Assembly: GCF_018141545.1 (NCBI RefSeq)
Contig: NZ_CP064356.1
Span: 3,609,001 to 3,673,000 of the forward strand
Direction of reading: 5' to 3'
DNA length: 64,000 nucleotides
Source of the DNA: Miltoncostaea oceani
GTDB lineage: Bacteria; Actinomycetota; Thermoleophilia; Miltoncostaeales; Miltoncostaeaceae
Within the stretch, counting starts at the first letter, position 1, and each line of letters opens with the position of its first letter. The notes under the pieces are model-generated. The model saw only the letters and a list, made by a program, of their open reading frames with translations. It ran no database searches and was not told the origin of the DNA. The position numbers were made by a program, and so were the translations under genes. This document shows positions 1-64,000 of this stretch, one piece after another.

Positions 1-561
1 GAAGAAGTCGCCCTTCCACAGGTGGTTCATCAGCTCCTCGCGGGTGAAGACCCGCCGGGGGGAGCCCGCCAGCTTGTGGAGGATCTCGAACTCGGAGTAC
101 GTGAGCGGGATCTCCCGGTCGTCGCGCGTCACCGTCCGCGACACCGAGTCGATCTCGAGATCGCCCGCCCGGAGGGGCGCCGAGCGGTCCGGCTCGAGGC
201 GCGCGCGGCGCAGGTTCGCCTTGACGCGCGACACCAGCTCGCGGGGCGAGAACGGCTTCGTGACGTAGTCGTCGGCGCCGAGCTCCAGGCCGAGGACCTT
301 GTCGAGCTCCTCCCCGCGGGCGGACAGCATGATGATCGGGATCGTCCGCTCCGCGCGGATCCGCTTGCAGACCTCGAGCCCGTCGAGGCCCGGCAGCATG
401 ATGTCCAGGACCACGAGGTCCACGGGCTCGCGCTCGACCACGTCGAGGGCCTCGTCGCCACGGGCGGCGGTGAGCACCTGGAACCCCGCCTCGCGCAGGG
501 CGTACTCGACGATCGTGCGGATGGACTGCTCGTCCTCGACCACCAGGATGCGGTCGGCCAT
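1..561 (-). CDS. OmpR/PhoB-family response regulator, 3' end cut by window
   Basis: A two-component response regulator that would bind DNA after phosphorylation by a sensor kinase not present in this window. The ATG at 561 begins MADRILVVEDEQSIRTIVEY. A receiver domain fills roughly residues 1-115, with the acidic pocket (VEDE), the phosphoacceptor Asp in VVLDIMLPG and the conserved Lys in YVTKPFSPREL. A winged-helix trans_reg_C domain follows (LEIDSVSRTV, LTYSEFEIL, VFTREELMNHLW). The gene runs off the left edge, so the last part of the wing is missing; a full protein would be about 225-235 residues. GGAGG lies 10 bases before the start, and a TACGAT -10 box lies upstream. It diverges from the HtrA-like protease, which may be part of its regulon (inference). 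Confidence 0.95.
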   Translation of the reverse strand, partial: MADRILVVEDEQSIRTIVEYALREAGFQVLTAARGDEALDVVEREPVDLVVLDIMLPGLDGLEVCKRIRAERTIPIIMLSARGEELDKVLGLELGADDYVTKPFSPRELVSRVKANLRRARLEPDRSAPLRAGDLEIDSVSRTVTRDDREIPLTYSEFEILHKLAGSPRRVFTREELMNHLWKGDFF

Positions 562-590
562 GTGCGGGGTACCTCCGGGCGCCTTCCGCG

Positions 591-596
591 ATCGTA
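591..596 (-). promoter_or_regulatory. Putative -10 box of the response regulator gene
   Basis: Read on the minus strand this is TACGAT, about 30 bases before the ATG at 561. The leader between them contains a GGAGG. No convincing -35 was seen. Confidence 0.35.
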
Positions 597-650
597 GCGG
601 GGCCCGCGCCCGCCCCGGCGGGTCTTCTCGGAGCCTTAAGACTCGGGCGC

Positions 651-656
651 TACCCT
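651..656 (+). promoter_or_regulatory. Leaderless-type -10 box (TACCCT) of the HtrA-like gene
   Basis: TACCCT followed by exactly 6 bases and then the GTG at 663. The same hexamer and spacing recur before 12426 and, on the minus strand, before rlmN. There is no Shine-Dalgarno before this start, which fits a leaderless mRNA. Confidence 0.5.
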
Positions 657-662
657 GATGTC

Positions 663-1895
663 GTGCCGCCGTACGGACCCCGGACCAACCCCTTCGGCGC
701 GCCCCCGCCGCGCCGTCGCCCGCCGCGCTGGCTGACCGGCGCGCTCGTGCCCGCCGTGATCGGCGGGGTCGTCGCGCTCGGCGGCGCCGCGGTGACCGGC
801 AACCTCGGCGGCGACACCGTCGTCGAGCGCACCGTCGACCCGACCCCCCTCCCCGCTTCGACGACGAGCGCCGGGGCCGCCGCGGCCGCGGCCGAGGGCG
901 ACGGCGCGGCGGGCGCGCCCCTCCCGGCCGTGCAGACCGTCGTCGCGCAGGCGTCGCCCGCCGTGGTGAAGGTCACCACCGGGGAGGCCACCAGCGGGGG
1001 GCGCCTCGGCTCCGGGTTCCTCGTGGACCGGCGCGGGCGGGTGCTCACCAACGCCCACGTCGTCGACGACGCGCGGACCGCGACGGTGCTGTTCGAGGAC
1101 GGCACCGAGAGCGAGGCGGAGGTGCTCGGCAGCGACGAGAGCACCGACCTCGCCGTCCTCCAGGTCGCGGACGTCCCCGCGGGGACCCGCCCCCTCCCGC
1201 TCGGCCGCAGCGCCGGCCTCGTGGTCGGCGACCCGGTGATCGCGATCGGCAACCCCTTCGGGCTCGACCGCACCGCGACGACGGGGATCATCTCGGCGCT
1301 GAAGCGCAGCATCACCGCACCCAACGGCTTCGAGATCCAGAACGTCGTCCAGACCGACGCGGCGATCAACCAGGGCAACTCGGGGGGGCCGCTGCTCGAC
1401 GGCCGCGGCCGGGTGCTCGGCATCAACTCCCAGATCGCGACGGAGAGCGGCGGCAGCGACGGGATCGGGTTCGCCGTCCCGATCGACACGATCCGGCCCG
1501 TCGCCGACGCGATCATCGCGACCGGCGAGCCGCGGCACGCGTGGCTCGGGGTCACCGGCCGCCAGATCACCCCCGCCGTGGCGCGCGGCCTCGGCGACCC
1601 CGACGTGCGTGGCGTGGCCGTCGTCGGCGTCGACGAGCGGGGGCCCGCCGGGGACGCCGGCCTGCGGGCCGCGACCACGGCCCCCGACGCCGAGGTGCCG
1701 CGGGGCGGCGACCTGATCGTCGCGGTCGACGGGCGCCCGGTGGAGGACATGGCCGACGTCAGCCTCGCCGTCTCCTCGCGGGCCGTCGGCGACCGCGTCA
1801 CCCTGACGGTGCAGCGCGACGGGGCGACCCGCCGGCTGGACATCGTGCTCGCCGACCGGCCCGACGACGTGGGGGTCGTGCCCACCGCCCCCTGA
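663..1895 (+). CDS. HtrA/DegP-like membrane-anchored serine protease with PDZ domain
   Basis: An S1C-family serine protease for envelope protein quality control, 410 aa. A short Pro/Arg-rich cytoplasmic stretch is followed by one membrane helix (about residues 24-45), a low-complexity linker, a trypsin-like domain and one C-terminal PDZ domain (about 300-405). The catalytic triad is visible: His132 in TNAHVV, Asp162 in STDLAVL and Ser240 in GNSGGP. The GTG at 663 is chosen because it gives an intact membrane anchor and sits 6 bases after a TACCCT -10 box; the nearby ATG at 658 is out of frame. The gene diverges from a response regulator and converges on the RCC1-repeat gene. This is the usual single-PDZ actinobacterial type rather than two-PDZ DegP. 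Confidence 0.95.
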   Translation: MPPYGPRTNPFGAPPPRRRPPRWLTGALVPAVIGGVVALGGAAVTGNLGGDTVVERTVDPTPLPASTTSAGAAAAAAEGDGAAGAPLPAVQTVVAQASPAVVKVTTGEATSGGRLGSGFLVDRRGRVLTNAHVVDDARTATVLFEDGTESEAEVLGSDESTDLAVLQVADVPAGTRPLPLGRSAGLVVGDPVIAIGNPFGLDRTATTGIISALKRSITAPNGFEIQNVVQTDAAINQGNSGGPLLDGRGRVLGINSQIATESGGSDGIGFAVPIDTIRPVADAIIATGEPRHAWLGVTGRQITPAVARGLGDPDVRGVAVVGVDERGPAGDAGLRAATTAPDAEVPRGGDLIVAVDGRPVEDMADVSLAVSSRAVGDRVTLTVQRDGATRRLDIVLADRPDDVGVVPTAP

Positions 1896-1919
1896 CCGGG
1901 GGGCGGGGCCGGCCGGGGG

Positions 1920-3992
1920 TCAGCGGTTCCGGACCCTCACGTTCTTGGAGGCGCGGGGGCGGAGCTGGGTGGTGCCGAGGAACCGGGCGCTCACCACGAG
2001 CCTGGTGGCGGCCTTCGCCCGCTTCGGGCGGATGATCGTCGTGTAGGTGCAGGCGCCCTTGCGCTTCCGGAGGGCGACGGTGCGGACCGCCACCGTCCGG
2101 CGGCCGGCCTTCGCGCGGACCTGCACCTTCCCGCCGCAGCGGGCGGCGGGCCGCAGCCGCGGCAGCACCAGGCGGCCGCTCACCGTGATGCGCTTCGCGA
2201 GGCCGCGCTTCGGCCAGCGGACGGCCTTCACGATGAGTGACCGCGGCAGCGCCCGCAGCGGGGCCGGGGCCGACTGGACGGTGGGGACGATCAGCGCGAG
2301 GGCGCCGAAGTCGTCCTCGCCGGGGATCCCGTTGCCGGGCGTGGAGTCGGGGTCGTAGAGGCTGGAGGCGACGACCTCGGAGGCGACGGTGTACGTGCCG
2401 CTGGCGCCCACCGAGACCGGCACCTGCAGGGTCGCCGTCGCGCCCGGCGCGAGCGACCCGACCTGCCAGTTGCCGCCCGCGAACGCGCCCTGGGTGGCGG
2501 ACGCCCCGCCCTGGGCGACGCCCGCCGGGGCGGGCAGCGCCACCACGATCCCCTGGGCGGTGTCGACGCCACCGTTCGCGACGGTCACGCCGACCGTCGC
2601 CGCGCCGCCGACGGGGACCTCCCCGGCGCTGGCGCCGAGGGTGAGGGACAGGTCGGCCACCAGCGGGGGGACGACGCCGCCGACGGGCACGGGGCCGGTG
2701 ACGGCGACCGAGCGCGCCGGGCTGTCGCCGACGCTGGCCTCGCCGCCGTAGCCGAGGCGGCCGCTCCCGCCGAAGCCCCAGCAGCGGAGGGTGCCGTCGT
2801 CGAGGGCGGCGCAGGTGTGGGAGTAGCCGACGCTCAGGGCACGCGCGACACGACCGGGACCGAGGGCGACCGGCCCGACGGTGCCGGGCGTCTCGCCGAC
2901 CTGGTCGCCGATCGAGTCGGTGGTGCCGTAGCCGAGGCGGCCGTTGCCGCCGAAGCCCCAGCAGCGGACGGCCTCCGTGTCGAGGATCGCGCAGGTGTGC
3001 GCCTCGCCCGCGGCGATGGCGATCGCCGAGCGGCCGGGGCCGAGGTCGATGGGCGGCGCGGCGGCCGCGTCCAGGATGTTCGCGGCGTTCCCGTACCCGA
3101 GGCGGCCGTCGGCGCCGAAGCCCCAGCAGCGGGCCGAGCCGTCGTCGAGGACGACGCAGGTGTGGCCCTTGCCGCCGGCGACGGCGCGCGCGCGGCGGCC
3201 GTTGAGGTTGACGGGTCCGGCGGCGCCGGGGGTCTCGTCGTCGCCGATGTCCGACGTGCCGCCCTTGCCGAGCTGGCCGCCGGAGCCGAAGCCCCAGCAG
3301 AGGAGGCTGCCGTCGTCGCGGATGGCGCACGTGTGGAAGTCGCCCGCCGAGATCGCGACGGCCGTGCGCCCGGGTCCGAGGTCGACGACCCCGGCGCTCG
3401 CGGGGCTCTCGTTGTCGCCGATCGACGCCTGGTTGCCGTAGCCGAGGCGTCCGGAGACCCCGTTGCCCCAGCAGACGACCGCCCCGTCGTCGCGGATCAC
3501 GCAGGTGTGGGACGCGCCGACGGTGATGGCGCGGGCGGTGCGGCCCGGCCCGATGTCGACGGCCGGGGCCGTCGCGGGGGAGCGGACGTCGCCGGTCCCG
3601 CCGTACCCGAGGCGCCCGTTGGCGCCGAAGCCCCAGCAGCGCACGCTGCCGTCGTCGACGATCGCGCAGGTGTGGAAGTCGCCGGCGGCGATGGCCCGCA
3701 CGGTGCGGCCCGGGCCGAGGTCGACCGGGGGGGCCGCCGCGGCGCTCAGGATGTTCTGCTCGCCGCCGTAGCCGAGCCGCCCGGCGAGGCCGCGGCCCCA
3801 GCAGCGGACGGAGCGGTCGCCCACCACCGCGCAGGTGTGCTCGTCGCCGACGTCGAGGAATCCACCCTGGCTCGAGCGGGTCGGCGAGGACGCCTGCTCG
3901 GCGGCGGCGAGGGGAACGACGGACAGGGCGCAGACCGCCACGAACACGAGGGTCGCCGCCAGCCGCGCCCTTTGGATGAGTGGGCGACTCAT
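1920..3992 (-). CDS. Secreted RCC1-repeat beta-propeller protein with C-terminal DUF11 domain
   Basis: A 690-aa protein of unknown function, predicted to be exported. An N-terminal signal peptide (hydrophobic run LAATLVFVAVCALSVVPLAA) is followed by seven RCC1/Alpha-tubulin-suppressor-type repeats, each with an HTCA-like start, a DDGS turn and a CWGFG..GRLGYG core; seven such repeats usually close one propeller. Every repeat keeps two cysteines (HTC and CWG). After about residue 400 comes a DUF11/CARDB-like beta-sandwich (VGVTVANGG, LAPGATATLQVPV), then a basic C-terminal beta domain. The ATG at 3992 is used because it begins MSRPLIQRARLAATL; the reading frame stays open far upstream but with no signal of coding. 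The stop converges on the protease gene 25 bases away. The role is probably at the cell surface (inference). Confidence 0.85.
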   Translation of the reverse strand: MSRPLIQRARLAATLVFVAVCALSVVPLAAAEQASSPTRSSQGGFLDVGDEHTCAVVGDRSVRCWGRGLAGRLGYGGEQNILSAAAAPPVDLGPGRTVRAIAAGDFHTCAIVDDGSVRCWGFGANGRLGYGGTGDVRSPATAPAVDIGPGRTARAITVGASHTCVIRDDGAVVCWGNGVSGRLGYGNQASIGDNESPASAGVVDLGPGRTAVAISAGDFHTCAIRDDGSLLCWGFGSGGQLGKGGTSDIGDDETPGAAGPVNLNGRRARAVAGGKGHTCVVLDDGSARCWGFGADGRLGYGNAANILDAAAAPPIDLGPGRSAIAIAAGEAHTCAILDTEAVRCWGFGGNGRLGYGTTDSIGDQVGETPGTVGPVALGPGRVARALSVGYSHTCAALDDGTLRCWGFGGSGRLGYGGEASVGDSPARSVAVTGPVPVGGVVPPLVADLSLTLGASAGEVPVGGAATVGVTVANGGVDTAQGIVVALPAPAGVAQGGASATQGAFAGGNWQVGSLAPGATATLQVPVSVGASGTYTVASEVVASSLYDPDSTPGNGIPGEDDFGALALIVPTVQSAPAPLRALPRSLIVKAVRWPKRGLAKRITVSGRLVLPRLRPAARCGGKVQVRAKAGRRTVAVRTVALRKRKGACTYTTIIRPKRAKAATRLVVSARFLGTTQLRPRASKNVRVRNR

Positions 3993-4124
3993 ATATCCGC
4001 GTGCTTCGTACCACAGCCGCCCCACCACGTCACGACCTGGAGGGCCCTTTCGGGTGACTCGGTGGCCGCGTTGCGTGACCTGCCACACACGTGCACGGTC
4101 ACGGCGTGGCGCTCCGCGCCGGTC

Positions 4125-4130
4125 TATATT
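4125..4130 (+). promoter_or_regulatory. Leaderless-type -10 box (TATATT) of the GNAT/lipB pair
   Basis: TATATT, then 8 bases, then GTG at 4139. It is the best-matching -10 hexamer in the region between the divergent RCC1 gene and this operon. Confidence 0.45.
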
Positions 4131-4138
4131 CGGAGTCG

Positions 4139-4648
4139 GTGACCTCCGAGCTGACGATCCGCCCCGCCGCGAGCGCGGATGCCGGCGCGATCGGCGCCAT
4201 CTACGACGAGGCGGCGGCCGGGGGGTCCGCGACCTTCGCGACCGGGCCGCACACCGCCGAGGAGCGCCGCGCGTGGCTGGCGGCCCGCGAGGCGCGCGCC
4301 CCCGTCTGGTGCGGCCTGATGGCCGACGAGGTCGTGGCGTGGTCGGCGCTCGCGCCCTTCTCCCACCGGGCGTGGTACGCGGGGGTGGCGGAGTACACGG
4401 TGTACGTCGCCGGCCACCACCACGGCCGCGGGATCGGGCGGAGGATGCTCGCGGCGCTCGCCGAGGCCGCCCCGCGGTACGGCTACTGGAAGCTCGTCGG
4501 GATGATCCTGCCCGAGAACGGCGCGGGCCTCGCGCTGGCCCTCGGCGGCGGCTTCCGTGAGGTCGGCACCCACCGCGCCCACGCCCGGCGCCAGGGCGAG
4601 TGGCGGGACGTGACGATCGTCGAGCGCCACCTCGAGGTCCCGGCGTGA
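4139..4648 (+). CDS. GNAT-family N-acetyltransferase (phosphinothricin acetyltransferase-like)
   Basis: A 169-aa acetyl-CoA-dependent N-acetyltransferase. The GNAT motif A is visible as TVYVAGHHHGRGIGRRML (pyrophosphate loop H-x-G-R-G-I-G), followed by ILPENGAGLALALGGGFREVG and the C-terminal QGEWRDVTIVER that is typical of the Pat/Bar subgroup. The substrate cannot be told from sequence; members acetylate phosphinothricin, methionine sulfone or other small amines. The GTG at 4139 is preferred over an in-frame GTG at 4091 because it lies 8 bases after a TATATT box and begins directly at TSELTIRPA. Its stop overlaps the lipB start by 4 bases (GTGA), so the two are translationally coupled. Confidence 0.88.
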   Translation: MTSELTIRPAASADAGAIGAIYDEAAAGGSATFATGPHTAEERRAWLAAREARAPVWCGLMADEVVAWSALAPFSHRAWYAGVAEYTVYVAGHHHGRGIGRRMLAALAEAAPRYGYWKLVGMILPENGAGLALALGGGFREVGTHRAHARRQGEWRDVTIVERHLEVPA

Positions 4649-5322
4649 CCCGCCCCGGCGTCCTCGTGCGCACCCCCGTGATGGGGTACCGCGCGGCGTG
4701 GGAGGTCCAGGACCGCCTCGCCGCCGCCCGCGCCGCCGGGGCGATCCCCGACGTCGTCTGGCTGCTGGAGCACCCCCCCACCTTCACCGCCGGCCGGCAC
4801 GGGCGGCGCGAGGACCTGTTCCTCTCCGACGACGCCCTCGCCGCGGCGGGCGCCGAGTTCGTGGAGGTCGACCGGGGTGGCCAGATGACGTGGCACGGCC
4901 CCGGCCAGAGCGTCGGCTACGCGATCTGCGACCTGCGCCCCGGGCGGCGGGTGCGGACGTTCGTGGACGGGCTCGTGGGGGCGATGGGCGACGCGGCCGC
5001 CGTCGCCGGGGCCGCCCCCGGCGCCGACGCGACGGGCCTCTACGTCGGGGGCCGCAAGCTCGGGAGCGTCGGCATCCGGGTCCGGGGCGGCGTCACCACG
5101 CACGGGCTCGCCCTGAACCGCGACCCCGACCTCGACTGGTTCGCGATCATGACCGCCTGCGGGGCCCCGGGGACCGCGGCCACCTCGATCGCCGCCGAGG
5201 GCGGCGACCCCGAACGGCGACGGGTCGACGACGCACTCGCCGACGCGCTCGGCGCACGCCTCGGGCTGGACCTGCAGCCGGCGGAGCTCGCCGACCTCCT
5301 CCCGGCGGCCGCGGCGGCCTGA
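4645..5322 (+). CDS. lipB: Lipoyl(octanoyl) transferase LipB
   Basis: Transfers octanoate from octanoyl-ACP to the lipoyl domains of 2-oxoacid dehydrogenases and GcvH, in the cytoplasm; 225 aa. Family motifs are present in order: EHPPTFTAGRHGR, RGGQMTWHGPGQSVGY, GGRKLGSVGIRV (catalytic Lys138) and a second-half block with the catalytic Cys172 in TACGAPG. The GTG at 4645 overlaps the acetyltransferase stop (GTGA). No lipA is adjacent in this window. The end lies 4 bases from the convergent ABC transporter gene. Confidence 0.96.
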   Translation: MTRPGVLVRTPVMGYRAAWEVQDRLAAARAAGAIPDVVWLLEHPPTFTAGRHGRREDLFLSDDALAAAGAEFVEVDRGGQMTWHGPGQSVGYAICDLRPGRRVRTFVDGLVGAMGDAAAVAGAAPGADATGLYVGGRKLGSVGIRVRGGVTTHGLALNRDPDLDWFAIMTACGAPGTAATSIAAEGGDPERRRVDDALADALGARLGLDLQPAELADLLPAAAAA

Positions 5323-5326
5323 GCCC

Positions 5327-6055
5327 CTAGAGCACCCGGGAGAGGAACCGGCGGGTGCGCTCGTGGGCCGGGGCGCCGAGCACCTGGTCCGGCGGGCCCT
5401 CCTCGATGATCCGCCCGCCGTCCATGAAGACGACGCGATCGCCGACCTCGCGGGCGAACCCCATCTCGTGGGTGACGACGACCATCGTCATCCCCCCCTC
5501 GGCGAGGGAGCGCATCACCGCGAGCACGTCCTTCACGAGCTCGGGGTCGAGGGCGCTCGTGACCTCGTCGAACAGCATCGCCTCGGGCTCCATCGCCAGG
5601 GCGCGGGCGATCGCGACCCGCTGCTGCTGGCCACCCGAGAGGCGCGCGGGGTGCTCGTCGGCGCGGTCGGCGAGGCCGACGCGGCCGAGCATCGCGAGGC
5701 CGCGCGTGCGGGCCGTGGCGCGGTCGACGCCGAGCACCGTCGTCGGCGCCATCGTCACGTTGTCGAGGACGGTGCGGTGCGGGAACAGGTTGAACGACTG
5801 GAAGACCATGCCGAGGCGCCGGCGGAGCGCGTCGACCGGGGCGCCGGGGGCGGTCAGCTCGTCGTCGCCGAGGAAGACGCGCCCGGAGGTGGGGCGCTCC
5901 AGCAGGTTCAGGCACCGCAGGAGGGTGGACTTGCCCGAGCCGGACGGCCCGATGACGCAGACCACCTCGCCGGGGGCGACGTCGAGGTCGACGCCGCGCA
6001 GGACCGTGGTCTCCCCGAAGCTCTTGGTGACGGCCTCCGCCCGGATGGCGCTCAC
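5327..6055 (-). CDS. Polar amino-acid ABC transporter, ATP-binding protein (GlnQ/HisP type)
   Basis: The ATPase subunit of an amino-acid importer, 242 aa. Walker A is GPSGSGKST, the signature is [15 protein letters not shown], Walker B is [12 protein letters not shown] and the H-loop is VVTHEMGF; all are intact. EVTSALDP is characteristic of the GlnQ/HisP/GltL subgroup. The GTG at 6055 overlaps the permease stop by 4 bases. Operon order is binding protein, permease, ATPase, all on the minus strand. Confidence 0.95.
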
Positions 6056-6792
6056 GGCGAGACGATCCCGCCGCGGCTCGTGCGCCGCTGGTCACGGGCG
6101 ATCACGCGGTCCAGGAGCCAGATCAACGGCAGCGTGAACACCAGGTAGAAGATCGCGGCGACGGTCAGCGTGCTGGAGTTGAAGCTGACCGACGAGGCGT
6201 CGCGCGCCACGTTCACGACGTCGCCGACGGCGAGGACGCTGACGAGGGCGACGTCCTTCGTGAGGGCGATGAAGTCGTTCATCAGCGGCGGCAGCACGCG
6301 GCGGACGGCCTGCGGGAGCACCACGAGCCGCATCGCCTGGTTGCCGCTCATGCCGAGCGAGCGCGCCGCCTCGGTCTGCCCGCGGTCGACCGACTCGATG
6401 CCGGCGCGGTACACCTCGGCGACGTACGCGGCGTACACCAGGCCGAGCCCGATGAAGGCGATCTGGAACGGCGTGAGGTCCTGCACCACCGGGATGGGCA
6501 GGAACGGGAAGCTGCCGGCCATCAGCAGCAGCACCACCAGCGCCGGGACCGCCCGGAAGAAGTTGATGTACGCGATCGCCAGCCCCCGCAGCACCGCGCC
6601 GCCGATGCGGCCCGCCACCGTCCGGGAGCCGGTCCCGGCCTGGCGCGCCACGGCGAGCAGCAGGCCGAGCGCGAGGCAGAGGACCTCCGCGAGCAGCGCG
6701 ATCTGGATCGTGACCCAGAAGCCCCGCAGGAGGTCGGGCAGGTAGGGCCGCGCCGAGTCCCAGTCGAAGTACTGACGGACGATCTCGTCCAC
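6052..6792 (-). CDS. Polar amino-acid ABC transporter, permease (HisM/GlnP type)
   Basis: The membrane subunit of the amino-acid importer, 246 aa, with about five hydrophobic helices. The EAA loop that docks the ATPase is visible around [29 protein letters not shown] in two parts, including E-A-A-x3-G and the following LPQA. One permease gene is present, so the transporter is probably a homodimer. The GTG at 6792 is 30 bases downstream of the binding-protein stop. Confidence 0.94.
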
Positions 6793-6822
6793 GGCGCGGC
6801 CCTCCCCCCTCGTTCGCGTCGT

Positions 6823-7635
6823 CTACGGGGTCGGCGCCTCGCCGAACCACTTCTCGTAGATCCGGTCGTACGTGCCGTTCGCCCGGATGGTGGCGAGGCC
6901 CTCGTCGAAGGCGTCGCGCAGGGCCGTGTTCTCCTGCGGGAACATGAGGCCGAGCCCCAGGTTGCCGGGGACCTCCGCGGCGACCTTCAGCTCCGGCTTC
7001 TGGGCGGCGGCGTACGCGACCACCGGGAAGTCGGTGATGGCGGCCTCGACGCGGCCCTGGGCGAGCGCGTTGAAGGCGTCGTCGCCGGTGTCGTACCGCT
7101 GGACGGTGGCGCCCGGGACGGAGGCGGCGAGGTCGGCGCCGATGGTGCCGCGCTGCGCGCCGATCGTCGCGCCCTCGAGGTCCTCGAGGGTCGTGACGGT
7201 GGAGTCCTGCTGCACGAGGATCGCCTGGTTGGCGCTGAAGTACTGCTCGCCGAAGGCGACCTCCTCGGCACGCTCGGGCGTGACGGTCCACGAGGACGCG
7301 GACATGTCGAAGCGCCCCTGCTTGATGCTCAGGATGATGCTGTCGAAGCCCTGGTCGACGAACCGCACGTCCTCGATGCCGAGCTCGGCGGCGATCGCCG
7401 TGACGAGGTCGACGTCGAAGCCGACGGGCTCGCTCGAGCCGGGCTCGGTGAACTCGAACGGCGCGTACGGGATGTCGCTCGCGACCGTCAGGACGCCGGG
7501 GGTGATAAGGCCCAGGTCCGCGGTCGCGGTGGTGCCGGTCGTGGCGGCGGCGTCGCCGCCGTCGTCATCGTCGCCGCAGGCCGCGAGGCCGACGGCGAGT
7601 GCGGCGATCAGGAGGATCGTCAGCAGCTTGCGCAT
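6823..7635 (-). CDS. Amino-acid ABC transporter substrate-binding lipoprotein
   Basis: A family 3 extracellular solute-binding protein, 270 aa. The N-terminus MRKLLTILLIAALAVGLAAC is a lipoprotein signal peptide ending in a lipobox (GLAAC), so the mature protein is tethered to the outer face of the membrane by a lipid-modified Cys20. The SBP_bac_3 fold shows PYAPFEF, VGFDVDLVTAIAAELG, FDMSASSWTVTPER and a C-terminal GTYDRIYEKWFG. FDVDLV and the WT-PER motif suggest a polar amino acid; the exact ligand is not readable. It is the first gene of a three-gene operon, with a GGGGAG before the ATG. Confidence 0.94.
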   Translation of the reverse strand: MRKLLTILLIAALAVGLAACGDDDDGGDAAATTGTTATADLGLITPGVLTVASDIPYAPFEFTEPGSSEPVGFDVDLVTAIAAELGIEDVRFVDQGFDSIILSIKQGRFDMSASSWTVTPERAEEVAFGEQYFSANQAILVQQDSTVTTLEDLEGATIGAQRGTIGADLAASVPGATVQRYDTGDDAFNALAQGRVEAAITDFPVVAYAAAQKPELKVAAEVPGNLGLGLMFPQENTALRDAFDEGLATIRANGTYDRIYEKWFGEAPTP

Positions 7636-7715
7636 GTGTGGGGCTCCCCGGTCGAAGAATGGGTGAACTTACCCCGTACGAGCACCCCGGAACCCCTCCA
7701 CAAGGCCTGATCGGA

Positions 7716-7901
7716 CTAGCCGAGGAGCGCCTCCCAGGCGACCAGGGCCGCCGCGACGAGGGCGTCGTCGTCCGGATCCGCCCCCTGCGCCGCGATCGCG
7801 TCGCGCAGCGCCTCGGGGTTGAGCTCGAACGGCTCCCACTCGGGGTGGGCCGCGCGCAGGGCCCCCGCGAGGGCCTCCGGGCCGGGGGGCGGGTCGGTCA
7901 G
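7716..7901 (-). CDS. Small acidic hypothetical protein, probable CTG start
   Basis: A 61-aa open frame (ALRAAHPEWEPFELNPEALR and a helical C-terminus DDALVAAALVAWEALLG) with strongly biased GC third positions. There is no ATG or GTG at a sensible place; the likely start is a CTG at 7901 overlapping the TGA of the upstream membrane-protein gene as CTGA, the same geometry as the GTGA overlaps elsewhere in the window. The function is unknown. It may be a spurious frame, but its composition and coupling argue for a real gene. Confidence 0.4.
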   Translation of the reverse strand: MTDPPPGPEALAGALRAAHPEWEPFELNPEALRDAIAAQGADPDDDALVAAALVAWEALLG

Positions 7902-8113
7902 AGCAGGTTGACGGCGGCCGCGGCCGCGAGGATCAGGATGATCGCGCCGTACCCGAGGTAGCCGCTCGCGAGCAGCAGGATCCCGAGGGCGACGAGCAGC
8001 ACGGCGAGGACGCCCCACGCGACCTTGCCGAGGCCGCCGGCGCCGAGCTCCCAGCCGCTCTCGGGCGGGCGGGCCGAGCGTCGGGGCTTCGGGGGCGGCG
8101 GGGGGGTGGTCAC
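7898..8113 (-). CDS. Small two-helix membrane protein
   Basis: A 71-aa protein with a Pro/Arg-rich cytoplasmic start (TTPPPPPKPRRSARPP) followed by two adjacent hydrophobic helices (VAWGVLAVLLVALGILLLA and GAIILILAAAAAVNLL). The GTG at 8113 gives this simple layout. The function is unknown; its position between rlmN and a small acidic ORF suggests no pathway. Confidence 0.65.
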   Translation of the reverse strand: MTTPPPPPKPRRSARPPESGWELGAGGLGKVAWGVLAVLLVALGILLLASGYLGYGAIILILAAAAAVNLL

Positions 8114-8166
8114 CGGCCCGACCCTAACGGGCGCCCGGCGGGCGTGCAGGGACCCGGCGCGCCGGC

Positions 8167-9171
8167 CTAGCGGGTGCGGGCGAGCTGACCGCAGGCGGCG
8201 GCCACGTCGGCCCCGCGCGAGCGGCGCACCGAGGCCTCGAGCCCCGCGTCGGCGAGGGAGCGCAGGAAGACCTCGCGGCGCGACTGGGACGACCCCCGGT
8301 AGGGGCCCTCCGTCGCGTTGTACTCGATCACGTTCACGTGGAAGCGCCCGTCGCGCAGCAGCCGCGCGAGGCGCTTGGCGTCGGCGGAGGAGTCGTTGAC
8401 GCCGTCGAGCAGGAGGTACTCGATGAAGACGCGCCGCCCCGTCTGGTCGCAGTACCGGGTGCAGGCCGCGAGCAGGTTGGCGATGGGGTAGCGGGCGTTG
8501 ATCGGCATCAGTTCCGAGCGCGTCGCGTCGTCGGCGGCGTGCAGGGAGACCGCGAGGCGGACGGGCAGCGGGTGCTCGGCGAGGCGGGCGATGCCCGGCA
8601 CCCAGCCGACGGTGGAGATGGCGATCCGCCGCGCCGACAGGTTGAGGCCCTCGGGGGCGTTGATCATCGCGGAGGCGTCGAGGACGGCGTCGAGGTTCTG
8701 CATCGGCTCGCCCATCCCCATGAACACGACGTTGGTGAGGCGCGCGCCCTGGGCGTCGGCCTCCGTCGCGGCGAGGACCGCCTGGTCCACGATCTCCGAG
8801 GCCGTCAGGTCGCGTCCGGCGCCCATCGCCCCGGTGGCGCAGAAGCGGCACCCGAGCGCGCAGCCGGCCTGGCTCGACACGCAGACGGTGCGGCGGCCCT
8901 CGGCGTGGGCGATCAGGACGGCCTCGACGACGGCGCCGTCCGCGGCGCGCAGCCCCCACTTCACGGTGCCGTCGCGCGACACCACCCGGGCGTCGGGCGT
9001 CAGCGCCCAGAAGGGCAGCACCGCGTCGAGCCGCTCGCGCAGGTCGCGGGGCAGGGTCGAGACCTCGGCCCACCCCCCGGCGCCGGCCCGCTGGGCCTCG
9101 AGGGCCTGACGGGCACGGTAGGCGGGCTGGCCCCATTGGGCCAGGATCGAGTGCAGCGCGGCGCGGTCCAC
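8167..9171 (-). CDS. rlmN: 23S rRNA (adenine2503-C2)/tRNA (adenine37-C2) methyltransferase RlmN
   Basis: A radical-SAM enzyme that methylates C2 of A2503 in 23S rRNA and A37 in some tRNAs; 334 aa. The 4Fe-4S cluster motif CALGCRFC (C-x3-C-x2-C) is present, with the N-terminal RlmN helical domain (QALEAQRAGAGGWAEVSTLP) and FMGMGEPMQNLDAV. The C-terminal ACGQLA carries the second catalytic Cys. The GTG at 9171 is exactly 6 bases after a minus-strand TACCCT box, so the mRNA is probably leaderless. It diverges from the MhqO-like gene. Confidence 0.95.
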   Translation of the reverse strand: MDRAALHSILAQWGQPAYRARQALEAQRAGAGGWAEVSTLPRDLRERLDAVLPFWALTPDARVVSRDGTVKWGLRAADGAVVEAVLIAHAEGRRTVCVSSQAGCALGCRFCATGAMGAGRDLTASEIVDQAVLAATEADAQGARLTNVVFMGMGEPMQNLDAVLDASAMINAPEGLNLSARRIAISTVGWVPGIARLAEHPLPVRLAVSLHAADDATRSELMPINARYPIANLLAACTRYCDQTGRRVFIEYLLLDGVNDSSADAKRLARLLRDGRFHVNVIEYNATEGPYRGSSQSRREVFLRSLADAGLEASVRRSRGADVAAACGQLARTR

Positions 9172-9177
9172 CGGCCG

Positions 9178-9183
9178 AGGGTA
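9178..9183 (-). promoter_or_regulatory. Leaderless-type -10 box (TACCCT) of rlmN
   Basis: On the minus strand TACCCT is followed by CGGCCG and then the GTG start. The TACACT-CGGCCG-GTG before the MFS gene at 12387 is almost identical. Confidence 0.5.
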
Positions 9184-9241
9184 GCGGAACGGCGGGGCCG
9201 GGCCCGTGCGGGGCGCCGGGGCCGTGTGGCGGGACGCGCCC

Positions 9242-9273
9242 GCCGATGTCGTTGCGCGTGCAAGCACATCGGC
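9242..9273 (+). promoter_or_regulatory. 32-bp palindromic operator in front of the mhqO/mhqD-like operon
   Basis: A perfect interrupted palindrome: GCCGATGT (9242-9249), 2 bases, TTGC (9252-9255), 4 bases, GCAA (9260-9263), 2 bases, ACATCGGC (9266-9273). The TTGC-N4-GCAA core resembles sites of MarR-family repressors (inference from general knowledge of such sites). It overlaps the predicted -35 box, so binding should block transcription. No regulator gene is adjacent. Confidence 0.65.
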
Positions 9274-9280
9274 GTATGGT
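9252..9280 (+). promoter_or_regulatory. Sigma-70-like promoter of the mhqO/mhqD-like operon
   Basis: TTGCGC (9252-9257), a 17-base spacer and TATGGT (9275-9280). The -35 lies inside the palindrome. A second, weaker dyad GTTG-N6-CAAC lies just downstream, near the expected transcript start. Confidence 0.5.
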
Positions 9281-9309
9281 TGAGCGCGCAACGGAAATCG
9301 GGAGGGGTC

Positions 9310-10239
9310 ATGCAGCTCGAGGGGATCCACCACATCAGCGCCATCACCGGCGACGCGCCCGGCAACCTCGACTTCTACACGCGGGTGCTCGGCATGCGGC
9401 TCGCCGCGAAGACGGTCAACCAGGACGACCCCACCGTCTACCACCTGTTCTACGCCGACGAGGGCGGCCGGCCGGGCGCCGAGCTGACCTTCTTCGAGTA
9501 CCGGGGGGCGCCGCGGGGCCGCGCCGGGTCGGGGATGGTGCACCGCATCGTCTCGCGCGTCGACTCGGAGGCGTCGCTCGACTTCTGGCAGACCCGCCTC
9601 GGCGACGCCGGCGTCACCACCGACCGCGACGACGACGGCCTGCGGTTCGCCGACCCCGAGGGCCTCGGGCACGAGCTCGTCGTGAGCGACGCGAACCCGC
9701 CCCTGAAGGCGGTCCACCCCGAGATCCCCGCCGAGCACGCCATCGGCGGCTTCGTCGCGGTCCGCGCGTACGCGCGGCGCCCGCAGGAGAGCGGCGCCCT
9801 GCTGGAGGGCGTGCTCGGCGCGACGGCCCTCGGCGACGGCGCCTACGAGCTGCGCGGCGCGCGCCGCGGCGGGCTCATCACGCTCGACGCGCCGCCGGCC
9901 GAGCGCCCCCTGAACGGCGCCGGCACCGTCCACCACGTCGCGTGGGGCACGACGGTGGCGGAGCACCCCGCGTGGCAGGGGCACCTGCGCGCGGCGGGCG
10001 TCGCCGCGACCCAGGTGATCGACCGCTACTACTTCCACTCCATCTACTTCCGCGAGCCGAGCGGGGTGCTCTACGAGATCGCCGACGACGGGCCGGGCTT
10101 CACCCGCGACCTGCCGCTCGAGGAGCTCGGCACCCGCGTGATCCTGCCGGCGTGGCTCGAGCCGCACCGCGAGCAGGTGGTCGCGGGCCTCACCCCGCTG
10201 CCCGACCCGCGGGCGGACTGGTCCGAGGTGCCGGCATGA
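9310..10239 (+). CDS. VOC-family ring-cleaving dioxygenase, MhqO-like
   Basis: A 309-aa glyoxalase-fold metalloenzyme related to B. subtilis MhqO/MhqE and LinE, expected to open hydroquinone or catechol-type rings using Fe(II). Two VOC modules are visible: IHHISAITGDAPGNLDFYTR at residue 6, and GTVHHVAWGTTVAEHPAWQ in the second half. Metal-ligand candidates are the His of IHHI and VHHVA and the Glu of SGVLYEIADDGPGF. The ATG at 9310 has a strong GGAGGGG 3 bases upstream. It is coupled to the next gene by an ATGA overlap. That partner, an MhqD-like hydrolase, supports a quinone/electrophile-stress role. Confidence 0.88.
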   Translation: MQLEGIHHISAITGDAPGNLDFYTRVLGMRLAAKTVNQDDPTVYHLFYADEGGRPGAELTFFEYRGAPRGRAGSGMVHRIVSRVDSEASLDFWQTRLGDAGVTTDRDDDGLRFADPEGLGHELVVSDANPPLKAVHPEIPAEHAIGGFVAVRAYARRPQESGALLEGVLGATALGDGAYELRGARRGGLITLDAPPAERPLNGAGTVHHVAWGTTVAEHPAWQGHLRAAGVAATQVIDRYYFHSIYFREPSGVLYEIADDGPGFTRDLPLEELGTRVILPAWLEPHREQVVAGLTPLPDPRADWSEVPA

Positions 10240-10874
10240 CCGGCGTCCCGGAGGTCGCGGGCTGGGAGTACGCCGTCGAGCCGGGCGGCGCCGGCCCCGT
10301 GCTGCTGATGCTGCACGGCACCGGGGGCGACGAGCGGGACATGATCGGCCTCGGCCGGGCCCTGGCCCCGGGGGCGACGCTCGTCGCCCCCCGCGGCCGG
10401 GTGTCCGAGCACGGGATGGCGCGCTTCTTCAGCCGCACCCCCGCCGACCCGTTCGCGTTCCCCGACCTCGACGAGCGCATCGACGACCTCGCCGGGTTCG
10501 TCCGCGCCGCCCTCGCGGCGAACGGCCTGGAGGGGCGTCCCGTGTTCGCCGTCGGCTACTCGAACGGCGCGAACGCCGCGGTCGCCCTGATGCTGCGGCA
10601 CCCGGGCCTCCTCGACGGCGGCGTGCTGCTGCGGCCGATGCTCCCCGCGCCGCCCCCGCCGGACCTCGACCTCGCCGGCACCGCGGTGCTGGTGGCGGGA
10701 GGACGGCAGGACGGGATGATCCCGGCCGACCGGGTGCAGGGCCTCCTCGACGTCCTCCGCGCCGCGGGCGCCGAGGTGCGCGAGCACTGGGAGGAGGGCG
10801 GCCACGGCCTCACCCAGGACGACCTGGGGGCCGCGGCGACCTGGCTGGCGGAGCGCGGGGCGGGCGCCCGGTAG
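10236..10874 (+). CDS. Alpha/beta-hydrolase (phospholipase/carboxylesterase family), MhqD-like
   Basis: A 212-aa serine hydrolase of the carboxylesterase/phospholipase family that includes B. subtilis MhqD. The oxyanion strand LLMLHGTGGDERD, the nucleophile elbow GYSNGAN (Ser, with the SNGAN variant typical of MhqD), the Asp of GGRQDGMIP and the His of GGHGLTQDD form a full triad. The ATG overlaps the dioxygenase stop (ATGA). In Bacillus the MhqO/MhqD pair answers methylhydroquinone; the same adjacency and order are seen here. The substrate is inferred, not shown. Confidence 0.88.
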   Translation: MTGVPEVAGWEYAVEPGGAGPVLLMLHGTGGDERDMIGLGRALAPGATLVAPRGRVSEHGMARFFSRTPADPFAFPDLDERIDDLAGFVRAALAANGLEGRPVFAVGYSNGANAAVALMLRHPGLLDGGVLLRPMLPAPPPPDLDLAGTAVLVAGGRQDGMIPADRVQGLLDVLRAAGAEVREHWEEGGHGLTQDDLGAAATWLAERGAGAR

Positions 10875-10875
10875 G

Positions 10876-12387
10876 TCACCGCGCCAGGGGCGCGTCGATG
10901 GCGGTGTCGGCGGCGGGCGCCGCGGTGCGCGGCGCCCCCGCGTCGAGGCGGGGCATGCGCGACGCGGCGAGCGCGGCGAGGACGAGGAAGGCGGCGGCGA
11001 GGAGGAGCGCCGACCGGAAGCCCCCGGCCACCAGGTCGCGCCCCGCGGGCGCGACCCGGCCGAGGGCCCGGTCGAGGCCGGGCGTGAGGTTGGCGTGCAG
11101 CACCGCGCCGAGCAGCGCCGCCCCCAGCGCCCCGCCGGTGTAGCGGCTGATGTTCGGCAGCGCCGACGCCACCCCGAGCCGGGTGGCCGGGACGTCGTGG
11201 ATCGCGGTCATCGTGATCGGGGACGTCGAGACGGCGAGGCCCACCCCGAAGAGGACGATGCCGGGCAGCAGCAGGGCGTAGTGCTGGGCGCCCGCCGTCG
11301 CCGCCATCGCGACGGCGCCGGCGGCGGAGACGACGAATCCGGCGGTGGCGAGGCGCTCCGACCCGAACCGGGCGATCGAGCGACCCGCGAGCGGCGCGAC
11401 GAGCATGAAGCAGGCGGCGATCGGGGTGATGCCGATGGCGAGCTGCACGGCGGTGAAGCCGAGCACCGCCGTGAGGTAGAACGGGAGCAGGATCAGCACC
11501 CCGAACAGGGCCGCCGACGAGGCCATCGCCGCGAGGTTCGCCGTCGCGAGGGACCGGCGGCGCAGGAGGCGCAGGTCGATCATCGGGCTCGGCGCCCGCG
11601 ACTCCTGCCACGCGAACGCCGCGAGGGCCGCGACGCCGAGGGCGGCGGCGCCGAGCACCCGGGGCGATGTCCAGCCCCACGCCTCCCCGCGCGAGAGGGC
11701 GACGAGGAGCGCGAACAGCCCGAGGGCGGCGAGGGCGGCGCCCGGCAGGTCGAAGCGGCGGTCCGCGTCGCGGGGGCGGACCTCCACCAGCACGAGCGCG
11801 GCGCCCGCGAGGACGACGGCGCCCATCACCGGGCTGAACCAGAAGACGCTGCGCCAGCCGAGCGTCCCGACCAGCACGCCCGCGACGTTGAGCGACAGCA
11901 CCGGGGCGAGCCCAAGGACGCCCCCCATCACCCCGAGGGCGACGCCCCGCTCGCGGGGGCCGAAGAGCTCGGCGGCGTACGCGTAGGCCGTCGGGGCCAT
12001 CGCGCACGCCCCGACGGCCTGGAGGATCCGGAACGCGACGAGCGACGGCGCGCTCCAGGCGAGGGCGCAGAGCACCGACGCCCCGCTCAGCACGAGCACC
12101 CCGATGACGAACACGCGGCGGCGGCCGTAGAGGTCCCCCGCACGACCGGCGAGGGCGAGCAGCGTCGCCTGCGTCACGAGGAAGCCCGTCACGACCCACG
12201 AGATCGCGGGGACGTCGACGCCCAGGTCCTCGGCCATCGCGGGCAGGGCGATGTTGACGATGCTGACGTTGACGACCGAGAGCATCATCCCGCTCGCCAC
12301 CACCATCAGCGCCATCCAGCGCCAGCGCGGGTGCTCGAGCAGGCGGGCCCGGACCGCCACGACGCGGGCTGCGGCGCGGTCCCTCAC
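10876..12387 (-). CDS. MFS transporter, DHA2 (EmrB/QacA) drug-export family
   Basis: A 503-aa major facilitator with about 14 hydrophobic helices. Motif A appears as GRAGDLYGRRRVF after TM2, and the start MLSVVNVSIVNIALPAMAEDLG carries the D1-type motif of the DHA2 family. Such pumps expel cationic drugs, quinones or antibiotics by proton antiport. Its 3' end abuts the MhqD-like hydrolase on the opposite strand (1-base gap), so it is not in that operon, though a shared detoxification theme is possible. The GTG at 12387 follows a TACACT box by 6 bases. Confidence 0.93.
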   Translation of the reverse strand: MRDRAAARVVAVRARLLEHPRWRWMALMVVASGMMLSVVNVSIVNIALPAMAEDLGVDVPAISWVVTGFLVTQATLLALAGRAGDLYGRRRVFVIGVLVLSGASVLCALAWSAPSLVAFRILQAVGACAMAPTAYAYAAELFGPRERGVALGVMGGVLGLAPVLSLNVAGVLVGTLGWRSVFWFSPVMGAVVLAGAALVLVEVRPRDADRRFDLPGAALAALGLFALLVALSRGEAWGWTSPRVLGAAALGVAALAAFAWQESRAPSPMIDLRLLRRRSLATANLAAMASSAALFGVLILLPFYLTAVLGFTAVQLAIGITPIAACFMLVAPLAGRSIARFGSERLATAGFVVSAAGAVAMAATAGAQHYALLLPGIVLFGVGLAVSTSPITMTAIHDVPATRLGVASALPNISRYTGGALGAALLGAVLHANLTPGLDRALGRVAPAGRDLVAGGFRSALLLAAAFLVLAALAASRMPRLDAGAPRTAAPAADTAIDAPLAR

Positions 12388-12393
12388 CGGCCG

Positions 12394-12419
12394 AGTGTAG
12401 CCCCGGGGTCCGGTACCCT
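12394..12419. promoter_or_regulatory. Back-to-back leaderless-type promoters (MFS gene and 12426 gene)
   Basis: In 38 bases between two divergent GTG starts there are two -10 boxes: TACACT on the minus strand (12394-12399), 6 bases from the GTG at 12387, and TACCCT on the plus strand (12414-12419), 6 bases from the GTG at 12426. The -35 regions must interlock, so the two genes probably compete for polymerase. Confidence 0.5.
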
Positions 12420-12425
12420 GACCGT

Positions 12426-13010
12426 GTGGCGACGTCAGGCGAGAAGCTGTGGGGGTACGCCAACCTGGCGCGCCTGTGGTCGTGGACCCTGATCGCCGTG
12501 TCAGGGCTCCTGCTGCTGCTGTCCATCGCGATCCAGGCCGCCACGGACGAGGGCCTCGACCTGCGCTGGTGGGGCGCGGCGCTCGGCATCACCGGTCTGA
12601 CGGGTGTCATCAGCTACCCGCTGTTCCGGGTGTGGCTGCGCAAGACGGCGCTGCCGTCGGTGCGCCTGCCACAGGCCGTCAGGGCGTCCGGTCCCCGCCG
12701 CCTGGAGGCCTCGCCGCGCGACTGGCGCCGCTGGGCCGGCTTCACCGCCCTCATCCTGCTGGTCGGCGGCGCGGCGATGCTGGTGTTCCTGATCGGCGTC
12801 CTCGGCCGTGGCGGCACCGCGGAGGGCGTCGTCGTCGGCATGCTCGCCGCGTGGGGCGCGGCGACGCTCGAGGACGTCCGCCGCATCGTCGCCGCCGAAC
12901 GGGCGGAGGGGCGCCGCTACTACGCGGCGTGCACCCGGCCGACGGGTGTCGGCAACAAGCTGGTGTGGGTGCCGCGGCGCACCGCGGACACCCCCGTCAC
13001 CCCCGCCTAG
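12426..13010 (+). CDS. Membrane protein of unknown function
   Basis: A 194-aa protein with about four hydrophobic helices: SWTLIAVSGLLLLLSIAIQA, the segment around LGITGLTGVISYPLF, FTALILLVGGAAMLVFLIGV and a weaker AEGVVVGMLAAWGAA. A basic loop (RKTALPSVRLPQAVR) lies between the second and third, and there is a soluble C-terminal tail. No family was recognised. The GTG at 12426 follows TACCCT by 6 bases. Its stop overlaps the stop of the convergent zinc-ribbon gene by 4 bases. Confidence 0.75.
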   Translation: MATSGEKLWGYANLARLWSWTLIAVSGLLLLLSIAIQAATDEGLDLRWWGAALGITGLTGVISYPLFRVWLRKTALPSVRLPQAVRASGPRRLEASPRDWRRWAGFTALILLVGGAAMLVFLIGVLGRGGTAEGVVVGMLAAWGAATLEDVRRIVAAERAEGRRYYAACTRPTGVGNKLVWVPRRTADTPVTPA

Positions 13011-13216
13011 CGGGTCCCGTCGCGCTCCATGTCCGAGAAGAGGCGCTCGGGCCTGGCGGCGTAGATCTCGGCGAAGCCGCAGCGGACGCAGACCTCGGCC
13101 CGCAGGGCGCTCACCCGTCCGGAGGCCATCAGCGAGCGCCGGCGCTTGAGCGACACCACCCCCGAGACCACGCACGGCTCGACGGGACCGGAGCACTTCG
13201 GGCAGGTGTCGGACAC
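13007..13216 (-). CDS. Small zinc-ribbon protein
   Basis: A 69-aa protein with two Cys pairs, CPKC near residue 5 and CVRC near residue 43, spaced as in a zinc ribbon; the connecting strand region is RRSLMASGRVSALRAEV. The function is unknown; it may be a nucleic-acid or protein interaction module. The GTG at 13216 is 47 bases from, and divergent to, trxB. Short Cys-paired proteins of this kind are common near redox genes, but the neighbourhood alone does not prove a link. Confidence 0.65.
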   Translation of the reverse strand: MSDTCPKCSGPVEPCVVSGVVSLKRRRSLMASGRVSALRAEVCVRCGFAEIYAARPERLFSDMERDGTR

Positions 13217-13221
13217 GGTGC

Positions 13222-13227
13222 TAGGAT
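13222..13227 (+). promoter_or_regulatory. -10 box (TAGGAT) of the trxB operon
   Basis: TAGGAT lies 6 bases before an in-frame ATG (13234) and 36 bases before the GTG (13264) that carries a strong Shine-Dalgarno. Both a leaderless 13234 start and a 30-base leader feeding 13264 are possible from the same transcript start. Confidence 0.5.
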
Positions 13228-13263
13228 ACCCCCATGGGTATGGATGGCGGCGAGGAGGCGGGC

Positions 13264-14235
13264 GTGGACGTCCACGACATGATCATCATCGGCGGAGGCC
13301 CGGCCGGGTACACGGCCGCAATCTACGCCGCCCGGGCGAACCTGTCGCCCCTGGTGGCGGAGGGCTTCGGGGCCGGTGGTCAGCTCATGCTGACGACCGA
13401 CGTCGAGAACTTCCCGGGCTTCACCGACGGGATCCAGGGCCCCGAGCTGATGCACGCGATGCGCGGCCAGGCCGAGCGCTTCGGGGCGCGGCTCGTCGCC
13501 GCCGACGTGACGAAGGTGGACCTCTCGCGCCGGCCGTTCGCCGTCTGGATCGACGACGAGGAGCACCTCGCGCGGTCGATCGTGATCTCGACGGGCGCGT
13601 CCGCGCGCTGGCTCGACCTCCCGAGCGAGGGCCGGCTGCGCGGCTTCGGCGTCTCGACGTGCGCGACCTGCGACGGCTTCTTCTTCCGCGACAAGCCGAT
13701 GGTGGTGGTGGGCGGCGGCGACTCCGCGATGGAGGAGGCGTCGTTCCTGGCCCGCATGGCCTCGTCCGTGACGATCGTGCACCGGCGCGACGAGTTCCGC
13801 GCCTCGCGGATCATGGTGGACCGGGCCCTCTCCAACGAGAAGATCCACGTCCGCTACAACGCCGTCGTCGAGGAGGTCGTCGGCGACGACAAGGTCGAGG
13901 CGGTGCGGATCCGCGACCGCGTCACCGGCGAGGTCGAGGACATCCCGGCCGCCGCGATGTTCGTGGCGATCGGCCACGACCCCAACACCGGCCTCTTCGC
14001 CGGCCAGGTCGACCTCGACCCGTCCGGCTACGTCGTCACCGACGGCACCCGCACGAGCGTGGAGGGCGTCTTCGCCTGCGGCGACGTGCAGGACACCGAG
14101 TACAAGCAGGCGATCACCGCCGCCGGCAGCGGATGCATGGCGGCGATGGACGCCGAGCGGTGGCTCGAGGCCACCGCCCACGAGCAGACCAGCGACGCCC
14201 CGACCGGGGTGGTCGCATCAGGAAAGGACGCGTAG
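13264..14235 (+). CDS. trxB: Thioredoxin-disulfide reductase TrxB
   Basis: An FAD-dependent NADPH:thioredoxin reductase, about 323 aa. It has an FAD-binding GGGPAGYTAA, the redox-active CATC (Cys133/Cys136), an NADP-binding GGGDSAMEEA with HRRDEFRAS, and a C-terminal FAD motif GVFACGDVQD. The GTG at 13264 (DVHDMIIIGGG) is chosen because GAGGAGG lies 5 bases upstream and homologues start just before HD; an in-frame ATG at 13234 would add 10 residues and could be a leaderless start. The TAG stop is followed immediately by the trxA ATG. Confidence 0.95.
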   Translation: MDVHDMIIIGGGPAGYTAAIYAARANLSPLVAEGFGAGGQLMLTTDVENFPGFTDGIQGPELMHAMRGQAERFGARLVAADVTKVDLSRRPFAVWIDDEEHLARSIVISTGASARWLDLPSEGRLRGFGVSTCATCDGFFFRDKPMVVVGGGDSAMEEASFLARMASSVTIVHRRDEFRASRIMVDRALSNEKIHVRYNAVVEEVVGDDKVEAVRIRDRVTGEVEDIPAAAMFVAIGHDPNTGLFAGQVDLDPSGYVVTDGTRTSVEGVFACGDVQDTEYKQAITAAGSGCMAAMDAERWLEATAHEQTSDAPTGVVASGKDA

Positions 14236-14559
14236 ATGGCCGAGAACGTCGTGGAGATCACGCAGGACAACTTCCAGGGCACCGTCCTGGAGAACGAGAA
14301 GCCGGTCCTCGTCGACTTCTGGGCCGAGTGGTGCGGACCGTGCCGCACGATCGCCCCCGTCGTCGAGCAGATCGCCCAGGAGCGCGACGGCAGCCTCGTC
14401 GTCGGCAAGCTCGACGTCGACGCGCACAGCGCGATCGCCCAGCGTTACAACGTCCAGGGCATCCCGTTCATCGGGCTGTTCGAGAACGGCCAGCTCACCC
14501 GTCACGCCGTGGGCGCCATGCCGAAGGCGCAGCTCGAGCGCGCCCTCGGGCTGGAGTAG
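14236..14559 (+). CDS. trxA: Thioredoxin
   Basis: A classic 107-aa thioredoxin, substrate of TrxB, with the WCGPC active site (Cys33/Cys36) and the cis-Pro loop GIPFIGLF. The Ile-Pro-Phe version of the cis-Pro loop differs a little from the usual IPT. AGGAAAGG lies upstream of the ATG, which abuts the trxB stop, so both proteins come from one mRNA. Confidence 0.96.
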   Translation: MAENVVEITQDNFQGTVLENEKPVLVDFWAEWCGPCRTIAPVVEQIAQERDGSLVVGKLDVDAHSAIAQRYNVQGIPFIGLFENGQLTRHAVGAMPKAQLERALGLE

Positions 14560-14563
14560 CGCG

Positions 14564-14803
14564 ATGCCGAGCTACGACCTCGCGTGCGTGGAGTGCGAGC
14601 ACCCGTTCGAGGCGTTCCGGCAGGGGTTCCTGCGTGACGAGGACCGCGTCTGCCCGTCCTGCGGTGCGGCCGACGCCCGCCAGCTCTTCACCGGCTTCGT
14701 GACCGCGCGCCCCTCACGGGGCGACGGCGCGCCGTCGGTGGTGGGCTTCGGCGGCGGCGGCGGAGGGTGCTGCGGCGGGTCCTGCGGCTGCGGCGGAGGG
14801 TAG
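14564..14803 (+). CDS. FmdB-family zinc-ribbon protein
   Basis: A 79-aa protein of the FmdB/CxxC_CxxC_SSSS family. It starts MPSYDLACVECEHPFEAF, has a second pair VCPSCGA and ends in a Gly/Cys tail (GGCCGGSCGCGGG). Members are thought to be small zinc-binding regulators or chaperones, and the type member was named for a formamidase regulator. It lies 4 bases after trxA and 4 before the CsoR-like gene, so it is in the same operon. Confidence 0.85.
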   Translation: MPSYDLACVECEHPFEAFRQGFLRDEDRVCPSCGAADARQLFTGFVTARPSRGDGAPSVVGFGGGGGGCCGGSCGCGGG

Positions 14804-14807
14804 GGCC

Positions 14808-15092
14808 GTGGCGACCACATCGCCCCGCCCGTCGTCGTCCGACGGCCTGGTGCTGCGTCTGCGCCGCGCGGAGGGCCAGCTCCGGGGCGTGCAGCGGATG
14901 ATCGAGGAGGGGTCGGACGCGAAGCAGGTCCTGACCCAGCTGGCCGCCGTCAAGGCGGCCGTCGATCAGGTGGGGATCCACCTCATGTCGGAGCGCCTGC
15001 GGACGTGCGTCGCGAACGGCGACGAGGACTGCGCCGAGGCGTTCGAGGATGCGATGGCGACGCTGCTGCGGTTCGCGTCGCTCGGGCGCTGA
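14808..15092 (+). CDS. CsoR/RcnR (DUF156)-family regulator lacking the usual metal ligands
   Basis: A 94-aa all-helical repressor-fold protein. The DUF156 core is clear (RLRRAEGQLRGVQRMIEEG and VLTQLAAVKAAVDQVG). In copper-sensing CsoR three ligands form a Cys-His-Cys set. Here the first Cys position is Ala38 and the His position is Arg63; only Cys67 remains, with His58 and a second Cys (about 75) nearby. It therefore should not sense Cu(I) in the usual way. Sensing of another metal, of a thiol or of an electrophile is possible. It is the last gene of the trxB-trxA-FmdB operon; GTG start. Confidence 0.85.
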   Translation: MATTSPRPSSSDGLVLRLRRAEGQLRGVQRMIEEGSDAKQVLTQLAAVKAAVDQVGIHLMSERLRTCVANGDEDCAEAFEDAMATLLRFASLGR

Positions 15093-15315
15093 CGGGACCC
15101 ACCGGGACCACCGGAGCGGGTCGGGGGGTCGTGCCGCGCTGGTTCGCGGCCGGCCTCAGCCGGGCGCCGTCGCGGCTGCCCATGACGAGGGCCCCTGCCG
15201 CCACGCACCGGATGCCGCGGGCGCCCCGTGGGGCGTGGACCGTCGCCATCTCGCGCGTCACCTCCACCGAGCCGCGCGCCGCCAGCCGGTAGGAGTTGGT
15301 CAGGCCGGGAGCCAT
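14983..15315 (-). CDS. Possible small protein, overlapping the CsoR-like gene antisense
   Basis: A 110-codon frame beginning MAPGLTNSYRLAARGSVEVT. Its first 55-60 codons have the strongly GC-biased third positions seen in real genes of this window, and a TAGGCT box lies 9 bases before the ATG. The last third runs antisense through the CsoR-like gene and looks like random Arg/Pro-rich shadow sequence. No family was recognised. It could be a real gene whose C-terminus overlaps, or a chance frame. Confidence 0.3.
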   Translation of the reverse strand: MAPGLTNSYRLAARGSVEVTREMATVHAPRGARGIRCVAAGALVMGSRDGARLRPAANQRGTTPRPAPVVPVGPVSARATRTAAASPSHPRTPRRSPRRRSRRTSAGAPT

Positions 15316-15410
15316 CGCGCTCCCAGCCTAACCGCAGCGGGCCCGGGGCGTCCACGTCGCGCGTGCGACGACCCCGGGCCGGTGCCGGCCCGTCCGGATG
15401 GAGGGCCCCA
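15093..15410. other. Interval between the CsoR-like gene and the receiver-like gene
   Basis: 318 bases without a firm gene. They hold the 5' part of the possible minus-strand ORF (start 15315), its TAGGCT box (minus strand, 15325-15330), and GC-rich repeats such as CCCGGGGC/CCCCGGGCC around 15340-15380 that could pair. No recognised RNA gene or terminator was seen. Confidence 0.3.
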
Positions 15411-15833
15411 TCAGATCGCCGCCACGGAGATCCCGGTGCGGCCGCGGCGCTCGACGGCGGTGCGGCGGAGCGCGGAGCACACCGACAGCGCGACGCGGTA
15501 GCCGGCGTCGGACTCGGCGCCGGTCATCACCATCGTGCAGGCGGCGCGGCCCGAGAGGGAGCGCACCAGGCGCCGGGGGCGCTCGGAGATGATCATCATC
15601 GGCCGGTCGTCGGCGTGCAGGCCGTCGGCGAGCTGGCGCCAGTCGGCGTCGTCGCCGCGGAGGTCGAGCATCACGATGTCGCCCGAGGCGGGCGGCGTCC
15701 GGTGGGAGGCGGCGTCGGCCGCGAGGACGACGTAGCCGAGCCGGGTGAGGGTCTCCTCGAGGGCGGAGCGGCCGGCCCCGTCGGAGCCGAGGACCAGGAT
15801 CTGGGTCTGGTGGTGCATCTGTTCGTACCCCAT
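15411..15833 (-). CDS. Degenerate receiver-domain protein
   Basis: A 140-aa protein resembling a stand-alone response-regulator receiver: a first strand QILVLGSDGAGRSALEETL, an Asp-bearing strand DIVMLDLRGDD, then PMMIISERPRR. The acidic pocket near the N-terminus is reduced to a single Asp (GSDG), and the conserved Lys near the end is not obvious, so phosphorylation is doubtful. The ATG at 15833 is used; a second in-frame ATG at 15818 (MHHQTQILV) is equally possible. No output domain and no partner kinase is nearby. The function is unknown. Confidence 0.6.
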   Translation of the reverse strand: MGYEQMHHQTQILVLGSDGAGRSALEETLTRLGYVVLAADAASHRTPPASGDIVMLDLRGDDADWRQLADGLHADDRPMMIISERPRRLVRSLSGRAACTMVMTGAESDAGYRVALSVCSALRRTAVERRGRTGISVAAI

Positions 15834-15930
15834 ATCGCGAGAGTTTCTGCGCGGTCCCCGCATCGGGCGGGGGGCGCGGGACGCGGATCGACCCTGTCGA
15901 GGACGCACCTCGACCGGGTCGGGGGCCGAA

Positions 15931-17055
15931 CTAGCCGGGCCGGCGGACCGCCATGCCGTGGCCGCTGCGGGGACCGAGGAGGCCGAGCAGGTACACGCGC
16001 TCGGACAGCTGCGGACGCGGCGCGTAGGCCGCGAGCAGGAGGGTGCCCAGCAGGATGAGGAAGACGATGCTCGACGCGGGCGGGGCGCCCGAGCCGGGGA
16101 GGACGTAGCCGGCGAGCACCTCGAGCAGGCTCGCGCCGGAGGGCACGCTGCCCTCGGGGGCGACCAGGCGGGGCGCGGTCGAGAAGGCGTCCGTCTCCGG
16201 GGGCTCCGTGGCCGTCGCGAACGCGTCGGCGGCCTGCTGCCGGTGCGCGGTGACGACGGGGCCGGTCGTGGAGAACGGGTCGCGCATCGCGGCGCCGAGG
16301 CCCGTGTCGGTCAGGAGCCCCGGTGCGCCGGCCGCGCGGTCCGCCGGGGCGGGACCGAGGGGCGGGGCCGGGTCGGGCGAGGTGGGGGCGCCGAGGGCCA
16401 GGGTCACATCGGGGCCGGTCGACGGGGTGCCCGGGCCGCTGGTCGTCTCCGGGAGGGTGGGCGGTGCCACCGGGAGGCGGACGACGGGGACCGGGGTCGT
16501 CGTGACCGGGTAGAGGACCGCCGGGCGGGCGCCGGGGTCGTCCGGGGTCGCGCCCATGCCGGGCGTGAGCTCGGGGAGCGCGGGTGCGAGCACCGGCTCG
16601 AGGACCGGGACCAGGATCCCGGGGATGTCGATGACCGATCCGGCCGGCGCGGGCGCCGGGGTCGGGTCGGTGGCCGGGGCCGGCTCCGGGGACTCCGTCG
16701 CGGGCGACGGGGCCGGGGCCTGGTCGACCGGCGTCGGGGTGGGCTCCTGCGCCACGGGCTCCTCGGCGACCGGCGCCTCGGAGGCGGGCGGCTCCTCGGC
16801 GGGGGCCGGGACCGGCTCCTGCGCGACGGGCGCCTCGCTCGCGGGCGTCTCCTCGGCCGGCGCCTGCGAGGCGGGGGCCTCGCTGGCCGGCGCCTCGGAG
16901 GCCGGGGCCTCGGACGACGTGGCCGGCGGGTCCATCACCGCGGCGTCGTCGGCGAGGGCGACGGCCGGTGCGAGCACCGCCAGGAGGACGGCCACCAGCA
17001 GCACGCGCAACAGCGTCACGAGGGACGAGGTGTGTGTGGGCGGGGCCGGACTCAC
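15931..17055 (-). CDS. Proline/alanine-rich exported protein with C-terminal membrane anchor
   Basis: A 374-aa surface-type protein. It has an N-terminal signal sequence (LLRVLLVAVLLAVLAPAVALA), then a long low-complexity region with SEAPA, AEEP, AQEP and PAPAP repeats (about residues 45-165), a Pro/Thr-rich middle, and a C-terminal hydrophobic helix SSIVFLILLGTLLLAAYA followed by a short basic tail. It looks like a wall-spanning stalk rather than an enzyme. The GTG at 17055 is chosen; an ATG at 17142 would put a long polar stretch before the signal helix. The upstream 130 bases are relatively AT-rich, as expected for a promoter. No family was recognised. Confidence 0.65.
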   Translation of the reverse strand: MSPAPPTHTSSLVTLLRVLLVAVLLAVLAPAVALADDAAVMDPPATSSEAPASEAPASEAPASQAPAEETPASEAPVAQEPVPAPAEEPPASEAPVAEEPVAQEPTPTPVDQAPAPSPATESPEPAPATDPTPAPAPAGSVIDIPGILVPVLEPVLAPALPELTPGMGATPDDPGARPAVLYPVTTTPVPVVRLPVAPPTLPETTSGPGTPSTGPDVTLALGAPTSPDPAPPLGPAPADRAAGAPGLLTDTGLGAAMRDPFSTTGPVVTAHRQQAADAFATATEPPETDAFSTAPRLVAPEGSVPSGASLLEVLAGYVLPGSGAPPASSIVFLILLGTLLLAAYAPRPQLSERVYLLGLLGPRSGHGMAVRRPG

Positions 17056-17183
17056 GAGAAAGTCGCCGTATTCACCGATTCCGACAGCGGGGGCAGGAGT
17101 ATCGAGCGCGCCGAAGATACACCGGATCGGTCCGTCAAGCATCAATTCCGTGGTGCATGTCGTGTCACGTGGATCCAGGTGTT
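17056..17183 (-). promoter_or_regulatory. AT-richer upstream region of the proline-rich protein gene
   Basis: This is the most AT-rich stretch in the left half. Read on the minus strand it contains TTGATG, TTGACG and TATCTT elements that could form a promoter, but no pair has ideal spacing. It also has palindromes CACGTG and GGATCC. No terminator for the upstream HAD gene is evident. Confidence 0.3.
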
Positions 17184-17855
17184 TCACCTTTTGCAGTATT
17201 CGACGAGCGATGTGAGTGACGTGACGCGCGGGCACGGCCCGGGCGGCAGGCTCCCGTCGCGGTCGACGAGCACCGCGCGGACCCCGGCGGCGGCGGCCCC
17301 GGCGCAGTCGGCGTGCGGCAGGTCGCCGCAGTGGAGCGCGCGCCCGGGGGGCACCCCGAGGGCCTCCAGTGCGTGGCGGAAGATCGCGGGGTCGGGCTTC
17401 GCCGCGCCGACGCCGGCGCTCGTTGCGACCACCCCGAAGCGGTCCGCGACGCCGAGGCCCTCCAGCACGTCGGGGAGCGCGTGGTCCCAGTTCGACACCA
17501 CGCCCAGGGCGACGCCGGCGGCGGCGAGTGCGTCGAGGGCCGGGACCGCGTCGGGGAACAGGGTGAAGCGCAGGCTCCCCACCAGGATCGGGGTGAGGAC
17601 GTCGAGGTCGGGGGCGTCGCCGCCGAGGGCGTCGCGCAGGACGCCGGCGCACTCGCGCCGCAGCGCGGCGAGCGAGGGGGCGTCGCGCCCGCGCCCCAGG
17701 TTCGCCCGGTAGTGGAGGACCTCGGCCCGGAGGGCGTCCGCCACGCGCGCCGCGTCGTGGACGTGCCCCGCGCGCGCGAGGGCCGCCCGCAGGAGCGGCA
17801 CGGGGGGCTCCAGCGCGAGGAGGGTGCCGTGGGCGTCCAGGAGGACGGCGTCCAC
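17184..17855 (-). CDS. HAD-superfamily hydrolase
   Basis: A 223-aa haloacid-dehalogenase-type phosphatase. Motif I is DAHGT (Asp nucleophile; the usual second Asp of D-x-D is replaced by His, as in some dehalogenase-like and phosphatase members). A helical cap lies at about residues 20-90, motif II is VVSNWD, motif III is the Lys in GAAKPDPAIF and motif IV is HCGDLPHAD. Such enzymes dephosphorylate small metabolites; the substrate is unknown. The GTG at 17855 begins just before the first strand. The gene has no tight operon partner. Confidence 0.88.
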   Translation of the reverse strand: MDAVLLDAHGTLLALEPPVPLLRAALARAGHVHDAARVADALRAEVLHYRANLGRGRDAPSLAALRRECAGVLRDALGGDAPDLDVLTPILVGSLRFTLFPDAVPALDALAAAGVALGVVSNWDHALPDVLEGLGVADRFGVVATSAGVGAAKPDPAIFRHALEALGVPPGRALHCGDLPHADCAGAAAAGVRAVLVDRDGSLPPGPCPRVTSLTSLVEYCKR

Positions 17856-17894
17856 CGGCGAACCGTCACGGTGGGGATCAGCGGGGTGCTGGGC

Positions 17895-17900
17895 TATGAT
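17895..17900 (+). promoter_or_regulatory. -10 box (TATGAT) upstream of the 17933/PBP operon
   Basis: TATGAT, one mismatch from consensus, 32 bases before the ATG at 17933. No good -35 at 16-18 bases was seen. Confidence 0.4.
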
Positions 17901-17932
17901 CCCGCGTCCTCTCGGCGCTGGGGGTTCGCGGC

Positions 17933-18409
17933 ATGCGCGTTTCTCGGGGGCGCGTCGCGATCGCGGTCGCCCTGGTCATGGTGATCGCCGTCGCGGCGGT
18001 CCCCACGCTGGTGGCGGAGCGGTACACGGACGGGCCCGGTGGGGCGGAGGTGGGTCATGCGAGGCTCGATCGCGGATGGGAGTTCGTCTATCACGCCGTG
18101 CGGCTCTCCCGCGGCGCCCGCCTGCCCTCGGAGGACTTCGCGATCGTGCGTGCGCGCAGCGCGTGGGCCGGCCCGCCGGCCGTCGCCCAGGACGTGGAGC
18201 TCGTCTACTCCGACGGGCCGTTCGACGTCCCCGTCCCGCCCGGCGGGACCGCGCCACCCCCTGAGCGCCGCCGCGCCGAGCCGCTGTCGCGCCTCGGGTG
18301 GGTCGTCTACGGCCGCGTCCGCGGCGGGCCGCTCCAGATGATCGGGCTGCTCGACTACGCCTCCGGGCGCGTGGCCTGGAACATCCGCCCGCTGGAGGCC
18401 ACCCCGTGA
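17933..18409 (+). CDS. Membrane-anchored hypothetical protein upstream of the class A PBP
   Basis: A 158-aa protein with one N-terminal membrane helix (RVAIAVALVMVIAVAAVPTLVA) and an extracellular domain of about 130 residues (LDRGWEFVYHAVRLSRGARL, SRLGWVVYGRVRGGP, LLDYASGRVAWNI). No family was recognised. The stop overlaps the PBP start as GTGA, so the two are translationally coupled; a role as a small partner in cell-wall synthesis is a reasonable guess only. Confidence 0.7.
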   Translation: MRVSRGRVAIAVALVMVIAVAAVPTLVAERYTDGPGGAEVGHARLDRGWEFVYHAVRLSRGARLPSEDFAIVRARSAWAGPPAVAQDVELVYSDGPFDVPVPPGGTAPPPERRRAEPLSRLGWVVYGRVRGGPLQMIGLLDYASGRVAWNIRPLEATP

Positions 18410-20625
18410 GCGACCTCCGGCGACGCCGGCGCGGCCGTGCACGGCGCGCCCGGCGCAAGCGGACCAACCTCCTGCTGATCGTGAGCGGGCTGCTCGTCGC
18501 CCTGATCGGCGGCGGCGCCCTCGTCACCGCGCTCGCCGTGCACTCGGTGGCGCAGCGCCTCGAGGCCGAGGGCGGTGAGCTCAAGGAGATCCGCCTCGGG
18601 CAGAACACCCGCATCTACGACAAGAACGGCGACCAGCTCGGCATCGTCGCCGGCGAGACGAACCGCACCGTCGTGGGCACGCGGCGGATCCCGCAGGTGC
18701 TGAAGGACGCGACCGTCGCGATCGAGGACAAGCGCTTCTTCGAGCACTCCGGCGTCGACTACTACCGGCTCGTCGGCGCGGGCGTGCGCGACCTGCAGAG
18801 CGGCGCCGCGACCCAGGGCGGCAGCACGATCACGATGCAGCTCATGAAGAACCTCTACGAGCCGCAGGCCGACCGCACGTTGTCGAAGAAGATCGAGGAG
18901 GCCTACCTCGCCTTCCAGTACGAGAAGAGGTACACGAAGGACGAGATCCTCGTGAAGTACCTCAACGGGGTGTTCTACGGGCAGAACGCCATCGGCGTGC
19001 AGGCCGCGTCCCTGACCTACTTCGACAAGGACGTCGCCGACATCAGCCTGCCGCAGGCCGCCCTTCTCGCGGGGCTGCCGCAGGCGCCGAGCCAGTACAA
19101 CCCGTTCCAGAACCCCGACGACGCCCGCGAGCGGCGCAACCTGGTGCTCGACCAGATGGCCGAGCAGGGCTACATCACGCAGGAGCGGGCCGACCAGGCC
19201 AAGCGCGCCGGCATCGCCCTGAAGCGCGGGCAGGCCTACAAGCGCAAGCGGGAGGAGTACTTCTTCGAGTACGTCCGCCAGGAGCTGATCGACCGCTACG
19301 GCGCGGGCGAGGTCCAGAAGGGCGGGTTCAAGGTCTACACGACCATCGACCCGGCGCTGCAGAGCGCGGCACGGCGCGCGATCCGCGAGAACCTCTTCTA
19401 CGACGACGACCCCGCGTCCGCGGTGGTGACGGTCGACTCGCAGAAGGGCTTCATCCGCGCGATGGCCTCGAACCAGCGCTTCAGCGACAACCAGTTCAAC
19501 TTCGCGACGCAGGCCGAGCGCCAGCCCGGGTCGACGTTCAAGACGTTCGTGCTGACCGAGGCGATCCGGCGGGGCATCAACCCGTACACGACGCTCTACG
19601 CCAGCAAGAAGCTCGACTTCGTGGACGACCAGTACGGGCCGATCGACGTGGCGACCTACTCGAACTCGTACCGGGGGGCGGTCCCGATCGCGTCGGCGAC
19701 GCTCAGCTCGGACAACGCCGTCTACCAGCAGCTCACGCTCGACCTGGGCCCCCAGGACATCATCGACCTCGCCTACAAGATGGGCATCTCCCGCGACCGC
19801 GAGCTGCCCGACGTCGCGTCGATCGGCCTCGGCGCCGGCGAGGTCACGCCCCTCGACATGGCGACGGCCTACGCCCCGCTCTCGAATGGCGGGATGAGCG
19901 TGAAGCCGATCGCGATCCGCAAGATCGAGCTGCCGAACGGCAGGAGCGAGACGTTCGCCCCCGAGCGCAAGCGGGTGTTCTCGGACGGCGTCGCGTACGA
20001 GGTGACCCGCATCCTCGAGAGCAACGTCACCGGCGGCACCGGCGGCAACGCCCAGATCGGCGTCCCCGTGGCCGGCAAGACGGGCACCACCGACGACTTC
20101 GCGGACGCCTGGTTCGTGGGCTACACGCCGCAGTACTCGACCGCCGTCTGGGTCGGCTACCCCAACTCCACGGGCCCGAAGCGGTACATGACGAGCGTGC
20201 ACGGCATCGCCGTCGCCGGCGGCTCGTTCCCCGCGCTGATCTGGGGCGACTACATGCGGGTGCTGGTGGAGCGCCTCGGCGGGTCCGGGTCGTTCCCGCT
20301 GCCCGACGACCCCGTCGAGTGGGCGCCCTTCTCCAGCGACTTCACCCGCGCGGCGGGCGCCGTGCGGGCCGCGTCGGCGCGCTCCGCGGCGGCGTCGAGC
20401 GCCGCCAGCGAGTCGACCCCGTCCACGGACCGGGTCCCGACCAGCACGCCGGCCGCGCCCCCGGTGACGCCGCCCCCGCCGACGGCGCCCGCCCCCACGC
20501 CGACGCCGACCCCCACCCCGACGCCGACCCCCACCCCGACCCCCCCGGCGGTCCCCTCGACGCCGGCGACCCCTCCGCCGCCGCCCGCGACGACCCCCGC
20601 GCCACCACCGCCCGCGACGCCATAG
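18406..20625 (+). CDS. Class A penicillin-binding protein (bifunctional transglycosylase/transpeptidase)
   Basis: Polymerises and crosslinks peptidoglycan outside the membrane; 739 aa. The layout is a basic cytoplasmic tail, one membrane helix (LLLIVSGLLVALIGGGALVTAL), a GT51 domain (catalytic Glu107 in EDKRFFEHSG; QGGSTITMQLMKNL; KYLNGVFYGQNAIG) and a transpeptidase domain with Ser376/Lys379 (PGSTFK), SDN and KTGT (Lys558). A Pro/Thr tail of repeated TPTP units ends the protein, as in other actinobacterial PBPs. The GTG at 18406 overlaps the upstream stop. The TAG stop also forms the first half of a TAGGAT box. Confidence 0.95.
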   Translation: MSDLRRRRRGRARRARRKRTNLLLIVSGLLVALIGGGALVTALAVHSVAQRLEAEGGELKEIRLGQNTRIYDKNGDQLGIVAGETNRTVVGTRRIPQVLKDATVAIEDKRFFEHSGVDYYRLVGAGVRDLQSGAATQGGSTITMQLMKNLYEPQADRTLSKKIEEAYLAFQYEKRYTKDEILVKYLNGVFYGQNAIGVQAASLTYFDKDVADISLPQAALLAGLPQAPSQYNPFQNPDDARERRNLVLDQMAEQGYITQERADQAKRAGIALKRGQAYKRKREEYFFEYVRQELIDRYGAGEVQKGGFKVYTTIDPALQSAARRAIRENLFYDDDPASAVVTVDSQKGFIRAMASNQRFSDNQFNFATQAERQPGSTFKTFVLTEAIRRGINPYTTLYASKKLDFVDDQYGPIDVATYSNSYRGAVPIASATLSSDNAVYQQLTLDLGPQDIIDLAYKMGISRDRELPDVASIGLGAGEVTPLDMATAYAPLSNGGMSVKPIAIRKIELPNGRSETFAPERKRVFSDGVAYEVTRILESNVTGGTGGNAQIGVPVAGKTGTTDDFADAWFVGYTPQYSTAVWVGYPNSTGPKRYMTSVHGIAVAGGSFPALIWGDYMRVLVERLGGSGSFPLPDDPVEWAPFSSDFTRAAGAVRAASARSAAASSAASESTPSTDRVPTSTPAAPPVTPPPPTAPAPTPTPTPTPTPTPTPTPPAVPSTPATPPPPPATTPAPPPPATP

Positions 20626-20628
20626 GAT
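20623..20628 (+). promoter_or_regulatory. -10-like TAGGAT formed over the PBP stop codon
   Basis: The TAG stop of the PBP gene (20623-20625) is read on as TAGGAT, 34 bases before the ATG at 20663. It could serve the next gene with a short leader. Confidence 0.35.
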
Positions 20629-20662
20629 CGGACCCCCGCCCCAGGCTGGTGCCATCGCGCGG

Positions 20663-22351
20663 ATGAGACGGATCGACCGACAGAGCGCCGCCCGGGCGGC
20701 GCAGGCGGCGGCCCGCCCGCTCGGCGCGGCCCTCCTCGCCGGGGTCGTCACGGCCGCGCTGCTGCTGTTCGGCCCGCCGGGCGGCGACCAGGCCGCCCAC
20801 CTGTACCTGACCCAGTCGTGGCGCGATCACGGCTGGGAGCTGTGGGACAACTTCTGGTACTCGGGCCGCTACGCCCAGGTCAACTACAGCCTGCTGTTCT
20901 ACCCCCTCGCCGCGCTCCTCGGCTGGGGGACGGTGGTGGTCGGGTCGTGCGCGGGCGCCGCCGCGGCGTTCGCGGCGCTGCTGCGACGGCGCTGGCCGGC
21001 CCTCGCCACGGGTCCCGCCCTGCTCTTCGCCCTGCTGGTGCCGCTCGGCGCCCTCGCGGGCACGTACCCCTTCCTGCTCGGCCTGGCGACGGCGCTCGGG
21101 GCGATCGTCGCCCTCGACGCCGGCCGCCGCGGCGCCGCCCTCGCCGGCGTGTTCGTCACCGCCCTCGCCCACCCGCTCGCGCTCGCGTTCCTGCTGGTCG
21201 TGCTGATCGCGGTGGCCGCCGCGAGCCGCGGCTGGTGGCGCACCCGCGGCAACGTCGTCCTCGCCGTCGGGACCGGCGCCGTGGCGGGCGCGCAGGCGCT
21301 GCTCCTGCGCGGCTTCTCGACGGGCGACGCCAGCTACCCGTTCGACCCGAAGGACGCCATCGCGATCACGGGCTTCTGCGCCGTCGGCCTGCTGCTGACG
21401 CGGGGGCTGCCCGACCAGCGCCTCCTGCGGGCCGTCTTCCTCGGGTACGCGGTGCTGGCGGTCGCGGCGTTCGCCGTGTCCTCGCCGCTCGGCGGCAACG
21501 CCGTGCGGCTGATCCTGCTGATGGGCGCGCCGCTGCTGCTGCTGCCCCTCGCCGCCCGCGGCTTCCGCCCCCGGGGCCTGACGGCGGTCTGCCTCGTCGG
21601 CGTGCTGATGTGGCAGACGATCCCCGCGGTCGCGGGGTGGCGCACGGCCTCCGAGTCGCGCGCCCAGGACAAGACCTTCTGGTACCCGGTGATCGCGTGG
21701 ACGGAGGCGCACCAGGACCCCGACTACCGCGTCCAGGTGGTCGCGACCGCCGACAACTGGGAGGCCTACTACCTCGCGCGGCGCGACGTCCCCCTCGCCC
21801 GCGGGTGGTTCCGCCAGGACGACTTCCCCGCGAACGCCGTCCTCTACGAGGACCTCACCGCCCGGCGCTACGCGGCGTGGCTGCGGCGGACCGGGGTGCG
21901 GTACGTGTTCCTGCCGGACGACCCCCTCGACTACAGCGCCACCAACGAGGCGGCGCTGCTGCGGTCCGGGCGGTCCGGGCTCGACGAGATCGCCCACATC
22001 GGCGGCTGGACCGTCTTCGAGCTGCCGCGGCCCACGCCGATCGCGACGCCCGCGGACGGCATCTCCGTGCTGGCGCTCACCTCCAGCGCCGTGACGCTGC
22101 GCGTCGCCGAGCCCGGCGTCTACCGGCTGCGGCTGCGGTACACGCCGTACTGGCGCGTCGAGAGCGGCACCGCGTGCGCCGCGCCGCGCGAGCCGTGGGG
22201 CACCGACCTGCGGGTCACCGAGGCCGGCGTGGTGCGCCTCTCGTTCGACGTCCGCCTCGGCACGTTCGTGGACGCGGTGCTCGGCGGCGATGGTGGCTGC
22301 GGCACCCCCGTCCTCGGCCCGCCCGCACCCGGGGCCCCCGCCCCCGGCTGA
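20663..22351 (+). CDS. Polytopic membrane protein, glycosyltransferase-like
   Basis: A 562-aa membrane protein with roughly ten hydrophobic helices in residues 15-340 and a soluble C-terminal region of about 220 residues. The first extracytoplasmic loop, GGDQAAHLYLTQSWRDHGWELWDNFWYSGRY, carries the acidic/aromatic signature seen in GT-C-like membrane proteins. The C-terminal part (VQVVATADNWEAYYLARRDVP and YVFLPDDPLDYSATNEAALL) resembles the periplasmic part of 6-pyruvoyl-tetrahydropterin-synthase-related membrane proteins. The function is probably polyprenyl-linked sugar transfer, but that is inference. The ATG at 20663 is the first sensible start. Confidence 0.7.
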   Translation: MRRIDRQSAARAAQAAARPLGAALLAGVVTAALLLFGPPGGDQAAHLYLTQSWRDHGWELWDNFWYSGRYAQVNYSLLFYPLAALLGWGTVVVGSCAGAAAAFAALLRRRWPALATGPALLFALLVPLGALAGTYPFLLGLATALGAIVALDAGRRGAALAGVFVTALAHPLALAFLLVVLIAVAAASRGWWRTRGNVVLAVGTGAVAGAQALLLRGFSTGDASYPFDPKDAIAITGFCAVGLLLTRGLPDQRLLRAVFLGYAVLAVAAFAVSSPLGGNAVRLILLMGAPLLLLPLAARGFRPRGLTAVCLVGVLMWQTIPAVAGWRTASESRAQDKTFWYPVIAWTEAHQDPDYRVQVVATADNWEAYYLARRDVPLARGWFRQDDFPANAVLYEDLTARRYAAWLRRTGVRYVFLPDDPLDYSATNEAALLRSGRSGLDEIAHIGGWTVFELPRPTPIATPADGISVLALTSSAVTLRVAEPGVYRLRLRYTPYWRVESGTACAAPREPWGTDLRVTEAGVVRLSFDVRLGTFVDAVLGGDGGCGTPVLGPPAPGAPAPG

Positions 22352-22364
22352 CCCGGCGGGGCGC

Positions 22365-22393
22365 TTGCGGCGCGGCGGCGGAGCGGACAACCT
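22365..22393 (+). promoter_or_regulatory. Leaderless-type promoter of the EEP-family gene
   Basis: TTGCGG (22365-22370), a 17-base spacer, CAACCT (22388-22393), 6 bases, then ATG 22400. The -10 differs from the TANNNT rule only at its first base; the spacing is ideal. Confidence 0.45.
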
Positions 22394-22399
22394 GCCGCG

Positions 22400-23329
22400 A
22401 TGGCCGCCGACGACACGCTCCGCGTGCTCACCTGGAACCTCTTCCACGGACGCGACGGGCTCCCCGGCCTCGGGGCGACGCGGCGGTCGACGTGGCGGCG
22501 GATCCCCGAGGACGACGGCGTGCACATGCACGTCAACCGCAAGCTCACGGGCCTGATGGCCCGGCGCATCGCCGGGTGGGCGCCCGACGTCGCCGCCCTC
22601 CAGGAGGTCCCGACCGGCGCCATCCGCGAGATCGTCGCCGTCACCGGGATGCGGGCCGTCTGGACGACGACGGGCCCCCTGATCGGCCCGGCCCGCCTGC
22701 GCGACGCCCTCGCCGCCCGCAACCCCGACCTGTGGCGCACCCACGAGGGCAACGCCAACGTCCTGCTCGTCGCCCCCGGCCTCGGCGTCGAGGAGGGGAG
22801 CGCCCGGGCGGTGCGCCTCAACCCGGTCCGCACCATCCTGCGGGCGGCGCGCGAGCTCGGCCCGGAGCGGGGTGAGCTGGTGCGGTACCTGCCGGAGCCG
22901 CGGCGCCTGGTCGTGGCCCGGGTGGTGCTGCCCGGGGGCGGCCGCGTCGCCGTCGGCTGCACCCACTGCCACAACGCCCGCCACCCCGGCGTGGTGGGAC
23001 GCGAGATCCTGCGCGCCGCGGCGAGCGTCGGCGACGTCGCCGGGGGCGGGCCGGCGGTGCTCGCCGGTGACCTGAACGCGCCGCCGAGCCACCCCGCGAT
23101 CGCCGAGCTCGGCGGCATCGGGTGGGAGGGCGCCGCCCCCGTCGCGGGGATGGGGATCGACCGGATCCTGCACCGCGGCCTGCGGGTCGGGGAGCCGGTG
23201 CGCCGCCTCGACCCCGCCGAGCGCGACGCGGGGGTGTGGTGGCGGGGCCGCGCCCGGCGCGTGCGCCTCTCCGACCACGACCCCGTGATGGCGACGTTCC
23301 GGCTGCCGCCTACGGCGAGCGCATCGTGA
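22400..23329 (+). CDS. Endonuclease/exonuclease/phosphatase (EEP) family protein
   Basis: A 309-aa metal-dependent phosphodiesterase/nuclease-fold protein. EEP landmarks are present in order: TWNLFHG, APDVAALQEVP (metal Glu), CTHCHNARHPGVV (in place of the usual T-H-L motif), VLAGDLNAPP (Asp/Asn pair) and RLSDHDPVMATF (catalytic Asp-His). Substrates in this superfamily range from DNA to phospholipids and sugar phosphates, so the substrate is undecided. There is no signal peptide, so it is cytoplasmic. The 3' end overlaps that of the convergent mannosyltransferase gene by 20 bases. Confidence 0.85.
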   Translation: MAADDTLRVLTWNLFHGRDGLPGLGATRRSTWRRIPEDDGVHMHVNRKLTGLMARRIAGWAPDVAALQEVPTGAIREIVAVTGMRAVWTTTGPLIGPARLRDALAARNPDLWRTHEGNANVLLVAPGLGVEEGSARAVRLNPVRTILRAARELGPERGELVRYLPEPRRLVVARVVLPGGGRVAVGCTHCHNARHPGVVGREILRAAASVGDVAGGGPAVLAGDLNAPPSHPAIAELGGIGWEGAAPVAGMGIDRILHRGLRVGEPVRRLDPAERDAGVWWRGRARRVRLSDHDPVMATFRLPPTASAS

Positions 23330-24473
23330 GCTGCGCGACGAGGAGCACGATCAGGAGGACCGCGGCGGCGGCGGCCCACCGGGCGCGGCGGCGGTCCTCG
23401 CCGACCCAGTCGGCGAGCGGCCACACCAGCGGGAACGCCATCAGCCCGAACCGGGCCATCGACGTGATCGTGCCGCTCGACAGGGGCACCGCCAGCACCG
23501 CCGCCGAGTAGGCGACCCAGGGCGACCGCAGCCCGCCCTCGGACCGCCAGAGGCGGGCGAGGAGCCAGAGGTAGCCCGCGAGGAACGCGAGGTCGCGTGC
23601 GGTGGCGTGCCACGCCGCCGTGAGGGTCCCCTCCCGCACGAGGTCCCACCCGGCGCGGATCTCCTCCGGCGCGGCGGTGACGAGGCCGATGCCGAGCTGG
23701 CCCCGGTCCCACGCGCGCTGCGCCTCGAACGGGAGCATCGCCGACCCGCGGGCGACCGCCATCCAGGCGAGGAACGCGCCGACCGCCGCGACGCTCGGCA
23801 GCACCGCGACGGCGGCGCGGCGCCACCGGCCGGGTGCGTCGTCCTGGAGGGCGATCATCCCGACGAGCAGCGCGACGATCCCGCCCGTCGGCCGGGTGAG
23901 GGCCGCGACGCCCGCCACCACCCCGGCGAGCGCGTACCTGCCGCGCACGGCGAGCAGGGCCGCGAGGACGGCGCACATCAGCGCGATGCCCTCGGTGTAG
24001 GCCATCGAGCAGTAGACGGCGGGTGGCAGCAGGGCCAGCGTCCACGACGCCCGCAGCGCCGCCTGCGGCCCCATGCGGCGGTCGGTGAGGGCGTGGAGGC
24101 CCGCGATGGCGCCGAGGAACGCGAGGTTCGAGACGACGAGGGTCCCGACGAACGGGTTCAGGCCGACGGCGAGGAACGCGGCCATGACCCCGGGCAGCAG
24201 CGGGAAGAAGGCGAGGTTCGTGAAGACCTCGCCGACCTGCCCCATGTCCTCGGCGTAGCCGTTGCGGGCGATGTCGAGGTACCAGGTGGTGTCCCAGCCG
24301 CCGAGCTGGTCGAGCCAGCCCGGCACGGCCGGGTCGACCCCCCTTGTCGGCACGCCGAAGGCGAGGCTGCACACCACGCCGACGACGAGCACCAGGGCCC
24401 GTGACGTCGCCCACGCCGCGACCGGGGGGGTGCGCCACCACGCGGCGGCGCCCCCCGGCTGCGGGCGGCTCAC
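23310..24473 (-). CDS. PIG-V/Gpi18-like membrane mannosyltransferase
   Basis: A 387-aa GT-C-type protein with about nine hydrophobic helices. The diagnostic first loop GGWDTTWYLDIARNGYAED carries the W-D-x2-W-Y-x2-I-A-x2-G-Y signature of the PIG-V (GPI mannosyltransferase II) and bacterial relatives family; MAYTEGIALMCAVLAALLA is the second typical block. It probably uses a polyprenyl-phosphate sugar as donor, which fits the GT2 gene at the head of the same strand run. The GTG at 24473 overlaps the upstream stop by 4 bases. Confidence 0.82.
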   Translation of the reverse strand: MSRPQPGGAAAWWRTPPVAAWATSRALVLVVGVVCSLAFGVPTRGVDPAVPGWLDQLGGWDTTWYLDIARNGYAEDMGQVGEVFTNLAFFPLLPGVMAAFLAVGLNPFVGTLVVSNLAFLGAIAGLHALTDRRMGPQAALRASWTLALLPPAVYCSMAYTEGIALMCAVLAALLAVRGRYALAGVVAGVAALTRPTGGIVALLVGMIALQDDAPGRWRRAAVAVLPSVAAVGAFLAWMAVARGSAMLPFEAQRAWDRGQLGIGLVTAAPEEIRAGWDLVREGTLTAAWHATARDLAFLAGYLWLLARLWRSEGGLRSPWVAYSAAVLAVPLSSGTITSMARFGLMAFPLVWPLADWVGEDRRRARWAAAAAVLLIVLLVAQLTMRSP

Positions 24474-24916
24474 CGGCGGCGCCCGGCCCAGGTCACCATC
24501 GCCCCGAGCACCAGGAGCATGGCGGCGAGCAGCACGGTGACGAGCGCGGCCGGCTGCACGTCGACCTCGGCCGGCACGACCTCGGTGCCCCCCGGCAGGA
24601 CGGCCTCGAGGCGCACCCGGGGCGCCGACGCCGCCCACACCGCGAACCCGAGCGCGAGGGCGCCGGAGAGGGTGGCGAGGGCGCCGGTCCACACCCCGGC
24701 GGTGCGGCTGTCGCGCCGCGCCGACACCATCGCCGCCCCCGCGACGACGGCGAGGACCCCGATGACGGGCATCAGCAGCAGCTGGCCGGCGCCTGCGAAC
24801 CCGGAGGCGCTGACCGCCCCCGCCGCCCGCGGCGCCGAGTACCAGGCGAACGCCGGCAGCACCGCCAGGGCGCCGCCGAGGGCCATGAGGACGACGCCCA
24901 CGAGGCGGCCCCTCAC
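24470..24916 (-). CDS. Small four-helix membrane protein
   Basis: A 148-aa hydrophobic protein with four helices: VGVVLMALGGALAVLPAFAWY, GQLLLMPVIGVLAVVAGAAMV, VWTGALATLSGALALGFAVWA and VTVLLAAMLLVLGAMVTWA. No family was recognised. It is coupled on both sides by GTGA overlaps (start with the DUF2079 gene, stop with the mannosyltransferase gene), so it is an integral part of the operon, perhaps an accessory subunit. Confidence 0.75.
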   Translation of the reverse strand: MRGRLVGVVLMALGGALAVLPAFAWYSAPRAAGAVSASGFAGAGQLLLMPVIGVLAVVAGAAMVSARRDSRTAGVWTGALATLSGALALGFAVWAASAPRVRLEAVLPGGTEVVPAEVDVQPAALVTVLLAAMLLVLGAMVTWAGRRR

Positions 24917-26439
24917 CGCAGGGCCGCCACGCGCTCGCGGTGGAGGACGACCACGCCGTCCTCCTCGAAGACGATCCGCATGTCCGGCCGGGCCCGGAGC
25001 GCGGCGAGCCGGATGGCGTGGGCGGTGGGCAGCAGCCGGTCGCCCAGGTAGGGGCGGGCGGCGTCGACGACGACCCAGTCGGCCTCGCCGATCACCGGGT
25101 ACGTGAGGATGCGCTCGCGCTCGGACAGGTGGGCGCCGAGCAGGTTGCCCGCCGAGACGGGGACGTCGTCCGGGATCACCGCGACGGCGCGGGCCATCAC
25201 CCGCGAGTGGTCCGTGACGCGGTACTGGTCGAGGCGCTGGTTGTCGGATCCGATGAGGGGCGCGTCCCTCCACCATGGCAGCGGCCCCATGGACAGGCCC
25301 GACACCGCGACGACCGCGACCCAGGCGACGGCGACCCGGCGGGGGTCCTCCAGGGCGCGCACCAGCAGCTCCGGCCGCCCGGCGCGGCGCAGGCGCGACA
25401 GGCCGAGGATCGACGCGGCGACGAGGAACGGGACGATCACCGCGACGTACTGGAACTCGATGGAGTACTGGGGGAACCAGTCGGCGAGGACGTTGATGGC
25501 GATCTCGGGGAGCGCGCCGGCGGCGAGCAGCGGCGCCGCGAGGGGCAGGAGCAGCAGCGGGGCGAGCAGGGCCACGAGGTAGCTGAGCCGGTCGTACTCG
25601 AGGACGAGGGCGACGGCCTCCCACGGCCGGGTCAGCAACGTCCGACCGACCTCGCCGCCGTCCCCGCCGAGCGACGCGTAGCGACCGACGAACGCCGACC
25701 CCTCGCCGGCGTTGTAGTGGGGGATCACCCAGAGCACCGCGAACGCCACCCACGCGAGCGACGCCGCGGCGAGGAAGGCGCCGTAGCGGCGGCCCGCGCC
25801 GCGCACCACCATCCACAGGCCGAGCATGGCGAGGGCGAGCCCCACCTCCTCCTTGCAGAGGGCGGCGAGCACGGCGAGCACCGTCAACGTCAGGTAGCGG
25901 CGCTCCTCCGCCGCCCAGATGCAGAACAGCAGCAGCGGCGCCGCGAGCGTGACGGGGTGGAACTCGGTCACCGTCGCCCACTGCAACGGCGGGTAGAGGA
26001 GGTAGACGGCGGCGGCGGCGACCGCCAGGCGGTCGTCGCCGAGCCACCGGCGGCCCAGCCAGAACGCCGGCAGCGCGCCGGTCGCGACGATCACCGCCTG
26101 GGCGACGAGCAGCGCCTCCGGCAGGAACGGCGTCCACGCGAACGGGGTGAACAGCACCAGGACCGGGTCGACGTGCGCCCCGAGGCGGGTGAACTGCCGG
26201 CCGAGGATGTCCGTCGTCTCGAGGGGGCGGCCCTGGGCGGTGCTCCACACCGCCTGCACCATGTTCCCGACGTCGAAGCGGCCGGTCCAGAAGGCGCGGT
26301 GGCGGGCCACCGACAGGTACGAGAAGAGGGCCGCCCACACGACGACCATCGCCGCGACCGCCGCGTGCGGGCCGCGGGGGCGGCGGCGGGCCCACGCGAC
26401 GCGCGGGCGCGCCCGGGGCGCCGGCGGCGCGACGCTCAC
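24913..26439 (-). CDS. DUF2079 polytopic membrane protein
   Basis: A 508-aa protein with about ten helices, recognised by the DUF2079 signature FDVGNMVQAVWSTAQGRPL after the first helix, then GRQFTRLGAHVDPVLVLFTP and YPPLQWATVTEFHPVTLAAP. DUF2079 proteins are GT-C-like and probably glycosyltransferases of unknown substrate. The C-terminal 150 residues are soluble (HSRVMARAVAVIPDDVPVSA, IVFEEDGVVVLHRE). The GTG start overlaps the upstream flippase-like gene stop. Confidence 0.85.
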   Translation of the reverse strand: MSVAPPAPRARPRVAWARRRPRGPHAAVAAMVVVWAALFSYLSVARHRAFWTGRFDVGNMVQAVWSTAQGRPLETTDILGRQFTRLGAHVDPVLVLFTPFAWTPFLPEALLVAQAVIVATGALPAFWLGRRWLGDDRLAVAAAAVYLLYPPLQWATVTEFHPVTLAAPLLLFCIWAAEERRYLTLTVLAVLAALCKEEVGLALAMLGLWMVVRGAGRRYGAFLAAASLAWVAFAVLWVIPHYNAGEGSAFVGRYASLGGDGGEVGRTLLTRPWEAVALVLEYDRLSYLVALLAPLLLLPLAAPLLAAGALPEIAINVLADWFPQYSIEFQYVAVIVPFLVAASILGLSRLRRAGRPELLVRALEDPRRVAVAWVAVVAVSGLSMGPLPWWRDAPLIGSDNQRLDQYRVTDHSRVMARAVAVIPDDVPVSAGNLLGAHLSERERILTYPVIGEADWVVVDAARPYLGDRLLPTAHAIRLAALRARPDMRIVFEEDGVVVLHRERVAALR

Positions 26440-27386
26440 CGGTGACGCCCGGCGAGCACGGCGAGGGCGACGAACAGCAGCTCCACGAGGGTCAGCACGA
26501 GGCGGCTGCCGACCGACAGGGCCACCGCGACGCCGCCCGGCACGTTCTGGGCGAGCGCGAGCGCGAAGGCGCCCTCGCGGATGCCGAGGCCCGACGGGAA
26601 GATCACCGCCACCATCGAGACGGCGAACGACAGCAGGAAGGCGAGGCCGACGAAGGCGGGTCCGCCCGCCTCCGGGCCCGCCGCGGCGCGCACCGTCAGC
26701 CAGATCCCGGCCCCGAGCAGGACGGCGGTGCCGGCGTACCAGGCGAGCACGGCGGCGAGGGGGCGGCCCGCCAGCAGGCGCGGCAGCGGCTCGCGCCGGG
26801 CGCGGCGCAGCAGCCACGCCGAGGCGGGCCCGAAGACCCGCGGGTGCAGGGCGAGCAGGCCGAGGGGCAGCAGCGCCAGCAGCCAGACCCGCGCGTCGCC
26901 GCCGTCGCCGTCGCCGGTGCCGTAGAGGGCGATGAACGCCACGCCCCCCGCCGCGGCGACCCCCACCGACAGGAGCTGCTCGTAGGCCATCCCCGCGAGG
27001 GTGGCCTTGCGGGGCACGCCGCGCTCGTGGCTGAGGACGACCCGCCCGAGGATCATCACGACGCTGCCCGGCACGTAGCGCCCGAGCAGCGAGCGGGCCC
27101 AGATCGAGACCGTCACCCGGCCGGGCAGCGGCGGCTGGTGCAGCTCGTCGATGACGGCGCGGTAGCCGAGGGCGCTCGCCAGGTAGAAGACCAGCAGCAC
27201 CAGGCACCCGAGCGCCAGCAGGCCGGGGTCGACGTCCCAGTCGTACTCCGACACCGCCGCCCAGCCGTCGACGAGGGCGTACCCGAGGAAGCCGAGCACC
27301 AGCAGGCCGGCGGCGAGGCCGCCCCAGCGCCGCCAGGGCCCGCGCTCCGCCCCCGGCCGGACCGCCTCAGCCGGTGGGTTCGTCAC
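26436..27386 (-). CDS. Lysylphosphatidylglycerol synthase TM-region (UPF0104)/flippase-like protein
   Basis: A 316-aa integral membrane protein with about eight helices. WARSLLGRYVPGSVVMILGRVVLSHERG matches the AglD/MprF-TM (LPG_synthase_TM) core, and PSGLGIREGAFALAL matches the conserved second block. Stand-alone members near polyprenyl-phosphate glycosyltransferases are thought to flip lipid-linked sugars or aid their transfer. The GTG at 27386 lies inside the end of the methyltransferase gene (20-base overlap). Confidence 0.82.
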   Translation of the reverse strand: MTNPPAEAVRPGAERGPWRRWGGLAAGLLVLGFLGYALVDGWAAVSEYDWDVDPGLLALGCLVLLVFYLASALGYRAVIDELHQPPLPGRVTVSIWARSLLGRYVPGSVVMILGRVVLSHERGVPRKATLAGMAYEQLLSVGVAAAGGVAFIALYGTGDGDGGDARVWLLALLPLGLLALHPRVFGPASAWLLRRARREPLPRLLAGRPLAAVLAWYAGTAVLLGAGIWLTVRAAAGPEAGGPAFVGLAFLLSFAVSMVAVIFPSGLGIREGAFALALAQNVPGGVAVALSVGSRLVLTLVELLFVALAVLAGRHR

Positions 27387-28140
27387 GCCGGCGCGCCAGC
27401 GCCAGGAGCCCGTGGTAGCCGGGGCGGCGGCCGACGAACGCGGAGTCGACCTCCAGCAGGGCCCGGACGGCGCGGGCCGCCAGCTTCGGCGGGGCGCCGC
27501 CGACGGCGCGCCCGCCGCCCGCCGCGAGGCGCCGCTTCAGGGCCCGGCGGTAGACCTGGCGGTGGTAGAGCCCCGTGAGCGGGAACCCCCAGCCCTGCAC
27601 CTCGACGCCGGTGAAGCCCGCGCGGGCGAGGCGCTCCTCCAGCATCTCCACCGAGTACCGGCGCCGGTGGCCGGCCCAGCGGTCCGTCCAGTCGTAGCGG
27701 TAGGGGTCGGCGGGGACGGTGACGAGCAGCAGGCCGCCGGGGCGCAGCACGCGGTGCAGCTCGCCGAGGGCCGCGGCGTCGTCGTCGAGGTGCTCCAGCA
27801 CCTCGGCGCAGACGACGGCGTCGAACGCCGTGTCGGGGAGGTCGAGCCGCTGCAGGTCGCCGACGACGACGGGGTTGCCGTCGAGGGCCCCCCGCGCCCG
27901 GAGGGCGTCGCGCACGAAGTCGCAGAGCTCGGGGCTGTACTCGGTCGAGGTCACCCGCAGGCCCGCGTCGATCATCTTCAGCGTCAGGCTCCCGGCGCCC
28001 GCGCCGGCGTTCAGCACCTCGGGGCCGGGAAGGGCCGGCAGCAGCCGCCGCATGACGAGCGCCTCGCGGAAGTCGTGCCGCGGACCGTAGAAGTCGGGCG
28101 TGTCGCCCCAGTCGTGCGTGGTGGGCTCGGAGGTCGTCAT
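27367..28140 (-). CDS. SAM-dependent class I methyltransferase
   Basis: A 257-aa Rossmann methyltransferase. The SAM-binding motif I is VLNAGAGAGSLTLKMIDAG, motif II is STEYSPELCDF, the acidic strand is VVCAEVLEHLDDD, and post-motif VLRPGGLLLVTVPA. It sits within a glycosylation operon, so a sugar or lipid-sugar methyl acceptor is likely (inference). The ATG at 28140 overlaps the GT4 stop (ATGA), and a TAACCT box lies 7 bases before it, inside the end of the GT4 gene, so an internal leaderless start is possible. Confidence 0.85.
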   Translation of the reverse strand: MTTSEPTTHDWGDTPDFYGPRHDFREALVMRRLLPALPGPEVLNAGAGAGSLTLKMIDAGLRVTSTEYSPELCDFVRDALRARGALDGNPVVVGDLQRLDLPDTAFDAVVCAEVLEHLDDDAAALGELHRVLRPGGLLLVTVPADPYRYDWTDRWAGHRRRYSVEMLEERLARAGFTGVEVQGWGFPLTGLYHRQVYRRALKRRLAAGGGRAVGGAPPKLAARAVRALLEVDSAFVGRRPGYHGLLALARRRDEPTG

Positions 28141-29252
28141 GCGTCCAAGGTTAGGGGGGTGAGGGCGTCGAGCAGGGCCCCGGCGACGGCGCGCGGGGCC
28201 CCGGTCCGGGTGTAGACGTCGTGGCCCGCGGCGGCCAGGCGGGCCCGGAGCGCGGGGTCGCCGGCGAGGCGGACGAGGGCGGCCCCGAGGGCGGCGCCGT
28301 CGCCGGGGGGCACCAGCAGGGCGCTCTCCCCGTCGCGCAGCACCTCGCGCACGCCCGGCGTGTCGGCGGTGACCACGGGGCGCGCCGCGGCGAGCGCCTG
28401 CCACACCTTGTTCGGCACGACCCGCGCGGCCTTGTCGCTCGTGCCGAACACCCCGAGGCACATCGACGCCGCCGCGACCTCGTCGCCGAGGCGCTCGTAG
28501 GGGACCCACCGGTCCCACGTCAGGCCGGCGGGGCGCTCGCGGGCGAGCTCGGCCGCGAGCCAGTCGCCGAGCTGCCCGTCGCCGATGAGGCGCACCGGCG
28601 GGGCGCCCGGCACGCGCGCCGCGGCGAGCACCGCCGGGAGGCCGTGGAGGGGGGCGAGCTTGCCGTAGAAGAGGGCCGCGGGGGGGCCGGGGGGCAGCGG
28701 CGACGGGGGGAACGCACCCGGTTCGGCGCCGACGGGCACCACGGCGATCCGCTCCCGCGGCACCCCGAACCGGGCGCTCAGCCAGTCGGCCCCGGCGGCC
28801 GTGTCGGCGAGCACGAGGTCGGCGACGCGCAGGGAGACCCGGTCGACCCCGGAGAGGGCGGCCCCGGCGGCGCGGCCCGCGAGGGCGCGGTCGCCGGCGA
28901 GGGTGTCCCACAGCGAGATCATCATGTCGACCACGAGCGGCGCCCGGCGGGCGCGGGCGACGACCCACGCCGGGACGGCGTCGGGCTGCGCCGGGTAGCC
29001 GGCGACGACCGCGTCGACCGGGCCCTCGCGGGCGGCGGCCACGGCGAGGCCCGCCCACGCCCCGGCGAAGCGGCCCCCGGTGACGGCGAGCGGGACGGGG
29101 CGCAGGAAGCCGGCGCCGGCCTTGTGGCGGCTGCGCTCCCAGACGGGCCGGTGGTGCTCGACCACCTCGACGCCCGCCTCCCGCAGGCCCGCGACGAGCA
29201 CCCGTGAGCGCGGGTACGCCCGCTCGTAGGTGCCCAGCCACATCACCCTCAC
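28137..29252 (-). CDS. GT4-like glycosyltransferase
   Basis: A 371-aa GT-B-fold glycosyltransferase. The N-terminal strand VRVMWLGTYERAYPRSRVL and the C-terminal nucleotide-sugar region (VRLIGDGQLGDWLAAELARE, VVPNKVWQALAAARPVVTAD, GESALLVPPGDGAALGAAL) are typical; the usual E-x7-E is altered to a KVWQALAA form. The acceptor is unknown. The GTG at 29252 lies 22 bases after the GT2 stop. The gene ends in TAACCTTGGACGCATGA, which carries the promoter-like box noted for the next gene. Confidence 0.82.
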   Translation of the reverse strand: MRVMWLGTYERAYPRSRVLVAGLREAGVEVVEHHRPVWERSRHKAGAGFLRPVPLAVTGGRFAGAWAGLAVAAAREGPVDAVVAGYPAQPDAVPAWVVARARRAPLVVDMMISLWDTLAGDRALAGRAAGAALSGVDRVSLRVADLVLADTAAGADWLSARFGVPRERIAVVPVGAEPGAFPPSPLPPGPPAALFYGKLAPLHGLPAVLAAARVPGAPPVRLIGDGQLGDWLAAELARERPAGLTWDRWVPYERLGDEVAAASMCLGVFGTSDKAARVVPNKVWQALAAARPVVTADTPGVREVLRDGESALLVPPGDGAALGAALVRLAGDPALRARLAAAGHDVYTRTGAPRAVAGALLDALTPLTLDA

Positions 29253-29274
29253 GCGACGCCCCCCACCGAGGAGA

Positions 29275-30225
29275 TCAGCGGATCACGCGCTCCACCCTCG
29301 AGCGGGCCTCCTCGTCCTGCGGACGCAGGTGGTACCGCTGGATCATCTCGCTCACCAGGCCGATCGTGAACAGCTGCACGCCGACGACGATGAGCAGCAC
29401 CCCGAGGAGCAGCAGGGGGCGGCCGCCGATGCCCTCGCCGGTGAGGCGGAGCACGGCGAGGTAGGTGCAGATGACGACGCCCACCAGGATGAAGAGCATC
29501 CCGATGCCGCCGAACAGGTGCATCGGGCGCTGGCGGAAGCGGCCGACGAACAGGATCGTCAGCAGGTCGAGGAACCCGCGCAGGTACCGCTCGAGGCCGT
29601 ACTTGCTCTTGCCGTACGGGCGTTGCCGGTGGTTGACCGGCAGCTCGCTGACGCGGAAGCCCTCGTTCGCGGCGAGCACCGGGATGTAGCGGTACTGGTC
29701 GCCGGTGAGGGCGAGCGAGCGGACCACCTCGGAGCGGTACGCCTTGAAGCCGCAGTTCAGGTCGTGGAGGCCGATGCCGGACATCGCGCCCGTCACGCCG
29801 TTGAAGACCTTGGAGGCGGCGCGCTTGCTCCACGCGTCCTGGCGGTCGCGCTTCCAGCCGCTGACGAGGTCGGCGCCGGCCTCGAGCTCGTCGAGCAGGC
29901 GGGGGATCTCGGCGGGGTCGTCCTGCAGGTCGCCGTCGATCGTGACGATCGCGTCGCCGCGGGCCTCGCGGAACCCGGCCATGAGGGCGGCGGCCTTGCC
30001 GAAGTTGCGGCGCAGGCGCACCACGGCGATCTCGGGTTCGCTCGCCGCGAGGTCGGCCAGGATCTCCGACGTGCCGTCGGTCGATCCGTCATCGACGAAG
30101 AGGACCTCGGTGCGACGGCCCAGCCCGCGGAGCACGCGGAGCAGCTCCTCCGAGAGAGGGCGCACCGACTCACGCTCGTTGTAGACCGGGACGACGACCG
30201 AGACGAAGGCGAGGCGAGCGGCCAC
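29275..30225 (-). CDS. GT2 polyprenyl-phosphate glycosyltransferase (DPM1/ArnC-like)
   Basis: A 316-aa membrane-bound glycosyltransferase that would make a polyprenyl-phosphate-linked sugar on the cytoplasmic face. GT-A motifs: VVVPVYNERESV, FVDDGSTDGT, NFGKAAALMAGF, and the metal-binding DGDLQDDP (D-x-D type). The acceptor region is NCGFKAYR and RPYGKSKYGLERYLRG. Two C-terminal helices (LFGGIGMLFILVGVVICTYLA, LLLLGVLLIVVGVQLFTIGL) anchor it. It is probably the donor-making step for the PIG-V-like and DUF2079 proteins downstream. GTG start, 8 bases after a TAGCAT box. Confidence 0.9.
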   Translation of the reverse strand: MAARLAFVSVVVPVYNERESVRPLSEELLRVLRGLGRRTEVLFVDDGSTDGTSEILADLAASEPEIAVVRLRRNFGKAAALMAGFREARGDAIVTIDGDLQDDPAEIPRLLDELEAGADLVSGWKRDRQDAWSKRAASKVFNGVTGAMSGIGLHDLNCGFKAYRSEVVRSLALTGDQYRYIPVLAANEGFRVSELPVNHRQRPYGKSKYGLERYLRGFLDLLTILFVGRFRQRPMHLFGGIGMLFILVGVVICTYLAVLRLTGEGIGGRPLLLLGVLLIVVGVQLFTIGLVSEMIQRYHLRPQDEEARSRVERVIR

Positions 30226-30233
30226 CGGCGCGG

Positions 30234-30239
30234 ATGCTA
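30234..30239 (-). promoter_or_regulatory. Leaderless-type -10 box (TAGCAT) of the minus-strand glycosylation operon
   Basis: On the minus strand TAGCAT, 8 bases, then GTG 30225. It marks the start of the seven-gene run down to 23310. Confidence 0.4.
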
Positions 30240-30265
30240 CCAGCGCCCGGGCGACCCCCCGGCGG

Positions 30266-31327
30266 TCACCACCCCTCGGCGATCGCGGGGCGGAAGGCCC
30301 GGTCGAGGCGCATGAATCCGCCGGCCCCCTCCGCGAGGTCGCTCGCCAGCGTCACCGCCGCCTGGCCTCCCGTGCCGACGCGGCGCCAACGGACGCTGGC
30401 CTTGCGTTCGCTGCCGGTGAGGAGCCTCATCTCGACCTGCGACTCGAAGCTCGCCCGGTAGAAGTCGTTCGAGAGCAGGCCGCCGCACTGGATGAGGTCG
30501 ATCCCGTTCACCAGCTCCTCCGACGTGAACCGGCGCCGGAGAGTTCCGGCCGCGACGTCCGCGAGCTCCTCCGCCTCCGCCTTCACGATGTTCTGCGACG
30601 CCTTGTCCCCCCTCTCCGCCGCGGCACAGACCTCGGCGGCGAAGCGCGCGATCTCCTTCTTCTGGTCCTCGTGACCCACGGCGAGGTCGCGCATCTTCTC
30701 GATGAGCCGCCGGTTGTTATCGCCCCTCACGCCGTACTGCTGCTTCAGGCGCTGGAGGAGGACCGAATCCGTCCCCGCCTCGTGGTCGCGGTACGCCTCC
30801 CTGATGCCGCGCATCCCGATCCAGAAGCCGCTGCCCTGATCGCAGGCGACCCATTCGTGACCTCCGGCCTGGTGGAGGACGTCGGAGGCGTCCTGCACGA
30901 TGACCGTCGATCCCGTGCCCGCGATGATGATCCCGTCCGCGCGTGAGCCGAGGAGGAGGGACACGCCGTCGTTCGCGGCGCCCGCGGACACGATCGCGCC
31001 GTCGAGCAGCTCCGGGAGGAGGCTCTCCATCGCCGCCAGGTACTCGTCGCGGGTCCATGGGGAGAACCCCGCGGCGCTGATCCACAGATGGACGCGCAGC
31101 GCGCCCGGGGAGTGGTCGCCGAGATGCAGCTCCAGCGGAGCGAGGATCCGGCGGAGGGTGCTCGGGATCAGCTCGGGTTTGAGGGCTCCCGAGAGGGTGT
31201 GGCCGACCTCGTAGGAACCGAAGATCTCGACGCTCCCGCCGACGGACGTGGCGAGCGCGACGTTCGTCCGCGTCCCCCCGGAGTCCACGCCGACGTGCAC
31301 CTCCTGACTCACCGGATCTGGAGCCAT
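30266..31327 (-). CDS. BadF/BadG/BcrA/BcrD-type ATPase (N-acetylglucosamine-kinase-like)
   Basis: A 353-aa ASKHA-fold protein. Phosphate-1 is GVDSGGTRTNVALA, a connect/phosphate-2 block is AGAANDGVSLLLGSRADGIIIAGTGSTVIV, and a later strand is QGSGFWIGMRGIREAY. Relatives are GlcNAc kinases or activator ATPases of radical dehydratases; the activator type carries 4Fe-4S cysteines, which are not seen here, so the kinase type fits better. The codon use is noticeably less GC-biased and richer in AG-ended codons than its neighbours, suggesting transfer. The ATG at 31327 lies inside the end of the next gene upstream (19-base overlap), so the two are a unit. Confidence 0.82.
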   Translation of the reverse strand: MAPDPVSQEVHVGVDSGGTRTNVALATSVGGSVEIFGSYEVGHTLSGALKPELIPSTLRRILAPLELHLGDHSPGALRVHLWISAAGFSPWTRDEYLAAMESLLPELLDGAIVSAGAANDGVSLLLGSRADGIIIAGTGSTVIVQDASDVLHQAGGHEWVACDQGSGFWIGMRGIREAYRDHEAGTDSVLLQRLKQQYGVRGDNNRRLIEKMRDLAVGHEDQKKEIARFAAEVCAAAERGDKASQNIVKAEAEELADVAAGTLRRRFTSEELVNGIDLIQCGGLLSNDFYRASFESQVEMRLLTGSERKASVRWRRVGTGGQAAVTLASDLAEGAGGFMRLDRAFRPAIAEGW

Positions 31328-31695
31328 CGTCCCTCCCGCGTCATGAAGCCCTCGGCCAGGAGCTGCTCGACGGCCTCGTCGATGTCCGCGGCGGGGCTAC
31401 CGTGGTCGATGAAGTACGCCACGATCGACTGGCTGCGAACGCGACCGCTGGCGTCCTGGGTGGCGAGGGCGCGCTCACGGACCGCACCGATGAGGTCTAC
31501 GGCCGGAGCGGACGTCGCAGCGAGCCGATCGGGGTCGCCACCCAGGCTCAGGACGACGGTGCGGAGCGCGGCGATCTGATCACGGAGCACCGCGTTCTGG
31601 TCGTTCGCGGAACGCGTAGCCCGCCGCTCGAAGAAGAACCCCGTGAGGAGACCGAGCACGAGACCGACCGCGATGCTCACGATCTCTGACCACAC
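31309..31695 (-). CDS. Small membrane protein with coiled coil and C-terminal helical domain
   Basis: A 128-aa protein with one N-terminal membrane helix (IVSIAVGLVLGLLTGFFFERR), a short coiled coil (DQNAVLRDQIAALRTVVLSL), a linker and a C-terminal region (VRSQSIVAYFIDHGSPAADI, DEAVEQLLAEGFMTREGRWLQIR) whose helix-helix-strand pattern resembles a winged helix. The GTG at 31695 is chosen because GGAGG lies about 7 bases upstream; an in-frame GTG at 31764 lacks this. No family was recognised. It overlaps the BadF-type gene by 19 bases. Confidence 0.65.
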   Translation of the reverse strand: MWSEIVSIAVGLVLGLLTGFFFERRATRSANDQNAVLRDQIAALRTVVLSLGGDPDRLAATSAPAVDLIGAVRERALATQDASGRVRSQSIVAYFIDHGSPAADIDEAVEQLLAEGFMTREGRWLQIR

Positions 31696-31718
31696 GGGAG
31701 CCCCCTCCACCGGTCCGT

Positions 31719-31803
31719 CCACTGGTCGCGCACCCCGGGATCCGCCGACCAATCGTTGTGTCACCGCTATCTACAGACGCGGAGGCCCCGGCACCACTGG
31801 TCG
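31719..31803. repeat. Pair of 10-bp direct repeats (CCACTGGTCG) upstream of the BadF module
   Basis: CCACTGGTCG occurs at 31719-31728 and again at 31794-31803, 75 bases apart (start to start), in the region before the module's first start codon. They could be operator half-sites for one regulator, or chance. Confidence 0.35.
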
Positions 31804-31873
31804 ACGGTCGGATCTGGAGCCCTGGTGCCGGCGGCCCGTCGTGGGGCACCCGGCACCCACCCCGGCGGCGGGG

Positions 31874-33610
31874 TCAGTCATGCGGGTGGACGGCGCCCGG
31901 GCGGCGGGGGCGGGTGAACGCCGGCCGCGGGCGGCGGGGGCGCGAGCTGCCCCCGCCGAGGCCGCGCTTGGCGACGAGCACGCACAGCGACCAGATGCAC
32001 GCGACGACGAGGACGCCGAGCACGAGGCCCGTCGCGCCGCGCGCGCCGGTGGCGGCCGTCTCGGCGAGGTACCAGACCGCGAACGGCGTGCCGGTGTCGA
32101 GGAGGCCCGCCATGGAGACGATCAGCGCGAGCACCGGCAGCACCGCGACGAACGCCAGGCCCGCGAGGTGCCACGGGCGGCGGGCGGCGGTCGCGAGCAG
32201 CGCCGCGTGGGCGGCGGGCAGCGCGAGGACCAGCGCGTAGGGGCTGAGGACCCACATCACGAGCAGCAGGACGGCGAGGGCCGCGAGGGCCGCGGTGCCC
32301 TCCGCGGCGGGCGCGGTGGGACGCCGGGCGGCGCGGCGGCGCACCACGACCCACGTCAGGACCGCGGCGCCGAGGGAGATCACCACGGCCAGGCCGGCGA
32401 GGGCGCCGAAGCGCGCCTGCGCGGGGATCGGCGGCGACCCGGCCGCGGTGCCGGGCAGCAGGCCGCCGAGCACCAGCAGGTGGGCGGTGACCAGACCGGC
32501 GACGATCGGCAGGCTGCGGCGGCCCACGGCGCGCAGGCCGTCCACGAGCGGGACACGGGCGCGCCGCTGGCGGGCGACGATGTCGAGCGTCAGGACCAGC
32601 ACCGGCAGGATCAGCAGCAGCAGCGCGAGGCGGGCGATGGTGGGGCGCAGCGTCCGGTCGGCGACGAGCAGGCTGCCGTCCGCCGCCGGGGCGGTCGTCT
32701 GGTCGAGCACGTTCAGCAGGTCGTTGGCCGCGTTCGACACGAGCTCCATGCGCTCCGCGGTCGGGGGCCTCCCCGGCCGCAACGGCGACTCGGAGCGCCC
32801 GGAGAGCGTCACCGCCGGGAGGCCCGCCGCGATCGCGGCGCCCTGGTCGCCGAAGGTCTGGGGCACGCCGAGCCGCAGGAGCTGACCGGTCAGCGACCGC
32901 GTCGCGGACGCCCGTCCCCCGGCGCGCTCGATGGACGCCTCCGCCATCGCCGCGAGGCCGAGGGCGTGCCGGTCGGTGCGTCCCGCGTCCCAGATGTGGA
33001 CCCGGTCGCCGGTGGTCTCCCCGGGCGCGTCGAGCACGATCGCGGCGGACAGGGGGAACGCCGAGAAGCGGCTGAGGAACCAACGCATGCCGGCGTTGCC
33101 GACGGTCGACCCGTCAACCGAGACGAACAGGTGGGGCCGTTGGTGGCGGGTGGTCGCCGACACCTGGGCCATCCGCAGCAGGACCGCCGTGGAGCTGGTG
33201 CCGGCGCTGACGCCCGAGGGGGTGTCGCGCGGCGCGACGACGACGATGCCGGCGCGGGCCCGCCCGGTGCCGCGCCCCGGCACGACGAGGTAGACGTTCT
33301 GCAGCCGGACCGTCTCGCGGCCGCTGCGGGCCTCGAGGTCCTGGGTCTGCACCCGGCCCGCGCCGCCCGGCACCTGCGACAGCTGGTCCTGCACCCACCG
33401 CGCCGCCGCGAGGTCGGGCGCGGAGCCCGGCGGGCGCTCCGGGGCGATGCCGGCGAGCTGCCCGTTCAGGTCCAGCGCGAGTTGCCCGTCGATCGTCGAC
33501 GGGAGCGCCGGCTCCGGCCCCCGGTCGGGGGTCTCGAGGGTCAGGAGCGCGACCACGAGGGCGACGCCCGCGACCAGCCAGCAGGTGCGATAGAGGCGGG
33601 CGTTCAGCAC
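31874..33610 (-). CDS. M28-like membrane protein with degenerate peptidase site
   Basis: A 578-aa protein. An N-terminal membrane helix (CWLVAGVALVVALLTLE) leads into an M28 aminopeptidase-like domain (about 40-300), then about seven C-terminal helices and a basic tail. By alignment with the M28 pattern the first metal site H-x-D reads P-R-D, the bridging Asp reads Ser (AGTSSTAVLL) and the Glu-Glu pair reads Asp-Gly (FVSVDGSTVGNAG); only the Asp of AAIVLDAPGE is kept. It is therefore unlikely to be an active zinc peptidase. The GTG at 33610 is preferred; an ATG at 33667 would add 19 residues. Confidence 0.75.
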   Translation of the reverse strand: MLNARLYRTCWLVAGVALVVALLTLETPDRGPEPALPSTIDGQLALDLNGQLAGIAPERPPGSAPDLAAARWVQDQLSQVPGGAGRVQTQDLEARSGRETVRLQNVYLVVPGRGTGRARAGIVVVAPRDTPSGVSAGTSSTAVLLRMAQVSATTRHQRPHLFVSVDGSTVGNAGMRWFLSRFSAFPLSAAIVLDAPGETTGDRVHIWDAGRTDRHALGLAAMAEASIERAGGRASATRSLTGQLLRLGVPQTFGDQGAAIAAGLPAVTLSGRSESPLRPGRPPTAERMELVSNAANDLLNVLDQTTAPAADGSLLVADRTLRPTIARLALLLLILPVLVLTLDIVARQRRARVPLVDGLRAVGRRSLPIVAGLVTAHLLVLGGLLPGTAAGSPPIPAQARFGALAGLAVVISLGAAVLTWVVVRRRAARRPTAPAAEGTAALAALAVLLLVMWVLSPYALVLALPAAHAALLATAARRPWHLAGLAFVAVLPVLALIVSMAGLLDTGTPFAVWYLAETAATGARGATGLVLGVLVVACIWSLCVLVAKRGLGGGSSRPRRPRPAFTRPRRPGAVHPHD

Positions 33611-33644
33611 GGTGCGCGACCGCCGTGGGCCCGGCGGCTGGGGG

Positions 33645-33650
33645 TAGAGT
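33645..33650 (+). promoter_or_regulatory. -10-like box (TAGAGT) of the otsA-moaC-mogA unit
   Basis: TAGAGT, 38 bases before the GTG at 33689. It lies in the divergent region shared with the M28-like gene. No clear -35 was found. Confidence 0.35.
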
Positions 33651-33688
33651 GTGGCACGTCCTCCCATGCGACGGGCGCGGAGACCCCC

Positions 33689-33814
33689 GTGGACTACGCC
33701 GACGACGATCGGGACACCTACATCCTGTCCGACCCGGCCCCGGCCGGTGGAACCGAGACGGAGGCGCGCGTGAGCCGGGACAGGGACGACGGCACGAGGG
33801 GCGGCGGGGCGTGA
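33689..33814 (+). CDS. Small acidic protein coupled to trehalose-6-phosphate synthase
   Basis: A 41-aa frame (VDYADDDRDTYILSDPAPAG and an Arg/Asp/Gly-rich end) with a GGAG seven bases before its GTG. Its TGA overlaps the otsA start as GTGA. It is too short for family recognition. It may be a real microprotein or a leader peptide that sets translation of the downstream gene. Confidence 0.45.
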   Translation: MDYADDDRDTYILSDPAPAGGTETEARVSRDRDDGTRGGGA

Positions 33815-35304
33815 GCACGCGACGGGCGCCACTGATCCTGGTCTCCAACCGCGGGCCCGTGGGGTTCACCCGTGGCGACGACGGCGAGCTCGGGCGCACC
33901 CGTGGCGGAGGCGGCCTGGTGACCGCCCTGCTCGGCCTGGTGGAGCACACCCCGGCGCTGTGGGTGTCGGCCGCGAGCACCGACGCCGACATCGAGGTGG
34001 CCGAGGAGGCCGGGGGCGGGCGGTTCCCGCTGCCGGGGCTCGGCAACGACACCCAGGGCCGGTTCGTGGTGATCGACCCCGACGTCTACCACGCGTACTA
34101 CAACGTCATCGCGAACCCGATGCTGTGGTTCATCCAGCACTACCTCTGGGACCTGAGCAACGCCCCGGACATCCGGCGCGAGGAGCTCGACGCCTGGGAG
34201 CACGGCTACGTCGTCGCGAACCAGGCGTTCGCCGACGCCGTCGTCGCCGAGCTCGACGACGACCCGGACCGGGTCGTGATGCTCCACGACTACCACCTGT
34301 ACACGGCCCCCGAGGCGATCCGCGCCGCCCACCCCGACGCGTTCCTGCACCACTTCGTGCACATCCCGTGGAGCCAGCCGGACTACTGGCGGATCCTGCC
34401 GCCGCACATCCGCGAGGGCATCCTCCGCGGCCTGCTCGCCAACGACATCGTCGCGTTCCACACCCGCAGCTACGCCCGCAACTTCATGCTCTGCTGCGAG
34501 GAGCTGCTCGACCTGCGGGTCGACTACGACCGGCGCCTGGTGCGCTGGGAGGGCCGGGACGTCTGGGTGCGCTCCTACCCGATCTCGGTCAACGCCCCGA
34601 TGTTCGAGACGCTCGCGAAGAGCCCCGAGGTGGCGGAGGAGGAGGGCGCGATCCTGCGCCGGCGCCGCCAGCACCTCGTCGTCCGGGTCGACCGCACCGA
34701 CCTCTCGAAGAACACCCTCCGCGGCTTCAAGGCGTACGACGTCTTCCTCGACCGCCACCCCGAGTTCCACGAGGACATCACGTTCTTCGCGTTGCTCCAG
34801 CCCACCCGGCAGGACGTGGACGAGTACGTCGAGTACCTCGACAAGATCCGCGACGTGGTGAGCCACATCAACACCAAGCACGGCACCACCGACTGGATGC
34901 CGATCAGCCTGCGGATCGAGAGCAACATCCACCGCGCCGTCGCCGCCTACAAGCACTACGACGTGCTGATCGTGAACCCGATCTTCGACGGCATGAACCT
35001 GATCGCGAAGGAGGCGCCGCTCGTCAACGAACGGGACGGCGTGATGATCCTCTCCGAGAACGCCGGCGCCCACGAGGAGCTCGGCTCGTTCGCGATCACG
35101 ATCAACCCCTTCGACGTGGACGCCCAGGCCGAGGCGCTGCACCAGGCGCTGCTGATGCCCGCCGACGAACGCGCCTTCCGGCTCCAGGAGATCAAGCGGA
35201 TCGTCCGCGAGAACGACGTCGGCAAGTGGCTCGACGCCCAGCAGGAGGACATCGCCCGCAAGCGCACCGCCGACCGGCGGCGGCGGCGGAGGGCAGAGGC
35301 GTGA
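33811..35304 (+). CDS. otsA: Trehalose-6-phosphate synthase-like GT20 glycosyltransferase
   Basis: A 497-aa GT20 enzyme expected to make trehalose-6-phosphate from UDP-glucose and glucose-6-phosphate. Motifs: LVSNRGPVGF at the N-terminus, MLWFIQHYLWDL, VMLHDYHLYTAPE (catalytic region), HFVHIPWSQPDYWRILP, RVDRTDLSKNTLRGFKAYDVFL (phosphate/UDP-binding Arg and Lys) and NPIFDGMNLIAKEAPLVN. It is longer at the C-terminus than E. coli OtsA, with a basic tail. No otsB phosphatase is adjacent; the next genes make molybdopterin, an odd pairing. The GTG overlaps a small upstream ORF and the stop overlaps moaC, both as GTGA. Confidence 0.9.
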   Translation: MSTRRAPLILVSNRGPVGFTRGDDGELGRTRGGGGLVTALLGLVEHTPALWVSAASTDADIEVAEEAGGGRFPLPGLGNDTQGRFVVIDPDVYHAYYNVIANPMLWFIQHYLWDLSNAPDIRREELDAWEHGYVVANQAFADAVVAELDDDPDRVVMLHDYHLYTAPEAIRAAHPDAFLHHFVHIPWSQPDYWRILPPHIREGILRGLLANDIVAFHTRSYARNFMLCCEELLDLRVDYDRRLVRWEGRDVWVRSYPISVNAPMFETLAKSPEVAEEEGAILRRRRQHLVVRVDRTDLSKNTLRGFKAYDVFLDRHPEFHEDITFFALLQPTRQDVDEYVEYLDKIRDVVSHINTKHGTTDWMPISLRIESNIHRAVAAYKHYDVLIVNPIFDGMNLIAKEAPLVNERDGVMILSENAGAHEELGSFAITINPFDVDAQAEALHQALLMPADERAFRLQEIKRIVRENDVGKWLDAQQEDIARKRTADRRRRRRAEA

Positions 35305-35780
35305 GCGACGCCGGGGGCGGGCTCACCCACCTCGACGCGGCCGGGCGGGCGCGGATGGTGGGCGTCGGGCACAAGCCCCCGGTGGTGCGCCGGGCGGTGG
35401 CCGAGGCCGTCGTGCGGATGGCGCCCGCCAGCGCCCGGGCGATGTCCGACGGCGAGCTGCCGAAGGGCGACGCGGCGGCGGTCGCGCGGGTCACCGGGAT
35501 CCTGGCGGCGAAGCGCACCCCCGACCTGATCGCGCTGTGCCATCCGCTGCCGATCGACCGGGCGGCGGTGGACGTCGCGGTGGACGTCGACGCCGGGGAG
35601 GTGCGCATACGCGCGGAGGTCGAGACGACGGCCCGCACCGGGGTCGAGATGGAGGCCCTGACGGCGGTGTCGGTCGCCGCGCTGAACGTCTACGACATGG
35701 TGAAGGGCATCGACACGGGCGTCGTAATCGACGGGGTCCGCCTCCTCGAGAAGACGAAGGGCGCGCCGCCGTCGCCGTGA
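35301..35780 (+). CDS. moaC: Cyclic pyranopterin monophosphate synthase MoaC
   Basis: Second step of molybdenum-cofactor synthesis, converting the MoaA product into cPMP; 159 aa. Conserved blocks: LTHLDAAGRARMVGVGHKP, GILAAKRTPDLIALCHPLPI, VEMEALTAVSVAALNVYDMVKGIDTG and VRLLEKTKG with the conserved Lys. The GTG overlaps the otsA stop and its own stop overlaps the next gene, so three proteins are coupled. moaA is not in this window. Confidence 0.96.
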   Translation: MSDAGGGLTHLDAAGRARMVGVGHKPPVVRRAVAEAVVRMAPASARAMSDGELPKGDAAAVARVTGILAAKRTPDLIALCHPLPIDRAAVDVAVDVDAGEVRIRAEVETTARTGVEMEALTAVSVAALNVYDMVKGIDTGVVIDGVRLLEKTKGAPPSP

Positions 35781-36259
35781 CCCCACGGGTCGCCATCGTC
35801 ACCGTGTCGGACCGGTCCGCGCGCGGCGAGCGGGAGGACCGCTCCGGCCCGGCGCTGGCGGAGGCCGTCGCGGCCGGGGGCGGCGAGGTGGTGCGCCGCG
35901 ACCTCGTCCCCGACGACCCCGACGGGCTGTCGGACCTGCTGCGGGAGATCTGCGACGGCCCCGACGCCCCCGACGTGGTCCTGACGACCGGTGGCACCGG
36001 CCTCGGGCCCCGCGACCGCACCCCCGAGGCGACCGCCGCGGCCTGCGACCGGATGGTCCCCGGCATCGCCGAGGCGCTCCGGGCCCGGTCGGTCGCGGTG
36101 ACGCCCCACGCCGTCCTCTCCCGCGGCGTCGCCGGGGTGCGCGGCAGGACGCTCGTCGTGAACCTGCCGGGGTCCCCGGGCGGCGCCCGCGACGGGTGGG
36201 ACGTCGTCGGACCCGTCGCCGCCCACGCCGCCTCCCAGCTCCGCGGCGGCGACCACTAG
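35777..36259 (+). CDS. MogA/MoaB-family molybdopterin adenylyltransferase
   Basis: Adenylates molybdopterin before metal insertion; 160 aa. The MoCF_biosynth fold shows VAIVTVSDRSARGEREDRSG at the start, VVLTTGGTGLGPRDRTPEA (TTGGTG pterin/phosphate loop) and VVNLPGSPGGARDGWD. MogA and MoaB cannot be separated safely by sequence alone. It is coupled to moaC by a GTGA overlap. Confidence 0.92.
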   Translation: MTPRVAIVTVSDRSARGEREDRSGPALAEAVAAGGGEVVRRDLVPDDPDGLSDLLREICDGPDAPDVVLTTGGTGLGPRDRTPEATAAACDRMVPGIAEALRARSVAVTPHAVLSRGVAGVRGRTLVVNLPGSPGGARDGWDVVGPVAAHAASQLRGGDH

Positions 36260-36272
36260 CCACCCGCGGCCG

Positions 36273-36301
36273 TTGGACCCCCCCGGGCCGGGGAGTAGGT
36301 T
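36273..36301 (+). promoter_or_regulatory. Leaderless promoter of the first polysaccharide operon
   Basis: TTGGAC (36273-36278), a 17-base spacer, TAGGTT (36296-36301), 7 bases, ATG 36309. This is the best complete promoter seen in the window and needs no ribosome-binding site. Confidence 0.6.
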
Positions 36302-36308
36302 GCCCGCC

Positions 36309-37457
36309 ATGTCGGAGCCCGCCCGTCTGGAGCTGTCGGCGATGGGCGCGGTGCGCCCGCCCGCCGGCGCCGCCGTCGCGGCCGCCCAGCGCCGCGAGCA
36401 GCAGGGCTTCGACGCCGTCTGGTGGGCGGACCACCTGCTCCACTGGTTCCCGGACAGCATCTGGACCCCCGACCTCGTCCCCCAGGCCGCCGCCGGGCAG
36501 ACGAGCCCGCACGTCTGGTTCGACCCCGTCCCCGTGATCGCCGCCGTCGCCGGGGCGACCCGCGAGATGCGCCTCGGGATCGGCGTCACCGACATGGTGC
36601 GCCGCCACCCGGCCTCGCTCGCGCAGACGGCGCTGACCCTCGACCACCTGACGGGCGGGCGCTTCGTGCTCGGCGTCGGGTCGGGCGAGGCGCTGAACCT
36701 GACGCCCTTCGGGATGACGAACGAGCGGCCCCTCTCCCGCCTGGAGGAGGGCATCGAGGTGATGCGCCTGCTGATGGAGGCCGACGGCCCCGTCGACCAC
36801 CGCGGCGAGCACTTCCGCCTGGAGGGCGCCTCGCTCGGCCTCGGTCCCGTCGGCGACGCGCCCCCGCCGATCTGGGTCGCGGCCCACCGGCCGCGCGGCC
36901 TCGGCGCGGTGGGCAGGCTCGCCGACGGGTGGCTGCCGCTCGCGACCGACCCCGGCGACTACGGCGCCATGCTCGACCGCGTCCGCGCGGCGGCCGCCGC
37001 GGCGGGGCGCGACCGCGACGCCGTCGTCCCCGGCCTCTACGCCCGCGTCGTGGTGGCCGAGACGCGGGAGGACGCCCTCGCCGCGATCGACGGGTCGCTG
37101 CTGCTGCGGTTCATCGCCCTGACCCGGTCCGCCGAGGCGTTCGCCGCGCACGGCGCGGAGCACCCCCTCGGATCCGGCGCGTTCGGCCTCACGACGTTCC
37201 TGCCGACGACCCTCGGTCGGGAGGACGCGCTGCGGCTCGCCCGCGCCGTGCCCGACGCCGTCGTGCGGGACACCGTCATCCACGGCACGCCCGACGACGT
37301 CGCGGCGACGGTGCTGCGGTTCGTCGACCGCGGCGCCCGCCACGTGCAGCTCACGAACATGACGCCGATGGCCGATCCCGGGCGGGCCGCGACCAGCGAG
37401 GCCCTCCTCGCCGACACGGTGGCCGCCCTGCGGACCGGGGCGGCGACGCCGGAGTGA
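36309..37457 (+). CDS. LLM-class flavin/F420-dependent oxidoreductase
   Basis: A 382-aa TIM-barrel oxidoreductase of the luciferase-like monooxygenase family. Landmarks: RREQQGFDAVWWADHLLHW, VTDMVRRHPASLAQTALTLDHL, GGRFVLGVGSGEALNLTPFG and PIWVAAHRPRGLGAVGRLADGWLP. G-x-G-E-A-x-N matches the F420-binding glucose-6-phosphate-dehydrogenase/hydroxymycolate-reductase branch, so F420 is more likely than FMN (inference). Its stop overlaps the next gene as GTGA, making it the first cistron of a polysaccharide operon, where it may oxidise a sugar. Its ATG is 7 bases after a TAGGTT box. Confidence 0.88.
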   Translation: MSEPARLELSAMGAVRPPAGAAVAAAQRREQQGFDAVWWADHLLHWFPDSIWTPDLVPQAAAGQTSPHVWFDPVPVIAAVAGATREMRLGIGVTDMVRRHPASLAQTALTLDHLTGGRFVLGVGSGEALNLTPFGMTNERPLSRLEEGIEVMRLLMEADGPVDHRGEHFRLEGASLGLGPVGDAPPPIWVAAHRPRGLGAVGRLADGWLPLATDPGDYGAMLDRVRAAAAAAGRDRDAVVPGLYARVVVAETREDALAAIDGSLLLRFIALTRSAEAFAAHGAEHPLGSGAFGLTTFLPTTLGREDALRLARAVPDAVVRDTVIHGTPDDVAATVLRFVDRGARHVQLTNMTPMADPGRAATSEALLADTVAALRTGAATPE

Positions 37458-38512
37458 CCCGCCGGACCCCGACGGCCCTCGCCCTGGCCGCGGTCGCGGC
37501 CCTGGCGGCGGCCACCCCCGCCGCCGGCGCGTCGCGCACCATCACCCTCGAGGGGTGGCCGGCCCGCGAGATGGCGTTCAGCGGCGACCACCTGGTGTGG
37601 ACGGAGGCCGCCACCGTGCGCGTCGACCCGCGGCGGATCGCGGGGTCGCCGCCGGGGGCCGTGCGGTTCGACTACTACCGGGCCGAGACCTCCCGGGTGC
37701 GCCTCGCCGCCCGCTCGACCCGCTTCGCGGGCGCATACGAGACCCCCGTCTCGGTGCGCACCAGCATCGCCGCGATGACGCCCGGGGTCCTGGCCCCGAC
37801 CGGTGGCGGGGGCTTCGTGACGGTCCCCGGCTCCCGGCGGTTCGCCCCCCCGGTGGCGCGCTGCTGCGACGCCGACGGCATCGAGACGGTCGTGGAGAGC
37901 GACGGCCGCGACGGCGCACCGGTGACCGTCGCCGCGACGGCGCTCGGCGACGTGGTGCGCACCGTCCGCCTCGGGGCGGGCGGCGCCGCCACCGTCCGCG
38001 ACGCCGACCTCGCGAGCGGCGCCGTCACCGACACCCCCGTCCCCGGCACGACCCGCGCCGGCCTCGTGGCCCTGTCGGCGACCGCACGGGCCTGGGTCGA
38101 CCCGGCCGCCCCCGCGACGCTGCTGCTGCAGCCCACCGGTGGAGCCGCCCCCGAGGCCGTCGCGCTGCCCGGCGCGGCCCTGCGCGTGTGGGCCGCCCCC
38201 GGCCTCGCCGTCGTCGCCGTCCGGCGGGGCGCGCGGGTGCTGGTGGTGCGCGTCGACGAGGGGGCGGCCCCCCGGGCGCAGCGGGTGTGGGCCGGCGCCC
38301 GGCTCCCGCGCGTCGCCGCCGGAGGGGGCAGCGTGGCCGTCGCCGACGGGCGCGCCGTGCTCGCCGCGCGGCGCGGCGCGCTGCGGGTCGTCGTGCGCGG
38401 CCGGCGGGTCGTCGACGCCGTCGGGGTCGACGGCGCCCGGGTCGCCTGGGTCGAGCGGGGCCAGCGCCGCGGGGCGCGGGTCGGCGTCGTCCGGCTCGGG
38501 AGGGTCCGGTGA
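37454..38512 (+). CDS. Exported propeller-like protein of unknown function
   Basis: A 352-aa protein with a signal peptide (TALALAAVAALAAATPAAGA) followed by repeated beta-strand segments (AFSGDHLVWTEAATVRV, GGGSVAVADGRAVLAARRG, GVDGARVAWVERGQRRG), suggesting a beta-propeller. One vicinal Cys pair (RCCDADG) is present. No family was recognised. It is coupled on both sides by GTGA overlaps to the LLM oxidoreductase and the GH39-like gene, so it belongs to the exopolysaccharide operon and may act outside the membrane. Confidence 0.7.
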   Translation: MTRRTPTALALAAVAALAAATPAAGASRTITLEGWPAREMAFSGDHLVWTEAATVRVDPRRIAGSPPGAVRFDYYRAETSRVRLAARSTRFAGAYETPVSVRTSIAAMTPGVLAPTGGGGFVTVPGSRRFAPPVARCCDADGIETVVESDGRDGAPVTVAATALGDVVRTVRLGAGGAATVRDADLASGAVTDTPVPGTTRAGLVALSATARAWVDPAAPATLLLQPTGGAAPEAVALPGAALRVWAAPGLAVVAVRRGARVLVVRVDEGAAPRAQRVWAGARLPRVAAGGGSVAVADGRAVLAARRGALRVVVRGRRVVDAVGVDGARVAWVERGQRRGARVGVVRLGRVR

Positions 38513-39627
38513 GGCGCCTGCTGCTCGCCCTCGCGGTGCTCGCCGGCCTCGCCGCGCCCGCCGCCGGCGCCCCGATCCTCTCGTTGCAGGACGACAACCT
38601 CGTCAACGTCCGCGGCCCCGAGCTCGAGGCGCGCCTCGACGCGCTCGCCGCGACCGGGGTGCGGGTCACCCGCGTCGACGTGCTGTGGCGCGTCGTCGCC
38701 CCCACCCGGCCCGCCGACGCCCGGAACCCCGACGACCCCGCGTACGACTGGGGCCGCTACGACCAGATCGCCCGCGGGCTGCGGGCACGTGGCATCGCGA
38801 TGATGCTCGACTTCTACCTCACCCCCGCGTGGGCGTCCCGCAGCGGGGAGGGGACCGCCGCGCCGCGCCCGGCCGACGGCGCCCGCTTCGCCGCAGCGAT
38901 CGCGCGCCGCTACTCGGGGTCCCACCCCGACCCCCTCGGCGGCACGCTGCCCCCCGCCCGCAGCATCGAGATCTGGAACGAGCCCAACCTGCCCGGGTTC
39001 TGGATGCCGCAGTGCCGCTCCCGCGGGGGCCGCGCCGCCCTCGTCTCGCCGCGCGTCTACGCCGCGCTCCTCGCCGCGAGCTACCGGGAGATCAAGGCCG
39101 TCGCGCCCCGCATCGAGGTCGTCGGCGGCGTCGCCGGGCCCGCCGGGCGGTCGCCCACCACCTGCCCGAAGGACGGCCGCGCCGCCGTCGGCAGCCTCGA
39201 CTTCGCCCGCCTCGTGGCCGACGAGGGGCCGCCGCTCGACGCGTGGAGCCTGCATCTCTACCCTCTCGGTGGCCCGCTCCAGGCCTTCTTCGTGCCCTCC
39301 TGGAGCACCCTCCCCCGGGTCGTCCGGCAGGTGGATAGGCTTCGCCCGGGCGCACCGATCCACGTCACGGAGACGGGGTACCACACGTCGTACAACCGCT
39401 TTCACCGCTACTTCGTGAGCGAGGCGCAGCAGGCCGCGTGGGTCGATGAGACCGTGCAGGCCGCCGCGCGGAACCCGCGCGTCCAGGTCGTGACCTGGTT
39501 CAACTTCCAGGACAACCCGCGGTGGACCGGCGGCCTCCTGCGAGGCGACGGGTCGCGCAAGCCCTCGTACGACCGCTTCACCGTCCAGGCCGGCCTCAAC
39601 CCGCCGCCGGCGGGGTGGGCCCCGTGA
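38509..39627 (+). CDS. Exported glycoside hydrolase, GH39/PslG-like
   Basis: A 372-aa TIM-barrel glycosidase with a signal peptide (LLLALAVLAGLAAPAAGA). Clan A acid/base Glu158 lies in IEIWNEPNLPGFW and the nucleophile Glu288 in HVTETGYHTS; other blocks are VTRVDVLWRVVAP and AWSLHLYPLG. This pattern matches GH39-like hydrolases encoded inside exopolysaccharide loci, such as PslG of Pseudomonas, which trims the polymer. The chain cut here is unknown. It is coupled to both neighbours by GTGA overlaps. Confidence 0.85.
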   Translation: MRRLLLALAVLAGLAAPAAGAPILSLQDDNLVNVRGPELEARLDALAATGVRVTRVDVLWRVVAPTRPADARNPDDPAYDWGRYDQIARGLRARGIAMMLDFYLTPAWASRSGEGTAAPRPADGARFAAAIARRYSGSHPDPLGGTLPPARSIEIWNEPNLPGFWMPQCRSRGGRAALVSPRVYAALLAASYREIKAVAPRIEVVGGVAGPAGRSPTTCPKDGRAAVGSLDFARLVADEGPPLDAWSLHLYPLGGPLQAFFVPSWSTLPRVVRQVDRLRPGAPIHVTETGYHTSYNRFHRYFVSEAQQAAWVDETVQAAARNPRVQVVTWFNFQDNPRWTGGLLRGDGSRKPSYDRFTVQAGLNPPPAGWAP

Positions 39628-40409
39628 GCGCGGAGGCCCCCGGCGGGGACCGCCTCGACGACGTCCAGGCGTACTACGACCGGCTCGCGCCGCGGCTCGT
39701 CGCCGTCGAGAGCCGCAACTGGCACCTGCAGTCGCGGATGGCGCTCAACCTGGAGACGATCGACGAGTTCGTGGTGCGCCCCGGCGGCCCCGGCGCCCGC
39801 CCGCGGGTGCTCGACGTCGGCTGCGGCACCGGCTTCTTGCTCGAGCGGCTCGCCGAGCGCGGCTACGCGGGGATCGGGGTCGACCTGTCCCCCGAGTCCG
39901 TCGAGCACGCCACCCGGCGGCTGGAGGAGATCGGCGCCGCCGACCGGCTGACCGCGGTCGTCGGCAGCGCCTACGAGCCGCCCGAGGGCCCGTTCGACCT
40001 GATCGCCCTCACCGACGTGCTCGAGCACCTCGAGGACCCGCGGGCGTGCCTGCGCGCCCTGCGGGCCCAGCTCGCGCCGACCGGCCTGCTCGTGATCTCG
40101 ACGCCGAACCGGCGCAGCCTCTCCGGCGCGCGGCGGTGGGCGGCCGAGCACGGCGTCCCCGGCATCAGGCTGAACCTGGCGCCGATCGACAACTGGCAGA
40201 CGTGGACCGACCTGGAGGGCCACGCCGCCGCCGCGGGGATGGTGCCCGTGTCGCGGCGCGGCATCTTCTTCCGCCCCGGCGGGCGCATCGGGTCGCAGAT
40301 CGGGCGCCTGTACCGCTTCTCCGGTCCCCGCCGCGCGGAGCTCGCCGCGTCGCGGACGCCGCTCGGGCGCTTCGGCTTCTACATCTGCCTGGGGTTCCGG
40401 GCACTCTGA
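39624..40409 (+). CDS. SAM-dependent class I methyltransferase
   Basis: A 261-aa methyltransferase of the UbiG/Methyltransf_11/12 type. Motif I is VLDVGCGTGFLLERLAERG, followed by GIGVDLSPESVEHA and the acidic FDLIALTDVLEHLEDPR, then STPNRRSLSGARRWAAEHG. The C-terminal half has a membrane-association-like amphipathic end (GRFGFYICLGFRAL). It probably O-methylates a sugar of the polymer or its lipid-linked precursor (inference from context). GTG start overlapping the glycosidase stop. Confidence 0.86.
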   Translation: MSAEAPGGDRLDDVQAYYDRLAPRLVAVESRNWHLQSRMALNLETIDEFVVRPGGPGARPRVLDVGCGTGFLLERLAERGYAGIGVDLSPESVEHATRRLEEIGAADRLTAVVGSAYEPPEGPFDLIALTDVLEHLEDPRACLRALRAQLAPTGLLVISTPNRRSLSGARRWAAEHGVPGIRLNLAPIDNWQTWTDLEGHAAAAGMVPVSRRGIFFRPGGRIGSQIGRLYRFSGPRRAELAASRTPLGRFGFYICLGFRAL

Positions 40410-40422
40410 CCGCCGCCCGCCG

Positions 40423-41475
40423 ATGAGCCCCACCGCCCCCGCGGGCCGCGGGCGGCGCAGGGTCGTCGCCGCGGCGATGCTCGCCCTGTTCGTCGCCGCG
40501 CTCGGGATCTTCCTGCTCCCGTTCGCGTTCCCGACGCCGCCGCCGATCGTGACGCGCTTCCAGGCGACGCTGCTGTTCAGCCCGAACGCCGACGGGCGCC
40601 GCGACGCCGCCGTCATCGGGGTGCGGCTCAGCGAGGCCAGCAACGTCACGATCGAGATCCAGGACGACGGGGAGCCCGTCATCCGCCTGCTCGACGCCGC
40701 CCTGCGCCCCACCGGGTTCTCCACCACCGAGTGGGACGGCCTCGACGCCGCCGGCCGGCGCGTCCCCGACGGCACCTACGCGATCAAGCTCCGCGTCACC
40801 GCCGGCGAGAAGAAGTTCAACACGACCCGCAACATCGTGATCGACACGACCGCGCCGCGGCCGAGCGTGCTGCAGGTCGTCTCGGCCACCCGCTCCGACC
40901 CGGGGCCCGGCGAGTGCCGCGTCACGATCGGCTCGGCCGACAACGCCTCGATGCTGCTCGAGGCCGTCGCCGCCGACGGCCGGGGCGACGCCCTTCGGCG
41001 CCTCGGTCCGCGGCCGATCCGCGCCGACACCCCCCAGCGCTGGAACTGGGACGGGATCGACGGGGACGGCGAGCGGGTCGACCCGGGCGCCTACATCATC
41101 CGCGCCTCCCTCTTCGACGCGGCGCGCAACCGCGTCGTCCGCGAGCGGACGTGCTGGGTCGGGTTCATGGCCGGCACCGCCCGCCCCGCGCGCCCCGCCC
41201 CGCGCGACCGCGTCGGCGTGACGCTGCGCGAGAGCGACGGCACCGCCATCCCCGCCTCCACGCCCGTGTCGCTGGTGCTGCGCCGCCGGACCGCCGTGCC
41301 CGGCGGCGCCGCCGGCTACCCGCTGGGCGACCAGGTCGGACCCGGGGCGCGCGGACCCGCCGGCACCGTCCGGGTGCGGGTCCCCCCCGGCGTCAACCCG
41401 CGTGCCCTCTGGCTGGTGGCGACGACGCTCGACGGACGCGCCAGCGCACTCATCGACCTCGGGGGCCCCGGATGA
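40423..41475 (+). CDS. Membrane-anchored protein with FlgD-Ig-like domains
   Basis: A 350-aa protein: a basic N-terminus, one membrane helix (VVAAAMLALFVAALGIFLLPFAF), then an FlgD_ig-type module (FSPNADGRRDAAVIGVRLSE, WDGLDAAGRRVPDGTYAIKLRV), a second similar module (WNWDGIDGDGERVDPGAYIIR) and a C-terminal Pro/Gly-rich domain. Each module has the acidic turn typical of FlgD-Ig domains that cap secreted proteins. Here it is a stand-alone anchored protein, perhaps a scaffold for the surface polymer (inference). It lies 13 bases after the methyltransferase and overlaps the ligase start. Confidence 0.78.
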   Translation: MSPTAPAGRGRRRVVAAAMLALFVAALGIFLLPFAFPTPPPIVTRFQATLLFSPNADGRRDAAVIGVRLSEASNVTIEIQDDGEPVIRLLDAALRPTGFSTTEWDGLDAAGRRVPDGTYAIKLRVTAGEKKFNTTRNIVIDTTAPRPSVLQVVSATRSDPGPGECRVTIGSADNASMLLEAVAADGRGDALRRLGPRPIRADTPQRWNWDGIDGDGERVDPGAYIIRASLFDAARNRVVRERTCWVGFMAGTARPARPAPRDRVGVTLRESDGTAIPASTPVSLVLRRRTAVPGGAAGYPLGDQVGPGARGPAGTVRVRVPPGVNPRALWLVATTLDGRASALIDLGGPG

Positions 41476-43037
41476 CCGAGGGCGCGATGGAGGTCGCGGC
41501 GGTCGCCGCGGCCCTCGGCGCCGCCGGGCTGCTGCTGCCCGGGCGCCTGTTGCGGCCCGAGGCGCAGCGCGCCGCCGCGCTCGCCCTGCTGATCGGGGCG
41601 TGGGGGTTCCTGCTCGCGTTCCTCGTGCCGGGCGACGACGCCCGCGACGCGCTCGACCGCCTCGCCTCGCCGGCCGCCGGCGGCGCCGCCCTCGTGGCGC
41701 TCGTCGTGGCCGTCGTCCTCGTCGTCGTCGGCGTCCGCGCCATCGTGGCGCGGCCGACGGTGTGGTTCGTGCTGCTCGGCATCGCCCTGCCGATCCGGGT
41801 GCCCGTCTCGGTCGGGAGCCTCGAGGCCAACCTGCTGCTGCCCCTCTACGCCGTCATCCTGCTCGGCGTCGTCGCATGGGTCTGGGCGCGGGTGCGCGGG
41901 CGCGTCGGCCCCGCCGCGGAGACGCCGCCGTCGCTCGCGGTGACCCTCGGCCTGTTCGTGCCGTTCGTCCTCGCGTCGGCCGTCTGGAGCGCCGACCCCG
42001 ACGAGGCGGCGATCAAGGCGGCCTTCTTCTACGTGCCGTTCACGATCCTCTTCGTGATCGCGTCGGCGTGGTGGCCGCACGCCCGCGCCCTCGCCGCCCT
42101 CGCCGTCACGACGATCGCCGGCGGCGTGATCGCCGCGGGTGTCGCCCTCTGGCAGTACGGCACCCAGGAGATCTGGTGGAACGCGACGCTGCAGCAGGCG
42201 AACGTCTACAGCCGCTTCTTCCGGGTGAACGGGATCTTCTTCGACCCGAACATCCTCGGCCGGTACCTCGCCATCGGGATCCTGGCGTGCATCGCCCTGG
42301 CCTGGGTGCGCTCGCGCCGGGGCGAGCTGGTCGCGCTCGCCGCCGCGGTGCTGATCATGACCGCCGCCCTCGCCGTCACGTTCTCGCGCTCCAGCACCCT
42401 CATGCTGATGGTCGGCCTCGTGCTGCTCGCGGTCCGCGCCGTCGGCCCCCGGCGGGCGATCCTCACCGGCCTGCTGGTGCTGGTCGTGGCGGGTGGCGCC
42501 GCCCTCGCCACGAGCGACAACGTCCGGAGCGCGGCCACCGACTACGACCGCCTCGAACGGGTCAGCGAGGGGCGCTTCGACCTGATGCGCGGCGGCCTCA
42601 CGATCTGGCGCGAGGAGCCCGTCATCGGGACCGGCCTCGGCGGCTTCGAGACGCGCTTCGAGGAGACGCTCACCCCCACCGAGCAGCGCCGCGTCCGCGT
42701 CGTCATCTCCCACAACACCCCCGTCACCGTGCTGAGCGAGCAGGGCGTCATCGGCTTCGCCCTGTTCCTGGCCCTCCTGGTCGGCGCCGGCTGGGCGGTC
42801 GTGCGCGGCTCGCGGGACCAGGGCGAGGTGGGCTGGGCACGGTGGACGCTGGCGGCGATGATGGCGGGCATCGTGGTCCACAGCCTGCTGTACGCCGCGC
42901 TCTTCGAGGACCCGTTCATCTGGGTCGCCGCCGCCGGCGGCGCCGCGCTCGCGGCCGCCCCGCGCCTGCGGGCCGACGCGTCGCCCCCCGCACCGGACGC
43001 CGCCGGCGCGACGGCGACGATGCCCGCCGCGACATGA
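41472..43037 (+). CDS. O-antigen ligase/polymerase-like membrane protein (first copy)
   Basis: A 521-aa protein with about 11 helices and a large extracytoplasmic loop. The Wzy_C/O-antigen ligase block is seen as NVYSRFFRVNGIFFDPNILGRYLAIG, TFSRSSTLMLMVG and the catalytic-loop region GTGLGGFETRFEET with SHNTPVTVLSEQGVIGFALF (the H-N of the ligase signature). It should join or polymerise polyprenyl-linked oligosaccharides outside the membrane. The ATG overlaps the upstream stop (ATGA). A second paralogue lies at 44149. Confidence 0.87.
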   Translation: MTEGAMEVAAVAAALGAAGLLLPGRLLRPEAQRAAALALLIGAWGFLLAFLVPGDDARDALDRLASPAAGGAALVALVVAVVLVVVGVRAIVARPTVWFVLLGIALPIRVPVSVGSLEANLLLPLYAVILLGVVAWVWARVRGRVGPAAETPPSLAVTLGLFVPFVLASAVWSADPDEAAIKAAFFYVPFTILFVIASAWWPHARALAALAVTTIAGGVIAAGVALWQYGTQEIWWNATLQQANVYSRFFRVNGIFFDPNILGRYLAIGILACIALAWVRSRRGELVALAAAVLIMTAALAVTFSRSSTLMLMVGLVLLAVRAVGPRRAILTGLLVLVVAGGAALATSDNVRSAATDYDRLERVSEGRFDLMRGGLTIWREEPVIGTGLGGFETRFEETLTPTEQRRVRVVISHNTPVTVLSEQGVIGFALFLALLVGAGWAVVRGSRDQGEVGWARWTLAAMMAGIVVHSLLYAALFEDPFIWVAAAGGAALAAAPRLRADASPPAPDAAGATATMPAAT

Positions 43038-44107
43038 GCCTCCGCGTCCTCTGCCTCAGCAACATGTGGCCGGGGCCCGCGGACCCGGACTACGGGGCGT
43101 TCGTCGAGGACATGTGCCGCGCGCTGACCGACCGCGGCATGACCGTCGACCCCGTCGTGATCGACACCCGCGCGCACGGAGCCCTGCGCACCCCCGCCAA
43201 GTACGGGGGGCTGCTGGCGCGGGCCGCCCGCCACGCCCGGCGGGCCGACGTGATCTACGCCCACTACCTGTTCCCGACGGCCGCGGTGGCGGCGGCGGCG
43301 GGGCGGGCGGCCGGGATCCCCTGGGTCGTCACCGCCCACGGCCAGGACGTCCGCAACCTCGACCGGCCCGCGGTCCGCCGCGCCACGGCGGGTCCCCTGC
43401 GGGGCGCCGCGGAGGTGATCGCCGTCAGCGAGCACCTCGCCGGCGGCCTGCGCGACTCCGGCCTCGAGCTGCCACCGCTGAGCGTCATCGACATGGGCGT
43501 CGACACCGACCGCTTCCGCCCCGGCGACCGGGACGTCGCGCGGGCCTGGCTCGGCCTGCCGGCCGGGGTGCCGCTGGTGCTGAGCGTCGGCGGGCTCACG
43601 GAGCGCAAGAACCCCCTGGGGCTGCTGCAGGCGTTCGCGCGGGTGCGGGCCGCCCGCCCCGACGCGGTCCTCGCGATGGTCGGCGACGGACCCCTCGCCG
43701 CCGCGGTCGACTCGGGCGCCCGGCGCCTCGGCGTCGCCGACGCCCTCGTACGTCCCGGGGCGCTCCCCCACGCCGAGGTCGCCGACTGGATGGCGGCCTG
43801 CGACGTCCTCGCGATCGTCAGCCGCGTGGAGCCCCTCGGCGTCGCGGCCCTGGAGGCCATGGCCAGCGGCCGGCCGGTGGTCGCCACCCGGGAGGGCGGC
43901 ACCCGCGAGGTCGTCCCCGACCCCGCCGCCGGGCGCGTGGTGGACCCCCTCGACCCCGTCGCGGTCGGCGCCGCCATCCTCGAACTGCTGGACGACCCGC
44001 CCGACCCCGCCGCCTGCCGCGCCGCCGCCGAGGCGCACGCGCTGCCGGTGCAGGCGGGACGGGTCGCGGAGATCCTCACCCGCGTCGCGGAGGCCGCCCG
44101 CCCCTGA
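43034..44107 (+). CDS. GT4 glycosyltransferase
   Basis: A 357-aa GT-B enzyme. The N-terminal domain starts VLCLSNMWPGPADPDYGAFV and contains VIYAHYLFPTAAV and VVTAHGQDVRNL. The C-terminal donor domain has LSVGGLTERKNPLGLLQAF, MVGDGPLAAAV and VEPLGVAALEAMASGRPVVA, which carries the E-x7-E motif. This is the cytoplasmic assembly of the repeat unit. It is coupled to the ligase by ATGA and is the last gene of the first polysaccharide operon. Confidence 0.9.
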   Translation: MSLRVLCLSNMWPGPADPDYGAFVEDMCRALTDRGMTVDPVVIDTRAHGALRTPAKYGGLLARAARHARRADVIYAHYLFPTAAVAAAAGRAAGIPWVVTAHGQDVRNLDRPAVRRATAGPLRGAAEVIAVSEHLAGGLRDSGLELPPLSVIDMGVDTDRFRPGDRDVARAWLGLPAGVPLVLSVGGLTERKNPLGLLQAFARVRAARPDAVLAMVGDGPLAAAVDSGARRLGVADALVRPGALPHAEVADWMAACDVLAIVSRVEPLGVAALEAMASGRPVVATREGGTREVVPDPAAGRVVDPLDPVAVGAAILELLDDPPDPAACRAAAEAHALPVQAGRVAEILTRVAEAARP

Positions 44108-44112
44108 TCGGC

Positions 44113-44128
44113 GGGGGCGGTCGCCCCC
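44113..44128 (+). terminator. GC-rich hairpin at the end of the first polysaccharide operon
   Basis: GGGGGCG (44113-44119) and CGCCCCC (44122-44128) form a 7-bp inverted repeat 6 bases after the GT4 stop, before the next -10 box. There is no T-tract, so termination would be weak or Rho-assisted. Confidence 0.4.
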
Positions 44129-44133
44129 TGCGC

Positions 44134-44139
44134 TACGCT
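44134..44139 (+). promoter_or_regulatory. -10 box (TACGCT) of the second polysaccharide operon
   Basis: TACGCT, 9 bases, ATG 44149. The spacing is slightly longer than in the other leaderless-type starts. Confidence 0.42.
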
Positions 44140-44148
44140 CCCCGGCCG

Positions 44149-45630
44149 ATGCCGACGACCGATGCCCCCGCCCGGCCCGCGGGCTCACGGGCGGGCCCGG
44201 ACCCGGCCGCCGTCGCCCTGCTGCTCGGGGTGGTGGTCGCCGGCGCCCTCGCCGTGTGGCAGCCCCTCGTGGGCATCGGCCTCGGGCTGGTGATCCTGAT
44301 CGCCACCCTCCTGCGCGACGTCCCCGTCGGACGGGTCGCGCCGGTGCTGGTCGTGCTCACCGCCCTCGCCGCGATCGGCGGCCCCAACCTCGCCGCCCCC
44401 CCGGCGCCGGGCGTGTTCCTGTTCCGGATCCTCATCGTGCTGCTGGGGCTCGGCGTCGTCGGCTACCTGCTGATGGACGGGCGGCTCGCGCTGCCCGCGG
44501 CGCTGCCGCGCCCCGCCGGGATCCTGGGCGTGCTGCTGCTGTGGAGCGCCCTCTCGATCGGGTGGGCGACCGACACGCTCGCCGGCCTGCGCTGGACGTC
44601 GTTCATGGCGATGATGGGCGGCCTCGCGATCGCGATCGCGATCCTCTGCGGCGACCGGCGGCGCGCACGGATCCTGCTGTGGGCCCTGCTCGGGGCGTTC
44701 GCCGTGGCCTGCCTCGTCGCCGTCGCCGAGGTCCTCACCGGCATGCACCTGCCGACGTTCCGGTCGGGCGTCGAGAACCGCGGCGGCCTCATCGGCGTCG
44801 GATCGCTGTTCGGCAACCAGAACAACTTCGCGACGTTCCTCAGCCTGAGCCTGCCGTACTTCGCCGCGCTCCCCGTCGTCTTCCGCGACGTCCGGATCCG
44901 CGCCCTCGGGATCGCCGGCGCGGGCACCTGCCTCATCCTGATCCTGCTGACCGGCAGCAAGTCCGGGCTCGCGTCCGCCGGCCTGGTGGTGCTCGGCCTG
45001 CTCCTGCTGGTCGGCACGGACCGGGGCAGCCGCGGGCGCCTCGTCGTCGCGGCGGCGATCGCCGGCCTCGCGGTCGCGCTCGTGGTGCCGGCCGTGCTCG
45101 GCGGGGGGCCGGTGTCGCTCGACGAGCGGACCGTCACCAAGCTCGACTTCGGCGTCCTGATCGAGCAGTTCCAGAGCGGCGGCGGGTCGGGGGCCGTCCG
45201 CGGGACGCTGCTGAGCGACGGGCTCGCGATCGTCGCCGACACCGACGGCCTCGGCGTGGGCGCCGGCAACGCCGAGGTGCGGGTCCGCTCCCTCGCCGAG
45301 TTCCCCGGGGTCGCGAACCTCCACAACTGGTGGCTCGAGGTCCTCGTGAACCTCGGCGTCGTCGGCTTCGCCCTCTACCTCGCGTTCTTCCTGACGCTGC
45401 TGCGGGGCCAGGCGCGCGCCGCGCGCCGTGCGCGCGACCCGTTCGTGCGGTACATGTGCCTGGCCGGCGCGCTCGCGCTGACCGGATGGATCATCGGGAG
45501 CGTGGGTCCGTCCACCGCGATCCACTACGCCCCGATGTGGATCGTCTTCGGCCTCGGCATGGGTGCGCTCGTGCTCGCCCGCCGCGAGGCCCCGCCCGCC
45601 GCCCCGGAGGTGCCCCCGTCCGCGTCCTGA
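44149..45630 (+). CDS. O-antigen ligase/polymerase-like membrane protein (second copy)
   Basis: A 493-aa protein with about 12 helices. The O-antigen ligase domain shows GSLFGNQNNFATFLSLSLPY, TGSKSGLASAGLVVLG and VGAGNAEVRV.. with ANLHNWWLEVLVNLGVVGFALY (His of the catalytic H-N-x-W/Y motif). It is only distantly similar to the copy at 41472, so one may act as polymerase and the other as ligase onto a carrier. Its TGA overlaps the ATG of the next gene by one base. Confidence 0.87.
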   Translation: MPTTDAPARPAGSRAGPDPAAVALLLGVVVAGALAVWQPLVGIGLGLVILIATLLRDVPVGRVAPVLVVLTALAAIGGPNLAAPPAPGVFLFRILIVLLGLGVVGYLLMDGRLALPAALPRPAGILGVLLLWSALSIGWATDTLAGLRWTSFMAMMGGLAIAIAILCGDRRRARILLWALLGAFAVACLVAVAEVLTGMHLPTFRSGVENRGGLIGVGSLFGNQNNFATFLSLSLPYFAALPVVFRDVRIRALGIAGAGTCLILILLTGSKSGLASAGLVVLGLLLLVGTDRGSRGRLVVAAAIAGLAVALVVPAVLGGGPVSLDERTVTKLDFGVLIEQFQSGGGSGAVRGTLLSDGLAIVADTDGLGVGAGNAEVRVRSLAEFPGVANLHNWWLEVLVNLGVVGFALYLAFFLTLLRGQARAARRARDPFVRYMCLAGALALTGWIIGSVGPSTAIHYAPMWIVFGLGMGALVLARREAPPAAPEVPPSAS

Positions 45631-46811
45631 TGCTGAGCCACATGTACCCGAGCGCCGTGAACTGGACGGCCGGGATCTTCGTGCACGAGCAGGTCCGCGC
45701 CCTCGTGCGCCGCGGCCACGACGTGCGGGTCGTCTCGCCGACGGGGTGGGCCCCGCCGCTGCTGCCGCGCTGGCGGGACTTCCGCCGCGTGCCCGGGGTC
45801 GACACGTTCCAGGGCGTCCCCGTCCTCTACCCGCGCAAGCTCACGCTGCCCGGCGCCCGCCTCGGGCACCGCAACGGCGACGCGATGCTGTGGTCGATCG
45901 CGAAGCCCCTGCGGACGATCCACGAGCGCTGGCCGTTCGACGTCATCCACGCGCAGATGCTGGTGCCCGACGGGTGGGCGGCGGCCCGCATGGGGGCGTC
46001 CCTGCGCGTCCCCGTCGTCGCGACCGCCCACCGCGCCGACGTCCTCGACGTCCCCGCCCGCGGCGCCGCGAGCCGCGCCCAGGTGGCCGAGGCCGTGGAG
46101 TCGATCGACCAGGTCTGCGCCGTCAGCGCCGCGATCGGGCGGGCGGCCGAGGACCTCGCCACGCCACGCCGCCCCGTGCAGGTGGTGCCGAACGGCGCCG
46201 ACACCACGGTGTTCACGCCCCGGCCGATGGCGGAGGCGCGGTCGCGCCTCGGGCTGCCGGCCGACGGCCCGATCGTCACCTACGTCGGCAAGCTCGTGCC
46301 CCGCAAGGGCGTCGACACGCTGATCGAGGCCATGGGCCTGCTGGCCCGCCGCGACGGCGGCGCGCCGCTGCTCGTCGCGGGCGGGATCGGGCCGATGCGC
46401 GAGGACCTCGAGCGCCGGGCCGCGGAGCTCGGCGTCGCCGACCGGGTGCGCTTGGTCGGGAAGATCGCCCACGACGACGTCGGCTGGTGGATGTCGGCGG
46501 GCGACGTCTTCGTGCTCCCCTCCCTCAGCGAGGGGCTCCCCACCGTCGTGTGCGAGGCGATGAACTGCGGCCGGGCGGTCGTGGCGACCGCGGTCGACGG
46601 CACGCCCGAGATCGTGCGCGACGGCGAGACGGGCCTGCTGGTGCCCCCGCGCGACGCCGGCGCCCTGGCGGACGCCCTCGGGCGGGTGCTCGGGGAGCCG
46701 GGGCTGGCGGAGCGCATGGGCGAGGAGGCGCTGCGGATCGGCCGGGAGCTCTACACCTGGGACGCGAACGCGCAGCGCATGACCGCGCTCTACGAGGAGG
46801 TCACCTCGTGA
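45630..46811 (+). CDS. GT4 glycosyltransferase with an unusual start
   Basis: A GT-B enzyme of about 393 aa from the ATG at 45630. The donor domain has VTYVGKLVPRKGVDTLIEAM, LLVAGGIGPMREDLE and LPSLSEGLPTVVCEAMNCGR (E-x7-E). The acceptor domain has VDVIHAQMLVPDGWAA-like FDVIHAQ and VVATAHRADVLDV. The conserved first strand reads VRVLMLSHMYPS, but its leading codons are GTC CGC GTC CTG, so the canonical ATG drops four residues of that strand. A GGAGG (45606-45610) sits 7 bases before the GTC at 45618, suggesting non-canonical initiation there. The ATG overlaps the preceding TGA (TGATG). Confidence 0.85.
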   Translation: MLSHMYPSAVNWTAGIFVHEQVRALVRRGHDVRVVSPTGWAPPLLPRWRDFRRVPGVDTFQGVPVLYPRKLTLPGARLGHRNGDAMLWSIAKPLRTIHERWPFDVIHAQMLVPDGWAAARMGASLRVPVVATAHRADVLDVPARGAASRAQVAEAVESIDQVCAVSAAIGRAAEDLATPRRPVQVVPNGADTTVFTPRPMAEARSRLGLPADGPIVTYVGKLVPRKGVDTLIEAMGLLARRDGGAPLLVAGGIGPMREDLERRAAELGVADRVRLVGKIAHDDVGWWMSAGDVFVLPSLSEGLPTVVCEAMNCGRAVVATAVDGTPEIVRDGETGLLVPPRDAGALADALGRVLGEPGLAERMGEEALRIGRELYTWDANAQRMTALYEEVTS

Positions 46812-47977
46812 GCGGGTCCTCGCCCCCCGCGATCGTGCTGCAGGCCTCCGGGCCGAACGCGCTCGGCATCATCCGCAGCCTCGCGCGGGCCGGGGTGCGG
46901 GTGCTGGCCGCCGACCACGACCCGCGCGCCCTCGGCCTGCTGTCGCGGTACGCGGAGGCCGTGCCGATGGCCGACCCCCTCACCGAGCCCGACCGGTTCC
47001 TGCAGGACCTCCTCGCGCTCGGCCGGGGCCGCGGGGCGGGGGGAGTCCTGTTCCCCACCCACGACGAGGCGATCGCGACGATCGGGCCGCACGAGGCCGA
47101 CGTCGACGCGGTCCTCCGCCGCCCCTGGAGCCCGTGGGAGGTGATGCAGCGGATCATCGACAAGGGGCACCAGCACGCCACAGCACGCCGCATCGGGTTC
47201 CCCGTGCCCGCCACGATCGAGCCCGGCGAGGGCGACGACGTGCCGTCCCTCGTCGCGGACGCCGGGCTGCGCTTCCCCGTGGTGCTGAAGCCCCGGTACG
47301 CCCCCGAGTTCCGGCGGCGCTTCCGCGTGCAGGTGATGGAGGCCCACGACGCGAACGGGCTGCGCCGGGCGTGGGAGCTCGCCGCGCCGTACCGGCCGCA
47401 GGTCTCCGAGGTCATCCCGGGGGGCGACGACGCCCTCTGGTCGCTCGGCAGCTACCGCGCCGCCGACGGCCGGGTGCTGGCGAGCTTCACGGGGCGCAAG
47501 CTGCGCCAGTGGCCGCCGCGGTTCGGCACGGCGCGGTCGGCGGAGGCGCGGTGGGACCCGGGCCTCGCGGAGCGTGGGCACGCCCTGCTCGACGCGCTGG
47601 GGTTCCACGGCATCTCGCAGGTCGAGGTGAAGCGCGACCCGCGCGACGGCCGCGACAACCTCATCGAGGTCAACCCGCGGTCGTGGCTGTGGGTGGGCCT
47701 CGCGACCCGGTCGGGGGTCAACCTGCCGTACGCCTGCTGGCGCGACGCCGTCGGCCACCCGACGACGTGGCCCGACGGCCACCGCGACGGCTGGCGGTGG
47801 TTCCTCGCCGGCAAGCACCTCGCCGGCAGCGTGCGGGAGATCCGGCGCGGCGAGTGGGGCGCCGCGGCGTTCGCCGCGACGATGCGCCCGCCGATCGTGG
47901 AGGGCGTCATCGACGTGCGCGACCCCCGCCCCGCGATGGCCCTCTACGGCCGCCACCTGCGGAGGGCGCGTGGCTGA
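46808..47977 (+). CDS. ATP-grasp domain protein (first of two)
   Basis: A 389-aa ATP-grasp enzyme that would join a carboxylate to an amine or thiol with ATP. The pre-ATP-grasp domain carries IVLQASGPNALGIIRSLARA and VLFPTHDEAIATI; the ATP-binding part has IDKGHQHATARRIGFPVP, FPVVLKPRYAPEF, and ISQVEVKRDPRDGRDNLIEVNPRSW (Glu/Asn metal ligands). Similar stand-alone proteins occur in polysaccharide loci and may attach an amino acid to a uronic acid. The substrate is unknown. GTG start overlaps the GT4 stop (GTGA). Confidence 0.82.
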   Translation: MSGSSPPAIVLQASGPNALGIIRSLARAGVRVLAADHDPRALGLLSRYAEAVPMADPLTEPDRFLQDLLALGRGRGAGGVLFPTHDEAIATIGPHEADVDAVLRRPWSPWEVMQRIIDKGHQHATARRIGFPVPATIEPGEGDDVPSLVADAGLRFPVVLKPRYAPEFRRRFRVQVMEAHDANGLRRAWELAAPYRPQVSEVIPGGDDALWSLGSYRAADGRVLASFTGRKLRQWPPRFGTARSAEARWDPGLAERGHALLDALGFHGISQVEVKRDPRDGRDNLIEVNPRSWLWVGLATRSGVNLPYACWRDAVGHPTTWPDGHRDGWRWFLAGKHLAGSVREIRRGEWGAAAFAATMRPPIVEGVIDVRDPRPAMALYGRHLRRARG

Positions 47978-50327
47978 CCTGCGGATCCGCATCGACGGGT
48001 GCCGGCCGTCCTTCGTCCCCCGCGCCCGGTGGGTGCTGGAGACGCTGGCCGAGGGGATGGACCGCGTCCCCGTGCACGTCGACGGGCCCGCGGACCTCGT
48101 CTACGCCCCGGACGCGCCCGCCGAGGGGGTCTGGATCCCCGCCGACCCGGCGGCCCAGGCGTTCTTCGACGGCGACGGGGCGTTCCCGGCGATCGCGGTG
48201 CACCGGGCGCGCGACCTGACGCTCCTGTTCGCCCCGACCCACCCGGGGGAGCCCGTGCCGGGCGACCTGGTGGCGAGCGCCTTCTACCTGCTGGCCCGCT
48301 GGGACGAGCTGCGCATCGCCGAGCGCGACCGCTTCGGCCGGCTCCCCCTCGCGGCGAGCGCGTTCGGCCGGATCGCCGGGCTGTCGCTCGAGGACCCGCC
48401 CGTCGAGGGCTACCTGCAGGCGCTGCGGGCGGCGCTGCGGATCGCCCCGCCGACCACGTGGGGCGTCGCCCTCACCCACGACATCGACCGCATCCGGAGG
48501 CGCACCCCGAAGGGCCTCGCCGGCATCGCCCGGCGGCGGGGGCCGCGGGGCGTCGCCGCCGTGCTCGCCGGCCCCGACCCGTGGGACAACGTGCCCGACC
48601 TGCTCGAGGCGGCGTGGCAGCGGGGCGCGCGCCCGACGGTCTTCCTGATCGGCCGCAACGCGCACCCCCTCGACGGGACGCCGCGCCGCGTCTACGAGCG
48701 GGAGCGGGCGGCGATCGCGGCGGCCGTGCGCGCCGCGGGCGCCGAGGTGGGGCTGCACGGCGCGTTCGCCTCCTCCGAGGACGGCGCGGCCCTCGCGGCC
48801 GAGCTCGCCGGGCTGCGGGCCGAGGTCGGCGCGCCCGTCGACGGCGTGCGGATGCACTACCTGCGCTTCCGGTACCACGAGACGGTGCGGTGGCTCGAGG
48901 CGGCGGGCGCCCGGTACGACTCCAGCCTCGGCTTCAGCGAGGCGCCCGGGTTCGCCGCCGGGATCGCCCGCCCCTTCCGCCCGTACCTGGTGGGCGAGGA
49001 GCGCCCGGCGCGGCTGCACCTGCTGCCGCTCGCGGTCATGGACACGACGCTGCACTCCCACCTCGGCCTCGACGCCGCCGAGGCGGGCGCACGGGCGCTG
49101 GACGTGCTCGACCGCGTGCGGGTCGCCGGCGGGCGGGCGGCGCTGCTGTGGCACAACACGTACCTCGCCGACGACCGCGCACCCGGCTACGGGCCGCTGT
49201 GGGGCGACCTGCTCGACGAGCTGCTGCGCCGCGGCGCGGTGCTCGGACCCGCCGGTGAGCCCGCGCCGCCCGCCCCCGGCGCCCGGCTCGACGGGCGCCG
49301 CGTCGTCCACCTGACGAGCGTCCACCGCCCCCGCGACGTGCGGATCTTCCACAAGGAGGCCGCCGCGGCGGCGGCGGCCGGGGCGCGGGCGTGGGTGGCG
49401 GCGCCCGCCACGCCGATCCCGCGGAACCGGCGCCTCGCGGCGGGGTGGCGACTCGCCCGGGCCGCGCGGGCCCACGACGCCGACGTCTACCACGTCCACG
49501 ACCCGGAGCTGCTGCCGGCGGCCCTTTGGCTGGCCCGCACCGGCGGGGCGCCGGTCGTCTACGACGTCCACGAGTACCTGGGGCAGACGACGCGCACCAA
49601 GCGGTGGCTGCCGGGTCCGCTGCGGCGTCCCCTCGCCCTGGCGGTGGAGCGCGCCGAACGGTGGGCGGCCGGCCGCCTCGACGGCGTGGTCACGGCCAAC
49701 GAGGACCTCGCGGCGCGGTTCGCCGCCGCCGGCGCGCACGCCGCCGCGGTCACGAACTCCCCCTGGTCCGGCGCGTTCCCCGCCCCGGAGCCGATGCCCG
49801 ACGCGCCGGTGGTGCTCTACGTCGGGGGCATCGGGCCCCTGCGGGGCATCGACGTGATGCGGGACGCCTTCGCGCGGGTGGGGACGCCGGGCGCGCGCCT
49901 GGTGCTCGCCGGACCGGGCGACCCCGGCGCGATGCCCGACGGCGTGACCGCGCTCGGACGCGTCGACCACTCCGCCGTGCCGGGACTGCTCGCCGGCTGC
50001 CGCGTCGCGTGGATCCCGCTGCAGCGCCACGGCAACTACGATCGCGCGGTGCCGACCAAGCTCGTCGAGGCGATGGCCGCCGGTCGGCCCGTGGTGGCGT
50101 CCGACCTCGGGCGCATGGGCGCCATGGTGCGCGCCGCGGGGTGCGGCCTCGTGGTGCCCCCCGGCGACGCCGCGGCCCACGCCGAGGCGCTCGACCGCCT
50201 GCTCGGCGACCCGGACCTCGCCGCGCGCTTGGGGGCGGCGGGCCGCGCCGCCTTCGTGGACGGCCTCGGCTTCGAGTCGCAGGCGCGCGCCCTGACCACG
50301 CTCTACGCCGGGGTGCTGCGCCCGTGA
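47970..50327 (+). CDS. Fusion of a polysaccharide-deacetylase-like domain and a GT4 glycosyltransferase
   Basis: A 785-aa protein. Residues 1-430 resemble polysaccharide deacetylase-like proteins with an N-terminal cap (FRIDGCRPSF-type start, LLARWDELRIAERDRFGRLP); the active-site-like strand is VALTHDIDRIRRR (D-x-D), followed by PTVFLIGRNAHP and EVGLHGAFASSED (His). Residues 440-785 are a GT4 domain (VVHLTSVHRPRDVRIFHKEA, YHVHDPELLPAALWL, VYDVHEYLGQTTR, VLYVGGIGPLRGIDVM, VPTKLVEAMAAGRPVVAS). The GT is UDP-sugar type. Fusing the two puts deacetylation and glycosyl transfer on one chain. The GTG at 47970 overlaps the ATP-grasp gene by 8 bases. Confidence 0.85.
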   Translation: MADLRIRIDGCRPSFVPRARWVLETLAEGMDRVPVHVDGPADLVYAPDAPAEGVWIPADPAAQAFFDGDGAFPAIAVHRARDLTLLFAPTHPGEPVPGDLVASAFYLLARWDELRIAERDRFGRLPLAASAFGRIAGLSLEDPPVEGYLQALRAALRIAPPTTWGVALTHDIDRIRRRTPKGLAGIARRRGPRGVAAVLAGPDPWDNVPDLLEAAWQRGARPTVFLIGRNAHPLDGTPRRVYERERAAIAAAVRAAGAEVGLHGAFASSEDGAALAAELAGLRAEVGAPVDGVRMHYLRFRYHETVRWLEAAGARYDSSLGFSEAPGFAAGIARPFRPYLVGEERPARLHLLPLAVMDTTLHSHLGLDAAEAGARALDVLDRVRVAGGRAALLWHNTYLADDRAPGYGPLWGDLLDELLRRGAVLGPAGEPAPPAPGARLDGRRVVHLTSVHRPRDVRIFHKEAAAAAAAGARAWVAAPATPIPRNRRLAAGWRLARAARAHDADVYHVHDPELLPAALWLARTGGAPVVYDVHEYLGQTTRTKRWLPGPLRRPLALAVERAERWAAGRLDGVVTANEDLAARFAAAGAHAAAVTNSPWSGAFPAPEPMPDAPVVLYVGGIGPLRGIDVMRDAFARVGTPGARLVLAGPGDPGAMPDGVTALGRVDHSAVPGLLAGCRVAWIPLQRHGNYDRAVPTKLVEAMAAGRPVVASDLGRMGAMVRAAGCGLVVPPGDAAAHAEALDRLLGDPDLAARLGAAGRAAFVDGLGFESQARALTTLYAGVLRP

Positions 50328-51535
50328 GCACGATCGCCTACGTCTCGCAGTACTTCGTCAGCGCCGACCAGCCGGGGGGCGTCCGCCACTGGCAGCACAC
50401 CCGCGCCCTCGCCCGCGCCGGCCACCGGGTGAGCGTCATCACCTCCTACGTGCAGCACAAGGAGCGGACGATCCCCGAGCGGTACGCGGGGAGGCGGGTC
50501 GTGCACGAGGTCGAGGACGGCCTCGACGTGTGGCGCACCTACTCCACCCCCGGGTACGGCCGCGACCTGCGGTCCCGCGTGGCGAGCTACGGCACGTTCG
50601 CCTGGTGGTCGGCGATCGCCTCGGCCCGCACGCCCCGCCCCGACGTGGTGGTGGCCTCGTCGCCGTCGCTGCCGTCCGCCGCCGCCGCCGCCGCGATGGC
50701 CGCCGCCCGCGGCGCGCGGTTCGTGCTGGAGGTCCGGGATCTGTGGCCCGACTCGGCGATCGCGATGGGCCTCGTCAACGACGCCCGCACCATCGCCGTC
50801 GCCCGGCGCCTCGAGGCCTACTGCTACCGGCGCGCCGACCGCATCGTCGCGCTCACGGAGGGCATCCGCGACGGGATGATCGAGCTCGGCGTCAGCCCCG
50901 CGAAGATCACCCTGATCACCAACGGCGTGGACCTGGAGATCGGCGCCGACCCCGTGCCCGCGGCGGCCCCGGTGCCCGACGACGCGTTCGTGGCGATGTA
51001 CGTCGGCGCCCACGGCACGTACAGCTCGCTGGAGACGGTGCTCGACGCCGCCGACCGGCTGCGGGACCTGCCCCGCGCCCGCGTCGTCCTCGTCGGCGGT
51101 GGGGACCGCAAGCCCGCCCTGGTCGAGGAGGCCGCCGCGCGTGGCCTCGACAACGTCGTGTTCATCGACCCGGTGCCGAAGCGCGAGGTGACCGCGTGGC
51201 TCGCCCGCGCCGACGTCTGCCTGCTGCCGTACCAGGACAACCCGCTCTTCGCGGGCGCCCTCCCCAACAAGGCGTTCGACTACCTCGGTGCGGCGCGGCC
51301 GATCATCGCCGCCGCCCCCGCCGGTGAGCTGACCCGCATGGTCGAGCGGGCCGGGTGCGGGGTCGCCGTCCCCCCGGAGGACGGCGCCGCCCTCGCGGAG
51401 GCCATCCGCCGGCTCGCCGTCGACCCGGAGGGCGCCCGCCGCATGGGGGCCGCCGGCCGCGCGTACGCCCTGGAGCACTACGACCGCGCCGCCCTGGCCG
51501 CGCGGTTCGTCGCGGTGGTCGAGTCGCTTGCCTGA
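50324..51535 (+). CDS. GT4 glycosyltransferase, WbuB-like
   Basis: A 403-aa GT-B enzyme of the WbuB/L-fucosamine transferase type. It begins IAYVSQYFVSADQPGGVRHW (GGxR acceptor loop), has VSVITSYVQHKERTIPERY, VLEVRDLWPDSAIAMG, RADRIVALTEGIRDGMI and a donor half with VAMYVGAHGTYSSLETVLDA and LFAGALPNKAFDYLGAARPI. RDLWPDS is typical of transferases that act on the first lipid-linked sugar. GTG start overlaps the fusion gene stop (GTGA). Confidence 0.89.
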   Translation: MSTIAYVSQYFVSADQPGGVRHWQHTRALARAGHRVSVITSYVQHKERTIPERYAGRRVVHEVEDGLDVWRTYSTPGYGRDLRSRVASYGTFAWWSAIASARTPRPDVVVASSPSLPSAAAAAAMAAARGARFVLEVRDLWPDSAIAMGLVNDARTIAVARRLEAYCYRRADRIVALTEGIRDGMIELGVSPAKITLITNGVDLEIGADPVPAAAPVPDDAFVAMYVGAHGTYSSLETVLDAADRLRDLPRARVVLVGGGDRKPALVEEAAARGLDNVVFIDPVPKREVTAWLARADVCLLPYQDNPLFAGALPNKAFDYLGAARPIIAAAPAGELTRMVERAGCGVAVPPEDGAALAEAIRRLAVDPEGARRMGAAGRAYALEHYDRAALAARFVAVVESLA

Positions 51536-51542
51536 GGGGGCG

Positions 51543-52175
51543 GTGGAGCCGGTCGGGGGCCGCGCGAAGCGCGCGCTCGACCTCGCCGTGGCCATCCCCG
51601 TGACGCTCGCCCTGTCGCCGCTGCTCGCCGGCATCGCCCTCTGGGTGCGCCGCGACTCGCCCGGCCCCGCGTTCTTCCGCCAGGAGCGCATCGGCTTCGC
51701 CGGGCGGCCCTTCCGGGTGCTGAAGTTCCGCACGATGGTCGTCGGCGCCGAGGGGATGGGCGCCGGCCTGGCCGTGACCGACGGCGACAGCCGCATCACC
51801 CGGGCGGGGGCGGTGCTGCGCCGCCTCTCGCTCGACGAGCTCCCCCAGCTCTGGAACATCCTGACCGGCGACATGAGCCTCGTCGGACCCCGTCCGACGG
51901 TCGCGTCGCAGGTGGAGCGCTACGACGACCGCCAGCGGCGGCGCCTCCTGGCCCGCCCCGGCCTGACGGGACTCGCCCAGGTGAGCGGCCGCAACGCCAT
52001 CCCGTGGTCGCAGCGCATCGAGATCGACATCGACTACATCGAGCGGTGGAGCATGCGCCGCGACCTCCTCGTCCTCGCGCGGACCGCCCTCGTGGTCCTC
52101 GGGCGCGAGGGCACCTACAAGGGCCCGCGCGGCGGGTTCGACCTCCCACCCGGACCCGGAGCCGCAGATGGCTGA
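51543..52175 (+). CDS. Polyprenyl-phosphate sugar-1-phosphate transferase (PglC/WcaJ C-terminal type)
   Basis: Initiates the polymer by moving a sugar-1-phosphate onto undecaprenyl phosphate; 210 aa. It is the small monotopic form: one re-entrant helix (LDLAVAIPVTLALSPLLAGIALW), then SPGPAFFRQERIGFAGRPFRVLKFRTM, RITRAGAVLRRLSLDELPQLWNI (catalytic D-E), GDMSLVGPRPT and RPGLTGLAQVSGRN. The GTG at 51543 is used because GAGGGGG lies just upstream; an in-frame TTG at 51528 would overlap the upstream gene. Its end overlaps the second ATP-grasp gene. Confidence 0.93.
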   Translation: MEPVGGRAKRALDLAVAIPVTLALSPLLAGIALWVRRDSPGPAFFRQERIGFAGRPFRVLKFRTMVVGAEGMGAGLAVTDGDSRITRAGAVLRRLSLDELPQLWNILTGDMSLVGPRPTVASQVERYDDRQRRRLLARPGLTGLAQVSGRNAIPWSQRIEIDIDYIERWSMRRDLLVLARTALVVLGREGTYKGPRGGFDLPPGPGAADG

Positions 52176-53172
52176 AGTCAACGTCCTGCTGACCTGCGCG
52201 GGACAGCGCGTGGACATCGTCCGCGCGTTCCGCGCCGCGCTCGCCGCGGGACCCCATTCGGGACGCGTCGTCGTCAGCGACCTCGACCCCCTCTCGCCCG
52301 CGCTCTTCGAGGCCGACCTCGTCATCGAGCTGCCGCCGGTCGACGACCCCGGATACGGCGACGCGGTCGCCGCCGCCTGCCGCCGCGAGGGGATCCGGGC
52401 CGTGCTGCCGCTCACCGACCTCGACCCCGTCGTGCTGGCGCGGGCCGCCCCCGCGATCCGCGCGGCCGGGGCCGTGCCGTTCCTGCCGTCGCCGGAGGTC
52501 GCCCTCGGGTGCCAGGACAAGTGGGAGTGCCACCTGCTGCTGCAGAAGGTCGGCCTGCCCTCCCCCCCGACGTGGCTGCCGGGCGAGGTCGACGTCGCCG
52601 ACCTGCCGTTCCCCGTGCTGATCAAGCCGCGCCTCGGGTTCGCGGGCCGGCACATCCACCGCTGCGCCGACCCCCGCGAGCTCGAGTTCTTCCTCGGCTA
52701 CAGCCCCGCGGAGAGCGTCATCCAGCAGGCGCTCCCCGGCCTCGAGTTCAGCATCGACTGCCTCGGCGACCTCGACGGGCGGGCCCTCGGCGCGGTCCCG
52801 CGGGCGATGCTGCAGAGCAAGGGCGGGGAGCAGATCAAGGGCGAGACCCTCGACGACCCCCAGCTCGTCGAGCTCGGCGCCTCGACCGTCGAGGGCCTCG
52901 GCCTGGCGGGCCCGAGCACAGTCCAGTGCTTCCGCGACGACGGGCGGATCCTCGGCATCACCGACATCAACACGCGCTTCGGCGGCGGCTTCCCGCTGCC
53001 GCAGGCCGCCGGGGCCGGCTACCCCCGCATGATCGTCGGGATCGCGGCCGGGGAGCGGCCGGAGCCGCGCCTCGGCGCCCACACGCCGGGGGTGGTGATG
53101 ACGCGCTACCTCGACCAGACGATCCTCACGCGGGACCCGGGCGGGCTCGTCCCCCTCCCCCCGGTGCTCTAA
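52168..53172 (+). CDS. ATP-grasp domain protein (second of two)
   Basis: A 334-aa carbamoyl-phosphate-synthetase-like ATP-grasp enzyme. The N-terminal domain starts NVLLTCAGQRVDIVRAFRAAL; the ATP-grasp core has CQDKWECHLLLQKVGLPSPPTW, FPVLIKPRLGFAGRHIHR, QALPGLEFSIDCLGD and a metal-site block VQCFRDDGRILGITDINTRFGGGFPL. It resembles PylC/carbamoylphosphate-synthase-type ligases and polysaccharide-locus ligases. The two ATP-grasp proteins in this operon are not close copies, so they may act on different acceptors. It overlaps the sugar transferase gene by 8 bases. Confidence 0.83.
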   Translation: MAEVNVLLTCAGQRVDIVRAFRAALAAGPHSGRVVVSDLDPLSPALFEADLVIELPPVDDPGYGDAVAAACRREGIRAVLPLTDLDPVVLARAAPAIRAAGAVPFLPSPEVALGCQDKWECHLLLQKVGLPSPPTWLPGEVDVADLPFPVLIKPRLGFAGRHIHRCADPRELEFFLGYSPAESVIQQALPGLEFSIDCLGDLDGRALGAVPRAMLQSKGGEQIKGETLDDPQLVELGASTVEGLGLAGPSTVQCFRDDGRILGITDINTRFGGGFPLPQAAGAGYPRMIVGIAAGERPEPRLGAHTPGVVMTRYLDQTILTRDPGGLVPLPPVL

Positions 53173-53175
53173 GGT
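53170..53175 (+). promoter_or_regulatory. Leaderless-type -10 box (TAAGGT) built on a stop codon
   Basis: The TAA stop of the second ATP-grasp gene is the first half of TAAGGT; 8 bases later is GTG 53184. This gives the third polysaccharide block its own start without extra DNA. Confidence 0.5.
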
Positions 53176-53183
53176 CCGCCGTC

Positions 53184-54020
53184 GTGGATCGCGAGATCAC
53201 CCTCCGTGACTACGGCCGCGTGCTCTGGAGCGGCCGTTGGCTCATCCTGGTCGCCACCGTCGCCGCCGCCGTCGTCGGGCTGCTGCTGACGTTCGTGACG
53301 ACGACCACCTACACGGCGACGGCCCGCGTCTTCGTGGGCCAGGCGACCACCGTCTCCGGCGCCCCGTTCAGCACGCCGGGCACGAACCCGGCGACCGCGC
53401 CGACGACCCTGACCGGCGACAACCTCGTCACCCAGGTGGCGGAGGAGATCGGCGTGACCCCGTCGCGCGTCCGCCGCGGCGTGACGATCAGCGCGCCGCG
53501 CGCCCCCGGCGGCGCCGCCGGCAACCAGCCGACGATCGTGACGATCACGTTCGTCGATGAGGACCGCCGGATCGCGCGGGACGGCGCGAACGCCTACGCG
53601 GAGGTCGTGAACCAGCGTGCCCTCGCGAACTTCTCGGGCGTGTTCGACACGTACGCCCGCGGGGAGGAGCGCGCCCGCGCCGACGTGACCCGCCTCACCC
53701 GGCAGATCACCCAGCTGCAGGCGGAGCTGCGGACCGCCGGCGCCGACGACCGGGCGGTCGTCGCGACGCTGCTCTCCTCGGCCGGCCAGCAGCTCTCGCT
53801 CGCCCAGACGACCCTGACGACGCAGGAGCTGAACCGGGCGAAGGCCGAGGCCAACGAGAAGCCGGAGATCCTGTCGCTCTCGGAGAGCCCGAGCTCCTCC
53901 AGCAGCGCGCCGAACCGGCTGCGCAGCGTGATCCTCGCGGGGGTGATCGGCCTGCTCGTCGGGGTCATCGTCACCTTCGTCTGGCGCGGGAGCCCGGCCG
54001 GTCGCGCCCAGCGTGAGTAG
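53184..54020 (+). CDS. Wzz/Wzc-like chain-length determinant
   Basis: A 278-aa membrane protein with a helix near each end (WLILVATVAAAVVGLLLTFV at about 20, and SVILAGVIGLLVGVIVTFVW at about 245). Between them is a periplasmic-type region with YTATARVFVGQ (Wzz strand) and a long coiled coil (RLTRQITQLQAELRTAGADD). This is the Wzz N-terminal domain layout; no tyrosine-kinase domain follows, so regulation by kinase would need a separate protein. It should set polymer length with the ligase/polymerase proteins. GTG start follows a TAAGGT box. Confidence 0.87.
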   Translation: MDREITLRDYGRVLWSGRWLILVATVAAAVVGLLLTFVTTTTYTATARVFVGQATTVSGAPFSTPGTNPATAPTTLTGDNLVTQVAEEIGVTPSRVRRGVTISAPRAPGGAAGNQPTIVTITFVDEDRRIARDGANAYAEVVNQRALANFSGVFDTYARGEERARADVTRLTRQITQLQAELRTAGADDRAVVATLLSSAGQQLSLAQTTLTTQELNRAKAEANEKPEILSLSESPSSSSSAPNRLRSVILAGVIGLLVGVIVTFVWRGSPAGRAQRE

Positions 54021-55401
54021 ACGCGCCGCCCTGCTCGTCGCCGCCGCGCTCACCGCGGCCGGCGCGGCGGGGTGCGGGGGCGGGGGCGCCGACGCGCAGG
54101 AGCCGCCCGCCACCGCCCCGCCGGCGGGCGCCGTGGTGGTGCGGGTCGTCGACGGCGACACCGGCGCGCCCGTCGCGGGCGCCCGGGTCACCGGGTTCCG
54201 CGGCCGCGAGGAGGTCGCGCGCGCCGAGTCCGGCGACGACGGCCGTGCCGAGGTCCCCGAGGGGACGCGGTACGTGGAGGCCCGCGCGCCGGGCCGGCCC
54301 ATGGCCCGCGCACGCGTCGAGGGGGACGCGGTGGAGCTCGGCGTCTACGACCCGGCCCTGCAGAGCCCCGAGTACGGCGGGGGGCCCGAGCGCGACCGCC
54401 ACGTCCCCGGCGCCGGCGCGCCGCCGCCCGAGGGCGCCCCCACCTGGAGCTTCGAGAGCCGCACGCTGCTGGAGTTCCCGCCGGCGGTGGCCGACGGCCT
54501 GGTCGCCATCGGCAACAACGCCGGCCGCGTCTACGCCCTCGACGCCGCGACGGGCGACCTGCGCTGGGCGCGCCGCCAGAAGGGCGAGATCGCCTCGAGC
54601 CCCGCGATCGCGGACGGCCGGGTGCTGATCGCGTCGATGGACGGCGCGCTCACCGCCTGGTCCGCGGGGGCGGGGACGCGGCTCTGGCAGTTCTCGACCG
54701 GCGGCAGCCCCATCGAGAGCTCCCCCCTGGTCGTCGACGGGCTGGTCTACGTCGGCGCCTGGAACGGCACCCTCTACGCCGTCGACGTCGCCACCGGCAG
54801 GTCCCGCTGGACGTTCGCGGCGGCGGCCGACATCAAGGGCAGCGCCGCCCTCGCCGACGGCCGGATCGTGGTCGGCGACTACGCCGGCAACGCCTACGCC
54901 CTCGACCCGCGCACCGGCGAGGTCGCCTGGCGCTACACCGGCGGCCAGCGCTTCTACGGCGGGCCGGCGGTCAGCGGCGACACCGTCGTGATCGGCGACG
55001 TCGGCGGGTCGGTCATCGCCCTCGACGCCGCGACCGGCGCCGAGCGCTGGCGGCACGACGCGGGCGCGTTCGTCTACTCGACCGCCGCCATCGCGCGAGG
55101 GACGGCGTTCATCGGCTCGTACAGCGGGCGCTTCGAGGCCCTCGACCTCGCGACGGGCGAGGTGCGCTGGTCGTTCGACGCCGGCGAGCGGATCTCGGGG
55201 TCCGCCACCGTCGTCGACGACGTCGTCTACACCGCGACGCTCTACCGCGACGGCGGGCCGCGCCGCACCTACGGCCTCGACGTGGAGACCGGGGACGTCC
55301 GGTTCGAGACGGACGACGGGCGCTACTCGCCCGCCGTCGGCGCCGGGCGGACGCTGTACCTGGTCGGGACGCGGACGCTCGATGCGCATCGGGCGCCGTA
55401 G
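54013..55401 (+). CDS. PQQ-repeat beta-propeller lipoprotein
   Basis: A 462-aa exported protein. The signal peptide ends in a lipobox-like ALTAAGAAGC (Cys21), so it is probably lipid-anchored. Residues 40-120 form a small carboxypeptidase-regulatory-like beta domain (VRVVDGDTGAPVAGARVTGF). The rest is a PQQ-like (BamB-type) propeller with about seven blades, each with a GRVYALDAATGDLRW or similar G-x-x-Y-A-L-D motif. No PQQ-dependent dehydrogenase residues are seen, so it is likely a structural or binding propeller. It overlaps the Wzz-like gene by 8 bases. Confidence 0.82.
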   Translation: MSRRAALLVAAALTAAGAAGCGGGGADAQEPPATAPPAGAVVVRVVDGDTGAPVAGARVTGFRGREEVARAESGDDGRAEVPEGTRYVEARAPGRPMARARVEGDAVELGVYDPALQSPEYGGGPERDRHVPGAGAPPPEGAPTWSFESRTLLEFPPAVADGLVAIGNNAGRVYALDAATGDLRWARRQKGEIASSPAIADGRVLIASMDGALTAWSAGAGTRLWQFSTGGSPIESSPLVVDGLVYVGAWNGTLYAVDVATGRSRWTFAAAADIKGSAALADGRIVVGDYAGNAYALDPRTGEVAWRYTGGQRFYGGPAVSGDTVVIGDVGGSVIALDAATGAERWRHDAGAFVYSTAAIARGTAFIGSYSGRFEALDLATGEVRWSFDAGERISGSATVVDDVVYTATLYRDGGPRRTYGLDVETGDVRFETDDGRYSPAVGAGRTLYLVGTRTLDAHRAP

Positions 55402-56617
55402 GGCGCTGGCGGTCGCCGGGGGGGTCCTCGGCGTGCTCGTCCTCGCGGCGGCGGTCGTCGCCATCGGCCTCTGGCGCGGCTGGTTCGACGAGGGCAGCGT
55501 GGAGGGGACGACGGAGGGCTTCGTCCCCCAGGAGGCGCCGCGCGGGGCGGAGGACGCGGGCTCCTGGCCCGAGTTCGGTTTCGACCCCCGCCGCACGCGG
55601 GCGAACCCGGCCCTCGACCTCGCGCCGCCGTTCCGCCGCGCGTGGGAGTTCGACGCCGGGTCGCTCGTCGAGTTCCCGCCGGTGCTCGGGGCCGGGCGGG
55701 CCGTCGTCGGCACCAACGCCGGCCTCGCGATCGCCCTCGACCTCGAGACGGGCGAGGAGATCTGGCGGGTCGCGCTGCGCGGGCGGGTGGCGTCGTCGCC
55801 CGCCCTCGCCGGGGACCTCGCCCTGTTCACGACCATCCGCGGCGACGTGATCGCCCTCGACGCGGCGACGGGGGAGCAGGCCTGGCGGAGGCGGGTGGGG
55901 GGCGCCGTCGAGTCGTCGCCCCTCGTGGTCGACGGCAGCGCCTACATCGGCACCCTCTCCGGCCGCGTGATGAAGCTCGACGCCCGGACGGGCGGCGTGC
56001 GGTGGACGGCGCGCGCCACCGGCGAGGTGAAGGCGAGCCTGGCCCTCGCGGGGCGCAACGTCGTGGTCGGCGACTACGGCGGCAACGTCTCCGCCTACCG
56101 GGCCTCCGACGGCGCCCTCGCGTGGCGCACCGAGAGCCCCGGTGAGCAGCTCCGCGGACCGGGGCGCTTCTACGGCGGGCCGGCGGTCGCCTACGGGCGC
56201 GTCTTCATCGGCAACGTCAACGGCCGCGTCGTCGCCCTCGACCGCGACACGGGCGAGGTCGCCTGGGTGCGGGTGCTCGACGACTTCGTCTACTCGAGCC
56301 CCTCCGTCGCCGACGGCCTCGTGCACGTCGGCAGCTACGACCGGCACCTGTACGCCCTCGACGCCGTCAGCGGGCGCATCCGCTGGAGCGTCGACTTCGG
56401 CGAGCGCATCTCGGGGTCGCCGTCGGTGATCGGCGACGTCGTCTACGCCTCGACGCTCGCGCGCGTGCCCCGCGAGGGCCGGACCCTCGGCCTGGACGCC
56501 CGCACCGGGGAGCAGCTCCTCGACTTCCCCGACGGCCGCTACAGCCCGGCCGTGGCGGTCGAGGGTATCCTCGTCTTGACCGGCGTGCGCACGCTCTACG
56601 GCCTGACCCCCCGGTGA
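55382..56617 (+). CDS. PQQ-repeat beta-propeller, membrane-anchored paralogue
   Basis: A 411-aa protein with one N-terminal helix (ALAVAGGVLGVLVLAAAVVAIGLW) in place of a lipobox, then a short linker (VPQEAPRGAEDAGSWPEFGFD) and a seven-blade PQQ-like propeller. Its propeller matches the preceding protein closely (RFYGGPAV, FVYS, SVDFGERISGSPSV), so the two arose by duplication. It overlaps the previous gene by 20 bases and the next by 4 (GTGA). It may form a pair outside the membrane that guides the polymer (inference). Confidence 0.82.
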   Translation: MRIGRRRALAVAGGVLGVLVLAAAVVAIGLWRGWFDEGSVEGTTEGFVPQEAPRGAEDAGSWPEFGFDPRRTRANPALDLAPPFRRAWEFDAGSLVEFPPVLGAGRAVVGTNAGLAIALDLETGEEIWRVALRGRVASSPALAGDLALFTTIRGDVIALDAATGEQAWRRRVGGAVESSPLVVDGSAYIGTLSGRVMKLDARTGGVRWTARATGEVKASLALAGRNVVVGDYGGNVSAYRASDGALAWRTESPGEQLRGPGRFYGGPAVAYGRVFIGNVNGRVVALDRDTGEVAWVRVLDDFVYSSPSVADGLVHVGSYDRHLYALDAVSGRIRWSVDFGERISGSPSVIGDVVYASTLARVPREGRTLGLDARTGEQLLDFPDGRYSPAVAVEGILVLTGVRTLYGLTPR

Positions 56618-58158
56618 CCGTCGGCCGTCTCGCGCGGGCGGCGGCGATCGTCGCCCTGTTCGGCCTGCTGTCGCGCGTCCTCGGGTTCGCCCGGGAGATC
56701 GTCCTCGCCGCCGCCTACGGCGCGACCGGGACCACCGACGCGTTCGTCAACTCGCTGCTGATCGTGAACTCGGTCGCCGCGGTCCTGCTGTACACGCTCG
56801 TCACCCTGATCATCCCGACGTTCCAGCGCGAACGGGCCGACAACGGCACCGAGAGCGCCTGGCGGCTCGTCACGGCCCTCGCGATCTGGGTGGGCGGCGC
56901 CCTGGTGGTGCTCGCGTCGCTCGCGGCGATCTGGCCGGAGGCCCCGGCGGCCCTGTTCGGGCTCGACGCGACCCGCGCCGCCGCCACCGCCGACCTGATC
57001 CGCATCATGGCCCCCGCCCTCGCGATGCAGGGGTTCTCGGCGATCTTCACCGCGATGCTCCAGATCCACGGCCGCTTCGCGGGGCCGGCGGCCGTCGGCG
57101 TCGCGTTCAACGCGGGCGTGATCGTCGCCGTCATCGCCGGCCAGGGCACCATCGGCATCGAGGCGGCCGGCTGGGGCGTCACGATCGGCGCCACCCTCCA
57201 GGTGCTGCTCCAGCTCCCCCAGTTCTGGCGGCTGCTGCGCGAGGCGCGGGCCCGCCCGGCGGTCACCCACCCCCGCCTCGGGGCGGTGGGCCTGCTGGCG
57301 CTGCCGGTGCTCGGGGCGTCGGTGCTGCAGCAGATCAACAGCTTCACCGACAAGTTCTTCGCGTCGACGCTGGAGGAGGGCCGGGTCGCCGCCCTCAACT
57401 TCGCGTCGGCCCTCGGGCAGGCGCCCCGCGTCGCGCTGCTGCTGCCCCTCCTGACCCCGCTGTTCCCCGTCATCGCGAAGCTGGTCTCGGAGGACCGTGA
57501 GGCCGACGCGCTCCGGGTCTTCCGGCGCGTCCTCGGGCTGCTGGGCCTCCTGTCGATCCCGATGATGGCCCTGATGGCGATCTACTCCCACGAGATCGCC
57601 CAGCTCGCCTTCCAGCGGCGCGCGTGCGGCACGGAGTGCGTCGACGAGATCGCCCCGCCGCTGCTGTTCTACGCCTTCGCCCTGTGGCCGGCGTTCGCGT
57701 CGCTGCTGCTGAACCGGACGCTGTCCGCGGCGAACCGCCAGAACGCGATCCTCTGGACCACCGTCGCCACCGTCGCGATCACGATCGTCCTCGACATCGC
57801 CCTCCTCGGCCCGATGGAGCAGGCGGGCCTCGCCCTGGCGGCGACGCTCGGCGTCTACGCGAACGCGGCGATGCTGATGGTGCGCCTGCGGCACCACTAC
57901 CCGCGGGTCGGCGTCCGCGGGCTCGCGGCGCGGCAGGGGCGGCTGCTCCTGGCGGGCGCGCTCGCGGCCCTCACCGCCCTCGCGTCGAACCTGGTGCTGC
58001 CGACCGACGACATGGGGTCCCTCGAGATGCTGCCGTCGCTGGTGGTGAAGCTGGCGGTCGCGGTGGCCGTCTTCATCGCCGCCGCGTGGGCGCTCGCCCG
58101 GGAGGAGCTGGACGAGGGCCGGCGGTCCGTCGTCGCCCTGGTCACCCGCGGCCGGTAG
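56614..58158 (+). CDS. MurJ/MviN-like lipid-linked oligosaccharide flippase
   Basis: A 514-aa MOP-superfamily flippase with about 14 helices. The MviN N-terminal signature is [31 protein letters not shown], followed by IPTFQRER and [24 protein letters not shown]. MurJ moves lipid II in peptidoglycan synthesis; embedded in a polysaccharide operon this copy more likely moves the repeat unit, a role usually given to Wzx. Which substrate it uses is not settled by sequence. GTG start overlaps the propeller stop. Its TAG stop begins a TAGGGT box. Confidence 0.88.
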
Positions 58159-58161
58159 GGT
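58156..58161 (+). promoter_or_regulatory. Leaderless-type -10 box (TAGGGT) built on a stop codon
   Basis: The TAG stop of the flippase gene (58156-58158) extends to TAGGGT; 7 bases later is GTG 58169. Same design as at 53170. Confidence 0.5.
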
Positions 58162-58168
58162 GGCCGCT

Positions 58169-59107
58169 GTGCCGACCTCCGTTGTCACCGGCGGGGCGGG
58201 GTTCCTCGGATCCCACCTCTGCGACCGGCTCCTCGCCGCGGGTCACCGCGTCATCTGCGTCGACAACCTCGACACGGGGACGCTCGAGAACATCGAGCAC
58301 ATCCGGCAGCCGGAGTTCGCGTTCCTGCAGCACGACATGATCCAGCACGTCACCATCGACGAGCCGGTCGACTACGTGTTCCACCTCGCGTCGCCGGCGA
58401 GCCCGATCGACTACCTGCGGCTGCCGCTGCACACCCTGAAGGTGGGGTCGTACGGGACGCACAACGCCCTCGGCCTGGCGAAGCGCCACCGCGCGCGGTT
58501 CCTGCTCGCCTCGACGAGCGAGGTCTACGGCGACCCGCAGCAGCACCCGCAGAGTGAGAGCTACTGGGGCCACGTCAACCCGATCGGCCCGCGCGGCGTC
58601 TACGACGAGGCGAAGCGGTACGCCGAGGCCCTGACGATGGCGTACCACCGCCAGCAGGGCGTCGACACCCACATCGTGCGGATCTTCAACACCTACGGCC
58701 CCCGGATGCGGCCCCACGACGGCCGCGCCATCCCGACTTTCGTCCGGCAGGCCCTCGAGGACAAGCCGCTGACGGTGTTCGGCCAGGGCCAGCAGACGCG
58801 GTCGTTCTGCTTCGTCTCGGACCTGATCGAGGGCTTCATCCGCCTCATCGACTCCGAGATTCACACGCCGGTCAACATCGGCAACCCCGGCGAGTTCACC
58901 ATCCTGGAGCTGGCCGAGGTGATCCTGCGGCTCACCGGGAGCCGCTCCTCGATCGTCTACGAGGCGCTGCCGCAGGACGACCCCACGGTCCGCCGCCCCG
59001 ACATCGGCCTCGCCCGGAGCCTGCTCGGCTGGGAGCCCACGATCGGGCTGGAGGAGGGGCTGCGCCTCACCCTCGAGGGCATGGGCGTGGAGGTCGCGGT
59101 CGCCTGA
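58169..59107 (+). CDS. UDP-glucuronate decarboxylase (UDP-xylose synthase), extended SDR
   Basis: Converts UDP-glucuronate to UDP-xylose with bound NAD; 312 aa. Motifs: [16 protein letters not shown] (NAD-binding G-x2-G-x2-G), the catalytic Tyr145-x3-Lys149 in [19 protein letters not shown] and [10 protein letters not shown], and [17 protein letters not shown], all typical of UXS. It should supply xylose for the polymer. The GTG at 58169 follows TAGGGT by 7 bases; an in-frame start a few codons upstream would fall inside the flippase gene. Confidence 0.92.
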
Positions 59108-59132
59108 TCCCCCCGCGATCGTCGCGCGTGGC

Positions 59133-60029
59133 CTGACCAAGCGCTACGGGGGCTTCACGGCGGTCGACGGGATCGACGTCACGATCGGCGCGGGGGAGTG
59201 CTTCGGCTTCCTCGGCCCGAACGGCGCCGGCAAGACGACGACGATGCGGATGCTGTCGTGCCTCGCGCCACGCGACGCGGGCCGGCTCGAGGTGCTGGGG
59301 CGCGACCCGGACGTGGACCCGCGGGAGCTGAAGCGGAGCCTCGGAGTGGTGGCGCAGGAGACGACGCTCGACCTGGAGCTCACCGTCCGCGAGAACCTCC
59401 TCGTCTACGCCCGGTACTTCGACATCCCGCGGGCGGAGGCCGCCCGCCGCGCCGACGAGCTGCTCGGGCTGATGGCCCTCGCCGACCGGGCCGGCGACGC
59501 CGTCGACCGCCTCTCGGGCGGGATGCGGCGGCGCCTCCAGATCGCCCGGGCCCTGATCAACCGCCCGCGGGTGGTGCTGCTCGACGAGCCGACGACCGGC
59601 CTCGACCCCCAGGCGCGCCACGCGGTCTGGGAGCGTCTGCGGCTGCTGCGGGCCGGGGGCGCGACGCTGGTGCTGACGACGCACTACATGGACGAGGCCG
59701 CCCAGCTCTGCGACCGGCTGGTGATCATGGACGCCGGCCGGATCGTGCGGACGGGGACGCCCGCCGAGCTGGTGGCGCGCGAGGCGGGCCGGGAGGTGCT
59801 GGAGCTGCGGGTCGCGGAGGCGGACCTGCCGGCCCTGCTCGCCGTCGCCGACGGGCACACCCGCGGGCACGAGGTGGACGGTGCCCTCGTGCTGCTGTTC
59901 ACCGACGACGCGGAGGCCCTGCACGGGCGCATCCGCGCCGCGGGGGTCCCGGCGGCGTTGCAGGCCGCCCGGCCGGGTGGCCTGGAGGACGTGTTCCTGC
60001 GCCTCACGGGCCGGCGCCTGCGCGACTGA
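59133..60029 (+). CDS. ABC-2-type transporter ATPase (DrrA/NatA type) lacking a canonical start codon
   Basis: An ABC ATPase of about 298 aa from a CTG at 59133 (TKRYGGFTAVDGIDVTIGAGE). Walker A (GPNGAGKTTT), signature (LSGGMRRRLQIARAL), Walker B (VVLLDEPTTGLDP) and H-loop (LTTHYMDEA) are intact, so the protein is likely made. There is no ATG, GTG or TTG in frame before the Walker A; the first ATG (59244) lies after it. Possibilities are CTG initiation at 59133, an ATC start at 59118, or a one-base loss in the six-C run 59109-59114, which would restore a CTG start overlapping the UXS stop. No permease gene is adjacent. Confidence 0.78.
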   Translation: MTKRYGGFTAVDGIDVTIGAGECFGFLGPNGAGKTTTMRMLSCLAPRDAGRLEVLGRDPDVDPRELKRSLGVVAQETTLDLELTVRENLLVYARYFDIPRAEAARRADELLGLMALADRAGDAVDRLSGGMRRRLQIARALINRPRVVLLDEPTTGLDPQARHAVWERLRLLRAGGATLVLTTHYMDEAAQLCDRLVIMDAGRIVRTGTPAELVAREAGREVLELRVAEADLPALLAVADGHTRGHEVDGALVLLFTDDAEALHGRIRAAGVPAALQAARPGGLEDVFLRLTGRRLRD

Positions 60030-60047
60030 CGCGGGCGGCGCGCCGGG

Positions 60048-60857
60048 TCAGGCGGTGCCGGGCACCTCGTCGTCGTCCTCGTCGGCCCACGCGTCGCGCG
60101 CCCACAGGGGTGGGCCCCCGAAGCGCTTCGCGAGGAGGATCCCGAGGCCGTACAGGACGATCTGGGGGGCCATGAGCAGCAGCATGCTGAACGGGTCGCC
60201 GCCGGGCAGCACCGCCGCGAGGGCGGCGATCACCACGAGCGCGATCCGCCACTGCTTGATGTAGAGGTCGGCCGACGCCACCCCGATCCGCGCGAGGGCG
60301 ACCATCGCGACGGGGACCTCGAACATCAGCCCCGACGCGAACATCAGCGTCGTGACGAACCCGAAGTACTCCCCGGCGCGGACCTGGGTCTGGAACGTGT
60401 CGCCGCCGAAGTTCAGGAGGAAGTCGAGGGCGACCGGCAGGACGACCCAGTAGCCGAACGCCACCCCCGCGACGAACAGCGACGACGCGCCCGCGACGAT
60501 CGCGAGCATCCGGCGTCGCGACTGGTCCTGCACCGCCGGGATCACGAAGGCGTAGACCTGGTAGAGCCAGATCGGCACCGCGGCGAGGATCGCCGCCCAG
60601 AAGCAGACCTTCAGGGTGGTGAAGAAGGGCTCGGTCGGCGAGAGGGTGATGAGGCCCGTGTCCTCGAACCGCTGCGGCAGCGGCTCCTCGAGGAACGCGA
60701 TCAGCTGCTCGTGGAACGCGTACGCGGCGGCGAACGCCACGACCAGCGCGAGCCCGGCGACGATGAGGCGGTTGCGGAGCTCGTCGAGGTGGTCGACGAC
60801 GCTGAGCTGCTCGTCGCGCGACGCCCGGCGCAGGCGCCGATCGCCCAGGACCCCCAT
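60048..60857 (-). CDS. tatC: Twin-arginine translocase subunit TatC
   Basis: The core receptor of the Tat pathway for folded proteins; 269 aa with six helices. The N-terminal cytoplasmic signature is SVVDHLDELRNRLIVAG (H-L-x-E-L-R-x-R), and SPTEPFFTTLKVCFWAAI is the conserved first-loop block; VLPVALDFLLNFGGD and ASGLMFEVPVAMV follow. A 12-residue acidic C-terminal tail (ADEDDDEVPGTA) is present. It lies downstream of tatA on the same strand but is separated by the 160-bp dyad element. Confidence 0.95.
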   Translation of the reverse strand: MGVLGDRRLRRASRDEQLSVVDHLDELRNRLIVAGLALVVAFAAAYAFHEQLIAFLEEPLPQRFEDTGLITLSPTEPFFTTLKVCFWAAILAAVPIWLYQVYAFVIPAVQDQSRRRMLAIVAGASSLFVAGVAFGYWVVLPVALDFLLNFGGDTFQTQVRAGEYFGFVTTLMFASGLMFEVPVAMVALARIGVASADLYIKQWRIALVVIAALAAVLPGGDPFSMLLLMAPQIVLYGLGILLAKRFGGPPLWARDAWADEDDDEVPGTA

Positions 60858-60882
60858 CTATGCGGGCCGCGGAGTGGCGCTC

Positions 60883-61042
60883 AGCCTGGATCCGGCGGAG
60901 ATCGTGGATGCGGGGTGTGAGAGCGCCGCGTCAGGCGGGATTCGGCGTCGCACCGCGAGGGTGACCCCTGCGGTCGCGCCGAATCCCGTCTGGCGTGAGC
61001 GATCTCGCGCATCCGCGCCGCGAGATGCGACGGATCCAGGCT
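60883..61042 (-). repeat. 160-bp nested inverted-repeat element between tatA and tatC
   Basis: Outer arms AGCCTGGATCCG (60883-60894) and CGGATCCAGGCT (61031-61042) match perfectly over 12 bp. Inner arms 60930-60947 and 60977-60994 pair over 18 bp with two positions that are G-U in RNA (C to T and A to G changes). A middle stem GGATGCG/CGCATCC (60906-60912/61008-61014) and a side hairpin ATCTCGCG/CGCGAGAT (61002-61009/61019-61026) are alternatives. The right end falls on the tatA stop codon. It looks like a small palindromic mobile element or a structured RNA. Confidence 0.7.
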
Positions 61043-61320
61043 CAGGCAGGGTCGGCGGGCCTCGGTGGGGCGTCACCCGGCACCACGACGCCCTCGAGCA
61101 CGGCGTCGTCGTCCGCGACGACGGGGGTGGTCACCGTCTCCGCCGTCGGGGCGACGGGACGCGCGGGGGTGCTGCGGGGCTCGTCGTCGAGCATCGCGCC
61201 CTTGAACTCGCGGATGCCGCGGCCGACGGAGCGACCCATCTCCGGGAGGCGCTTCGGACCGAACACGAGCAGGGCGATCACCAGCACGATCAGGATCTGG
61301 ATCGGTGAGATGTCCAACAT
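61042..61320 (-). CDS. tatA: Twin-arginine translocase subunit TatA/E
   Basis: A 92-aa Tat pore-forming subunit. One N-terminal helix (IQILIVLVIALLVFG) and the amphipathic helix signature FGPKRLPEMGRSVGRGIREFKG are diagnostic. The remaining 50 residues are Pro/Asp-rich and poorly conserved. The stop codon overlaps the arm of the inverted-repeat element. The ATG at 61320 is preceded by a leader of about 35 bases and a TAACCT box. Confidence 0.95.
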   Translation of the reverse strand: MLDISPIQILIVLVIALLVFGPKRLPEMGRSVGRGIREFKGAMLDDEPRSTPARPVAPTAETVTTPVVADDDAVLEGVVVPGDAPPRPADPA

Positions 61321-61353
61321 GGATCCCCGGTTCTCGTCGTCGTGGACGATCCA

Positions 61354-61359
61354 AGGTTA
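61354..61359 (-). promoter_or_regulatory. -10-like box (TAACCT) of tatA
   Basis: On the minus strand TAACCTTGGA. The identical decamer TAACCTTGGA occurs before the methyltransferase start at 28140, supporting it as a real promoter element. Confidence 0.4.
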
Positions 61360-61403
61360 GCCCGCCCCCGTGCCGCCCACCAGCCGGGGCGCCCGACGGC
61401 CGG

Positions 61404-61409
61404 TAATGT
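61404..61409 (+). promoter_or_regulatory. Leaderless-type -10 box (TAATGT) of the chorismate mutase gene
   Basis: TAATGT, 7 bases, ATG 61417. Confidence 0.48.
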
Positions 61410-61416
61410 CCCGCGG

Positions 61417-61710
61417 ATGGCCGACCCCGCCGCCGACGCCGTCGTCCGCCAGATGCGCGACGCCATCATGGACACCGACCTCAAGCTGCTGCAGGCGGTC
61501 AACACCCGCCTCGAGCTCGTCGCCCGGCTGCGCGCGTACAAGCGCTCCCAGGGGATGGACTTCGTGGACCAGGCGCGCGAGGACTGGATGCACCGCTACC
61601 TGGCGGCGTCGAACCGCGGGCCCCTGAGCGAGGAGGGCCTCCACGAGATCTACGGGCGCCTCCTCGACCTCACCAAGGCGGAGACCGCCGAGGACGACCC
61701 CGCCGGCTGA
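61417..61710 (+). CDS. Chorismate mutase type II (AroQ)-like protein
   Basis: A 97-aa all-helical protein of the AroQ fold, which turns chorismate into prephenate for Phe/Tyr synthesis. The N-terminal helix RQMRDAIMDTDLKLLQAVNTRLELVARLRAYK has the Arg of MR and the conserved R-x-x-L..R-K-like pattern; the end YGRLLDLTKAE matches the last helix. Active-site residues are only partly identifiable, so a non-catalytic AroQ-like protein is possible. The ATG follows a TAATGT box by 7 bases. Confidence 0.75.
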   Translation: MADPAADAVVRQMRDAIMDTDLKLLQAVNTRLELVARLRAYKRSQGMDFVDQAREDWMHRYLAASNRGPLSEEGLHEIYGRLLDLTKAETAEDDPAG

Positions 61711-61729
61711 CCGCCGGGGGCCGGGGGCC

Positions 61730-62218
61730 CTACCCCTCGGTCATGAAGTCGTCGGGGCTCACCTGGTCGAGGAACTCCTTGAACTTCTCGACGACCTCGT
61801 CGGTGTCCTCGACCTCGTGCTCGAACTCGATGCCGCTCTCCTCGATGACCTTGTCCGCGGCGAAGATCGGGGCGTTGCTGCGTACGGCGAGGGCGAGGGC
61901 GTCGCTCGGGCGGGAGTCGATCTCGATCTCCGACGCGGCGGCGCGCAGGGTGATGAGCGCGTAGAACGTGTTCTCGCGGAGCTCGGTGACCGTGATCTTG
62001 GCGATCTCGGCGCTCAGCTCGGAGACCACGTCGGTGAGCAGGTCGTGGGTCATGGGCCGCGGGGTCTCGGCGCCCTGCAGCTTCATCAGGATCGCGGCCG
62101 CCTCGGCGTGCCCGATCCAGATCGGCAGGAACTTGTTCCCCGACACGGTCTTCAGGAGGACGATCGGCTGCTTGCCGACCATGTCGAAGCTCACCCCGTA
62201 GATGACCATCTCGTGCAC
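61730..62218 (-). CDS. Bifunctional nuclease (BFN, DUF151) family protein
   Basis: A 162-aa DUF151 protein. Core motifs: VGKQPIVLLKTVSGNKFLPIWIGHAEAAAI, RPMTHDLLTDVV and IDSRPSDALALAVRSNAPIF. Plant members have RNase/DNase activity; bacterial ones are little studied. An acidic C-terminal tail (EHEVEDTDEVVEKFKEFL) is present, as in actinobacterial homologues. The GTG at 62218 is preferred because GGAGG lies 7 bases upstream; the ATG at 62209 is three codons in. Confidence 0.9.
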   Translation of the reverse strand: MHEMVIYGVSFDMVGKQPIVLLKTVSGNKFLPIWIGHAEAAAILMKLQGAETPRPMTHDLLTDVVSELSAEIAKITVTELRENTFYALITLRAAASEIEIDSRPSDALALAVRSNAPIFAADKVIEESGIEFEHEVEDTDEVVEKFKEFLDQVSPDDFMTEG

Positions 62219-62264
62219 GGCGCGCCCTCCGTTTCTCCGGATCCGGGCGGCGGCCCGGGCGTCG

Positions 62265-62270
62265 ATCATA
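62265..62270 (-). promoter_or_regulatory. -10 box (TATGAT) of the BFN gene
   Basis: On the minus strand TATGAT, about 46 bases before the GTG at 62218, with a Shine-Dalgarno in the leader. Confidence 0.45.
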
Positions 62271-62356
62271 GCCGCGGTCCGGTGGGGCGGCCTCCCCACG
62301 GGGCGCGGCGCCCGTGGGGGCCGGACGGGCCCGTGGAGATGGCCCGGCGAGGTTGA

Positions 62357-62362
62357 TACCCT
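62357..62362 (+). promoter_or_regulatory. -10 box (TACCCT) of tRNA-Ile
   Basis: TACCCT, 20 bases before the mature 5' end of tRNA-Ile. The same hexamer serves three protein genes in this window. Confidence 0.45.
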
Positions 62363-62382
62363 CCCGCGACCCGTACGGGTGG

Positions 62383-62456
<74 letters not shown>

Positions 62457-62461
62457 CTTCA

Positions 62462-62481
62462 CGGCCGGACCGGTCCGGCCG
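62462..62481 (+). terminator. 20-bp perfect palindrome just after tRNA-Ile
   Basis: CGGCCGGACCGGTCCGGCCG is a perfect palindrome starting 6 bases after the tRNA. It could form a stem of about 8 bp with a 4-base loop and end the tRNA transcript, but lacks a T-tract. It could instead be an operator for the response-regulator gene at 62504. Confidence 0.45.
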
Positions 62482-62503
62482 GCTCGCGGAGGTCGTCTCA
62501 GGC

Positions 62504-63169
62504 GTGAGCTCGGGGCTCGGCAGCGCTCCCCAGACGGACGCACGGCGGATCAGCTGCCTGGTCGCCGACGACCACGCCATCGTGCGGGAGGGCCTGCGCC
62601 GGGTGCTGTCGCAGATCGACGACATGGTCGTCGTCGGCGAGGCGTCCTCGGGCGAGGCCGCGCTGGAGCTGGTCGCCCGCCGCCGCCCCGAGGTGGTGCT
62701 GATGGACGCCCGCATGCCGGGGATGGGCGGCGTCGCCGCCGCCGGGCGCATCACGACGGACCACCCGGAGGTGCGCGTCGTGATGTTCACGGCCCACTCC
62801 GAGCAGGACCTCCTGTGGGAGGCCCTGGACGCGGGGGCGCAGGGCTTCGTGCTGAAGGACTCCGAGAGCGCCGCCCTCGTCGGGGCCGTGCGCCAGGTGG
62901 TCGCCGGGGAGCCCTACGTGGACCCGCGGCTCGCCCCGGACTTCCTGCGCCAGCTCGCCCGGCCCCGGCCGGGGGGCATCCTGAGCGCCCGGGAGCGGGA
63001 GATCCTGCAGATGCTGGCCGACGGCCACTCGAACCGCGAGGTCTCCGAGCGTCTCGTGGTGAGCGTCGAGACGGTCAAGACCCACGTGAAGCACATCCTC
63101 GCCAAGCTCGAGGCCGAGCACCGCACCCAGGCGGTCGCCATCGGCATCCGCCAGGCGCTGATCCGCTAG
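62504..63169 (+). CDS. NarL/LuxR-family response regulator
   Basis: A 221-aa two-component regulator. Receiver domain at residues 15-130: acidic pair ADDHAIVREGL, phosphoacceptor Asp68 in VVLMDARMPG, conserved Thr/Ser region MFTAHS and Lys in FVLKDSES. A GerE/LuxR helix-turn-helix follows (LSAREREILQMLADGHSNREV, VSVETVKTHVKHILAKLEAEH). The N-terminal 15 residues are extra and not conserved. The GTG at 62504 has a GGAGG 11 bases upstream. The sensor at 63335 is probably its partner. Confidence 0.94.
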   Translation: MSSGLGSAPQTDARRISCLVADDHAIVREGLRRVLSQIDDMVVVGEASSGEAALELVARRRPEVVLMDARMPGMGGVAAAGRITTDHPEVRVVMFTAHSEQDLLWEALDAGAQGFVLKDSESAALVGAVRQVVAGEPYVDPRLAPDFLRQLARPRPGGILSAREREILQMLADGHSNREVSERLVVSVETVKTHVKHILAKLEAEHRTQAVAIGIRQALIR

Positions 63170-63174
63170 TGGCC

Positions 63175-63290
63175 CGATTCGGGAGGTCGTCTGCGGGTCC
63201 CGAGCGAATCGCGCGCGAGGCAAGGACGCAGGTCAGGCCCGGTATCGGGAATACCGGGTCTGCCGAGGACGCAGCATCGCGCCGCGATGC
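63175..63290 (+). repeat. Three consecutive hairpins between the response regulator and sensor genes
   Basis: Hairpin 1: CGATTCGGGA (63175-63184) pairs with TCCC...CGAATCG (63198-63211), with a 3-base bulge. Hairpin 2: CCCGGTAT/ATACCGGG (63238-63245/63251-63258), loop CGGGA. Hairpin 3: GCATCGCG/CGCGATGC (63274-63281/63283-63290). They fill most of the 165-base gap. They could terminate or regulate readthrough to the sensor gene, or be remnants of a repeat. Confidence 0.5.
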
Positions 63291-63334
63291 AGCCGGGAGC
63301 CGCCACCGAACTCCTGCATCGGGACACTGACGCC

Positions 63335-64000
63335 ATGGCGGCGCGCGGAAGCGGCGGCGCGGCGGCCCTCGCCGGCATCGTCGCGCTGGTCGGCGCCGAG
63401 GCGGACCTGGAGCAGGCCCTCCCGCGGGCACTCGACGTCGTCGCCGCCGCGACGGGCGCCGCGACGGTGGCGATCTACCTCGGCGACCCGGCGGCCGGCG
63501 GGCTGGAGCTGCGGGGCGTCGGCGGCCCGGGCGACGGGGGGACGCGCCCGACCACGGGGTTGCGTCCCGCGACGGCGCCGGGGGTCTGCGCCGCGCTGGC
63601 GGCGGGACGGGACGCCGACGAGGGGGCGCTCGGGGACGAGCTGGAGGCCCTCGGGCTGGAGGGCGGCCGCATCCTGCCGACGCGTGTCGGGGGCCGCACC
63701 GTCGCCGCGCTCGGGCTGGCGCCGGCGCCGCTGCAGGACGACGACGACGCCACCTCGCTGCGCACGGCCGCCCAGTTCCTCGGTCTCGGATTGCGGAATA
63801 CGCAACTCGCTTCGGGTGTCCGGGACCGGGTGCGGGAGCTCGACCGCCAGGCGGTGCAGCTCGGGGCGTTGACCGAGGTCGCCCGCCGGGTGGCGGCGGC
63901 CCTGGAGCCGGCCGACGCCCACCGCGTCGTCGTCGCGGAGGCCCGGGCCCTCGTCCGCGCCCACCGGGCGGTGCTGCTGCTCCCGGGTCGCGGTGGCGGG
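63335..64000 (+). CDS. GAF-domain sensor protein (probable histidine kinase), 3' end cut by window
   Basis: An open frame from the ATG at 63335 to the window end, 222 codons so far. Residues 10-150 form a GAF domain (LEQALPRALDVVAAATGAAT, VAIYLGDPAAGGLELRGVGG), then a helical/coiled linker (RNTQLASGVRDRVRELDRQA) and the start of a second GAF domain (LTEVARRVAAALEPADAHRV, RAVLLLPGRGGG). This GAF-helix-GAF arrangement is usual for cytoplasmic histidine kinases paired with NarL-type regulators, but the kinase domain lies beyond the window. A short AT-rich patch (GGATTGCGGAATACGCAACT) occurs near 63787. Confidence 0.75.
   Translation, partial: MAARGSGGAAALAGIVALVGAEADLEQALPRALDVVAAATGAATVAIYLGDPAAGGLELRGVGGPGDGGTRPTTGLRPATAPGVCAALAAGRDADEGALGDELEALGLEGGRILPTRVGGRTVAALGLAPAPLQDDDDATSLRTAAQFLGLGLRNTQLASGVRDRVRELDRQAVQLGALTEVARRVAAALEPADAHRVVVAEARALVRAHRAVLLLPGRGGG

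Follow-up and report, generated by a model that had tools for sequence, protein, structure and literature searches.

Described relatives and gene layout

In the ROK family a sugar-kinase fold is fused to a winged helix, and in radical-enzyme activators of the HgdC type a cluster-ligating cysteine lies next to the AGTG motif. The nearest PDB matches of the ATPase described here are 2e2n (HEXOKINASE), which we take to be from Sulfolobus tokodaii, and 8zo3, a MurNAc/GlcNAc kinase. For MurK of Tannerella, Asp95 is described as the catalytic residue and Asn119 and Asp141 as contacts of MurNAc (PMC10465942).

We analysed a stretch of 64,000 nucleotides (the window) from the genome of Miltoncostaea oceani (4.54 Mb in 3 contigs), in which the gene of a BadF-type ATPase overlaps a small gene. 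The features of the locus are as follows.

30266..31327, minus strand: gene of a BadF/hexokinase-type ASKHA ATPase, 353 amino acids, ATG start with GGGAGGGACG immediately 5'
31309-31764, minus strand: longest open reading frame of the small gene, 151 amino acids, from the ORF list
31309..31695, minus strand: small protein in its likely true frame, 128 amino acids, GTG start, from GGAGG, codon-position GC and hydrophobicity
31696..31764, minus strand: 5' extension of the longest small ORF, probably an untranslated leader, codons 1-23 being without a coding GC pattern
30249..31873, no strand: inserted stretch at its maximum extent, judged by the empty sites of G019, G020 and further relatives
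30233..30248, minus strand: GGGCGCTGGTAGCATC element, putatively promoter-like, just 5' of the GT2 start and within the noted stretch 30225-30248

The 19-base overlap of the two minus-strand genes, which the preliminary description had reported, was confirmed at 30266-31327 and 31309-31764 and suggests that the small gene and the ATPase gene are translated in a coupled manner. Within the small ORF an in-frame GTG is found at 31695, with GGAGG 8 nt 5' of it. GC at third codon positions (GC3) is 0.61 in codons 1-23 versus 0.84 in later codons, and from codon 24 on the distribution of GC over codon positions looks coding. Because of the GGAGG and the absence of a coding GC pattern in codons 1-23, we placed the start at GTG 31695, which probably yields a protein of about 128 amino acids. 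Ribosome-binding-like sequence precedes both this GTG and the ATG of the ATPase at 31327. On balance we lean towards reading the locus as an acquired operon, in which a hexose/amino-sugar kinase gene would be accompanied by a translationally coupled gene for an orphan, membrane-anchored small protein.

Family, motifs and phylogeny of the ATPase

The earlier assignment to the BadF-type ASKHA ATPases held. The protein matches Pfam family BcrAD_BadFG (PF01869) with 49.8 bits, above the gathering cut-off of 31.5, and scores 59.6 bits against the GlcNAc kinase model NagK_SO3507 (NF046058), failing the curated cut-off of 370. The match to 2e2n (E 5.8e-9) aligns significantly within ATPase residues 130-272 only, and the similarity to the MurNAc/GlcNAc kinase 8zo3 is weak (E 6.3e-6).

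The motif set of hexokinase/NAGK-type proteins (phosphate-1, catalytic Asp, phosphate-2 and sugar loop) is present in the ATPase and is also kept in the sole close relative found. DSGGTRTN, N119-D120, AGTGS (136-140) and GGHEWVACDQGSG are the counterparts of the ATP-binding, base and sugar-loop elements. In the alignment with 8zo3, phosphate-1, ND, phosphate-2 and the GG...D.GS loop are all kept. The hexokinase 2e2n shares AGTGS, with phosphate-2 and GG..W...D.GS..W.G kept and phosphate-1 kept weakly. The phosphate motifs and the ND with the catalytic Asp are common to the ATPase and the MurNAc/GlcNAc kinases, and D120, which aligns at the ND of 8zo3, would match the catalytic D95 of MurK (PMC10465942). 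The ATPase departs from these enzymes at two positions. Where the loop Asp is followed by an acidic residue in 8zo3 (Glu) and 2e2n (Asp), both the ATPase and its close relative have Gln, and Asn119 of MurK, expected after GTGS by the numbering in PMC10465942, would be Thr in the ATPase and Ser in the relative.

The gene is most likely an acquired hexose/amino-sugar kinase gene. The protein would hold ATP through DSGGTRTN and AGTGS and phosphorylate a hexose or amino sugar at its C6 hydroxyl, with Asp120 acting as the presumed base. Since the GlcNAc kinase score is 59.6 bits against a cut-off of 370 and the branch leading to the protein measures 2.34 changes per column, the substrate may however be a non-sugar. 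Neither protein gave a structure model good enough for fold searching, and the ATPase model was too poor for pocket inspection.

Radical-enzyme activators of the BadF/HgdC type belong to the same Pfam family, but such a role is extremely improbable for this protein, whose sequence is nearest to sugar kinases. It contains three cysteines (162, 234 and 281), none of them before or next to AGTGS (136-140), in agreement with the earlier remark that the activator cysteines are missing.

A search for relatives across genome contigs with six 8-residue patterns, which detects close relatives only, found one close relative of the ATPase, encoded in a Propionibacteriaceae bacterium UBA5174 MAG (locus L004). 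The two proteins are 49% identical over nearly the full length and share GGH[ED]WVACDQGSGFWIG. The L004 protein was the sole strong ATPase match in 293 genomes sampled from its order, the others reaching E 1.8e-14 or weaker. In a tree of 64 rows the ATPase and the L004 relative form a 100/100 clade on the long branch mentioned above, deep and apart from the 62 other BadF-type rows and with an unsupported placement (51/7). The tree contains no supported grouping of the ATPase with BadF-type proteins of its own class; the vertical grouping that the preliminary description had named as evidence against its proposal has no support there. By this analysis, the ATPase is the second member of a predicted, very divergent BadF/hexokinase subfamily. 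The ATPase has no match in phages, viral contigs or plasmids. The L004 relative has none in phages or viral contigs and one remote match in plasmids (30% over 49%).

Insertion site and base composition

The neighbour at 31874-33694, called M28-like by eye and without a Pfam match at E <= 0.001, occurs in 40 of the 42 genomes of the order, Miltoncostaea oceani included. Loci were taken from 29 of the 39 relatives with this neighbour, and 25 of the 29 were assessable (4 excluded). In all 25 loci the flanking genes are separated by 5-182 bases between aligned parts, in one of them (L065) with just 83 residues of GT2 aligning; the spacing in Miltoncostaea oceani is 1648 bases, gene to gene. No BadF or small-protein match lies between the flanking genes in any of the 25. 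In the remaining 41 genomes of the order the ATPase has no match at E <= 1e-5 and the small protein no convincing one; a single match of 40 residues (E 0.0056), inside a 574-amino-acid frame of G003, was treated as probable noise.

The empty site in 25 of 25 relatives' loci, together with the absence of a convincing copy of either gene from the other 41 genomes, indicates that the pair was gained in Miltoncostaea oceani, and bears out the earlier view of a transferred unit. By comparison with these sites the pair is an insertion of at most 1.6 kb, apparently an acquired operon. Its maximum extent is bounded by the upstream neighbour (31874-) and by the element upstream of the GT2 gene, so the ends are given as limits. 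As an example of a small operon seemingly inserted at a conserved position of the chromosome, the locus is a clear one. The ends of the insertion carry no significant repeat, no integrase family was matched in the 10 neighbours scanned, and the sole tRNA gene in the window lies at 62383.

The GGGCGCTGGTAGCATC element of GT2 is retained beside the insertion. The sequence GCTGGTA[AG]CAT stands directly before the GT2 start and resembles a promoter with almost no leader; 4 of the 25 loci, those of G020, G019 and two more relatives, carry it as written in the corresponding position. In G019, of the same genus, the M28-like gene matches in two pieces (1136-2853 of L040), which suggests a frameshift or a sequencing error.

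The inserted genes are poorer in GC than the window by about 5-6 points (ATPase 70.2-70.3%, small ORF 69.3%, window 75.6%). GC3 is 0.924 for the ATPase and 0.815 for the small ORF, compared with 0.972 and 0.952 in the ORFs on either side, so that the earlier statement of codons less GC-biased than in both flanks is correct for the immediate neighbours. Among the 46 frame-scored ORFs, which still contain some shadow frames, the small ORF ranks 7th lowest in GC3 and the ATPase 14th lowest, and the ATPase by itself is therefore unremarkable.

Two copies of CCACTGGTCG 5' of the pair had been singled out in the preliminary description, and proved to be at chance level. For stretches of 184 nt, an exact repeat of at least 10 bases occurred in 74 of 1000 shuffles, and 167 of 639 real stretches taken from the window contained one; this 10-mer was present at least twice across the whole window in 5 of 100 shuffles. 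The 13-mer CGGATCTGGAGCC at 31313 and 31809 was found in two copies in 0 of 100 shuffles when tested alone. It had been chosen post hoc, and in the fair test, for any repeat of at least 13 bases in the 1608-nt insert, 123 of 1000 shuffles contained such a repeat, as did 95 of 156 real stretches. Both repeats were accordingly rejected as insertion or operator marks. The spacer at 31765-31873 is very GC-rich with foldable hairpins, whose stability is no better than that of shuffles (z 0.27).

The small protein and its relation to the ATPase

The small protein contains one hydrophobic segment, at residues 27-45 (Kyte-Doolittle 19-mer mean 2.15), followed by RR..R, in line with the single membrane helix described earlier. 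A short coil and a possible winged-helix-like C-terminus complete it. Because RR..R follows the helix, the positive-inside rule would place the remainder in the cytoplasm; the coil and the C-terminal part should therefore be cytoplasmic and the helix should lie in the inner membrane. The winged-helix-like tail was seen as a hint only, with DUF5817_CT at E 0.013, below the cut-off, and a poor single-sequence model (mean pLDDT 46.6). LapA_dom and UPF0154 were rejected as identities of the membrane helix, their resemblance being below the cut-off.

Searches of the order, class, phylum, phages, viral contigs and plasmids gave no convincing homologue of the small protein, and in the last three no match at all; the phylum and class searches, like that of the L004 order, are samples. 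In 396 phylum genomes, marginal matches (E 3.5e-4 to 6.7e-4) were found in 4 other genomes. In 389 class genomes, matches at E <= 0.01 were found in 26 other genomes, one being the order match at E 0.0056 (the genome total of 1991 in the class search counts some genomes more than once). The best match, L103 (E 4.3e-5), was rejected, as it is a frame opposite longer frames, one of them RNase HII-like by eye. The remaining marginal matches are partial, most of them in frames of 300 amino acids or more.

We also compared the small protein with 50 BadF-type loci, which represent 49 places, L004 and L069 being identical. None contains a homologue; the best value, E 0.49, belongs to a match in L004 that is about 3 kb away from the ATPase gene, and the genome of the L004 relative has no convincing match (best E 0.11). 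A further 14 class loci (L089-L102) stand outside the 50-locus test, and their genomes have no small-protein match in the class search. The 53 other ATPase-positive phylum genomes and the 4 with a marginal small-protein match do not overlap, if the same 396 were drawn. As no homologue was found, the pair has been seen once. Of the two-component unit proposed earlier, the overlapping genes in this genome stand, and the BadF-type loci did not show a second case.

The stretch 5' of the related ATPase gene in L004 is mostly hidden, 240 bases (5558-5797) being read as N. Leaving the N run, one frame stays open for 47 codons (5798-5941), has a C-terminal hydrophobic stretch (Kyte-Doolittle 1.81) and stops at a TGA within ATGA, whose ATG is the first start of the ATPase frame (5938). 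The other two frames contain stops, and the open frame has no ATG, GTG or TTG start in its readable part. These joint features were noticed post hoc; the locus has 161 stop-ended open stretches of at least 47 codons, of which 3 reach this hydrophobicity, 16 have ATGA at their end and a single one combines the two. Given the hydrophobic end of this frame and its overlap with the ATPase frame at ATGA, the L004 ATPase gene may be preceded by a small membrane gene that bears no visible relation to the one in the window. In both loci the ATPase gene is overlapped by an upstream frame with a hydrophobic segment. The two frames differ in that the L004 one is mostly hidden by N and has its hydrophobic part at the C-terminal rather than the N-terminal side, and no similarity between them was found.

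The sole link between the two proteins is adjacency in one genome. An alternative that we regard as unlikely, though worth weighing, is that the small ORF, lineage-specific or decaying, is a passenger lying by chance 5' of an acquired kinase gene, with no shared function. The noise-level matches in the class and phylum samples and the lack of a homologue in the 50 BadF-type loci are what such a passenger would predict. The coding-like GC from codon 24, the start with its ribosome-binding-like site and the 19-base overlap with the ATPase argue against it, as does the possible small membrane frame that also overlaps the L004 ATPase frame.

The same L004 frame, the only one of the 161 with both features, would suit a mobile signalling or defence pair, in which a membrane-tethered small effector or sensor is gated by the ASKHA ATPase binding a sugar or nucleotide ligand. 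Sporadic acquisition, overlapping genes and a rare, divergent ATPase clade fit this scheme too, but we consider it improbable. The small protein has no second case in the 50 BadF-type loci or the L004 genome, and related ATPases are absent from phages and viral contigs, with one remote partial match in plasmids. The defence role that had been thought conceivable received no positive support: neither protein has a PADLOC match at E <= 1, and the scanned neighbours are conserved or generic genes, none of them a defence gene by Pfam. Two PADLOC matches among 8 neighbours (mad2 and oxidoreductase) fall on a Pfam methyltransferase and a luciferase-like monooxygenase and are, by these profiles, evidently generic domains. 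In the absence of a PADLOC match for the pair, a defence context or recurrence, a defence system was rejected.

The pair resembles the ROK family in having an ASKHA sugar-binding fold and, here only possibly, a winged helix. It differs in its separate genes, its membrane helix and its BadF rather than ROK type. We hold it quite doubtful, and put it forward as speculation, that the locus is a rare mobile module comparable to a ROK regulator divided between two proteins. The divergent BadF-type ATPase would sense a cell-wall or nucleotide sugar, or phosphorylate it, and would gate a small protein of the inner membrane that evolves fast; the L004 frame would be a second, unrelated-looking partner.

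In the favoured reading of an acquired kinase operon, the small protein would be anchored in the inner membrane, its coil and C-terminal portion facing the cytoplasm, and may tether the kinase there or control it. Should small membrane proteins be regular partners of such ATPases, they would provide a new means of coupling between the membrane and a sugar-kinase fold; one clear case and one half-hidden case (L004) do not allow a regular partnership to be concluded.

The N run in L004 is an assembly gap or a masked stretch. The same 20 bases stand on both of its sides (5538-5817), and the letters after it can pair, by eye, as a short inverted repeat. The L004 ATPase gene is convergent with genes that resemble those of hydrogenase maturation.
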